From an uncultured Eubacteriales bacterium (lineage in GTDB: Bacteria > Bacillota > Clostridia > Oscillospirales > Oscillospiraceae): a stretch of DNA of 34,932 nucleotides. The notes below the pieces were generated by a model that worked only from the letters and a program-made list of their open reading frames with translations, was not told the DNA's origin and did no database searches. Location of the stretch: the NCBI GenBank assembly GCA_900319275.1, contig ONNS01000021.1, positions 1 through 34,932 of the forward strand, written 5' to 3'. A program made the translations under genes and the position numbers. Within the stretch, counting starts at the first letter, position 1. The number at the start of each line of letters is the position of its first letter. Of the stretch, positions 1 through 34,932 are shown piece by piece.

Positions 1-7
1 GAAAGAT

Positions 8-95
8 ACGCCGTTTGTCCCGGAATACCCACGCCGTTCACTTCGGAATGACCACGCCGCTCATTTCGGAATCCTCACGCCGTTTGGCCGGAATT
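8..95. repeat. Four tandem 23-bp repeats, probable IS21-type element end
   Basis: The hexamer ACGCCG recurs at 8, 31, 54 and 77, exactly 23 bp apart, and each unit ends with CGGAAT before the next begins. There is no unique spacer between units, so this is a tandem repeat and not CRISPR. IS21-family elements carry multiple short transposase-binding repeats at their ends, and repeats of this flavour (ACGCCGTTC...CGGAAT) occur there. The inference is that an IS21-like element lies just left of the window. No istA/istB coding sequence is visible, so the assignment is tentative. Confidence 0.5.
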
Positions 96-99
96 TGCA

Positions 100-375
100 C
101 ATTTCCTGTCCCGGATCGCAAAAGCCGCCGCGGAAGCTCCGCGGCGTTCTTCCGCATGTAGACAAAGTCCTTAAGGGACTTTGTCTACATGCTTCAGCCG
201 CCATATTTTTCGTGAAGCCGTACATTCACGAAAAATCTCGCTGCGCTCGGCAGATTGCCTGCAGTGCAGGCATCTGCTGTCGGTTATTGAAATACGAGGC
301 GGGCCTTGCCCCCTCGAGCACCCCCGCTGCTCCATTGTCTTTTTCTTTTCTGCTCTTGGGTCCCTCTGCAGTTTG
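100..375. other. Hairpin-rich intergenic island
   Basis: No convincing gene is seen here. The stretch holds consecutive perfect or near-perfect hairpins: 126-146 (arms CGCCGCGGA/TCCGCGGCG), 154-192 (17-bp arms starting GCATGTAGACAAAG), 206-235 (TTTTTCGTGA/TCACGAAAAA) and about 251-275 (around GCCTGCAGTGCAGGC). The 26 bp at 121-146 recur at 376-401 with one mismatch, so the island is bracketed by a direct repeat of the rhaD terminator stem. Short open frames in this stretch overlap the hairpins and have no ribosome binding site. Confidence 0.5.
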
Positions 376-406
376 AAAGCCGCCGCGGAAGTTCCGCGGC
401 GGCTTT
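376..406 (-). terminator. Terminator downstream of rhaD
   Basis: A perfect 15-bp stem (AAAGCCGCCGCGGAA and its complement) with a 1-nt centre lies 27 bp beyond the rhaD stop. Read on the minus strand the stem ends in CTTT and is followed by CAAACTGC, so the U-run is short. It probably ends the rhaBD transcript. Confidence 0.6.
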
Positions 407-433
407 ATCCATTATCTATTAATTCGATTCAGC

Positions 434-1246
434 TCAGTCGAGATAGCCCTCTCTGGCCTTGACGTTGAAGCGCTTCTCCAGCTGATGCATGGCATCGTCG
501 GTGATCGTGTTCTTGAGCGGCAGGTGGGCGATCTTCAGATAGATCTCGGCAGCCTTCTCGGCGGTCTCGATCAGGCCGAAGGTCTCGTCCAGGTCGACGC
601 CGGCGCCGTAAATGCCGTGCTGCGACCAGACGACCAGGCGCGCGGTCTCCATCTTCTCGGCCGTGGCGATGCCGATCTCGTTGGTGCCGCAGAGCATCCA
701 GGGCAGCACATTGACGCCGTCGGGGAAGACAACGATGCACTCGGTGCACATCTGCCACAGGGTACGGGTGAAGGCGCGCTCATCGAGATCGTGCACATAG
801 GTCATGGCCAGGAGGTTCGCCGGATGGCAGTGCATGACGACGTGGTTGTCGGGATTGACCTTGAGACGGGCGACATGGCTCATCAGGTGGGCCGGCAGCT
901 CGCTGGTGAACTGGCCGCCGTCGGAATAGCCCCAGAGGAGCTCGGCATTCTCGCCGTCAGCGGCGATGCGGAACAGGCCGAGGTTGCGCGCGGGATCATA
1001 CTGCACGTTCTTGAAATACTTGCCGGTGCCGGTCACGAGGAAGTACATACCGGCGAGGCTCGGAGCGGAAAAGCCCGTGGGGATCACGCGCAGCACCTTG
1101 TTGACGTCGACATACTCGGCAACGTCCTTTTCGTCGAGACGCAGGCTGATGTTGCCGCCGTTACGCTCATCCCAGCCGTGGGCGTACATATTGGTTGTGG
1201 TGCGGACCATTTCCACCAGGAACGGGGCAGTCAGAATGTCTTTCAT
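434..1246 (-). CDS. rhaD: Rhamnulose-1-phosphate aldolase
   Basis: Class II Zn-dependent aldolase of 270 residues that splits L-rhamnulose 1-phosphate into dihydroxyacetone phosphate and L-lactaldehyde in the cytoplasm. The metal ligands of the family are visible as HCH (H139, H141) and the SQHG histidine (H210). The catalytic glutamate is in SELPAH (E116). The spacing matches E. coli RhaD (E117, H141, H143, H212). An upstream in-frame ATG at 1261 would add five residues, but its own codons form the GGAGGA ribosome binding site for the ATG at 1246, so the inner start is chosen. The gene follows rhaB by 40 bp on the same strand and is probably co-transcribed. Length is normal for the family and no damage is seen. 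Confidence 0.93.
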   Translation of the reverse strand: MKDILTAPFLVEMVRTTTNMYAHGWDERNGGNISLRLDEKDVAEYVDVNKVLRVIPTGFSAPSLAGMYFLVTGTGKYFKNVQYDPARNLGLFRIAADGENAELLWGYSDGGQFTSELPAHLMSHVARLKVNPDNHVVMHCHPANLLAMTYVHDLDERAFTRTLWQMCTECIVVFPDGVNVLPWMLCGTNEIGIATAEKMETARLVVWSQHGIYGAGVDLDETFGLIETAEKAAEIYLKIAHLPLKNTITDDAMHQLEKRFNVKAREGYLD

Positions 1247-1286
1247 GTGTTTTTCCTCCAAATTATAGTTCGTATATTTTTACTTT

Positions 1287-2609
1287 TTACAGCTTAGCCG
1301 CTTCCTGCAGCAGGATATTGCCGAGGGCCGTCGCCTCGGAGGCGCCGGTGAGCACCGGGCGGCCGATGGCTTTTTCGGTCAGTGCGTTGAGATACTTGTT
1401 GTTGCCGCCGCCGCCCACGATGCACAGATCGTCAAAGTGCTCGCCGGTGATGGTCTCGAGCTCGTCGAGAGCCGCGGCATAGGCGTGGGCCAGACTCGTG
1501 AAGATAGCGTTGGCGTACTGCCCCGGCGTCTCGGGCACGGGCCAGCCGCGCGCGGCGCACTCGGCGGCGATCTCCTCACGCACCGACTGCGGGGCGAGAT
1601 AGCGGTTGTCGTTCACATCGAGCGCATAATCAAACACATTCTCTTGCTCTGCCATGGCCGCAAGCTCGGCAAAACTGTACTTGTTATCAAGCTCGCGCCG
1701 CAGGCACTGGACCAGCCAGAGGCCCATGATGTTCTTCAAAAAGCGGATCGTACCGACGCCGCCCTCGTTCGAGAAGTTGGCAGCCTGCGCTGCCGCCGTT
1801 GTGACCGGGCGGTCGAGCTCGGCGCCGAGGAGCGACCAGGTGCCGGAGGAGATGTACGCGCCGCGCCGGGGCAGCGCCGCGATGGCCGAGGCCGTATCAT
1901 GCGTGGCGGGCAGCACCACCTGGCAGGTAAAGCCGACCTCTTCCGCGATCTCGCCGCGCAGCGCGCCGAGCGCGATCGGCGGGGTCTGCGGCGCATCGGA
2001 AAACAGCCGTTCGGGCAGGCCGAGCGTGCGGACAATCTCCATGTCCCAGGTTTTTGCCTCGGCATTCAAAAGCCCCATCGTGCTGCAGTTCGTGTACTCA
2101 TGGGCCTTGACGCCCGAGAGCATGAAGCACAGATACTCCGGCAGCAGAAGGAAGCTCTCGGCCCGGTCGAGCCGGCCGTGTGTCTTATCCCAGTAGAGCT
2201 GATAGATCGAATTGAAGGGCTGGAACTGGATGCCGGTCCTGGCATAGAGCTCGCCGAAGGGCAGCAGCTTGTGAACCTCTTCGGCCGCCTCGGCCCCGCG
2301 TCCGTCGCGATAGCAGTAAAGCGGCAGGATGGGCTTGTCCTCGCCATCGAGCAGCACATAATCAACGCCCCAGGTGTCGACGCCGACCGTGTCGGGTATG
2401 AAACCGGCCTCGCGGCAGGCCTTCAGTCCGGCGCGAACCTCGCGGCAGAGCCGTTCGAGATCCCAGATCAGGTGGCCGTCCACGGTGTCGGGAAGATTGG
2501 TAAAGCGGTAGACCTCGCGCATTTGCAGCTGTCCTTCCTCGTCGCGCCAGGCGGCAATGTGCCGTCCGGAGGATGCGCCGATGTCGACAGCCAGATGAAT
2601 TCTGCTCAA
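1287..2609 (-). CDS. rhaB: Rhamnulokinase (FGGY family)
   Basis: ATP-dependent kinase of 440 residues that phosphorylates L-rhamnulose to feed RhaD. The N-terminus VDIGASSGRH is the FGGY phosphate-binding loop and GVDTWGVDYVLLD is the rhamnulokinase substrate-site segment. THDTASAIAALP and SSGTWSLLG belong to the ATP-cleft hinge, and CIVGGGGNNKYLN is the adenine-binding motif. The start is a TTG at 2609 preceded by a G-rich GGGGGCG ribosome site; no later Met fits the family N-terminus. With the AraC regulator upstream and rhaD downstream it forms a rhamnose-catabolic unit. The isomerase rhaA, often adjacent, is not in the window. Confidence 0.93.
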   Translation of the reverse strand: MSRIHLAVDIGASSGRHIAAWRDEEGQLQMREVYRFTNLPDTVDGHLIWDLERLCREVRAGLKACREAGFIPDTVGVDTWGVDYVLLDGEDKPILPLYCYRDGRGAEAAEEVHKLLPFGELYARTGIQFQPFNSIYQLYWDKTHGRLDRAESFLLLPEYLCFMLSGVKAHEYTNCSTMGLLNAEAKTWDMEIVRTLGLPERLFSDAPQTPPIALGALRGEIAEEVGFTCQVVLPATHDTASAIAALPRRGAYISSGTWSLLGAELDRPVTTAAAQAANFSNEGGVGTIRFLKNIMGLWLVQCLRRELDNKYSFAELAAMAEQENVFDYALDVNDNRYLAPQSVREEIAAECAARGWPVPETPGQYANAIFTSLAHAYAAALDELETITGEHFDDLCIVGGGGNNKYLNALTEKAIGRPVLTGASEATALGNILLQEAAKL

Positions 2610-2626
2610 AAAATCGCCCCCGTTGA

Positions 2627-2668
2627 GTTTTCTGTGTGGTTAACTGTCGTCAGTTTAGCACAGAAAAC
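2627..2668. promoter_or_regulatory. Large dyad upstream of rhaB, candidate rhamnose operator
   Basis: Outer arms GTTTTCTGTG and CACAGAAAAC (perfect, 10 bp) enclose a second dyad AACTG-TCGT-CAGTT with nearly the same centre. It sits 18 bp upstream of the rhaB start, between rhaB and the stop of the AraC-family gene, so it is the natural operator for that regulator. No clear -35/-10 pair was assigned. Confidence 0.45.
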
Positions 2669-2737
2669 ACAAAAGGGGCAGGTCTACAGATGATTAAAAA
2701 AGCGTCCTTTCTTGCAAGATCACAGCGTGTGACCGGC

Positions 2738-3703
2738 CTAAATTGCGGCGCCCTCGCCGTCCCGGTAATGCTTGGGCGAAACCCCGTATACGCTTTTAAA
2801 GAGCCGATGGAAGAAACTGCTGTTCTCGTAGCCGACGGCGATCGCGATATCGTCGATGCGCCGGTCGGTGTTCCGCAGCAGGAAAGCCGCCTGCGCAAGG
2901 CGCTTTTCCTGCACGAGCTCGGTAAAGGTCTTGCCGGTCTGGCGTTTGATCTGGCGCGAGAGCCATGCCACGTTGTAGTGGAGCTCCCTGGCGGCCTCGC
3001 CGAGTGAGCCGTGTGCGTATTCCCTGTCGATATAGCGCAGCACACGCACCGCAATGGCGTCCTCGTTCTCGGGGTATTCCAGCCTGTCGGTGTGGTTGAG
3101 CAGCTCCATAAACAGCACCGACATCGTCATCTGGCTGAGCTTTCGTTTGGCGTTGGACTCCCCAAGAAGTGTCAGGATCAGATTCTCGATGAGATTCTGC
3201 ACCTGCCGTACCTCGGAGACGCAAAAATGCAGATAGCCCACGCCCGAGATCTCGCCGCAGAGACAGTCGACCAGGAAATGACGCAGCGGCGTCTCCTCCT
3301 CGCCGAGTGCTGTGAGCGTATTCGAGAAAAACTGCGGCAGCACGATGAAATTCACCGCCACGTCACCGACATCGGCGCGCTCGATCTCCTGTACGGCTGT
3401 CTGCGAGAGCATCAGAAGCTCCCCCTGGCGCAGTTCGACGCGCTGGCCGTTGACGATGTGGACCGTAGAGCCCGCGCACATATAGACCATCTCGACATAG
3501 TCGTGGCTGTGGGGAGGGAAACGAACAAAGCGTGTGTGCGGCCGCAGCGTGATCAGCTTGCCGGCCGCAAGCAGCCGCCGCGCGTTAATCTTCGTCCCCG
3601 GGCCGGATATATACAGTTCCCGGTCCACAGTATCGCGGCCGTCAAGATGCTTTTGCTCCTCGTCGGTAATGCGGCTGAGTCTTTCCAGCAAAGCCCTGTC
3701 CAT
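2738..3703 (-). CDS. AraC-family transcriptional regulator (RhaR/RhaS-like role)
   Basis: A 321-residue cytoplasmic regulator. The N-terminal about 180 residues form a cupin-type sensor (segments such as RFPPHSHDYVEMVYM and LRQGELLMLS are typical of the AraC ligand pocket). The C-terminal about 100 residues hold two helix-turn-helix units, SLGEAARELHYNVAWLSRQI and the AraC signature IDDIAIAVGYENSSFFHRLF...SPKHYR. It lies 128 bp upstream of rhaB on the same strand, with a large dyad in the gap, so a role in inducing rhaBD by rhamnose is inferred from context, not shown by sequence. It begins 22 bp after the stop of the preceding DUF4012 gene and could be partly read from it. Confidence 0.82.
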   Translation of the reverse strand: MDRALLERLSRITDEEQKHLDGRDTVDRELYISGPGTKINARRLLAAGKLITLRPHTRFVRFPPHSHDYVEMVYMCAGSTVHIVNGQRVELRQGELLMLSQTAVQEIERADVGDVAVNFIVLPQFFSNTLTALGEEETPLRHFLVDCLCGEISGVGYLHFCVSEVRQVQNLIENLILTLLGESNAKRKLSQMTMSVLFMELLNHTDRLEYPENEDAIAVRVLRYIDREYAHGSLGEAARELHYNVAWLSRQIKRQTGKTFTELVQEKRLAQAAFLLRNTDRRIDDIAIAVGYENSSFFHRLFKSVYGVSPKHYRDGEGAAI

Positions 3704-3725
3704 GCTCTCTCCCCTTTTCTGTTTA

Positions 3726-6401
3726 CTACTCTCCGCGCTCGCCGGTGCAGGTCGGCGTCTGGCTGAAGGTGGGAACTGCGGTGACGCCGGGCGCCGTGGT
3801 CACCGTAAAGCGGAACGTGATCGACTCACCGGGCTCGAGGAAGAACGCGCGGTGGTATTTGAAGGTCAGCCCCTCGTATTGGCTGGTCAGCAATCCCGGG
3901 AAATCGTAGATATGCGTCGGCCGGGCATAGCTGACCTCATATTCCGGCTCACTGATGCTGCCGAGCGCCGGCGACGTGAAGTAGATCGAGGAGAGGATAT
4001 TGTTGTCATAGGTGCCCATCAGCTTATAGTCGTTGCCCTTCGCCCGCTCGATGTCCTCTTCGGTCATGACACTGCCCACAACCACCGTGACCGGCCAGGT
4101 CATCGAGCCGTCGTCATTGGCTGTTCCCTCGCCGAGTGTACTCTTCAAATCGACATAGTAGCCGACTTTATTCGAGTCCTGAACGCTGAAATATACACCG
4201 ATCTGCGGTTTATTCGGATCATAATTCAGCGCGCCGGAGAGCCCCGCCTCGCGGACGATCGCCTCGTCGGCCTCATCCGCCATCCACAGCATGATCACCC
4301 GCTCGGCAGCACAGCGGTCGATCAGATCCAGCATACCGCTGGCCCAATCGATGCCGACATCCTCGAATATCCGATCCAACAGCGTATAGTATACATCGTC
4401 AAAGACCATATCCTCGTTGCCCACCGGGCTCTCTTCCTTGGTATGATACTGGAAGTACACGTCATGCATCAGATAGCGGAGCGTATTTTCCCCGTTGAGC
4501 GTGCTGCCGTTGAAGAGCTGGATTTCGCCGGTCAGCGCTACCAACTCCTGCACCAGCTTCGGCGTGCAGGTGAGAATGCCGTCCAGGTGATCGCCGTGGT
4601 AAAAATCGTTTTCAAAGCCATAGGCCCATACACTTGCCACAAAGGGCCAGTGCGGGTTGAAGCTCGCATCTCGGATCTGCATCTGGCAATAGCTTCCAAA
4701 GAGCTCCTTGATCAGCAGCGGCGGCTGGATCGCATCCGGGTACACAAAGGGCAGGATATCGTAGATTCTGCCGACACCGCCGAGATTCAGCCAGCCGTCG
4801 CGCACCGTGATCATCGTCAGATTTCCGGGAAAGCCGCCGCAGGCGCGCAGCTCCGCGGTATTCTGGGCTACCAGAAGATAGTTTGCATAGTCGCTCTTGT
4901 TCAGCAGCGTATCGATCAGCGGCACATAGCGCTCCGCGCGGCTCTGGATATCCCGGAGCTCGGCAAGCTTTGTGCCGAACTTCTCCTGCTGCTCCGGCGG
5001 CAGCTGCCCCAGATCGAGCGTGCCAAGGCGCTCAAGCAGAGCAGAAATCTCCGCCTTGTGGTTCTGATAGAAGCCAAAATACGCCTCCGCCAGCTTCAGA
5101 TTATAGCCCTCGTCCGTTTTAAGTGTGGAAAACGGATAGGCCTGCATCGTCTGCGCCAGATCGCCGATCAGGCTGTCCGGCAGCTCATTGAGCTGGGCGA
5201 GCGCGGCGCGCCCCAGGGCGATCCAGCCTCGCAGCTCCTCCGCCTTCCCGGCAAGCAGCGGCGTCTCAAAATGAAGCGCGTCCTCCAGCTCGTCGAGCAT
5301 GGCGACAAGCTGCGGTGCGGCGGCGCGCAGCTCCCTTGTGCTGCCCAGCAGCGCCGAGAGTGAATCCCCGCTGCGGTTCGATTCATCGATCAGCTGCTGA
5401 AGAATCGGGCGCAGCGTGGCGCTGGCACGTTGGCCAACAGGCAGCACCGAAGCGGCGCGGTGCAGATCGCTCTGCAGCGGTGCAAGGCTTTCGCGCGCCT
5501 CTCCGTCAACGAGAGACAGCGAAGCCTCCAGGCGGCCGGTCAAGTCGATCAGCCGGGGACTGGCGTCATCGTAGAGATTCAGGAGCTCCATTCCCTGCGC
5601 GGCAAGGGCCGGAATGTCACTCAGGCTCTCTTTGTCGGGCAATCCGATGGCGTCCACCTGCTGCAGCAGCTGCTGTAAGAGTGCCGAACCCTCCTGCAGC
5701 ACCGACAGTGACTGCGATGCCGCGCCCATCAGGCTCTGGTAAGGCGTCAGCCTCCCCTTCAGCTGCTCCAGGCGGAAATCCGGCGTTTGTACGAATTCAT
5801 TGGAGAGTGTGAGCAGCTCGGGAGACAGCGAATCAAACAGCGAGAACGCCCTTGACAGCTTATCGGTCGTTGAGGCCGTTTCCTCCTTGAGCGCCGGGAG
5901 CTGTCCCAGTCCCTGACGGGCCAGCGCGGTGGCTCGCTGCACAAGGGCGAGCAGGCTGTCAGCCGTCTTCAGATCCGCACCGGCGTCGCTCACAAGGAAG
6001 CCGCCGATACGATAGAGCGGCTTCGCGATCGTTTCGCGGTCGCGCTGCGCCAGGGCGTCGATCCGATCGAGCGCATCGAGCGCGCCGACCTCGTCGCCGC
6101 TGAGCGCGCAATCGGCCGCCGTGCGGATCTCCCCTTTCATCCTGTCGATATCCGAGACCATCCCTCTGACCTCGGAGAGCGCAGAGATGCCCTCGATGCC
6201 GAGGAAGCCGATCAGCGCGATCAGAACGAAGGCAATGATCCCGCCCACAAGCCCGCCGGATTTTTTCCGTCTGCGTCTGCGTTTCGCACGCTGTGGCCGC
6301 GCACTTCCGCTTCTCTCAGCCGGGCGGCGGTCGGCATCGCTGCGGCGTCCCTGCGTTTCGCGCCGTTTATTTGTTTTAATATGCTCTGTTTCGTAGCTCA
6401 T
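3726..6401 (-). CDS. DUF4012 membrane-anchored protein, long paralogue
   Basis: An 891-residue protein of unknown function. A basic, Arg/Lys-rich cytoplasmic head (residues 1-47) precedes one transmembrane helix (about 49-72, GGIIAFVLIALIGFLGIEG). A long, mostly helical extracytoplasmic region of about 430 residues rich in Leu, Asp, Gln and Ser follows. The DUF4012 core begins around YLLVAQNTAELRACGGFPGN, the family's conserved segment. The C-terminal half is nearly the same as that of the next gene, down to the tail VPTFSQTPTCT. The N-terminal helical part is about 160 residues longer than in the paralogue. DUF4012 proteins are often found near surface-polysaccharide genes, but nothing here fixes a role. 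The start is supported by a GGAGAACG ribosome site 7 nt upstream. Confidence 0.85.
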   Translation of the reverse strand: MSYETEHIKTNKRRETQGRRSDADRRPAERSGSARPQRAKRRRRRKKSGGLVGGIIAFVLIALIGFLGIEGISALSEVRGMVSDIDRMKGEIRTAADCALSGDEVGALDALDRIDALAQRDRETIAKPLYRIGGFLVSDAGADLKTADSLLALVQRATALARQGLGQLPALKEETASTTDKLSRAFSLFDSLSPELLTLSNEFVQTPDFRLEQLKGRLTPYQSLMGAASQSLSVLQEGSALLQQLLQQVDAIGLPDKESLSDIPALAAQGMELLNLYDDASPRLIDLTGRLEASLSLVDGEARESLAPLQSDLHRAASVLPVGQRASATLRPILQQLIDESNRSGDSLSALLGSTRELRAAAPQLVAMLDELEDALHFETPLLAGKAEELRGWIALGRAALAQLNELPDSLIGDLAQTMQAYPFSTLKTDEGYNLKLAEAYFGFYQNHKAEISALLERLGTLDLGQLPPEQQEKFGTKLAELRDIQSRAERYVPLIDTLLNKSDYANYLLVAQNTAELRACGGFPGNLTMITVRDGWLNLGGVGRIYDILPFVYPDAIQPPLLIKELFGSYCQMQIRDASFNPHWPFVASVWAYGFENDFYHGDHLDGILTCTPKLVQELVALTGEIQLFNGSTLNGENTLRYLMHDVYFQYHTKEESPVGNEDMVFDDVYYTLLDRIFEDVGIDWASGMLDLIDRCAAERVIMLWMADEADEAIVREAGLSGALNYDPNKPQIGVYFSVQDSNKVGYYVDLKSTLGEGTANDDGSMTWPVTVVVGSVMTEEDIERAKGNDYKLMGTYDNNILSSIYFTSPALGSISEPEYEVSYARPTHIYDFPGLLTSQYEGLTFKYHRAFFLEPGESITFRFTVTTAPGVTAVPTFSQTPTCTGERGE

Positions 6402-6500
6402 GATCGTTCTCCGTCTGTTCGTTGTACAGCATTGCTGTTTTTATATTTTACCAGCTTCTATTCCTTTTTTCAATCGCTCATTCTTTTCCGTGAAAAAAAT

Positions 6501-6529
6501 ACCGGCGGCCAACAAACGCAGCCGCCGGT
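6501..6529 (-). terminator. Terminator between the two DUF4012 genes
   Basis: Stem ACCGGCGGC/GCCGCCGGT with an 11-nt loop. On the minus strand it is followed by ATTTTTTT, a classic intrinsic terminator for the upstream (734-aa) DUF4012 gene. The two paralogues are therefore probably separate transcription units. Confidence 0.85.
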
Positions 6530-6535
6530 TTGTGA

Positions 6536-8740
6536 TTATCTGAAATTGGTACAGGTCGGGGTCTGACTGACGGTGGGCACAGTGCTGACGCCGGGTGCCG
6601 TCGTCACGGTGTAGTGCACCGTCAGCTCCTCGCCGGGCACCAGGAAGAACGCCCGGTGATAATAGAAGGTCAGTCCCTCGTATTCCGCTGTCAGCAAAAA
6701 CGGAAGGTCCGCATACGTGGAAGGCCCGTTGAGCTCAATGTTCCAGGTCGGTTCGCTGATGCTGCCCCCCGCGGGGGATGTGAAGTAGATCGAAGAGAGG
6801 ATATCGTTATTGTAGGTGCCCATCAGCTTATAGTCGTTGTAACGGGCAAGCTCGATGTCCTCCTTCGTCATCGTATTGCGCGCGACGACTGTGACGGGAT
6901 AGGTCACCGAGCCGTCGTCATTCGGCGTGCCGGCTCCCACCGCGGTGGTGAGATCGACATAGTATCCGGCCTTGTTCGAATCCTGAATGCTGTAGTATAC
7001 ACCGATCTGCGGCTTCTCGGGATCGAAATTCAGGCTGCCGGACATACCGGCGTCCATCGCGATCTGCTCCTTGTCCTGATCGGCCATCCACAGCATGATG
7101 ACGCGCTGATCCACGCAGCGCCCGACAAGATCCAGCATCCCCTTGAGCCGGTCTAAGCTGAGATCGGAGAGCATATTGCTCATGACCTCGTCAAAAACCT
7201 CGTCGAACACCTGATCTTCATTGCCCACTTTGCTGTAATCGGCAAATCCGGCTGTGTGATACTGGAAATAGACCTCGTGCATCAGATAGCGCATGGTGTT
7301 CTCGCCATTGATCGTAACACCGTTGAAGAGCGTAATGTCGCCGGTGAGACCAACCAGCTCGTGCACCAGCTGCGGCGTGCAGGAGATGATGCCGTCCAGA
7401 TGATCGCCCTGATAGAAATCGTGCTCGTAGGCGTAAGCCCAGACGCTGGCGACAAAGGGCCAGTGCGGATTAAAGCTGGCATCGCGGATCTGCGTCTGGC
7501 AGAAGCTGCCGAATAGTTCTTTGATCAGCAGCGGCGGCTGGATGGCGGCCGGGTAGACAAAGGGCAGAATATCATAGATTCTTCCAACACCGCCGAGGTG
7601 CATCCAACCGTCGCGCATCGTGATCAGTGTCAGGTTGCCGGGGAAGCCGCCGCAGGCACGCAGCTCGGCGGTGTTCTGGGCCACCATCAGGTAATTGGCA
7701 TAGTCGGTATTCTCCAGAAGCATTTCAGCCACCGGCAGATACGGCTCCGCCTCGTCCATCAGTTCCAGGATCTCCGCGCTCTTGCCATGGACGGTGTCAA
7801 GCAGCTCTGTATCCAGCATCGACGCCTCTAACGTGGAAGTGAACTGCAGAATCTCGTAAATTTCGTCCTTGAGCTCGAGATATTTTCTGAGATATGTATC
7901 CAGCAGCTTTACGTTATAGTCACGACCGTTATACAGTGAATCGATCGGGTTGTCCTGTACCAGCGTCGCCAGCTCACTGACCAGATGCGTGGGGAGCCGG
8001 TCGAGCAGCGGCTGCAGCTCGCGGACCACAGAGATCTTGTCGCGGTAGGGCGCGATCTTATTCTCGAGGAAATCTGTCTCAAAATGGGGAATGGTTTCAA
8101 ACTCGTCAAGCAGCGCGGAAATCTCAGGGTAATAGGTTTCGTAGAGCGGCATATAGGCGCTGACATAGCCAAGCAGCGCCGACACGTCCGGATCGTCGCT
8201 CTGCAGCATGGCCTTGTCCGGGACGCCGATCTGCCGAACATCCTCGATTGCCGGTGTTGCCGCCGCTATCGCCTTGCGCGCAAACTGCAGCAAACGGTGG
8301 GCTGTATCGAGATCCTGGCCGACGCTCGGCACAAGGTTGCCCGCGCTGAGATACAAGGTGTCGTACAGCCTTTCATCGAGTGTCAGCAGCCTGCTGTCGA
8401 TCCCCTCGAGGGAATCGCGTACACGGTCAAGATCGAGCTCGGTCGCTGCGTCGACAAGCGTTCCAGCCTCGCTTTGAAGCGCATCCACGTCCCTCTGCAG
8501 GCCGTTGACCTCGTGGTAGGCCACAAGGCCGAGAGCCGCCGTGCCAAGCAGCAGCGCGATCAGCACGATCAACAGGGCACGGCCGACAGAGTATGCGCGT
8601 TTTTTGCGCCTGCCCCGCTTGTTGCGCTGCTGCGCGTGCGCCGGGCGTGAAGACGCTTCCTCCCTCGACTTTCCGGCCGCTGAATTTATCCTGTCTGCCG
8701 GCGCCGCGCTGTTTTCGCTGTATTCTCTCTCTTTGCTCAT
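6536..8740 (-). CDS. DUF4012 membrane-anchored protein, short paralogue
   Basis: A 734-residue paralogue of the neighbouring 891-residue protein. It has a basic N-terminal head with KRGRRKKR, one transmembrane helix (about residues 51-74, ALLIVLIALLLGTAALGLVAY), a helical region of about 270 residues and then the DUF4012 core starting near YLMVAQNTAELRACGGFPGN. Long identical blocks (for example GGVGRIYDILPFVYP and QPPLLIKELFGS) cover the C-terminal half, while the N-terminal helical parts have diverged. This suggests an old tandem duplication with a conserved extracytoplasmic domain and a variable stalk. The start has GGAGG 6-7 nt upstream. Function unknown. Confidence 0.85.
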   Translation of the reverse strand: MSKEREYSENSAAPADRINSAAGKSREEASSRPAHAQQRNKRGRRKKRAYSVGRALLIVLIALLLGTAALGLVAYHEVNGLQRDVDALQSEAGTLVDAATELDLDRVRDSLEGIDSRLLTLDERLYDTLYLSAGNLVPSVGQDLDTAHRLLQFARKAIAAATPAIEDVRQIGVPDKAMLQSDDPDVSALLGYVSAYMPLYETYYPEISALLDEFETIPHFETDFLENKIAPYRDKISVVRELQPLLDRLPTHLVSELATLVQDNPIDSLYNGRDYNVKLLDTYLRKYLELKDEIYEILQFTSTLEASMLDTELLDTVHGKSAEILELMDEAEPYLPVAEMLLENTDYANYLMVAQNTAELRACGGFPGNLTLITMRDGWMHLGGVGRIYDILPFVYPAAIQPPLLIKELFGSFCQTQIRDASFNPHWPFVASVWAYAYEHDFYQGDHLDGIISCTPQLVHELVGLTGDITLFNGVTINGENTMRYLMHEVYFQYHTAGFADYSKVGNEDQVFDEVFDEVMSNMLSDLSLDRLKGMLDLVGRCVDQRVIMLWMADQDKEQIAMDAGMSGSLNFDPEKPQIGVYYSIQDSNKAGYYVDLTTAVGAGTPNDDGSVTYPVTVVARNTMTKEDIELARYNDYKLMGTYNNDILSSIYFTSPAGGSISEPTWNIELNGPSTYADLPFLLTAEYEGLTFYYHRAFFLVPGEELTVHYTVTTAPGVSTVPTVSQTPTCTNFR

Positions 8741-8806
8741 AGAGTTCCTCCATTGTACGAAGGATATATGCCAAAGGCAAGTCCCGTATGATAATAGTAT
8801 ATAGTG

Positions 8807-8812
8807 ATTATA
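8807..8812 (-). promoter_or_regulatory. Extended -10 promoter for the short DUF4012 gene
   Basis: On the minus strand TGGTATAAT forms a perfect -10 with a TGn extension, 66 bp upstream of the ATG at 8740. No good -35 is seen at 17 bp, which is common for extended -10 promoters. Confidence 0.5.
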
Positions 8813-8891
8813 CCACAGTTGCGGCTGAAAAGCTACAACAATCTGCCTTTTGCGTCCGTATACAGGTCCTTTTTTCCAGAAAAACGAAAAA

Positions 8892-8923
8892 ACGGCGCGC
8901 TAATCATTCCATTAGCGCGCCGT
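8892..8923 (-). terminator. Terminator of the GH3 gene
   Basis: 13-bp perfect stem (ACGGCGCGCTAAT and complement) with a 6-nt loop; on the minus strand it runs into TTTTTTCG. It lies 33 bp past the GH3 stop codon. Confidence 0.9.
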
Positions 8924-8956
8924 ATCCGATCGTTTTGTATTAAGACTGACAGCCTG

Positions 8957-11359
8957 TTATTTCCAGAAGGCCAGCAGGCGGCTGGCATTGATCTGCAGCT
9001 GGCGGCGGGTAAGGCGGCCCTCGCGCAGGGCTTTCAGCGTCTTTTTGCAGTCGCCGCTGCTGCCGGGCATGAACAGGTCTCCGCCGGCCATGGCCACATC
9101 GCCGGGATCGGGGCCGGGATACTTGGCATCCTTCGGGATCATGCCGCCCTGAATGACCCAGTCGGTCATCAGGATCCCGTCAAAGCCGAACTCACAGCGC
9201 AGGATATCGCCCAGCAGATCGCGCCGGGTCGAGGTGTGTTCGCCGTTGATGAGGTTATAGGAGCTCATGACGGCCTTCGGGGCGCTCTCGCGGATGCAGA
9301 TCTCAAAACCGCGCAGATAGATCTCGCGCAGGGCCCGCTCGGAGACTGCGCTGTTGGAGGAGGTGCGGTTGAACTCCTGGTTGTTTGCAGCGAAATGCTT
9401 GATGGTCGTGCCCTTGTGCGGGTGCTTCTGCACGCCGCGGGTGATGGCGGCGGCAAAACGGCCGGAAATCAGCGGGTCCTCCGAGAAATACTCGAAGTCG
9501 CGGCCGCACTGAATGCTGCGATGAATATTCAGCGCCGGGGCGAGCCAGAGATCGACATTGAACATCTCCATTTCTTCGCCGACAATGTCGCCGCAGATCT
9601 CGGCGAACGCCGTATTCCAGCTCTGTGCAATCGCCGTCCCGATCGGCAGCGCCGTGCAGTACTGGTGTTCTACCTGTGAAGGGTCTTTCGGACGGCGGAT
9701 CATGAATTTGTCCATCGCCCATTTGAGATACTTGGGCATGAACGGCACCATCGACTGCGGGAAGGGCGGCTCCATCGAGCAGAGCTTGCCCTTTTCGTCG
9801 CGGAAGAATTCACGGTTGAGCCGCAGACCGGCAGGTCCGTCGGCCATGACGATCGGCCGGAAGCCCTCGACATGCGCCGTCTCTCCGGCCGCGCCGCTGA
9901 CGCTCTGGGCGGCGTTGCCGATCATACTGGTCAGACCGTTGCCGACAAAAGCGCCGTTACTGAGCAGCACCAGATCCTCGTCCTGCAAAAGCGCGGTCTC
10001 TCCGGCGATCGGGTAATTGGGGTAGTAATTGACGGTTTCTGTGGAGAAAACAGAGGGATCGACGCTGATCACGGTCGCCTCGGCGCTCGTATCGCGCGGC
10101 TCGGCCGGGATAAAGTCGGTAAAGGACGGATTGCCCAGCGCGTTTTTCACCTTTTTGACCGTCACGGTCTCACTCAGGTTCAGTGCAGCCAGCGCTTCGG
10201 TGTCGCGGCTGTGGCGTCCTGCGCGGACAATATAGTCGCCCGCCTCCAGCACCCACGCGGCTTTTTTGCTGTCATACGAGGCGATCTCTGTCAGATCAAA
10301 GTCTGTCGATACCTCCCGGCACTCGCCCGGTGCAAGCTCCGGCGTCTTGACCCAGGCCGCCAGAGTCTGATAGGGCTGGTCGAGCCGGCCTGCCGGCACG
10401 CTGACATAGACCTGCAGCACCTCTTTGCCGGCATATTTGCCGGTATTGGTGATCTTCGCGCTGACGGTGACGCGGCTGCCGTCCAGAGCAACCTGTCGAT
10501 CTGTCATCTCGAAGCTCGTAAAGCTCAGGCCGTAGCCGAACGGGAAGCTCACAGCGGCGTCGACCGAATCATAGTAGCGGTAGCCGACATAGATGCCCTC
10601 GCGATAGTGGGTGTCGTTATAGCCGCCGTATTCGAGCATCGGCGGCTGCTTGGCCCAGGCCTGCCAGGTCGTCGTCAGACGGCCGCTGGGATTGGCCTCG
10701 CCCAGGACGATGCGGGCAAGCACATCGCCGGTTTCAACGCCGAGCTGCGAGAGGATCAGGATGTTTTTCACCTCATCCAGCTCGGAGAGATCCACCATGC
10801 CGCCGGTATTCAGCGCCAGCAGGAACTTCGGGTATTGTCTGTTGAGCGTCAGAATGTCGCGCTTTTCAGTCTCGGTCAGCAGGATGTCGCCGCGCTCGCC
10901 CTGCCGGTCGCCGCCCTCGCCCGAGTTGCGGGCGAGCACATATACGGCAACCTCGCCCTCGGCGTCCAGCGGCAGGCTATACTCCGGCTCGGGCATCGAG
11001 GCGCCGAGCGCCAGCATCATCACATTCGTGTGCATGCTTTTGGCCTTTTCGTTGAGTGCGACGATATAGCGCTCCATGGCCTCGTCGCAGACGCGGTCGT
11101 AACCGGCGAGCCAGGCCTGGCTCGTCACCAGGAAGCCGGCCTTTTCAAAGCCCTGCTCCACGGTGTCGTAGTAGCGGGAGTTGACCTCGCCGGAGCCGGT
11201 GCCGCCCTTGACCGTGTGGCGCACGCCGCTGCCGTAGAGCGCGATCTTCCCCGGCGCGTCCAGCGGGAAGTCCCCGTTCGAGCGCAGCAGCACCGTGCAC
11301 TCCGGCAGCAAGGGCCGGAGCTTTTCAATGTGTCGTTTTTCGTAAGCCTGAAGTTCCAT
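8957..11359 (-). CDS. Glycoside hydrolase family 3 with reversed domain order (beta-glucosidase-like)
   Basis: About 800 residues with no signal peptide, so probably a cytoplasmic exo-acting beta-glycosidase. Domains run in the reversed order known for some rumen and gut Clostridia beta-glucosidases. First comes the alpha/beta sandwich (about 1-270) with the acid/base motif RNSGEGGDR. A fibronectin-III-like domain follows (about 300-400, starting at FPFGYGLSF). The TIM barrel is last (about 430-801), with GRDFEYFSEDP, KHFAANNQEFNR and the nucleophile in DGILMTDW (about D734). Two adjacent ATGs exist at 11362 and 11359; the second has better spacing to GGAGG. The gene is divergent from a GH13 gene, and both may act on imported oligosaccharides. 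Substrate cannot be told from sequence. Confidence 0.9.
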   Translation of the reverse strand: MELQAYEKRHIEKLRPLLPECTVLLRSNGDFPLDAPGKIALYGSGVRHTVKGGTGSGEVNSRYYDTVEQGFEKAGFLVTSQAWLAGYDRVCDEAMERYIVALNEKAKSMHTNVMMLALGASMPEPEYSLPLDAEGEVAVYVLARNSGEGGDRQGERGDILLTETEKRDILTLNRQYPKFLLALNTGGMVDLSELDEVKNILILSQLGVETGDVLARIVLGEANPSGRLTTTWQAWAKQPPMLEYGGYNDTHYREGIYVGYRYYDSVDAAVSFPFGYGLSFTSFEMTDRQVALDGSRVTVSAKITNTGKYAGKEVLQVYVSVPAGRLDQPYQTLAAWVKTPELAPGECREVSTDFDLTEIASYDSKKAAWVLEAGDYIVRAGRHSRDTEALAALNLSETVTVKKVKNALGNPSFTDFIPAEPRDTSAEATVISVDPSVFSTETVNYYPNYPIAGETALLQDEDLVLLSNGAFVGNGLTSMIGNAAQSVSGAAGETAHVEGFRPIVMADGPAGLRLNREFFRDEKGKLCSMEPPFPQSMVPFMPKYLKWAMDKFMIRRPKDPSQVEHQYCTALPIGTAIAQSWNTAFAEICGDIVGEEMEMFNVDLWLAPALNIHRSIQCGRDFEYFSEDPLISGRFAAAITRGVQKHPHKGTTIKHFAANNQEFNRTSSNSAVSERALREIYLRGFEICIRESAPKAVMSSYNLINGEHTSTRRDLLGDILRCEFGFDGILMTDWVIQGGMIPKDAKYPGPDPGDVAMAGGDLFMPGSSGDCKKTLKALREGRLTRRQLQINASRLLAFWK

Positions 11360-11523
11360 CATGTTCCCTCCGTGTTTTTCATTTGCTGCTCATATTATAC
11401 ATGATAAAATTGCAACTTGCATCATCTTTTTATCTTGTTTGACAAAAAAGAAGTGACTAGGGGCTGGAATTTGCGTTAACCGTATGCTATCATCAGGGAA
11501 AGACAGTACAGGAGGTTCATACC

Positions 11524-12813
11524 ATGGCATCCAACACCGATCTGACGCTGCGCAACAGTGTCTTTTATATGGTTTTTGTCCGCAACTATTCCCCCGAAGG
11601 CACGCTGAACGCCGTTACGGCCGACCTTGACCGCATCCGCGCGCTCGGCGTGGACTATCTGTGGCTGCTGCCCTGCCAGCCGATCGGCAAAGTACACCGC
11701 AAGGGCTCGCTCGGCTCACCCTACGCGATCAGCGACTATCGCGCCGTCAACGGCGAGCTTGGCACGCTGGACGACTTCATCCGACTGACGGACGAATGCC
11801 ACCGGCGCGGCATGAAGGTGATCCTGGACATCGTCTACAACCACACCTCGCCCGACTCGCTGCTCGCCCAGACCCACCCCGAATGGTTTTACCACAAGGC
11901 GGACGGTACGCTCGGCAACCGCGTGGGCGAATGGTGGGACGTGGTCGACCTTGACTACAGCCATAGAGAGCTCTGGGACTATCAGATCGAGACGCTCCGG
12001 TACTGGGCGCAGTACGTCGACGGCTTTCGCTGCGACGTGGCGCCGATGGTCCCGCTCGATTTCTGGAAGGCCGCCCGCGAAGCGGTCGAGGAAGTGCGCC
12101 CCGGCGCTGTCTGGATCGCCGAATCGGTCGACCCGGCCTTTATCCGCTATAACCGCTCCCGCGGCGTGCCGACCGCCTCGGACGGGGAGCTCTACCAGGC
12201 CTTCGACGTGCTCTATGAGTACGACAGCTACCCCTTCTGGAAGTCCGCGATGCTCGGCTGCGCGCCGCTCTCGACCTGGGTGGACGCGGTGAACCGCCAG
12301 GAGGGCCTCTTCCCCGAAAACTACATCAAGCTGCGCAATCTGGAAAACCACGACCGGCCCCGCGCGGCCGACCTGATCGCCGATCGGAAGGCGCTCGAAA
12401 ACTGGACGGCCTACCTGTACTTTGCCAAGGGCGCAACGCTGCTTTACGCCGGGCAGGAGCACGCCGCGCAGCACCACCCCACGCTCTTCGACCGCGACAG
12501 CGTCAACTGGGACACCGGCGTCGATCTGACACCGCTGCTGAAAGAGCTGTACGCCCTCAAGAAGAATCCGATCTTCACCGACAGCAGCTTTACGCTCTCG
12601 CAGATCGGCGATTGCCTGTACGCCGTGCACGAGGGGCGCGACGGCCGCCGCGCCGTCGGCTTTTTCAGCACGACAGGCAAGCCCTGCGCGATCGTCTCGC
12701 CGCTGCCGGAGGGCCGCTATCACGACGAGCTCAGCGGCCGTCAGATCGACATCTTTGAAAATGTCTTGAAGTTCGACGGGAATCCTGTCATTGTGCTGAT
12801 AAACCCCGACTGA
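11524..12813 (+). CDS. GH13 alpha-amylase family glycosidase
   Basis: A 429-residue cytoplasmic enzyme of the alpha-amylase superfamily, probably acting on alpha-linked oligosaccharides. The four family motifs are present: DIVYNHTS; GFRCDVAP with the nucleophile D171; WIAES with the acid/base E200; and LENHDRPRA with the transition-state Asp D277. It has no signal peptide and is shorter than typical oligo-1,6-glucosidases (about 550), with a short C-terminal beta domain. The ATG has AGGAGGT 7-8 nt upstream. It is divergently arranged with the GH3 gene across 164 bp that must hold both promoters. Specificity (for example sucrose phosphorylase-like against glucosidase) is not resolved. Confidence 0.85.
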   Translation: MASNTDLTLRNSVFYMVFVRNYSPEGTLNAVTADLDRIRALGVDYLWLLPCQPIGKVHRKGSLGSPYAISDYRAVNGELGTLDDFIRLTDECHRRGMKVILDIVYNHTSPDSLLAQTHPEWFYHKADGTLGNRVGEWWDVVDLDYSHRELWDYQIETLRYWAQYVDGFRCDVAPMVPLDFWKAAREAVEEVRPGAVWIAESVDPAFIRYNRSRGVPTASDGELYQAFDVLYEYDSYPFWKSAMLGCAPLSTWVDAVNRQEGLFPENYIKLRNLENHDRPRAADLIADRKALENWTAYLYFAKGATLLYAGQEHAAQHHPTLFDRDSVNWDTGVDLTPLLKELYALKKNPIFTDSSFTLSQIGDCLYAVHEGRDGRRAVGFFSTTGKPCAIVSPLPEGRYHDELSGRQIDIFENVLKFDGNPVIVLINPD

Positions 12814-12868
12814 ATTCCCCTGCATTTCAGGCAAGACGACTAAAACGACTGGTTTTTGATTTTACTTC

Positions 12869-12897
12869 TTGACTTTAAATCCAAAAAGCGTTAAAGT
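12869..12897 (+). promoter_or_regulatory. Sigma-A promoter of the ABC importer operon
   Basis: TTGACT, 17 bp, TAAAGT lies 59 bp upstream of the binding-protein ATG and 55 bp after the GH13 stop. The importer therefore has its own promoter. Confidence 0.65.
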
Positions 12898-12956
12898 GTG
12901 TCCATCAACCGTATGGAGAAGCCTTCACGGCCCGTACGAAACAGGAGGAAACACAC

Positions 12957-13934
12957 ATGAAAAAGCTTACTTCCGTACTTTGCGCGCTGGCCCTGGTGCT
13001 GGCGCTGTGCGCCGCAGGCGCTCCCACCGCTTTTGCCGCCGATACCTATGAAGTCGGCGTCTGCCAGTTAGTACAGCATCCCGCGCTTGATCTCGCGACC
13101 GAGGGCTTCCAGCAGGCACTGAAGGACAAGCTCGGCGACCAGGTGAAAATCAATGTGCAGAACGCCTCCGGCGATTCGGCCACCTGCTCAACGATCTGCA
13201 GCCAGTTCGTCTCCGACGGCGTCGACCTGATCATGGCGAACGCCACGCCAGCCGTTCTGGCGGCCTCCTCGAGCACCGGCACGACACCGATCCTCGGCAC
13301 CTCGGTCACCGACTACGCCTCGGCCCTTGAGATCGAGGACTGGAGCGGCGCGACCGGGCTGAACATCTCCGGCACCTCCGACCTCGCCCCGCTGGACGGC
13401 CAGGCCGCGATCGTCGCCGAGCTCTTCCCCGACGCCAAGACGGTCGGCATCCTCTACTGCTCGGCCGAGCCCAACTCCAAGTTCCAGGCCGAGACCATTA
13501 CCCCCTTCCTTGAAAAAAGCGGTTTTAAAGTCTCTGTCTTCACCTTTGCCGACTCCAACGAGGTTGCGAGCGTGACCCAGAACGCGGTCAGCGAGTGCGA
13601 CGTGCTCTATATCCCCACCGACAACACCGCCGCCTCCTGCGCCGAGGCCATCAACAATGTGGCGCTGCCCGCCGGTGTGCCGATCGTCACCGGTGAAGAG
13701 AGCCTCTGCAAGGGCTGCGGCGTTGCGACGCTGTCCATCTCCTACTACGATCTCGGCTACGCCACCGGCGAGATGGCCGTCGAGATTCTGGTCAACGGCG
13801 CCGACGTCTCCACGATGCCGATCCAGTACGCCCCCAAGTTCACCAAGGAGTTTAACGCTGAGATCTGCGAGAAGCTCGGCATCACCCCCGGTGAGGACTA
13901 CGTCGCCATCGCCGTCGAAGAAGACGCCGCATAA
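12957..13934 (+). CDS. ABC transporter substrate-binding protein (ABC_sub_bind/TrpX-like)
   Basis: A 325-residue exported binding protein of the PF04392-type family, whose Firmicutes members are linked to aromatic amino acid uptake (TrpXYZ). The first about 27 residues are a signal peptide ending in PTAFA before ADTYEVGVCQL. The mature part has the two-lobe pattern of periplasmic-binding-type folds (for example KTVGILYCSAEPNS, DVLYIPTDNT, VPIVTGEES, GYATGEMAVEIL). The only early Cys is in LALCAAG, which does not fit a lipobox because Leu precedes Cys; this is odd for a Gram-positive binding protein, which needs a lipid anchor. It is followed by permease and ATPase genes. The start has AGGAGG at the right distance. 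Substrate is inferred from family only. Confidence 0.85.
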   Translation: MKKLTSVLCALALVLALCAAGAPTAFAADTYEVGVCQLVQHPALDLATEGFQQALKDKLGDQVKINVQNASGDSATCSTICSQFVSDGVDLIMANATPAVLAASSSTGTTPILGTSVTDYASALEIEDWSGATGLNISGTSDLAPLDGQAAIVAELFPDAKTVGILYCSAEPNSKFQAETITPFLEKSGFKVSVFTFADSNEVASVTQNAVSECDVLYIPTDNTAASCAEAINNVALPAGVPIVTGEESLCKGCGVATLSISYYDLGYATGEMAVEILVNGADVSTMPIQYAPKFTKEFNAEICEKLGITPGEDYVAIAVEEDAA

Positions 13935-13957
13935 TTTTCCGGTTTCCAATGAAATCC

Positions 13958-13984
13958 AGCGCCCGGCGTTTCTCGCCGGGCGCT
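13958..13984 (+). terminator. Intercistronic hairpin after the binding-protein gene
   Basis: Perfect 11-bp stem AGCGCCCGGCG and complement with a 5-nt loop, located between the binding-protein and permease genes. No U-run follows, so it is better seen as a partial terminator or 3'-end stabiliser that keeps binding-protein mRNA in excess over the membrane parts. Confidence 0.6.
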
Positions 13985-14004
13985 GACAGTGCAAGGAGTT
14001 CACG

Positions 14005-14958
14005 TTGAATATCATTGATTATTTTCAGTCCCTCAACCCGATGCGGCTGCTGGGCAATCTGCCGGGCGGCATCGCCCAGGGCATCATCTGGGGCATCATG
14101 GCCCTGGGCGTCTATATCACCTTCCGTCTGCTGGATGTGGCCGATCTGTCGGTCGACGGCACCTTTTCGACCGGCGGCGCCGTGACGGTCATGCTGATCC
14201 TCAGCGGCCGTCCCGCCTGGGTCGCCATACTGGTGGCGATCCTGGCCGGTATCCTGGCCGGCACTGTAACCGGTCTGCTGCACACAAAGCTCGGCATCCC
14301 GGTGATCCTGGCCGGTATCCTGACACAGTTTTCGCTCTACTCGATCAACCTGCACATTATGGGCATGGCCGCCAACAAGGCTGTCAGCGTGGATAAATAC
14401 CATCTGCTGCTCTCCTCGCGCTATATCCCAACGGCGATCATAACCGGCGGGATCATCGCGCTGGTATTGGTTTGTGTGTTCTACTGGTACTTCGGCACCG
14501 AGCAGGGCTCGGCCATGCGTGCGACCGGCGCGAACCCCGCCATGTGCCGCGCGCTCGGCATCAATATCAACACGATGAAGGTGCTTGGGCTTGCGCTCTC
14601 GAACGGCATCGTTGCCATGGCCGGCGGACTGCTGGCGCAGTTCCAGGGCTTTTCCGACATCAACATGGGGCGCGGCGCGATCGTCATCGGTCTCGCGGCC
14701 GTGATCATCGGCGAGGTGCTGGGGAACGCCATTCTCGGCAAGCGCCGGAACTTCTTCGGCACGCTGCTGTTTGTTGTGATCGGCGGCATCATCTATTATC
14801 TGGTTATTGTAGTGGTGCTGTGGCTGAAGCTCAATTCCAACGACCTCAAGCTCTTCACGGCCATCGTCGTGGCGCTGTTCCTCGCGGTCCCCTACCTGCG
14901 TTCCCAGAAAAAAGTCAAGAGTGCAAAAGCTGTGAAAGGGGGCGCCGATCATGCTTAA
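14005..14958 (+). CDS. ABC transporter permease (BPD_transp_2 family)
   Basis: A 317-residue integral membrane protein with about eight or nine hydrophobic segments, of the branched-chain amino acid/ribose-type permease family. The segment GTEQGSAMRATGANPAMCRALGIN is the cytoplasmic coupling loop conserved in that family (its GxNPxxxRxxGI pattern is clear). The start is a TTG at 14005 with AAGGAG 6 nt upstream; the next Met (residue 13) lacks a ribosome site. The gene lies 70 bp after the binding-protein stop across a hairpin, and its end overlaps the ATPase start by 8 bp, which indicates translational coupling. It forms the membrane channel of the importer. Confidence 0.88.
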   Translation: MNIIDYFQSLNPMRLLGNLPGGIAQGIIWGIMALGVYITFRLLDVADLSVDGTFSTGGAVTVMLILSGRPAWVAILVAILAGILAGTVTGLLHTKLGIPVILAGILTQFSLYSINLHIMGMAANKAVSVDKYHLLLSSRYIPTAIITGGIIALVLVCVFYWYFGTEQGSAMRATGANPAMCRALGININTMKVLGLALSNGIVAMAGGLLAQFQGFSDINMGRGAIVIGLAAVIIGEVLGNAILGKRRNFFGTLLFVVIGGIIYYLVIVVVLWLKLNSNDLKLFTAIVVALFLAVPYLRSQKKVKSAKAVKGGADHA

Positions 14959-15748
14959 GGTCAACGAGATCAGCAAAACCTTCAACGCGGGCACGATCAA
15001 CGAAAAACGCGCGCTCAACGGTGTCAGTCTGCACTTAAAGCCCGGCGACTTTGCCACGGTCATCGGCGGCAACGGGGCCGGAAAATCGACGCTGTTAAAC
15101 GCGATCGCCGGTGTGTGGAGCGTGGATGAGGGCAGCATCGTGCTCGACGGCAACGATCTGACAGCTCTGCCCGAGCACAAGCGTGCCTTTCTGATCGGCC
15201 GCGTATTCCAGGACCCGATGATGGGCACCGCCCCCAACATGCAGCTGGTCGAGAACATGGCCCTGGCCATGCGCCGCGGCCAGAAGCGCGGACTTCGCTG
15301 GGGCGTCACCAAGGACGAGGCGGCCGCCTATCACGAGCTGCTCAAGCCCCTGAATCTCGGTCTGGAGGATCGCATGACCACGAAGGTCGGTCTGCTCTCC
15401 GGCGGACAGCGCCAGGCGCTGACGCTGGTGATGGCCTCGCTGCGAAAGCCAAAGCTGCTGCTGCTCGACGAGCACACCGCCGCGCTGGACCCGGCCACGG
15501 CCGCCAAGGTGCTCGATCTCTCCGATAAAATCATCAACGAGAACAAGCTGACCACGCTGATGATCACCCACAACATGACAGACGCGATCCAGCACGGCAA
15601 CCGGCTGATCATGATGAACGAGGGCCGCATCATTCTCGACGTCAGCGGCGAGGAGAAGCGGCATCTCACCAAGGCCGAGCTGATCGAAAAGTTCGCACAG
15701 CTCTCCGGCTCGTCGATGGAAAGCGACGCTGTTCTGCTGGCGAGATAA
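14951..15748 (+). CDS. ABC transporter ATP-binding protein
   Basis: A 265-residue nucleotide-binding subunit that powers the upstream permease. All key motifs are intact: Walker A GGNGAGKSTLLN, Q-loop near RVFQDPMMG, signature LSGGQRQAL, Walker B LLLLDEHTAALD and the switch histidine in MITHN. In Walker B the residue after Asp is Glu, so it should hydrolyse ATP. The start codon lies inside the end of the permease gene. This is the last gene of the three-gene unit; a bidirectional terminator follows 12 bp after the stop. Confidence 0.92.
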   Translation: MLKVNEISKTFNAGTINEKRALNGVSLHLKPGDFATVIGGNGAGKSTLLNAIAGVWSVDEGSIVLDGNDLTALPEHKRAFLIGRVFQDPMMGTAPNMQLVENMALAMRRGQKRGLRWGVTKDEAAAYHELLKPLNLGLEDRMTTKVGLLSGGQRQALTLVMASLRKPKLLLLDEHTAALDPATAAKVLDLSDKIINENKLTTLMITHNMTDAIQHGNRLIMMNEGRIILDVSGEEKRHLTKAELIEKFAQLSGSSMESDAVLLAR

Positions 15749-15760
15749 GAAATAAGAATC

Positions 15761-15795
15761 ACGCCCCCTGTGAACACTGAGCTCACAGGGGGCGT
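15761..15795. terminator. Bidirectional terminator between ABC importer and NSS symporter
   Basis: Perfect 13-bp stem ACGCCCCCTGTGA and complement with a 9-nt loop between two convergent genes. The minus-strand side is followed by GATTCTTATTTCTT and the plus side by ATTATGTGTCTT, so it can serve both transcripts. Confidence 0.8.
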
Positions 15796-15811
15796 ATTAT
15801 GTGTCTTATGA

Positions 15812-17161
15812 TCAGAGACCTTGTATCAGAATCACAAGGATCAGGATCGGCAGGACAAAGCGGAAGTAGTACTTCATCCAGTTGGGGATCTTGACGCCGC
15901 TGCCCTCGTTGGCCTCCTGCTGGAACTTATCAAAGCCCCAGCCCCATTTGGTCACGCAGAACAGCAGGAAGATCAGACTGCCGATCGGCAGCAGCAGGTT
16001 GGAGACGATGAAGTCCTCCGAGTCGAGGATGTCGCGCCCGCCGATCAGATGCACGCTGCTGAGCAGGTTATAGCCCAGTGCGCAGGGAATCGAGCCGACC
16101 AGCAGAATGACGAAGTTGATCAGACTGGACTTTTTGCGCTCCCAGCCGAAGCTGTCGATGCAGACACAGATGACGTTTTCGAACACGGCGATGACCGTGG
16201 AGAGACTGGCAAAGGTCATGAAGACGAAGAACAGCGTGCCCCACAGACGGCCGCCCGCCATGTGAACAAAGACCTCGGGCAGTGTTACAAAGATCAGGCC
16301 GGGGCCGGCGCCGGGATCGACACCGTAGGAGAAGCAGGCCGGGAAGATGATGAGTCCGGCCATCAGCGCGACAAAGGTATCCAGCGCGCCGATCGTCAGC
16401 GACTCGCTGACAAGGGTGTGCTGCTTATCCATATAGCTGCCGAATATCTCCATGCAGGCGATGCCGAGCGAGAGCGTGAAGAAGCTCTGGTTCATGGCCG
16501 CGGCGATCACATTGCCGAAGCCGACCTCTTTGGCGCGCTCCATCGAGGGCAGCAGATAGAAGGCCACGCCCTCCATCGCGCCGGAGAGCGTCAGGCTGTG
16601 GATCGCAAGGACAATGATCAGCACCAGCAGGCCGACCATCATGATCTTGGTGATCTTCTCGATCCCCTTCTGCAGACCGAAGCTGCAGACGGCGATACCC
16701 ACAACGACCGTGATAACCATAAAGAGCAGCATCTGGAACGGCGAAGACAGCATCGCGTTGAATACCTCGCCCGGCGCAGCGGCCGCCGCGCCGGAGAAGG
16801 CGCCGGTGGCAAACTTGACCGCGTAGTTGAGCATCCAGCCGGACACCGTGGTATAGTACATCATCAGCAGATAGCTGCCAAACAGGCTGACCCATCCGTG
16901 GATGTGCCACTTGCTGCCCTTCGGCTCGAGCGCCTGAAAGGCCTGCACGGCGCTCTTACGACTGGCACGGCCGACGGCCAGCTCCATCGCCAGCACAGGC
17001 ACGCCCATGATGACCAGAAACAGAAGGTACACCAGCACAAAGATACCGCCGCCGTTCTGCCCCGTAATAAAAGGGAACTTCCATACGTTGCCGATACCGA
17101 TGGCGCAGCCGGCGCTCACCAGCAGGAAGCCGAGACGAGACCTGAAATTTTCGCGTTCCAT
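15812..17161 (-). CDS. Sodium:neurotransmitter symporter family (NSS) amino acid transporter
   Basis: A 449-residue membrane protein with about 11 or 12 transmembrane helices that couples Na+ entry to uptake of amino acids or related amines. The family hallmark is the helix-1 motif SAGCAIGIGNVWKFPF followed by NGGGIFVLVYL. Helix 6-8 regions show MNQSFFTLSLGIACMEIFGSY and the Na-site serines in FASLSTVIAVFENV. Bacterial members of this size include tryptophan and tyrosine transporters (TnaT-like). It converges on a TrpX-like ABC operon, so two systems for similar solutes may sit side by side. The ATG has AGAGGTGAT upstream. Substrate not proven. Confidence 0.9.
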   Translation of the reverse strand: MERENFRSRLGFLLVSAGCAIGIGNVWKFPFITGQNGGGIFVLVYLLFLVIMGVPVLAMELAVGRASRKSAVQAFQALEPKGSKWHIHGWVSLFGSYLLMMYYTTVSGWMLNYAVKFATGAFSGAAAAAPGEVFNAMLSSPFQMLLFMVITVVVGIAVCSFGLQKGIEKITKIMMVGLLVLIIVLAIHSLTLSGAMEGVAFYLLPSMERAKEVGFGNVIAAAMNQSFFTLSLGIACMEIFGSYMDKQHTLVSESLTIGALDTFVALMAGLIIFPACFSYGVDPGAGPGLIFVTLPEVFVHMAGGRLWGTLFFVFMTFASLSTVIAVFENVICVCIDSFGWERKKSSLINFVILLVGSIPCALGYNLLSSVHLIGGRDILDSEDFIVSNLLLPIGSLIFLLFCVTKWGWGFDKFQQEANEGSGVKIPNWMKYYFRFVLPILILVILIQGL

Positions 17162-17329
17162 ACAATCACCTCTCTGATCCGGGCCCTGCCCGGAAAAATT
17201 TACGGATAGTTTAGCACGAATTATGAAGGATTACAAGCTTTTCCGCTCTAAATAGAAAAATTATTCTGAAAAGCGCTCATCCTTCTCAGCGTTATTGCAT
17301 AGAACAAACCGTCTTCCCGGCTGCGGAAA

Positions 17330-17360
17330 AGGCTCCACCCCGCATGCTGGGGTGGAGCCT
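17330..17360 (-). terminator. Terminator of the HD-GYP gene
   Basis: 12-bp stem AGGCTCCACCCC and complement with a 7-nt loop. On the minus strand it ends in CCTTTTCC. It lies 43 bp beyond the HD-GYP stop. The rest of 17162-17402 holds the upstream region of the NSS gene and no further gene. Confidence 0.75.
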
Positions 17361-17402
17361 TATTGTTAGGATTGTCGCCGCGGCGGCGGTGAGGCTTTTT
17401 CT

Positions 17403-18689
17403 TCATGCCGACGCGTTATCCGGATCGCGCAGCTTATATTCGCTGTCCTCGTCGATCATCTCAAGAATAATGTCGGCGAAATAGGGGTCGAATTGCGTTC
17501 CTTTTCCTTTTTCGATCTGCTCGCGTACCGCTTCCTGCGTCATTGTCTTCCGGTAGCTGCGATTGCTGGTCATTGCATCATAGGCATCCGCTACTGCGAT
17601 AATACGCGCCTCCTCCGGGATTTCTCCGCCCTTCAGGCCGTCCGGGTATCCCCTGCCGTCATACCGCTCGTGATGCCATTTGGCCCCCACCGCGAGTTTC
17701 GGCAGTTCTTCGATCGTCTGCAGAATTTTGGCCCCTTTATCCGGATGGACCTTGATCTGCGCAAACTCCTCGTCCGTAAGCCTTCCGGGCTTGGTGATCA
17801 CGGCGTCGGAAACGCCGATCTTGCCCACGTCGTGCAGAAGGCCCATCATGTATATCTCACTCTGGGCAGCCTCCGAGTAATGGGCCCGTCTGGCGATCTC
17901 CCGGGCATACGCCGCCACACGGCTGGAGTGCCCCTTGGTATAGGCATCCTTGGCATCGATGGCCTCGGCAAGGACCTTGACGACGTGAATACTCTTCTGC
18001 AGGTTTCTGTGGTCGGGAATTTCAACGCCAATATAGAAGATATAGCTTCCGAGCGTCGCCCCGAAGGAAGTGAGAAACACGCCGCGCCTTTGAATCAGCT
18101 GAATAATAACGGCCAGCACGATCACGGAATACGCGAGCAGCGCCGTGAAGAGCGCCCGTTTTTCAAAGCTTTTGTGATAGCGGATGATGAGCGCCATGGT
18201 ATAGATGAGATAATAGAGCTCTACGGCATAGCCGATCAGGATCCGGCCCACGTTGGGAATCCCAATACTCTGCGCCCCGGCGCGGATCTGGAAGAACGCC
18301 TGCATAAACAGCGCCAGTGCATATACCGCGCTGACGGCAGCAAGGCCAGCGTTTACGTGTCCGACCCAGCTCTTTTCCTTGCTGCTTTTTACAAACGTCT
18401 CGAGATACAGCAGGACATAGTAGGTCAGGAACACATTCATCAGGATCGCCGCAAGCTGCAGGAAAATCTGAAACAGAAGCGGTGACTCAAACACCATTGA
18501 AACCCGGAAAAGATTATCCAGGATGCTCACGACCGTACCGCAGAGCGTCAGGATGACCATCGTGCGGAATTTCCTGTTGTTGTCGCGCTGCCTGTGCCCC
18601 AGTATCAGCAGCAGATTCAACAGCATCAGCTCAAAGATAAATGCCGCGATCCCGAAGGAAATCCTGAACCACGCCTGATCAGTCATCAT
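17403..18689 (-). CDS. Membrane HD-GYP domain protein, probable cyclic-di-GMP phosphodiesterase
   Basis: A 428-residue protein. The N-terminal about 225 residues contain about seven hydrophobic helices, forming a membrane sensor of unrecognised type. The C-terminal HD-GYP domain shows HSSRVAAYA, the metal-binding HD in LLHDVGKIG (near residue 285), HHERYDGRGYP (the GYP signature) and IIAVADAYDAM. Known HD-GYP enzymes cleave cyclic-di-GMP to pGpG and GMP. No GGDEF domain is present. The start is one of two consecutive ATGs behind GAAGGGAAC. A prepilin gene lies within about 2 kb; cyclic-di-GMP commonly controls type IV pili in Clostridia, but a direct link is inference. Confidence 0.9.
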   Translation of the reverse strand: MMTDQAWFRISFGIAAFIFELMLLNLLLILGHRQRDNNRKFRTMVILTLCGTVVSILDNLFRVSMVFESPLLFQIFLQLAAILMNVFLTYYVLLYLETFVKSSKEKSWVGHVNAGLAAVSAVYALALFMQAFFQIRAGAQSIGIPNVGRILIGYAVELYYLIYTMALIIRYHKSFEKRALFTALLAYSVIVLAVIIQLIQRRGVFLTSFGATLGSYIFYIGVEIPDHRNLQKSIHVVKVLAEAIDAKDAYTKGHSSRVAAYAREIARRAHYSEAAQSEIYMMGLLHDVGKIGVSDAVITKPGRLTDEEFAQIKVHPDKGAKILQTIEELPKLAVGAKWHHERYDGRGYPDGLKGGEIPEEARIIAVADAYDAMTSNRSYRKTMTQEAVREQIEKGKGTQFDPYFADIILEMIDEDSEYKLRDPDNASA

Positions 18690-18812
18690 GTTCCCTTCAC
18701 CCCTTCTTCCTCACAGCGTCGGAAATCCATGCCTTTTTTGCCGATAAAGATGCGTATGGTGGTCATCTCTCATTCCGGATGCTGCGTCCAATATCGCAAT
18801 GATTCAAATGGT

Positions 18813-19000
18813 ATAACTAAATCCCCGCGCGCATGAACTGCGCGCATGCGAAACGACGTTTCGCATGAAAAACACAGAATAATCTGTGTTTTTCGGGGAT
18901 AACGTTGCAACGTCGTCTCCAACTGGCGCACGGTGTGCGTCAGTTGCGGGCTACAAGCCCGCTTACGTCCGCCTTTGGCGGACGTGGAGACAAAGTTATT
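18813..19000. repeat. Structured double-cloverleaf repeat, copy A (complete)
   Basis: Two consecutive four-way-junction folds can be drawn. In the first, ATCCCCG (821-827 of this kilobase) pairs with CGGGGAT at 18894-18900 and encloses three hairpins: GCGCGC/GCGCGC, TGCGAAAC/GTTTCGCA and AAAAACACAG/CTGTGTTTTT. In the second, GTCTCC (18915-18920) pairs with GGAGAC (18986-18991) and encloses AACTGGCGC/GCGTCAGTT, GGGCT/AGCCC and ACGTCCGCC/GGCGGACGT. The ends carry inverted ATAACT/AGTTAT. A second copy of the left about 140 bp is at 27205. Non-coding and unassigned: a MITE-like element or a structured RNA. Confidence 0.7.
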
Positions 19001-19071
19001 ATAAAGATTTCTCGCAGTGTGTCAATACCAAATGAGCGCTATATTTGAACAATGCATCCCTACGCAAAAAG

Positions 19072-19100
19072 CCCAGGGAAAGCTCGGTGCCATCCCTGGG
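19072..19100 (-). terminator. Hairpin with minus-strand U-run
   Basis: Stem CCCAGGGA/TCCCTGGG with a 13-nt loop; on the minus strand it is followed by CTTTTTG. No minus-strand gene ends here, so it may insulate the HD-GYP region from antisense transcription or be a relic. The surrounding 19001-19160 holds no gene. Confidence 0.5.
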
Positions 19101-19167
19101 ATTGTCTGCTATAATTCAGATTTTTTCAAGAGGTTTTAGCCCTACCTACGCTTCCTGAAATTACCAG

Positions 19168-19223
19168 TTGATTTTTCTTCTCGCTTGCGTATAATAGAAG
19201 TAGGGATTTCCTACTTTCCTACA
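19168..19223 (+). promoter_or_regulatory. Promoter and candidate AbrB operator of the toxin-antitoxin pair
   Basis: TTGATT, 16 bp, TATAAT (19168-19195) lies 48 bp upstream of the antitoxin ATG. Right after the -10 box comes GTAGGGATTTCCTAC (19200-19214), an inverted repeat, and a third half-site CCTAC at 19219-19223. This is a fitting place for autorepression by the AbrB-type antitoxin. Confidence 0.65.
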
Positions 19224-19243
19224 TTGTGATTGGAGGTTTTTAT

Positions 19244-19519
19244 ATGGCAAGTACCGTATTCGTGAACGACGCGAGAGTCATGGCTAAGGGTCAGGTCACC
19301 ATTCCGAAAAATGTCCGCGCTGCCCTCGGGGTCGATAGCGGCGACCGTGTTACCTTCATCGTGGACGGAACTAATGTGCGCGTGGTTAACTCTGCCGTAT
19401 ATGCCCTGATGCGCTTTCAGGAGCAGATGAGCGGTGAGGCTGAGAAGGTTGGCCTGCTTAAAGAAGAAGCTGTTGCAGAATGGATCACGCAATCTCGCCG
19501 CGAGGATAATGCCGAATGA
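19244..19519 (+). CDS. AbrB/MazE-type antitoxin
   Basis: A 91-residue protein whose N-terminal half is a SpoVT/AbrB-type swapped-hairpin DNA-binding domain (AKGQVTIPKNVRAALGVDSGDRV is the signature). The C-terminal half is a helical, acidic tail that would bind the toxin. It should repress its own operon and neutralise the PIN toxin encoded by the next gene, whose ATG overlaps this stop codon (ATGA). A GTG at 19226 is in frame, but GGAGG sits 7 nt before the ATG at 19244, which is taken as start. The downstream toxin reading frame is broken, so this antitoxin may now be an orphan. Confidence 0.85.
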   Translation: MASTVFVNDARVMAKGQVTIPKNVRAALGVDSGDRVTFIVDGTNVRVVNSAVYALMRFQEQMSGEAEKVGLLKEEAVAEWITQSRREDNAE

Positions 19520-19917
19520 GGATAATGATCGACACCAACATCTTCATCTCTGCTGCACTCTTTCCGAAAGGACGTGCTGCAGAAGCTCTGTACAAGGCAT
19601 TGGTAGCTCCGTATCAGCCTGTAGTCTGCGATTATGTAATCGATGAGTTGCATCGGAAGTTCCGAGAATAGTTCCCGGACTGCACTGTTGAGCTTGAAGC
19701 ATTTCTCTACACAGCGCTGCCCGCTTTTGACATCGTTCCCACTCCGGAAGAGGCAGTTGAGGCTGAGACAAAAATCCGCGATCCAAAGGATCGTCCAATT
19801 CTCCGTGCCGCCCTCGATGCAGGTGCTGATTTGTTCCTCACCGGTGACAAGGACTTTCTTGAATCCACCGTAAAGGACCCGCGCATTATTAGCGTTCAGG
19901 CATTTCTCGATATGTGA
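19516..19917 (+). pseudogene. PIN-domain toxin (VapC-like) interrupted by an in-frame TAG
   Basis: The frame begins MRIMIDTNIFISAALFP, a typical PIN ribonuclease start with the first catalytic Asp, and continues through DYVIDELHRKFRE. A TAG at codon 52 (19669-19671) follows. The same frame then runs on without a gap as FPDCTVELEAF, KIRDPKDRPILRAALDAGAD, LFLTGDKDFL and ends at a TGA after 134 codons. Those later segments hold the remaining PIN acidic residues, so the truncated 51-residue product should be inactive. A single base change (from AAG, CAG or similar) explains it. It is coupled to the antitoxin by an ATGA overlap. A read error cannot be excluded. Confidence 0.8.
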
Positions 19918-20035
19918 TTGAGCAGCCATCGCAAGGTAACTGTTCTTCATATATGACCAAAAGAGCCGGACTGCCCGCTTGGTTGCAAAAACGCAATATT
20001 GCGCAAAATGAAGGGTTGGTGGATGTGAGGCTGAT

Positions 20036-20482
20036 TTGGCTTCCGGGAGCAGTATTGCAACAAGATTAGAAACTCACAGACGGGCAGAATATCCCGGCTC
20101 GAAGGCCGTGCTGGTAGCGATCGCGATTCCTACATTTACATCTCAGTTAGAGAAAGCGCGTGAAGGCACAGATGCAGCTAATATCCGTTCTAAGTATGCT
20201 GAAGTTATGACCCAAATTCTTACAGATAATCAGAGCGCAATTACTGCCAGTTACGATGTTGTCCTTTCTCAAACAGTTGATGGTTGGCAGAACAAGGATA
20301 TTAAGGAAAGCCTCGGAAAGCTGGCACAGGCTGGAAATGCTACCACAGGCGAACTGAAGGTTGATGTTTCTGCTATTGTCGCTGATAATGTCGGATTAAA
20401 AGGAAAGAAAGTTCAGTTTGCTTATGCCCTTGCTGCTACGTCAGATCCCGCAACCCTGATACTTAGTCTTGCGGATGCGTGA
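20036..20482 (+). pseudogene. Headless type IV pilin fragment
   Basis: From about 20105 the frame reads AVLVAIAIPTFTSQLEKAREGTDAANIRSKYAEVMTQ, which matches the intact prepilin at 20685-21098 from the middle of its N-terminal helix onward. It then has its own C-terminal domain of about 100 residues with no cysteines, ending ILSLADA. The leader (basic head, Gly, Phe methylation site and first half of the helix) is missing and replaced by unrelated sequence. The only in-frame start is a TTG at 20036 without a ribosome binding site. It cannot be processed by prepilin peptidase as it stands. The fragment has lower GC than most neighbours. It is either a decayed gene or a promoterless cassette. 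Confidence 0.7.
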
Positions 20483-20561
20483 TAAGAATATTTAGCCGAA
20501 AATACAAAAAAGTAAATCGTTGCCGCCCCTCCTCTCCGGGAAAGGGAGTAGGGTGGCTCAC

Positions 20562-20595
20562 AAAAGCCCTGTCCAAGCATTCGGATAGGGCTTTT
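20562..20595. terminator. Terminator hairpin between convergent pilin loci
   Basis: Stem AAAAGCCCTGTCC/GGATAGGGCTTTT with an 8-nt loop; plus-strand read ends CTTTTCTCTT, and the minus-strand read also ends in GCTTTTG. It can act in both directions between the pilin fragment and the prepilin gene. Confidence 0.75.
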
Positions 20596-20605
20596 CTCTT
20601 GGCAT

Positions 20606-20645
20606 AAAGAAGAGCACCCTCGCATGCTTGAGAGTGCTCTTCTTT
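20606..20645. terminator. Second terminator hairpin in the pilin intergenic region
   Basis: 12-bp perfect stem AAAGAAGAGCAC and complement, with an internal extension through CTC/GAG. Plus-strand read ends TTCTTTCTGTTC. A third hairpin, CAGGCC/GGCCTG at 20653-20672, lies between it and the prepilin stop. Confidence 0.65.
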
Positions 20646-20684
20646 CTGTTCTCAGGCCTTCCCGGGGGCCTGAATAGTTTTTGA

Positions 20685-21098
20685 TTATGACTGTACGAAG
20701 GTGATTTCAACCTTTGCAGGATTGGTTCCATCTGCTGGAGTGTAAGTTACGGTTGCGGTCTTTCCAGCCTTCGGAGTGTTTGTGACAGTCGGATCAATGT
20801 GATCGCCACCACTGATGGTTCCAGCACCGCCAAGATTAGGAGTAGGACTGGTCTGCCAGCCGTCTTCTTTCTGCTGCAGGGTAACGGTTTCAGTAATAGT
20901 AGCACTTGCTTCAGTGCTCGTGAGGGCTTTGGTCATGACTTCGGCGTATGCAGAGCGGATGTTGGCAGCGTCGGTAGCCTCACGGGCCTTCTCGAGCTGG
21001 GCCGTGAACACGGGGATAGCAATAGCGACGAGGACGGCGATGATCGCAACGACGATCAGGAGCTCAGCAAGGGTAAAACCACGATTGTTCTTTTTCAA
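20685..21098 (-). CDS. Type IV prepilin / major pilin-like protein
   Basis: A 137-residue prepilin. The leader MKKNNRG is cut before the methylated Phe in GFTLAELLIVVAIIAVLVAIAIP, the classic type IV N-terminal helix with Glu at mature position 5. The helix continues as QLEKAREATDAANIRSAYAEVMTKAL. The C-terminal about 75 residues form a small, Thr/Gly-rich domain without cysteines. The start is a TTG with GGAGGA 7 nt upstream. It would be inserted in the membrane and assembled by pilus machinery, none of which is in this window. Convergent to it lies a truncated paralogue. The leader has two overlapping hairpins (21126-21154 and 21152-21182). Confidence 0.9.
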   Translation of the reverse strand: MKKNNRGFTLAELLIVVAIIAVLVAIAIPVFTAQLEKAREATDAANIRSAYAEVMTKALTSTEASATITETVTLQQKEDGWQTSPTPNLGGAGTISGGDHIDPTVTNTPKAGKTATVTYTPADGTNPAKVEITFVQS

Positions 21099-21282
21099 GT
21101 TAAAATCCTCCTTTAGTTATAAAATCGCGGAATAAGTTTTCAGTTCACTCCGCGTTTTTGACAAAAGCAAACACGAAAACGCATCGTGAAGCTGGTTTAT
21201 TTCAAGACTACCGGGAATAGTCTTAAAATACAAAATTGAAACAGGACCCGGATCTCGTGACAGCGCCTGAGAGCGGCAGCAT

Positions 21283-21406
21283 AGCCTCCCTCTCTGAGGG
21301 AGGTGGCACGGCACGTCTCACGCAAGTGCCGTGACGGAAGGAGCCTCCGGGGACTCCCTCAGTCGCGTCGGCCAGCCGCCGCGACAGCTCCCTCAAAGAG
21401 GGAGCC
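21283..21406. mobile_element. MITE-like repeat with GCTCCCTC ends
   Basis: The left end CCTCCCTCTCTGAGGGAGG and right end CTCCCTCAAAGAGGGAG are each palindromic and are imperfect inverted copies of each other, around a GC-rich core with hairpin GGCAC/GTGCC. Such about 120-bp elements with TCCCTC-rich ends are frequent in gut Firmicutes intergenic DNA. There is no coding capacity, so any movement would rely on a transposase elsewhere. Confidence 0.55.
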
Positions 21407-21424
21407 AAGAGCAGTCTGCGCACT

Positions 21425-21500
21425 CGTAGGGAGCGATCCCCAGATCGCTCCGCGGTCTTCCGGCATGATCCACGGAGGCATCAGGGGATGCCTCCCTACG
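21425..21500. mobile_element. Short repeat with CGTAGGGAG inverted ends
   Basis: Inverted ends CGTAGGGAG/CTCCCTACG enclose two hairpins, GAGCGATC/GATCGCTC and GGCATC/GATGCC. The terminal CGTAGGG/CCCTACG is shared with the element at 28824-28939. Non-coding, lying between the HA-domain gene and the preceding repeat. Confidence 0.5.
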
Positions 21501-21544
21501 CCGGCGCGCAGCGGGATGTCCGGTCGCCCTTACGCAGAGGCACT

Positions 21545-22459
21545 TCAGCCGACTCGCGGTCTGGCCGCTTCGATGCCCAGGCGGGACAGCTTTTCGACCT
21601 TGTCGGCAGGTAGCTTTCCCTCGGCCATATTTTGACGCTGCGTGCCGATCCAGCCGCTCATCGAGCGTCCGTCCGGGCTTCTCATGCCGCGCGGCCATAG
21701 TGGGAGACGCTGATTCTTCTCGCAATAGGCGGCGATGCAGCGGTACATGCTCTCCCAGGCCTCGCCGCGCTCGGCGGTCGGTTCCCAGATCATGCCGATG
21801 CTGTTGAGGCGGTCGACCTGGCCCTGCGTCAGGGTCTGGCCCGGCTTGCGGCCCATGTAGATATCGCGCTGTTTATAGATCCAGTAGCCCAGCTTGCCGC
21901 CGTCGGGCGTCAGCTCGTCGAGACGGACCATCAGATGGCCGTGCGCGCGGTAGTAGTCTTCCGCGTCGGCAAACCAGTCGTCCCAGCTGCGCGGCTTTGT
22001 CTTCAGACGCCAGTTCACGCCGCGAGCCTCCAGCGCCTTGATTTCGCGCTCGGTCAACTTTCCGGCGGCATAACGCAGGCGCTGCTTGACCAGCCAGTCG
22101 CCGAGACCCGCGCCGCCGCACTCATACTCGTGCGGCACGTCGATATTGCCGTGTTCCGTGGCGTAGGCGTCCAGCAGGGACAGCCATTCCTCCCAGCAGC
22201 GCCGGGTTTCCAGCTTCCAAACCATGCCGATCTGCTCGAGATACGCGATCTGCACGGCGTCAAGCGCGCCGTTGATGCTTGCGACACGGTTATACTTTGC
22301 GCGCTGCCGCTCGATCCAACGGCCAAGCTTTTCCCCCGCGGGGCAGACATAGTCCTTCGGGATCAGCAGATCTCCGTGTTCCTCATAGTAGCGCTCAGCC
22401 AGCAGATACCATTCCTCCCAGTCCATGGCATTCCGCCGCATCCTTTTATTTTTCGGCAC
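21545..22459 (-). CDS. Stand-alone protein of four helicase-associated (HA) domains
   Basis: About 304 residues made of four tandem repeats of some 70 residues, each with the pattern of the PF03457 helicase-associated domain: W-x-x-W/M near the start (DWEEWYLLAERYYEEHG, CWEEWLSLLDAYATEHG, SWDDWFADAEDYYRAHG, AWESMYRCIAAYCEKNQ), then LGxWIxxQR and a closing LxxIGMxW. No helicase, nuclease or other domain is attached. HA repeats are presumed nucleic-acid binding because of their place in helicases. The start is taken as GTG at 22459, with AGGAGAGG upstream, rather than the ATG at 22483. A candidate invertible promoter begins 75 bp upstream. Function unknown; a regulator is a guess. Confidence 0.8.
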   Translation of the reverse strand: MPKNKRMRRNAMDWEEWYLLAERYYEEHGDLLIPKDYVCPAGEKLGRWIERQRAKYNRVASINGALDAVQIAYLEQIGMVWKLETRRCWEEWLSLLDAYATEHGNIDVPHEYECGGAGLGDWLVKQRLRYAAGKLTEREIKALEARGVNWRLKTKPRSWDDWFADAEDYYRAHGHLMVRLDELTPDGGKLGYWIYKQRDIYMGRKPGQTLTQGQVDRLNSIGMIWEPTAERGEAWESMYRCIAAYCEKNQRLPLWPRGMRSPDGRSMSGWIGTQRQNMAEGKLPADKVEKLSRLGIEAARPRVG

Positions 22460-22533
22460 GGTGCAAACCTCTCCTTCCGGCACAGGCTGCTCAAACGGAT
22501 TGAGCCGGTACTGTCAGCGGGTCTGCAAATGTT

Positions 22534-22687
22534 AAAATGTGTACATTTTTGGAATCTCGGCTATTAATGCCATACCTATCCAATTCTTCGTGAAAAGCTT
22601 TGAATATTGTATTGATTTTCAATACGAGCTGTGCTATAATGACTGTGAACAAATAAGAAAAGATGGGTCTCAAAATGTACACATTTT
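22534..22687. promoter_or_regulatory. Candidate invertible promoter segment with inverted recombination sites
   Basis: Left site AAAATGT-GT-ACATTTT (22534-22549) and right site AAAATGT-AC-ACATTTT (22672-22687) have identical perfect half-sites and complementary central dinucleotides, so they are in inverted orientation. Serine recombinases exchange strands at just such a 2-bp centre within a dyad. The 122 bp between them hold one strong promoter. A serine recombinase gene ends 20 bp to the right, and the HA-domain gene starts 75 bp to the left, reading leftward. Inversion would place the -10 box at about 22581-22586 facing that gene. Activity has not been shown. Confidence 0.6.
22612..22640 (+). 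promoter_or_regulatory. Sigma-A promoter inside the inverted-repeat segment
   Basis: TTGATT, 17 bp, TATAAT with a TGC extension directly before the -10 box. The -35 box is covered by the small dyad GTATTGA-TTT-TCAATAC (22610-22626), a possible operator. In the present orientation transcription would begin near 22647 and run into a hairpin after about 16 nt. Confidence 0.75.
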
Positions 22688-22696
22688 GAGACCCAT
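22663..22696. terminator. Bidirectional terminator containing the right recombination site
   Basis: 16-bp perfect arms ATGGGTCTCAAAATGT and complement around the central AC. The plus strand continues TTATTGTTTTTTAT, and the minus strand continues CTTTTCTTATTT. It can end both the short promoter transcript and the recombinase message, and its core is the right-hand dyad site. Confidence 0.75.
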
Positions 22697-22706
22697 TTAT
22701 TGTTTT

Positions 22707-23318
22707 TTATACTTTTTCATACTCTTTTACGCGATGATAAAAGGTCGACCGTGCGACGCCGCAGGCTGCGGCAGCTTCGCCGGCGCTGATCGCGCCCCCC
22801 TTCCATTGCTCATACACCTCCCGAAAATTGTCCGGCATGGGCCGCGGCGGACGCCCGAAGCGAACGCCGCGCGCCTTGGCCGCCGCGATCCCCTCGGCCT
22901 GGCGCTGACGAATGTTTGTTCTTTCATTCTCTGCGACAAAGGAGAGGACCTGCAGTACAATATCGCTGAGAAAGGTGCCAACCAGATCTTTACCCCTCCG
23001 CGTATCCAGCAGCGGCATATCCAGTACGCAGATGTCCACGCCCTTGTCTTTCGTGAGTGCGCGCCATTCATGCTGGATCGCTTCATAGTTTCTGCCCAGA
23101 CGGTCGATGCTCTTGATAAATAGCAGATCGTCTTTTTTCATTTTTCGCAGCATTTTCTTGTATTGCGGACGCGCAAAATCCTTGCCGGACTGCTTGTCCA
23201 GAAAGATATTGCCTGCCGGAACACCGGCCTTGCGCATGGCGATCATCTGCCGGTCCTCGTTTTGTTCTTTGGTACTGACCCGTACATAGCCGTAAACCGT
23301 ACCCGGAATACCGATCAT
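22707..23318 (-). CDS. Serine recombinase, Hin/Pin/resolvase type
   Basis: A 203-residue small serine recombinase. The catalytic Ser is in YGYVRVSTKEQ (S15), the nearby arginines in SIDRLGRN, and the long linker helix runs through VLSFVAENERTNIRQRQAEGI. A C-terminal helix-turn-helix follows (ISAGEAAAACGVARSTFYHRV) after the GRPPRP hinge typical of invertases and resolvases. Size fits site-specific invertases rather than large integrases. The annotated ATG is immediately next to AGGAG, which is tight, so the true initiation codon may lie a few residues inside. No transposase partner is seen. Its 3' end is 20 bp from the candidate inverted sites, which suggests that it acts there. Confidence 0.9.
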   Translation of the reverse strand: MIGIPGTVYGYVRVSTKEQNEDRQMIAMRKAGVPAGNIFLDKQSGKDFARPQYKKMLRKMKKDDLLFIKSIDRLGRNYEAIQHEWRALTKDKGVDICVLDMPLLDTRRGKDLVGTFLSDIVLQVLSFVAENERTNIRQRQAEGIAAAKARGVRFGRPPRPMPDNFREVYEQWKGGAISAGEAAAACGVARSTFYHRVKEYEKV

Positions 23319-23430
23319 CTCCTTTTATCCCCGTTTTTGTGTATGTCCCATGCCGTGCCCGTCGTGGCGATCCGGGAAGCGCCGCCCGGTGGCATGGTAC
23401 AGATTACCATACCGGCAGTAAATAATAAAA

Positions 23431-23464
23431 GCCCCCGGCGAATGGAGGCCATTTCGCCGGAGGC
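23431..23464 (-). terminator. Terminator of the Tat-flavoprotein operon
   Basis: 12-nt arms GCCCCCGGCGAA/TTCGCCGGAGGC (one mismatch) with a 10-nt loop; the minus-strand read continues TTTTATTATTTAC. It lies 22 bp past the flavoprotein stop. Confidence 0.85.
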
Positions 23465-23485
23465 TGTAATCTATGACTGTTATGC

Positions 23486-25339
23486 TTACTTGCTGAGCAG
23501 CTTGCCGATGTGGCGGCCGAAGGTCATGGTGCGGCCGCAGGCGAGGCCCGTGAAGAGGTTCGGATAGTTGTTGGCAAACACACCGCCGGTGCAGTCGCCG
23601 GTGGCATACAGGCCCTCGATGACCGAGCCGTCCTCGCGGATGACCTGCATATCGGTGTTGATGCGCACGCCGTCGAGCGTGGTCAGATGCCAGGCGCAGG
23701 TACGGATGCCGTAGTACGGAGGCGCGTCGACCGGCGTCATGCGGTGGATGCTCTTGCCGTAATCCTCGTCCACGCCCTTCTTGCACAGCTCGTTATAGCG
23801 CTTGACGCTGGCGACAAAGTTGTCCACGGGGATGTTCAGCTTCTCGGCCAGCTCCTCGAGCGTGTCGGCCTTCTGCAGATAGCCCATCTCGAGATGGGAC
23901 TTCTCGCCCTCGGTCATTTCCTTCCAGCAGGCGTCAAAGCTGCGGTTGGAGATGGCGCCGTTGTCGAACGGGAAGAGACGGCAGCAGCCGACCTCCTCGA
24001 ACTGCTCGGCGTACTGCTTGCAGTTCGAATCAAAGATGTCGCAGTAGGTGTGGTTGGGCTGCATGTACATCGAGTGCAGCATGAACTCATAGGGGCCGGA
24101 CTCGTTGCAGAAGCGCTTGCCGTTGAGGTTGACCTTCAGGAAGGGCTGCTCGCCGAACCAGTACCATTTGCCCGCGGTCTGATAGCCGGCCGTCTCGGTG
24201 GGCAGGCAGGAGGCGCGGTTGAACATCATCGAGGCATGGCAGGGATCCATCTCGCCGCCGGCCCAGAGCATCGCCTTGATGCCGGAGCCGTCACCGGCCG
24301 AGCCCATGGGCACGTCAACCTTCATCTTCATGGTCTGGGGCTGCAGGGCCAGCATCATGTCGGTGTTGCGGGCATAGCCGCCGGTCGCGATGACGACGCC
24401 CTTCGAGGCGTTGATGCGGACATAGTGATCGTCGGTGGAGTCCTTGGCGATGATGCCGGTGACCTTGCCGCTCGCGTCCTGCTCGAGCTTGACAAGGGCC
24501 GTGTTGCACCTGAGCGTTCCGCCGAGCGCCTCGAGATGGGCCAGCATGTCGCTGTTGAGGTCGACGTCGTCGGGCTTATTCTCGCGCGGATGGGGGCTGT
24601 GGCCGGTGGCATAGGCCTTGTCACGCTCGGGGTGCTTCTGGTCGCCGATGCCGCCCTCAAGCTGCATGAACCAGTGGCCGGTGCCTTCGAGGAAGTAGGT
24701 CAGCCAGTCGACCATCTCGCCGGATTCGTTGATCCAGACCTTGACGAGATCACTGTCGACATAGCCGGAGGCATAGCGGACGATCTCCTGCAAGGCTTCG
24801 GTCTTGTCGATCTGGAACTCGGGGAACTCGGCAAAGCTCTCGAGCTGGAGGCGCGAGTTGATGGCGCCGATATCCTCTTTGATCTTGGTGGGGGCTGCGC
24901 CGCGCTCGATCGCCAGGACCTGCGCGCCGCCCTCGGCGGCCGTCAGGGCGGTGATCCAGCCGCCGGTGCCGACACCGCAGACGAGGACCTCGGTATCCAC
25001 GGTCTCGGTGATGTCGCTCTCGGCGATCTCGGGGGCCGTGCCCAGCCAGTCGGCATTGACAGCGGGGGCGGGGGCAGCTGCCGCGGGGGCAGCGGCCACG
25101 GGGGCCAGCGACGCCTGCGCGATGCAGTCGGCCGCGGCTTCCTTGATGGCCTTGGAGGTATAGGAGGCGCCGGCTTCGCCGTCGATCTCGGCGGACTGGG
25201 CCTTCATGATGCGGTCGACCATCTTGTCGCCGATCGCGCCGCCGATCGCGGGCGTCTCGCCGGAGACGTCGATCACGACGTCGGTGATGCTGGTCTCGTC
25301 AAAGGTCATCTTGACGACGACTTCGCTCTCGAGTCCCAT
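23486..25339 (-). CDS. FMN-binding/FAD-dependent fumarate-reductase-like flavoprotein, severed from its Tat leader
   Basis: 617 codons. Residues 1-75 form an FMN_bind domain with DGEAGASYTSKAI, the place where ApbE-type enzymes attach FMN to Ser/Thr (consensus SGAT; here AGAS). An Ala/Pro linker (about 78-95) follows, then a FAD_binding_2 domain with the dinucleotide motif CGVGTGGW, VVIATGGYARN, NLNGKRFCNES and the closing GLYATGDCTGGVFANNYPN. Known relatives are exported reductases of fumarate, urocanate or cinnamates; the acceptor here is unknown. Upstream, the same frame continues KPGTYEAKA without a gap back to a TAA at 25367, before which lies a Tat signal peptide. If translated, restart at the ATG at 25339 (weak GAGG 8 nt upstream) would give a cytoplasmic protein. 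Confidence 0.85.
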   Translation of the reverse strand: MGLESEVVVKMTFDETSITDVVIDVSGETPAIGGAIGDKMVDRIMKAQSAEIDGEAGASYTSKAIKEAAADCIAQASLAPVAAAPAAAAPAPAVNADWLGTAPEIAESDITETVDTEVLVCGVGTGGWITALTAAEGGAQVLAIERGAAPTKIKEDIGAINSRLQLESFAEFPEFQIDKTEALQEIVRYASGYVDSDLVKVWINESGEMVDWLTYFLEGTGHWFMQLEGGIGDQKHPERDKAYATGHSPHPRENKPDDVDLNSDMLAHLEALGGTLRCNTALVKLEQDASGKVTGIIAKDSTDDHYVRINASKGVVIATGGYARNTDMMLALQPQTMKMKVDVPMGSAGDGSGIKAMLWAGGEMDPCHASMMFNRASCLPTETAGYQTAGKWYWFGEQPFLKVNLNGKRFCNESGPYEFMLHSMYMQPNHTYCDIFDSNCKQYAEQFEEVGCCRLFPFDNGAISNRSFDACWKEMTEGEKSHLEMGYLQKADTLEELAEKLNIPVDNFVASVKRYNELCKKGVDEDYGKSIHRMTPVDAPPYYGIRTCAWHLTTLDGVRINTDMQVIREDGSVIEGLYATGDCTGGVFANNYPNLFTGLACGRTMTFGRHIGKLLSK

Positions 25340-25366
25340 CGCCTTGGCCTCGTAGGTGCCGGGCTT

Positions 25367-25492
25367 TTAGATGGCATCCGCCGCGTGGGCCACGGGAGCG
25401 GACACACCGCCCATGACGCCCATCGCCGCCATCGAGACGGCGCCGGCAGCCATGCCCTTGAGGAAATCTCTGCGGGATAGTTCTTTTGCCAT
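25367..25492 (-). pseudogene. Orphaned Tat signal peptide of the flavoprotein (in-frame TAA)
   Basis: A 41-codon frame beginning MAKELSRRDFLKGMAAGA carries a textbook twin-arginine motif (SRRDFLK), a hydrophobic core and the cleavage site APVAHA before ADAI. A TAA follows, and the very next codon is the Lys of KPGTYEAKA in the same frame as the flavoprotein. In relatives this junction reads as a continuous chain, with an aromatic residue such as Tyr before KPG; TAC or TAT to TAA is a one-base change. The ribosome site AGGAG is well placed 8 nt before the ATG. The full gene would be 668 residues. The gene is thus split by one nonsense codon, unless the base is a sequencing error or the stop is read through. 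Confidence 0.8.
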
Positions 25493-25562
25493 AAAATGTT
25501 CTCCTTTCAGATTATCACTTTCTTTATTACACGCCGAACATGGCGTAAAATACAAAAACGGT

Positions 25563-26330
25563 TCAGTCTTCGTCGCTGTCCGCGCGCTCTTTTTTCCTTG
25601 CAAACAGCCGGCAGAGTATAATGCTCAGCTCGTAGAGCGCGATCATCGGCAGGGCGACCATGACCTGGCTGACAACGTCGGGCGGCGTGATGACGGCGGC
25701 GACGACAAAAATCAGCACAATCATCACCTTGCGGCCTTTTACCAGCCATTCGGGCCGGAGCAGGCCAAGCCCTGTCAGGCTGACGGAGATCACCGGCATT
25801 TCAAATACAATGCCAAAGATCAGAAACACCGTCGTCAGAAAGCTGATATAGGCCTGGATGCTGATACTGGCCGAGACGTTCACCTCCCCGGTGAACTGGA
25901 TCAGAAAGCCAAGCATAAAGGGGATGCTGATATAATAGGCAAAGAGGATGCCCAGCACAAAGAACGCCGTCCCGATCGTCAGCGCCAGGATCACAAAGCG
26001 GCGCTGCTTTCCCTCGAGCGCGGGGGAACAGAAGCTGTAGATCTCGTACACGAGCACCGGAAAGGCCAGAACGATCGCGGCGATCAGCGCGAGATTCATG
26101 TAGACCATCAAAAGCTCCTGCGGGGCAATGTAGACAAACACATAGCCCGAGCCCTCGCCCATGTCGGTAAAGAGCGTGACGAGCCGCGACGCAAAGGAGA
26201 GGCAGGCGACAAAGCCCAGCAGCAGCACCGCGAGCACAACGGCCGCGCGGTTGCGCAGCTCCTTGAGGTGCCCGCTGAGACTCATGCGCCCCTCGGCATT
26301 GGGTTTCTCCTGCCGTTTAGGTCTTGTCAT
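25563..26330 (-). CDS. tatC: Sec-independent protein translocase TatC
   Basis: A 255-residue membrane protein with six transmembrane helices that recognises twin-arginine signal peptides. The N-terminal cytoplasmic segment MSLSGHLKELRNR is the family start, corresponding to the SHLxELRxR motif. It is followed by a periplasmic loop ending YIAPQELLMVYMNLAL, helix 3 with FPVLVYEIYSFCSPAL and the conserved loop FGIVFEMPVISVSLTGLG. The conserved Pro-Glu region and Glu of FEMP are intact. Its start overlaps the end of tatA by 14 bp, and the Tat-signal flavoprotein starts 70 bp downstream, so the translocase and its likely cargo are one operon. Confidence 0.95.
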   Translation of the reverse strand: MTRPKRQEKPNAEGRMSLSGHLKELRNRAAVVLAVLLLGFVACLSFASRLVTLFTDMGEGSGYVFVYIAPQELLMVYMNLALIAAIVLAFPVLVYEIYSFCSPALEGKQRRFVILALTIGTAFFVLGILFAYYISIPFMLGFLIQFTGEVNVSASISIQAYISFLTTVFLIFGIVFEMPVISVSLTGLGLLRPEWLVKGRKVMIVLIFVVAAVITPPDVVSQVMVALPMIALYELSIILCRLFARKKERADSDED

Positions 26331-26541
26331 CGGCGGAGGACCCTCCGGCAGCCTTGGTCTTCTCGGTCTTCGTCACGGCGCGATCTTCGACTGTCTCGCC
26401 CTCTTCGAGGTCTTCCATGCCCTCTTTAAACTTTTTCGCGCTCTTGCCGAACATCTTGGCCAGCTTCGGGATCTGGGTCGGTCCAAAGATGACGATCACG
26501 ATCACAAGCACGATCAATAATTCCTGAACACCAATTTTCAT
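26317..26541 (-). CDS. tatA: TatA-type translocase subunit
   Basis: A 74-residue protein with a short N-terminal transmembrane helix (GVQELLIVLVIVIVIFGPTQI), the FGP hinge, an amphipathic helix LAKMFGKSAKKFKEGM and an acidic/charged tail. TatA forms the size-flexible pore of the Tat pathway. The ATG at 26541 is chosen because GGAGG lies 7 nt upstream; a more distal in-frame ATG at 26568 would add nine residues that contain this ribosome site. It sits between the tatB-like gene (42 bp upstream) and tatC (overlapping). Confidence 0.92.
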   Translation of the reverse strand: MKIGVQELLIVLVIVIVIFGPTQIPKLAKMFGKSAKKFKEGMEDLEEGETVEDRAVTKTEKTKAAGGSSADDKT

Positions 26542-26583
26542 GTTCTTGCCTCCAATTATCAGCGGCACACAGTATGCCGGGAT

Positions 26584-27066
26584 TTACTTGTTCTCTCTTG
26601 CTTCCGCGTCTTTCGGCGCTTCGGTTTCGGCCGGGGCAGCGTCTGCGGCAGAAACGCTTGCTTCCTCAACAGTGCCCGTGGCTTCCGGGGCCGGCGTCTC
26701 GAGCTTGGAAGACGGTTCCTCCGCGCTCTTTTCCTCCGGCTCGGCGCTCTTCTCCGCAATCGGTTTTTCCGCTGCCTTGGCGGGCTTCTTCGTCGGCCTG
26801 CCGAGATTATTGACACTGCGCTTGATCTCGTTGACGCTGTCCGTCACCTCGGTGATCGGCTCCATCGCCTCGCGCAGCGGCGCCTGCGCTTCCTCCAGCG
26901 GGTCAAGCACGTTTTCTTTGACGTCCTTGGTGACCTCCTGCGTGACCTTGCCGATCTCCTTCAGGGCCGTTCTGAATTTTTTGATATAAGCGGGCAGCTT
27001 GTCCGGGCCGATGATAAACAGCGCCACAAGGAAAATAACGACAAGCTCCCAAGGGCCGATTTTCAT
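26584..27066 (-). CDS. TatB-like (TatA/B/E family) translocase subunit
   Basis: 160 residues. N-terminal helix PWELVVIFLVALFIIGPDKLP with the GP hinge, then a long amphipathic helix (YIKKFRTALKEIGKVTQEVTKDV) and a low-complexity Ala/Glu/Pro/Lys tail of about 75 residues. The length and the GPDKLP motif resemble TatB more than TatA, though many Gram-positives use only TatA; a dual role is possible. It is the first gene of the tat operon, about 100 bp downstream of a strong promoter. Confidence 0.85.
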   Translation of the reverse strand: MKIGPWELVVIFLVALFIIGPDKLPAYIKKFRTALKEIGKVTQEVTKDVKENVLDPLEEAQAPLREAMEPITEVTDSVNEIKRSVNNLGRPTKKPAKAAEKPIAEKSAEPEEKSAEEPSSKLETPAPEATGTVEEASVSAADAAPAETEAPKDAEARENK

Positions 27067-27176
27067 GGTAAAATCCCCCTCTTTCCTGTGTTCGGATCAG
27101 GCATACGCCGGGATGACCGAAAAATATGGAAAGTGCACGATTCTCTTCCGTACACTCCTGTTAAAAATCCTAAACC

Positions 27177-27205
27177 ATTATACGGGAAAAGCAAAACCAA
27201 GTCAA
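27177..27205 (-). promoter_or_regulatory. Sigma-A promoter of the tat operon
   Basis: Minus strand TTGACT (27200-27205), 17 bp, TATAAT (27177-27182). The -35 box lies exactly at the left border of the structured repeat copy B, so the repeat supplies the DNA upstream of the promoter. Confidence 0.85.
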
Positions 27206-27345
27206 TAACTAAATCCCCGCGCGCATGAAATGCGCACACGCGAAACGCAGTTTCGCATGAAAAACACAGAATAATCTGTGTTTTTCGGGGATACCGTTGC
27301 AACGTCGTCTCCAGCTGACGCGCGTTGTGCGTCAGCTGCGGGCTA
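27205..27345. repeat. Structured double-cloverleaf repeat, copy B (right part missing)
   Basis: Nearly the same sequence as copy A over about 140 bp, in the same orientation, from ATAACTAAATCCCCG to GCGGGCTA. The ATCCCCG/CGGGGAT closing stem, the GCGAAAC and ACACAG hairpins and the AGCTGACGC/GCGTCAGCT hairpin are kept. In the last hairpin an A-T pair of copy A is G-C here, a compensatory change. The right half of the second cloverleaf (the ACGTCCGCC hairpin and GGAGAC arm) is absent. It lies between the divergent tat and DUF4317 promoters. Confidence 0.7.
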
Positions 27346-27404
27346 TTGTGGCTTGCTCTCTGTTTCTGCAATAGTGCAATCTGCCGCAACTGCACAAAAC
27401 ACAT

Positions 27405-27433
27405 TTGACATTCTCCGGCTTTTCCTGTAAGAT
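27405..27433 (+). promoter_or_regulatory. Sigma-A promoter of the DUF4317 gene
   Basis: TTGACA, 17 bp, TAAGAT. Transcription would start near 27440, giving a leader of about 250 nt before the ATG at 27691. Confidence 0.7.
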
Positions 27434-27439
27434 ATGCCT

Positions 27440-27690
27440 CGCATCGTCAAACGAAACTCGCTCCAGTCCGCTTCCCCGGTTTCCGAAAGAGCCGGGAAAG
27501 CTCCCTATCCGCTCCTTCCGTTCTCCTCTCAAATTCAAAGCACCTGCTTTGAATTTGTAAAGGACGAGCAGTGGAGTGAGCGAGCTTTCGTGTCTTAAAC
27601 ACGGAAGCGAGACGATACGGAACTTGCGAGGACGTACGGGGTGAGTGAACTGTTACTGAGTCTAAACATTTCGGAAAGGACGCAAATCGC
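27440..27690 (+). other. Long structured 5' leader of the DUF4317 gene
   Basis: No gene seen. Hairpins include AAATTCAAAGCA/TGCTTTGAATTT around 27533-27558 and GCTTTCGTGT/ACACGGAAGC around 27583-27607. The ribosome site AAGGA is near 27675. It does not match any riboswitch class I can recognise by eye. Confidence 0.45.
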
Positions 27691-28821
27691 ATGAACCAGA
27701 AAGAGCTGCGGGAGATCCGCCGCCGGATCCAACCCGAGCACAACAGCATCACCCATATTTACGGCTGCTATGTCAATTCCAATAAAGAGATCATCTCCCG
27801 CATCGACGAATCGCTGGGCCTGCTGAGCAAGGAAGAGCAGGAGAAATACCTGGCTCTGCTGAAAAAGAGCCTGTCCGGCACGCTCGGCAAGAATCTGCTG
27901 GACATCTCCTTTGCCACCAAGCAGGTCATGGACAGCGACGAATACCGCCTGCTCTCCTCGCTGCGCCGCACCGAGCTCGACGACGCGGAGCTGCGCGAGA
28001 GCTTTTACAAGGTTCTGATCGATGCGATGGATCTGGAGGACAACTATCTCATTCTCATGGCGCTCGACAGCTACGACGTGCCCCGCCACCGCAAGGACGG
28101 CGCGATCGACGAGGAGCACGGCGAAGTGTTCAAGTACATGCTCGTCGGCGTCTGCCCGGTGAAGACCGGCAAGCTGGAGCTCGGCTATGTGCCCGAGGAG
28201 AAGCGCTTCCGCAGTTCGCTGGCCGGACAGGTCGTAGCAGCACCCGAGATGGGCTTCATGTTCCCGACCTTCGACGACCGCACGGCGAACATCTACAACG
28301 CCCTCTTCTATACCCGCAACAGCGGCGAGGCGCACGACGGCTTTATCGAGGCGGTATTCCGCACGCAGGTCCCGATGTCGGCCGCGCGCCAGCGCGAGAC
28401 CTTTGACGCCCTGCTGGAGGAGACCGCGCCGCATGAGAACAGCTTTGACGTGGTGCAGTCGGTGCACGAGCAGCTGAGCGAACGCATTGCGCTGCACAAG
28501 GAGAGCCGCGACCCCGAGCCGCTGAGCCTGACGATTCCCGAGATGGGCGAGCTGCTGGAGAAGAGCGGCACCAGCCCCGAGCAGACCGAGGCCTTCTGCC
28601 ACAAGTGCGAGGAGGAATTCGGCGCCGACGCCGCGCTATCCCCCTCCAATCTGACCGACCCCAGGCGCATGACGATCGAAGCCAGCGAGGTGAAGATCAG
28701 CGTCGACCCGAAGTTCGGGTATCTGATCCAGCCGCGCATCATCGACGGAAAAAAATACATCCTTGTCTCCGCCGATCAGGGCATCGAGCTCAACGGCATT
28801 GCCGTGGAAATCGGAGAATAA
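27691..28821 (+). CDS. DUF4317 family protein
   Basis: A 376-residue soluble protein of unknown function, common in Clostridia. It begins MNQKELREIRRRIQPEHNSI, followed by the family segment THIYGCYVNSNKEIIS. The middle part contains LMALDSYDVPRH and GFMFPTFDDRTANIYNALFYTR, and the C-terminal part ends SVDPKFGYLIQPRIIDGKKYILV. No signal peptide, membrane helix or known catalytic motif is visible; the protein is rich in acidic residues and predicted helices. It is transcribed alone from a promoter with a long leader and ends just before a hairpin element. Length and ends look complete. Confidence 0.85.
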   Translation: MNQKELREIRRRIQPEHNSITHIYGCYVNSNKEIISRIDESLGLLSKEEQEKYLALLKKSLSGTLGKNLLDISFATKQVMDSDEYRLLSSLRRTELDDAELRESFYKVLIDAMDLEDNYLILMALDSYDVPRHRKDGAIDEEHGEVFKYMLVGVCPVKTGKLELGYVPEEKRFRSSLAGQVVAAPEMGFMFPTFDDRTANIYNALFYTRNSGEAHDGFIEAVFRTQVPMSAARQRETFDALLEETAPHENSFDVVQSVHEQLSERIALHKESRDPEPLSLTIPEMGELLEKSGTSPEQTEAFCHKCEEEFGADAALSPSNLTDPRRMTIEASEVKISVDPKFGYLIQPRIIDGKKYILVSADQGIELNGIAVEIGE

Positions 28822-28823
28822 TT

Positions 28824-28939
28824 CGTAGGGGCGGCAACCTGCCGCCCGCCAATTATCCGAATATCAAAAAATGTGAGGCTGATGCCTCACATTTTTTGAT
28901 TTCGGTACCGCACGGGCGACCGCAAGGGTCGCCCCTACG
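28824..28939. mobile_element. MITE-like element with CGTAGGGGCG ends and an internal terminator hairpin
   Basis: Perfect 10-bp inverted ends CGTAGGGGCG/CGCCCCTACG. Inside is a 16-bp perfect hairpin (arm TCAAAAAATGTGAGGC, loop TGAT, 28864-28899) whose A/T tracts make it a bidirectional terminator between the convergent DUF4317 and reductase genes. GGGCGAC/GTCGCCC near the right end adds a small hairpin. Repeats with TAGGGGCG ends are widespread in gut Firmicutes. Confidence 0.6.
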
Positions 28940-28959
28940 TTAACCTGAATTGTCTATTA

Positions 28960-31023
28960 TTAGATTGCCATGGCGACGTCCCAGGCGCGCCAGATGGCAG
29001 TGCGCAGGTTGCCGATCGCGACGCAGTCGCCCACGCGGTGGACGTTCTTCGCCTTGTCGCCGACAGGCGTCGGGACAAAGCCGATGCCGTTGACGATGTT
29101 GTCGTACTCGACCTCGGTGACGGTCTTGCCGTCCTTCGAGCGGATGACGACCGTGTGATCCTTGATCTCGGTGATCGTGCTCTCGAGATAGGTCGGGACC
29201 TTCTTGTAGAGCATCATGTCACGCAGGAACGAGGCGTTCGACAGGCAGACGTTCTGGGCGGGCACGAGGTCCTTGGCATACTCGACGATGATCGGGTGCT
29301 TGCCCTGCAGGATCATCTCGTAGGCCGCCTCGCAGGCGGACTGGCCGCCGCCGAAGAACACGACCTTATCGCCCACGGGCACCTTCTCGCGCAGCAGCTG
29401 CGTGAAGGTCAGGCACTTCTCAAAGCCCTTGACGGCGGGCATCGTGCGGGGCACCGAGCCGGTAGCGACAACGATCTCGTCAAAGCCGCGCAGCGTGCCG
29501 AGATCGTTGACCTCGGTGTTGAAGCGGATATCGATGCCGGCCTCCTTGACCTCGCGCTCGTACCATCTGAGGAGCTGCTTGTCGTTCTCCTTGAAGCTCA
29601 TGGCCGAGGCCGTGAGGAACAGGCCGCCGATGCGGTCGCTCTTTTCAAAGATGACCGGGTGATGGCCGCGCTTTTTCAGCACGAGGGCCGTCTCGCAGCC
29701 GCCGATGCCGGCGCCGATGATGGCGACCTTCTTCGGGTTCTTGGTGGGCACGATCTTGTAGCGGTCATGCTGCATGGTGGGCGGATACAGCGCGCAGCGG
29801 CCCAGGTGCAGCGAGTCCTCGAGTCCCTGGATGTTGGCCGTGCCCTTGTACTTGGCAAAGTTGAAGCAGCCGTTGTGGCAGCGGATGCAGGGCTTGATCT
29901 CGTCCTCGCGGTCGTGCAGGATCTTCTGGATCCAGTCGGGATCGCAGAGGTTCTGGCGCGCGATGGCCATCGCGTCGAGACGGCCGGCGGCGATCTCCTC
30001 GGCAGCCTTGACCGGGTCCATACGGCCGGCGCAGGCCACGGGGATCGTGACGAACTGGCGGATGTGCTCGACGTCCTCGAGGTTGCAGTTGTCGGGCATG
30101 TACTGTGGCGGATGGGCCCAGTACCAGGCGTCGTAGGTGCCGTTGTCGGCGTTGAGCATATCATAGCCGGCATCCTGCAGATACTTGACGGCCTTTTCGG
30201 ATTCGGGCATGTCGCGGCCGAATTCCTCGAACTCCTCGCCGGGCATGGCACCGTGGCCCCAGCTCTTGGTCTTGGAGACGACGGAGTAGCGCAGCGAGAC
30301 CGGGAAATCGGCGCCGGCCTGCCGCTTGATCTCCTGGACGATCTCGACCGGGAAGCGATAGCGGTTCTCGAACGAGCCGCCGTATTCGTCGGTGCGGTGG
30401 TTCCAGTTTTTGATCGTGAACTGGTCGAGCAGATAGCCCTCGTGCACGGCGTGGATCTCAACGCCGTCGACACCGGCCTCGCGCAGCATCTTGGCGGTCT
30501 TGCCGAAGGCCTCGACCATCTCGTGGATTTCCTGCACGGTCATCGGGCGGGAGGTCAGATCCTCGGCCCAGCGGTTGGGCGTGGCGGAGGCGGAGGCGCA
30601 GCTGTAGCTGACGTCGACGATGGGGCTGGCGAGCTTGTTGAGCAGCGGATTCTTGTTGAGCATGACCATCCAGGGCGTGACGGCCATCGAGCGGCCAAAG
30701 CCGGCGGCCAGCTGGATGAAGAGCTTGGCGCCGGTTTTGTGGAATTCGGGCATCCACGCGGCGAGCTCCTTGAACATGCGCTTGTTCTGCCACAGCCAGC
30801 GGCGGCCCATCGTGTCGCGGACGCACTGCATGCCGGGCAGGATGAGGCCGACGCCGTCCTGCGCGCGCTGCATCAGGAAGTAGGCGGCCTCTTTGTCGAA
30901 GTGGCAGGGCTCCAGCCAGCCGAAGAGCGAAGTGCCGCCCATCGAGCACTGGACGATACGGTTCTTGATCTCGACGTTACCGACCTTAAAGGGGGTAAAC
31001 AAAGGTGCGTATTTTTCGTTCAT
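28960..31023 (-). CDS. Old-yellow-enzyme/2,4-dienoyl-CoA reductase-like Fe-S flavoenzyme
   Basis: A 687-residue NAD(P)H-dependent enoate reductase type enzyme. Residues 1-340 are an FMN-binding TIM barrel (start FTPFKVGNVEIKNRIVQ; GVDGVEIHAVHEGYLLDQF; YGGSFENRYRFPVEIV). A 4Fe-4S cluster site follows near residue 378 (CIRCHNGC, then a fourth Cys in GRCALYP). Next come FAD (KVAIIGAGIGGCETA, about 433) and NAD(P) (VVFFGGGQSACEAA) binding domains. This is the layout of 2,4-dienoyl-CoA reductase, clostridial 2-enoate reductase and the bile-acid enzymes BaiCD/BaiH. It is cytoplasmic and should reduce an activated C=C bond; the substrate is unknown. A small unknown gene precedes it by 31 bp in one operon. 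GGGAG precedes the ATG. Confidence 0.9.
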   Translation of the reverse strand: MNEKYAPLFTPFKVGNVEIKNRIVQCSMGGTSLFGWLEPCHFDKEAAYFLMQRAQDGVGLILPGMQCVRDTMGRRWLWQNKRMFKELAAWMPEFHKTGAKLFIQLAAGFGRSMAVTPWMVMLNKNPLLNKLASPIVDVSYSCASASATPNRWAEDLTSRPMTVQEIHEMVEAFGKTAKMLREAGVDGVEIHAVHEGYLLDQFTIKNWNHRTDEYGGSFENRYRFPVEIVQEIKRQAGADFPVSLRYSVVSKTKSWGHGAMPGEEFEEFGRDMPESEKAVKYLQDAGYDMLNADNGTYDAWYWAHPPQYMPDNCNLEDVEHIRQFVTIPVACAGRMDPVKAAEEIAAGRLDAMAIARQNLCDPDWIQKILHDREDEIKPCIRCHNGCFNFAKYKGTANIQGLEDSLHLGRCALYPPTMQHDRYKIVPTKNPKKVAIIGAGIGGCETALVLKKRGHHPVIFEKSDRIGGLFLTASAMSFKENDKQLLRWYEREVKEAGIDIRFNTEVNDLGTLRGFDEIVVATGSVPRTMPAVKGFEKCLTFTQLLREKVPVGDKVVFFGGGQSACEAAYEMILQGKHPIIVEYAKDLVPAQNVCLSNASFLRDMMLYKKVPTYLESTITEIKDHTVVIRSKDGKTVTEVEYDNIVNGIGFVPTPVGDKAKNVHRVGDCVAIGNLRTAIWRAWDVAMAI

Positions 31024-31054
31024 GGATAACTCCCTCTCTAAACGATAAATTTGT

Positions 31055-31306
31055 TCACTTCAGAAAGCTCTTGAACTGGTTAACCGGCCAGGACAGCAGA
31101 TCGCTGAGAAGACGCAGCTTGCTCTGCACGGCCAGTCTCGTGTCTTCACTGACAAGATTCTGCGCTTTCCCCTTGAGCGCCTTGGGATTGAAGCTCTCGA
31201 TCAGAGTGCCGAAGAAGCCGAGGACCTTGCCGGAATCGAGATATGCCAGCTTGAGCTTCCAATCGGCCAGCCGTTCCTTGGCGCGATCCAATTTTTGTTG
31301 CAGCAC
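31055..31306 (-). CDS. 83-residue protein of unknown function
   Basis: Not recognised. It starts with GTG behind GGAGGG at 8 nt and encodes a basic, predicted all-helical protein: LDRAKERLADWKLKLAYLD, then LGFFGTLIESFNPKALKGKA, then RLAVQSKLRLLSDLLSWPV. There is no signal peptide or clear membrane helix, though the C-terminal helix is amphipathic. It is the first gene after a strong promoter and is followed 31 bp later by the enoate-reductase-like gene, so the two are probably co-transcribed. A chaperone or partner role for the reductase is possible but unsupported. Confidence 0.65.
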   Translation of the reverse strand: MLQQKLDRAKERLADWKLKLAYLDSGKVLGFFGTLIESFNPKALKGKAQNLVSEDTRLAVQSKLRLLSDLLSWPVNQFKSFLK

Positions 31307-31392
31307 GCGGATTTCCCTCCTGTTCTATCCAGAATTTGTGACGGCTGACGCAACCGTTTATGTCATGCCGCACAGACTGAAACCTTATTGTA

Positions 31393-31421
31393 AATATACC
31401 AGATATCTCTCCCAGCGTCAA
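31393..31421 (-). promoter_or_regulatory. Promoter of the 83-aa/reductase operon, flanked by repeated 12-mers
   Basis: Minus strand TTGACG, 17 bp, TATATT with TGG extension; it is about 87 bp upstream of the GTG start. The 12-mer AGAATTTGTSAC occurs at 31331-31342 and 31423-31434, on both sides of the promoter in the same orientation, as if bound by a regulator. Confidence 0.7.
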
Positions 31422-31551
31422 CAGAATTTGTCACTTTCCACGAATAAGATCCTTTCTGTGGGAAAGCAGCTGCGTACCGCCGGCAAAATCAGACTGTCAG
31501 GAGCGAGCTGAGAAGTCTGTCCGGAGCATACACCCGCAATTTGAAAAAAAC

Positions 31552-31576
31552 GGGTGCCGGAACATGTCCGGCACCC
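31552..31576 (-). terminator. Terminator of the hydrolase/four-TM operon
   Basis: 9-bp stem GGGTGCCGG/CCGGCACCC, 7-nt loop, minus-strand tail GTTTTTTTC. It lies 28 bp beyond the stop of the four-TM gene. The remaining intergenic DNA between here and the promoter at 31421 holds no gene. Confidence 0.85.
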
Positions 31577-31604
31577 TTCCATGATAGAGATTGTATTGAG
31601 TTAC

Positions 31605-32000
31605 TTACGCCTTCCTGCTCTTTTCAAAGAAGCAGGCGACAACGGCGACAACAATGGCGGCTGCGCCGACGAACGCAAGCGCGTAGTTCATACCGGCCAG
31701 CTCCGGAAGACCGACCATCTTAATGCCGTTCATTGCTTCGGCAATGTTCCAGATCCCGTCGCTGAGGACCTTCATCATCACATAGGCAAGGCAAGCCGCA
31801 CCGCCCACGGAGGTGAAATCCGTCCAGGGCTTTTCGCCGAGGAAAGCCGCCGCTTCGAGCAGGATCGCCGCGACAGCCGCAGCCATGGCGCCGCCTGTCA
31901 CGATGCCACCCTTTCCCTTATAAACCAGCAGCATGACAAGGCTGACGATGCCGAGCAGCGCTGCAAGAGCCGATGCATAAAAACCGAATGTTTTTTTCAT
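31605..32000 (-). CDS. Small four-transmembrane protein, partner of the membrane-linked GH3
   Basis: 131 residues with four hydrophobic helices: FYASALAALLGIVSLVMLLVY, VTGGAMAAAVAAILLEAAAFL, SVGGAACLAYVMMKVL and YALAFVGAAAIVVAVVACFF, then a short basic tail KSRKA. A longer upstream frame exists, but AAGGAGGT sits 6 nt before the ATG at 32000, which is chosen. It starts 17 bp after the stop of the GH3-containing gene and ends at a terminator, so the two form one unit. Genes of this type next to membrane-linked GH3 proteins seem to recur in Oscillospirales (recollection, not checked). Function unknown; perhaps membrane retention of the hydrolase. Confidence 0.8.
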   Translation of the reverse strand: MKKTFGFYASALAALLGIVSLVMLLVYKGKGGIVTGGAMAAAVAAILLEAAAFLGEKPWTDFTSVGGAACLAYVMMKVLSDGIWNIAEAMNGIKMVGLPELAGMNYALAFVGAAAIVVAVVACFFEKSRKA

Positions 32001-32017
32001 GGTAGCTACCTCCTTGC

Positions 32018-34843
32018 TCAGTGTTCCCTGCGAACCTTGCTGACCACCATCATCGCGCAAGAGGCAACGGTCAGCACTGCGGAGCAGACGATCACAGCGG
32101 TGATCGCGCTCTGCCACCACGGTGTGACCTGTACGACCTTTGCGGTTGCGGACATACCGTTGATGATATTGGAGCGGCTGATCGCGTACTCCCAATAGAT
32201 CGCTGCGTCAATCAGATGATTCAGAAGATGTCCGTCGTCGGTATCCTTTGCGTGCTGCAGGACATACTGTCCGTGACCGCCGACGCCGTCCAGGCACCAC
32301 TCCTGCGTTCCCGCGTCGAGCACCTCGAGCGCGTGGTTCACATAGCCGCCGTCCACATATTCACCGAAGCAGGGCGCGGCGTCGGTGTCGATCAGACCGT
32401 GCCAGTCCCATTCATTGCGCAGTACGATCGTGTTCAGTGCGTAGCTTGCGCTGCTCCACTTCAGACCGATGCGCTCGAACGACTGCATGATGCTGCCGGC
32501 ATTCGCTTCGCGGACGCTGCCCTCAAAGGCTCGGAGCGAGCCCTCGCGGAACGCCTGTTCGTTGAAGAACACGACGAGACCGGAGCGGTAGAATTCCTGG
32601 TCGTTTCCGACAAAGTGCTTCGGGGAAGCGTGCGAGCCGGTCTTCTCCATCGCCTCAACCTGCGGGATCGCGGCGAGATAGTTCAGCGTCGGGCACTCGG
32701 ACATGTACTCAAAGTTGCGGCCGCCAAACGGCGTTCTGTGCAGGTCGTTGCCAACGTTATAGTTGACCATGTGGCCGGACCAGAGTCCATCTTCGCCCAT
32801 CATCTTGCCGCGGTTGGCGTACAACTCGGTGTTGAAGGAGCCGGTCAGGATCACGTTCGAGCAATAGCGGGTCGTCGGGAGGTTGACCGCTTCCCCATTG
32901 ATCGTGACAGGCAGCGGGTAGGTACCCTGTACGGAGTCGCAGCCGTCGCCGACCGCAAAGGCCGGAGAGAGATCGCCGACCGCCGGGCTCTGGAAGCTCT
33001 CGGCTGTTGCGTTGGGCAGATCCTCGGGCTGCAGCTGATAGATGAACTGGAGCCAGGTTTCGCGGTCCTCAAGCGGAACATCCTTCATCATAGCCAGAGT
33101 CAAACCGTTCTTCTGCCCGAAGTTCTTGGCAAGCTCCGCATAGGAAGGCGCGTCTGCCGGCTTTTCATACCATTCACCGTCCAGAATCTCCAGCATCTCA
33201 TCCGTGGCGGAAACGACGGTCTGCTGCTTCGGATAGGTGCCTTCCCAATCGCTTCTCGAAAGGTAGACGCCCTCGCCCGGCAGCCAGTAGTTCAGATCAC
33301 AGTCCTCGAACTGGTTCGTCACGATCGCTCCGTTTTCGCCGGTGCGATACTTTTCCGCATCAAAGCCCTGCGTGAATTTGTGAGCGCAGGCGGCATTGCC
33401 GTCCGCCGTCAAGCCGTTTTCGGTTGTATATCCCTGTGCGGCAAGAATGTTGTTCAGCGCATCATGGACATCGCTTCCTATCGCAATATAATAGTCACCC
33501 TCGGAGAGGATATATCCCTTTGCGTTCACATAGTCATAGGAGGCGAGCAGATACTTGTCCACCGTGATCGTGACGGTCTCGCCCGGCGCTGCCGTGCGGT
33601 CGAGACCGCCTGCCACGCTGACCTCCGGCGCATGGTTCGCGTCTTTCGGGTCCTTCTGCGTCCACTGGACGCGGGCCGCGAAGTCATTCTGGATGGCCTG
33701 TCCCCAGCGAGTCTGCGCATAGAATTTCTCGCGCTCACCCGTTGCGGGGTTCACGTCCCACGAGCCTTCGTTGTCTTCCCAGACATTCTTCGTGCTCATG
33801 CACGGCGAGAAGCGTCCGCCCCAGCCGCCATAGGCCGGGCTCTCGTACGAGCGCAGGCCATTGTCGACGAGATAGAGGAACGACGGCGAGTCGCCCTCGG
33901 AGATGAGGTCATACATGCCGTAGCCTTTCTCCTTCGCAACGCTCGGCTGGCCGAACGTGTCCTCGGGGTCGCCCGTGAGGTGATGGCCGTCGCCATACGT
34001 CATGTAGGCTTTGCCGTAACCCGTCAGGATGTTTTTCTGCATCCACGGGCCGCGGAAATACGGTTGCTGCTCTTTCGGCACGACATCCTTCCAGATGTAG
34101 GCGAGGCTCGCGAACTGGATGCTGTTGTACCAGACTTTGATGTCCGGCCACGAACGCGAGATGTACGTCTTGTACGTGTCATCCTGGTCCATGATGTTGT
34201 AGAGCACAGCCTTCTTGCTGACTTTTTGGTAGATGCTGTCCCACTGCGCCGTGCCCTTGTACTGTTCTTCGATGGACTTCAGCGCGCGGGCAATCGTATT
34301 GCAGCCACCCCAGGTCTCGAGGTAGATCGGCGCGTCATTATTGTCGAGCAGCTTTTCTTTGATGAGGTTGCTGCCGTCCGTGTCATACGCCATCTCGCCT
34401 TCGAAGTCGATGTTGCCGATTTTGACGAGGCTCTGGAGCTTGTCAGCCGTCGGATAGCGGCTGTCGTTCGCATGGAGCTTCGGATAGACGGCGCGATATT
34501 TCTCAATGTAGTCGTGAATCCAGTCCGTGCCGCACCAACGGAGATCCGTGCGCGGCGTGCTGTAGATTGGCTTCGTCCAGCCCATCTGCGTCTGGAACGT
34601 CGTGCCTTTGCCATCGCCCTTGTAATGCCACATCGAGGCACTGTAGACGATGCCCTCGACATCGAGCTCGTTCGTGTAAAGCAGGAAGCGCAGGAACGAG
34701 TTCATGTCATCGACTTCGCCATCCGTCGTGACGATCGTGCGCGGCGCGAGCTGTGCAGCCTCGACCATGCCCATCGTGGCAAAGCCTGTCGCCATCGTGC
34801 CAGCCACGACGGCTGCCGTGAGTTTCTTGAGAGATTTCTTCAT
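32018..34843 (-). CDS. Chimeric exported protein: DUF1593 nucleoside-hydrolase-like domain fused to a GH3 barrel
   Basis: 941 residues. A signal peptide (1-29, LTAAVVAGTMATGFATMGMVEA) leads into a DUF1593 domain with the nucleoside-hydrolase metal motif TDGEVDD (D41, D45, D46), running to about residue 420. At about 425 (PGETVTITVDKYLL) the chain passes into the last strands of a GH3 fibronectin-like domain (ILSEGDYYIAIGSDVHDALNNIL). A GH3 TIM barrel follows with GGRNFEYMSECPTL, KHFVGNDQEF and a candidate nucleophile D821 in GLIDTDAAP. A C-terminal transmembrane helix (about 909-935) ends the protein. The GH3 alpha/beta sandwich, which in reversed-order enzymes comes first and carries the acid/base, is missing. 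Threonine codons are almost all ACG before the joint and mixed ACC/ACG/ACA after it. It may be a true fusion or an assembly chimera. Confidence 0.75.
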   Translation of the reverse strand: MKKSLKKLTAAVVAGTMATGFATMGMVEAAQLAPRTIVTTDGEVDDMNSFLRFLLYTNELDVEGIVYSASMWHYKGDGKGTTFQTQMGWTKPIYSTPRTDLRWCGTDWIHDYIEKYRAVYPKLHANDSRYPTADKLQSLVKIGNIDFEGEMAYDTDGSNLIKEKLLDNNDAPIYLETWGGCNTIARALKSIEEQYKGTAQWDSIYQKVSKKAVLYNIMDQDDTYKTYISRSWPDIKVWYNSIQFASLAYIWKDVVPKEQQPYFRGPWMQKNILTGYGKAYMTYGDGHHLTGDPEDTFGQPSVAKEKGYGMYDLISEGDSPSFLYLVDNGLRSYESPAYGGWGGRFSPCMSTKNVWEDNEGSWDVNPATGEREKFYAQTRWGQAIQNDFAARVQWTQKDPKDANHAPEVSVAGGLDRTAAPGETVTITVDKYLLASYDYVNAKGYILSEGDYYIAIGSDVHDALNNILAAQGYTTENGLTADGNAACAHKFTQGFDAEKYRTGENGAIVTNQFEDCDLNYWLPGEGVYLSRSDWEGTYPKQQTVVSATDEMLEILDGEWYEKPADAPSYAELAKNFGQKNGLTLAMMKDVPLEDRETWLQFIYQLQPEDLPNATAESFQSPAVGDLSPAFAVGDGCDSVQGTYPLPVTINGEAVNLPTTRYCSNVILTGSFNTELYANRGKMMGEDGLWSGHMVNYNVGNDLHRTPFGGRNFEYMSECPTLNYLAAIPQVEAMEKTGSHASPKHFVGNDQEFYRSGLVVFFNEQAFREGSLRAFEGSVREANAGSIMQSFERIGLKWSSASYALNTIVLRNEWDWHGLIDTDAAPCFGEYVDGGYVNHALEVLDAGTQEWCLDGVGGHGQYVLQHAKDTDDGHLLNHLIDAAIYWEYAISRSNIINGMSATAKVVQVTPWWQSAITAVIVCSAVLTVASCAMMVVSKVRREH

Positions 34844-34860
34844 TTCAGACCTCCCACGGC

Positions 34861-34932
34861 TCAGCGATGCTGTGCCGCCATCCAGTCAAAGAGCTTGACG
34901 GTCTTGCCGTTGATCGTATCTTCACAGCGGTC
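34861..34932 (-). CDS. C-terminal end of a truncated gene at the window edge
   Basis: The last 23 codons of a gene running off the right edge: DRCEDTINGKTVKLFDWMAA then QHR and stop. It ends 17 bp before the chimera's ATG on the same strand, so it is the upstream operon partner of the DUF1593 part. Too short to assign. Confidence 0.5.
   Translation of the reverse strand, partial: DRCEDTINGKTVKLFDWMAAQHR

Follow-up and report, generated by a model that had tools for sequence, protein, structure and literature searches.

Apparent inversion of a 138-base promoter segment by a small serine recombinase: a proposed switch for an HA-repeat gene and, probably, for the pilin-like gene behind it

We examined a stretch of 34,932 nucleotides from an uncultured Eubacteriales bacterium of the Oscillospiraceae (contig ONNS01000021.1), referred to here as the window. 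It contains genes for a presumed DNA invertase, a stand-alone HA-repeat protein and a pilin-like protein, with two dyads and a promoter between the first two genes (Table 1). The recombinase and HA genes lie on one strand, the recombinase first. The recombinase has the PF00239 catalytic domain, the serine and arginine motifs and the length of about 200 aa that characterize small serine recombinases, and its reading frame is intact, with the catalytic motifs YVRVS, DRLGR and ER. Judged by E values against solved structures, its closest kin are resolvases and not the Hin/Gin group of invertases: Tn552 Bin3/Sin (3.8e-29) and gamma-delta (6e-22) ranked ahead of chains named DNA-invertase (8e-16). 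In a sample of 200 genomes of the family, 107 had a match to the recombinase when weak matches were counted; in a sample of 61 from the genus, 37 did.

Table 1. Features of the recombinase, HA and pilin-like region of the window.
Feature	Positions	Strand	Remarks
Small serine recombinase, presumed invertase	22707..23318	-	203 aa; PF00239, E 5.6e-28
Terminator-like hairpin and T-run around site R, OFF orientation	22661..22708	+	Also scores on -
Recombination site R, recombinase side (probable extent)	22667..22692	.	Core dyad 22672-22687; + strand centre AC at 22679-22680; exact inverse of left dyad
Invertible segment between central dinucleotides	22543..22678	.	Centre-to-centre 138 bp; orthologous segments occur both ways round
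Promoter TTGATT-17-TGC-TATAAT	22612..22640	+	Points at end of recombinase gene, the OFF state
Recombination site G, gene side (probable extent)	22529..22554	.	Core dyad 22534-22549; + strand centre GT at 22541-22542
Stand-alone HA-repeat gene, first target	21545..22459	-	PF03457 x4, E 1.1e-58; GTG start; ORF-caller start 22483
Pilin-like gene, probable second target	20685..21098	-	PF07963, N-terminal methylation motif

An earlier note on this DNA, made from the sequence alone, had described the dyads as mutually inverted sites with identical half-sites and the centres GT and AC. This description holds exactly, as AAAATGT-GT-ACATTTT on the gene side and AAAATGT-AC-ACATTTT on the recombinase side are reverse complements of each other without a mismatch. 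When up to two mismatches were allowed, the dyad pattern matched the window at just these two places (0.03 matches expected). Exact matches in the source genome (3.04 Mb) were likewise confined to them, and a control pattern gave 0. The exact pattern was present in 9 of 200 family genomes including the source genome, the other eight having single matches. Alignment of sites from relatives showed a near-palindromic dyad within a conserved extent of about 26 bp, so the window sites probably span the 26-bp intervals of Table 1. Outside the core, they deviate from the family consensus. The recombinase stop codon lies 19 bp from the right dyad, close to the 20 bp first given. A comparison of the window's intergenic DNA with plasmids gave no match, and an Rfam search found nothing.

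Four promoter-like sites were listed in the 3-kb region, with 1.4 expected by chance. The one between the dyads shared the highest match count and, of the two tied, is the one with the TG extension. As the note had stated, this strong promoter points right, away from the HA gene and into a terminator. The window thus presents a promoter between inverse recombination sites, as an inverton does, and the source assembly contains it in one orientation, OFF. Alignment of orthologues favoured GTG 22457-22459 over the ORF-caller GTG at 22483 as the HA start. With this start the distance to the left dyad is the 75 bp proposed before, and the scan listed nothing terminator-like between the left site and the start.

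The HA gene gave no Pfam domain besides its four HA stretches at E 0.001. AlphaFold modelled the protein as three-helix repeats (pLDDT 80, pTM 0.33). Foldseek returned no match to this model at E 0.001 or better, and a profile search gave one weak match, 2kta, a 'putative helicase' (E 0.00064). HA orthologues were found in 5 genomes at 60-78% identity. HA matches occurred in 14 of 102 genus genomes, four of them orthologues (62-78% identity), and another genus supplied an orthologue at about 61% (G178). Behind the HA gene stands a pilin-like gene, both in the window and in each of the five relatives that were compared (L230, L231, L232, L233 and L141). In G280 and G288 it starts about 80 bp past the end of the HA match, and HA may share a transcript with it. 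By eye, the window also contains a second pilin-like coding stretch that lacks its start and runs in the other direction from the full gene (20100-20482, +), perhaps a silent or decayed cassette, and an AbrB-like/PIN-like toxin-antitoxin pair (19246-19918, +) whose second frame seems to be interrupted by a stop. A close pilin homologue occurs in the same genus on contig C3 of G174 (L160, L234), and neither HA nor a recombinase of the same type was found beside it.

Comparison with related genomes for a flipped segment, a check proposed in the note, revealed the reversed state at two loci. At the HA locus, the switch is OFF in the window, G233 and G280 and ON in G288 and G289, where the promoters face HA; that flipping would turn the promoter toward this gene, as predicted, is supported by sequence. 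The segments of G280 (OFF) and G288 (ON) are 82% identical when one is reversed and 53% when compared directly (best of 100 shuffles, 53%), and the two genomes have common flanks. The other OFF/ON HA pairs were 54-62% identical reversed versus 45-52% direct, and pairs in like states leaned the opposite way. By our own reading, the inner half-sites of G280 and G288 agree at 23 of 24 positions when swapped and at 21 of 24 in place, so these half-sites by themselves hardly tell the direction of crossover; the segment does. The promoter of these two genomes has a weak -35 element (TTGCGT), and a stricter scan misses it. The second locus came first in a pairwise comparison of 70 segments: L044 (OFF) is 86 and 84% identical to L050 and L055 (both ON) when reversed, and 48 and 50% when read directly. 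Its flanks and downstream gene of 1057 aa align without reversal, and this target is unrelated to HA. Both orientations therefore exist between related genomes.

Some HA loci were less complete. The G289 recombinase is on another contig, and the same repeat sequence stands on both flanks; the assembly is thus probably broken there, and the repeat explains the contig break better. In G178, the recombinase is about 1.9 kb from HA with an opposite-strand gene between them, and only one weak, decayed site was found. Another G233 contig (recombinase 61%) was considered as completing the HA switch and was rejected; by eye, C178 ends inside a recombinase-like frame beside an R site of its own.

To place the window among relatives, we collected recombinase copies from the family sample and from a scan of named genomes, which confirmed at least 580 relatives and from which the best 80 were kept. 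The resulting 110 loci (L011-L120) gave 100 distinct copies once identical and short ones were dropped, and for 87 of these the sequence continued for 250 bp or more past the stop codon. GTGTAC within 150 bp of the stop, followed 50-250 bp further on by GTACAC, was present in 54 of the 87, with 0.18 expected from shuffles. Among the same 87 copies, the reverse order occurred once, the same orientation three times and a pair upstream of the gene never. A larger set (L011-L120, L142-L159, L168-L186 and L230-L233) comprised 135 distinct copies, of which 116 had 260 bp or more of sequence past the stop. Using a score matrix trained on aligned sites, we recognised modules beside 76 of the 135 copies; no site pair was recognised in 59, and 19 of the 135 have less than 260 bp below the stop. 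The order is recombinase, site, promoter segment (mostly 113-148 bp), inverse site, gene; at L071, HA is the gene that adjoins the switch. Culturable carriers of the module include Agathobaculum desmolans ATCC 43058 (L059) and Merdimonas faecis BR31 (L055). Modules of this type also lie on viral-classed contigs (L144, L145 and L150), which suggests phages as possible carriers.

In all 76 modules, both sites had the same central dinucleotide (71 GT, 3 AT and 2 CT), the 71 GT pairs being partly selected by a matrix trained on GTGTAC sites. Since the matrix favours GT, it is the AT and CT pairs that carry information, and matched pairs of this kind are what a recombinase needing identical overlaps would leave. 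An AT centre is self-complementary, so directionality should be lost at the variant sites that have one (L025, L096 and L253). The promoter faced the recombinase (OFF) in 44 of the 76 modules and the gene (ON) in 17, with 15 unclear. For the first 70 modules the counts were 42, 15 and 13, versus 9, 5 and 56 in one shuffled set. Of 100 copies, 13 had a contig end less than about 250 bp below the recombinase and 2 had one that close above it (Fisher p 0.005); for a limit of 1000 bp the counts were 15 versus 8. This excess fits mixed orientations in the sequenced populations as supporting evidence only, repeats being another possible cause.

The positions of the sites and the promoter are also constrained. 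Centre-to-centre distances between sites fell at 94, 105, 113-116, 127-128, 134-139 and 147-148 bp, with one each at 203 and 241; the steps are roughly the size of a helical turn, and 45 of the 76 modules share the spacing class of the window (138 bp). Phase concentration, calculated over the 73 spacings that fall within 100-150 bp, was 0.79 at 10.5 bp and reached its maximum of 0.82 at 11.0 (periods 9-13); jittering the spacings of whole clusters gave p of about 0.01 for this figure, which is post hoc. The spacing classes require 19 changes on the best recombinase tree, where 31 of 73 inner branches are weakly supported, and so do not reflect one frozen ancestor. In 49 of the 61 oriented modules, 43-47 bp separate the -10 box from the centre of the site that the promoter faces. 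Modules differ in length chiefly on the other side of the promoter, where the distances cluster near 47, 59, 69 and 79 bp.

The right dyad of the window forms the tip of a hairpin (22661-22698) followed by a T-run, and the structure is terminator-like on both strands, with -24.9 kcal/mol (z -6.57) for the + strand and -22.6 (z -6.78) for the - strand. Site G has no hairpin (-3.9, z 0.2). Because one hairpin arm lies inside the segment, the terminator exists in the OFF orientation only. The hairpin at R was accordingly stable in the OFF genomes G280 (-29.1 kcal/mol, z -8.9) and G233 (-26.1, z -7.6) versus the ON genome G288 (-6.8 kcal/mol, z -0.7). A scan found a 20-pair terminator at R in G280 and none in the G288 region. 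In G289, also ON, the value was -18.8 (z -1.4), the stem lying within the segment and not across the site. Across the 61 oriented modules, the OFF form of the R hairpin was the more stable in 41 and the less stable in 16 (sign test p 0.0013). The split was 31 versus 10 (p 0.0008) in the 44 modules found OFF and 10 versus 6 (p 0.17), a tendency only, in the 17 found ON. Site G hairpins did not differ significantly between the two forms in the same 61 modules. As the recombinase comes first on the strand that also carries HA, the OFF terminator would stop read-through from the recombinase as well as the outward promoter, and we propose that it blocks such read-through into the target.

Sites, promoter, both orientations of orthologous loci and the orientation-dependent hairpin can all be read in the DNA, and they point to a self-contained phase-variation switch, a reading to which we assign a probability of about 0.87. 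According to this model, binding of the serine recombinase at the two inverse sites, R and G, would lead to inversion of the 138-bp segment that they enclose. In the state seen in the window, the promoter would be aimed at the recombinase gene and the target would be OFF; after inversion, it would be aimed at the HA gene, maybe with the pilin-like gene on the same transcript. Site R would unite two complementary arms, of which one belongs to the chromosome and the other to the end of the segment downstream of the promoter. When the arms meet, in the OFF state, they would form a terminator that halts the outward promoter and should also halt recombinase read-through into the target. One inversion would then both dismantle the terminator and direct the promoter at the target. 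We infer catalysis by the window recombinase, expression of HA and pilin, and its phenotype from this arrangement. Overall, the switch described in the earlier note is supported as far as sequence reaches; the terminator arm and the pilin-like gene are refinements of it.

Could the sites serve another function? The dyads might be operators whose occupation by a dimer, the recombinase or some other, loops the DNA and represses the promoter, with no inversion taking place. Near-palindromic sites and spacing steps close to a helical turn would suit such a loop too. However, the segments between the sites occur reversed at two loci, and a non-palindromic centre is kept in opposite orientation, with CT variants paired, neither of which an operator requires. 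Operators conserved without the recombinase were named beforehand as an outcome that would count against a switch. Of 135 recombinase copies, 76 are accompanied by the dyads, and this association argues against a plain operator. We therefore regard looping as very unlikely. Still more improbable, in our judgement, is that the enzyme acts as a resolvase on sites for deletion or cointegrate resolution and that the promoter between them is incidental. The ranking of its solved relatives, with Sin/Tn552 Bin3 and the gamma-delta/Tn3 resolvases ahead of a DNA invertase, agrees with that idea, but core pairs are inverse in 54 of 87 copies and in the same orientation in 3 of 87, and 49 of 61 modules place the promoter alike with respect to the site it faces.

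A different concern is that the switch worked in an ancestor and that the window copy is a relic frozen OFF. The single orientation in the source assembly would be expected of a relic, and so would sites that depart from the family consensus outside the core. Against this stand the intact recombinase frame with its catalytic motifs, sites that are exact inverses, and nearest orthologues found in both states, and we consider a frozen copy unlikely.

The targets of the modules vary. A target scan, with a picker covering the ON strand only, retained 61 of 70 picked ORFs after nine dubious picks were dropped. Among 25 of 64 families listed, the other targets included SLH (5 members), MmeI-like methylase (5), LRR_5 (4), OrfB_IS605 (3), PLD-like (3, being three loci of one target) and C5 methylase (2). 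The three OrfB_IS605 matches are TnpB-type genes behind the invertible promoter, assigned by eye to L035, L038 and L081. HA domains recur in these settings. Genes with helicase and HA domains (Pfam) stand behind recombinases of the same family in G258 and G257, and G280 has a helicase-HA gene, identified from an HA match and the start sequence only, behind such a recombinase on contig C1. G257 and G270 have an evident site pair, whereas none was convincingly found at the G258 and G280 C1 loci. The G270 HA frame has stop codons inside the match, and in G257 a sugar transferase gene comes after the helicase-HA gene. In G559, which is more distant, HA is preceded by a T2SSE gene (PF00437) and, by eye, by PilC- and PilD-like ORFs. 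At L246, L247 and L248, inspection by eye revealed a strong terminator-like hairpin in the leader between the recombinase and the helicase-HA gene, as if helicase-HA transcription might be attenuated.

An invertible promoter is in itself an already known kind of switch. In the Hin flagellar switch, a serine recombinase likewise inverts a promoter at 26-bp-type sites with a 2-bp centre; there the recombinase gene lies inside the segment and two genes alternate, whereas here it lies outside a segment of about 138 bp. The recombinase of the cwpV switch of Clostridioides difficile was identified in later work as RecV, which is not of the resolvase type, in contrast to the PF00239 small serine recombinase described here. 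For the OFF-only terminator, cwpV is the nearest parallel: an intrinsic terminator is predicted in its OFF state only, which is true of the HA switches and a tendency across the family, but the cwpV promoter lies outside its 195-bp invertible segment, whereas the window promoter lies inside and changes together with the terminator (PMC2784873). The nearest enzymatic parallel is Mpi of Bacteroides fragilis, a serine recombinase of a gut anaerobe that inverts 13 regions with polysaccharide promoters and so resembles the present system in mode of inversion and in surface gene targets (PMC4747536). Mpi serves all 13 regions, whereas each module recognised here has its own recombinase beside it; the part of that report compared here mentions no terminator within a site, in contrast to site R as a terminator tip (PMC4747536). 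Inverton groups of Clostridia in the hCom2 survey likewise combine invertible segments with nearby invertases, the strongest link reported being with a tyrosine recombinase. The main text of the survey contains neither the word serine nor the word resolvase, and overlap with the present modules is possible (PMC11892184). A literature search by title and abstract, in which subscription papers were thinly covered, found neither a serine-recombinase promoter switch in Clostridia nor a switched HA-domain gene.

A broader reading, which we offer tentatively as falling a little short of an even chance, is that the module is a widespread Clostridia cassette in which a site doubles as a terminator tip, inversion both flips the promoter and makes or breaks a terminator that shields the target from the recombinase transcript, and the loop is very short and helically phased. 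HA proteins, alone or fused to helicases, would be recurrent first genes of switched pilus-like or polysaccharide-type operons, which they may regulate. The switch is compact and portable, consisting of one small recombinase, two 26-bp sites and one promoter, and it occurs in many Clostridia, where it stands before genes for surface proteins, restriction enzymes, helicases, TnpB-type proteins and pilus-like proteins. The lock formed by promoter and terminator and the helical phasing of the 138-bp loop are directly testable and relevant to recombinase research and the design of genetic switches. Phase variation in this poorly studied group becomes predictable from sequence.
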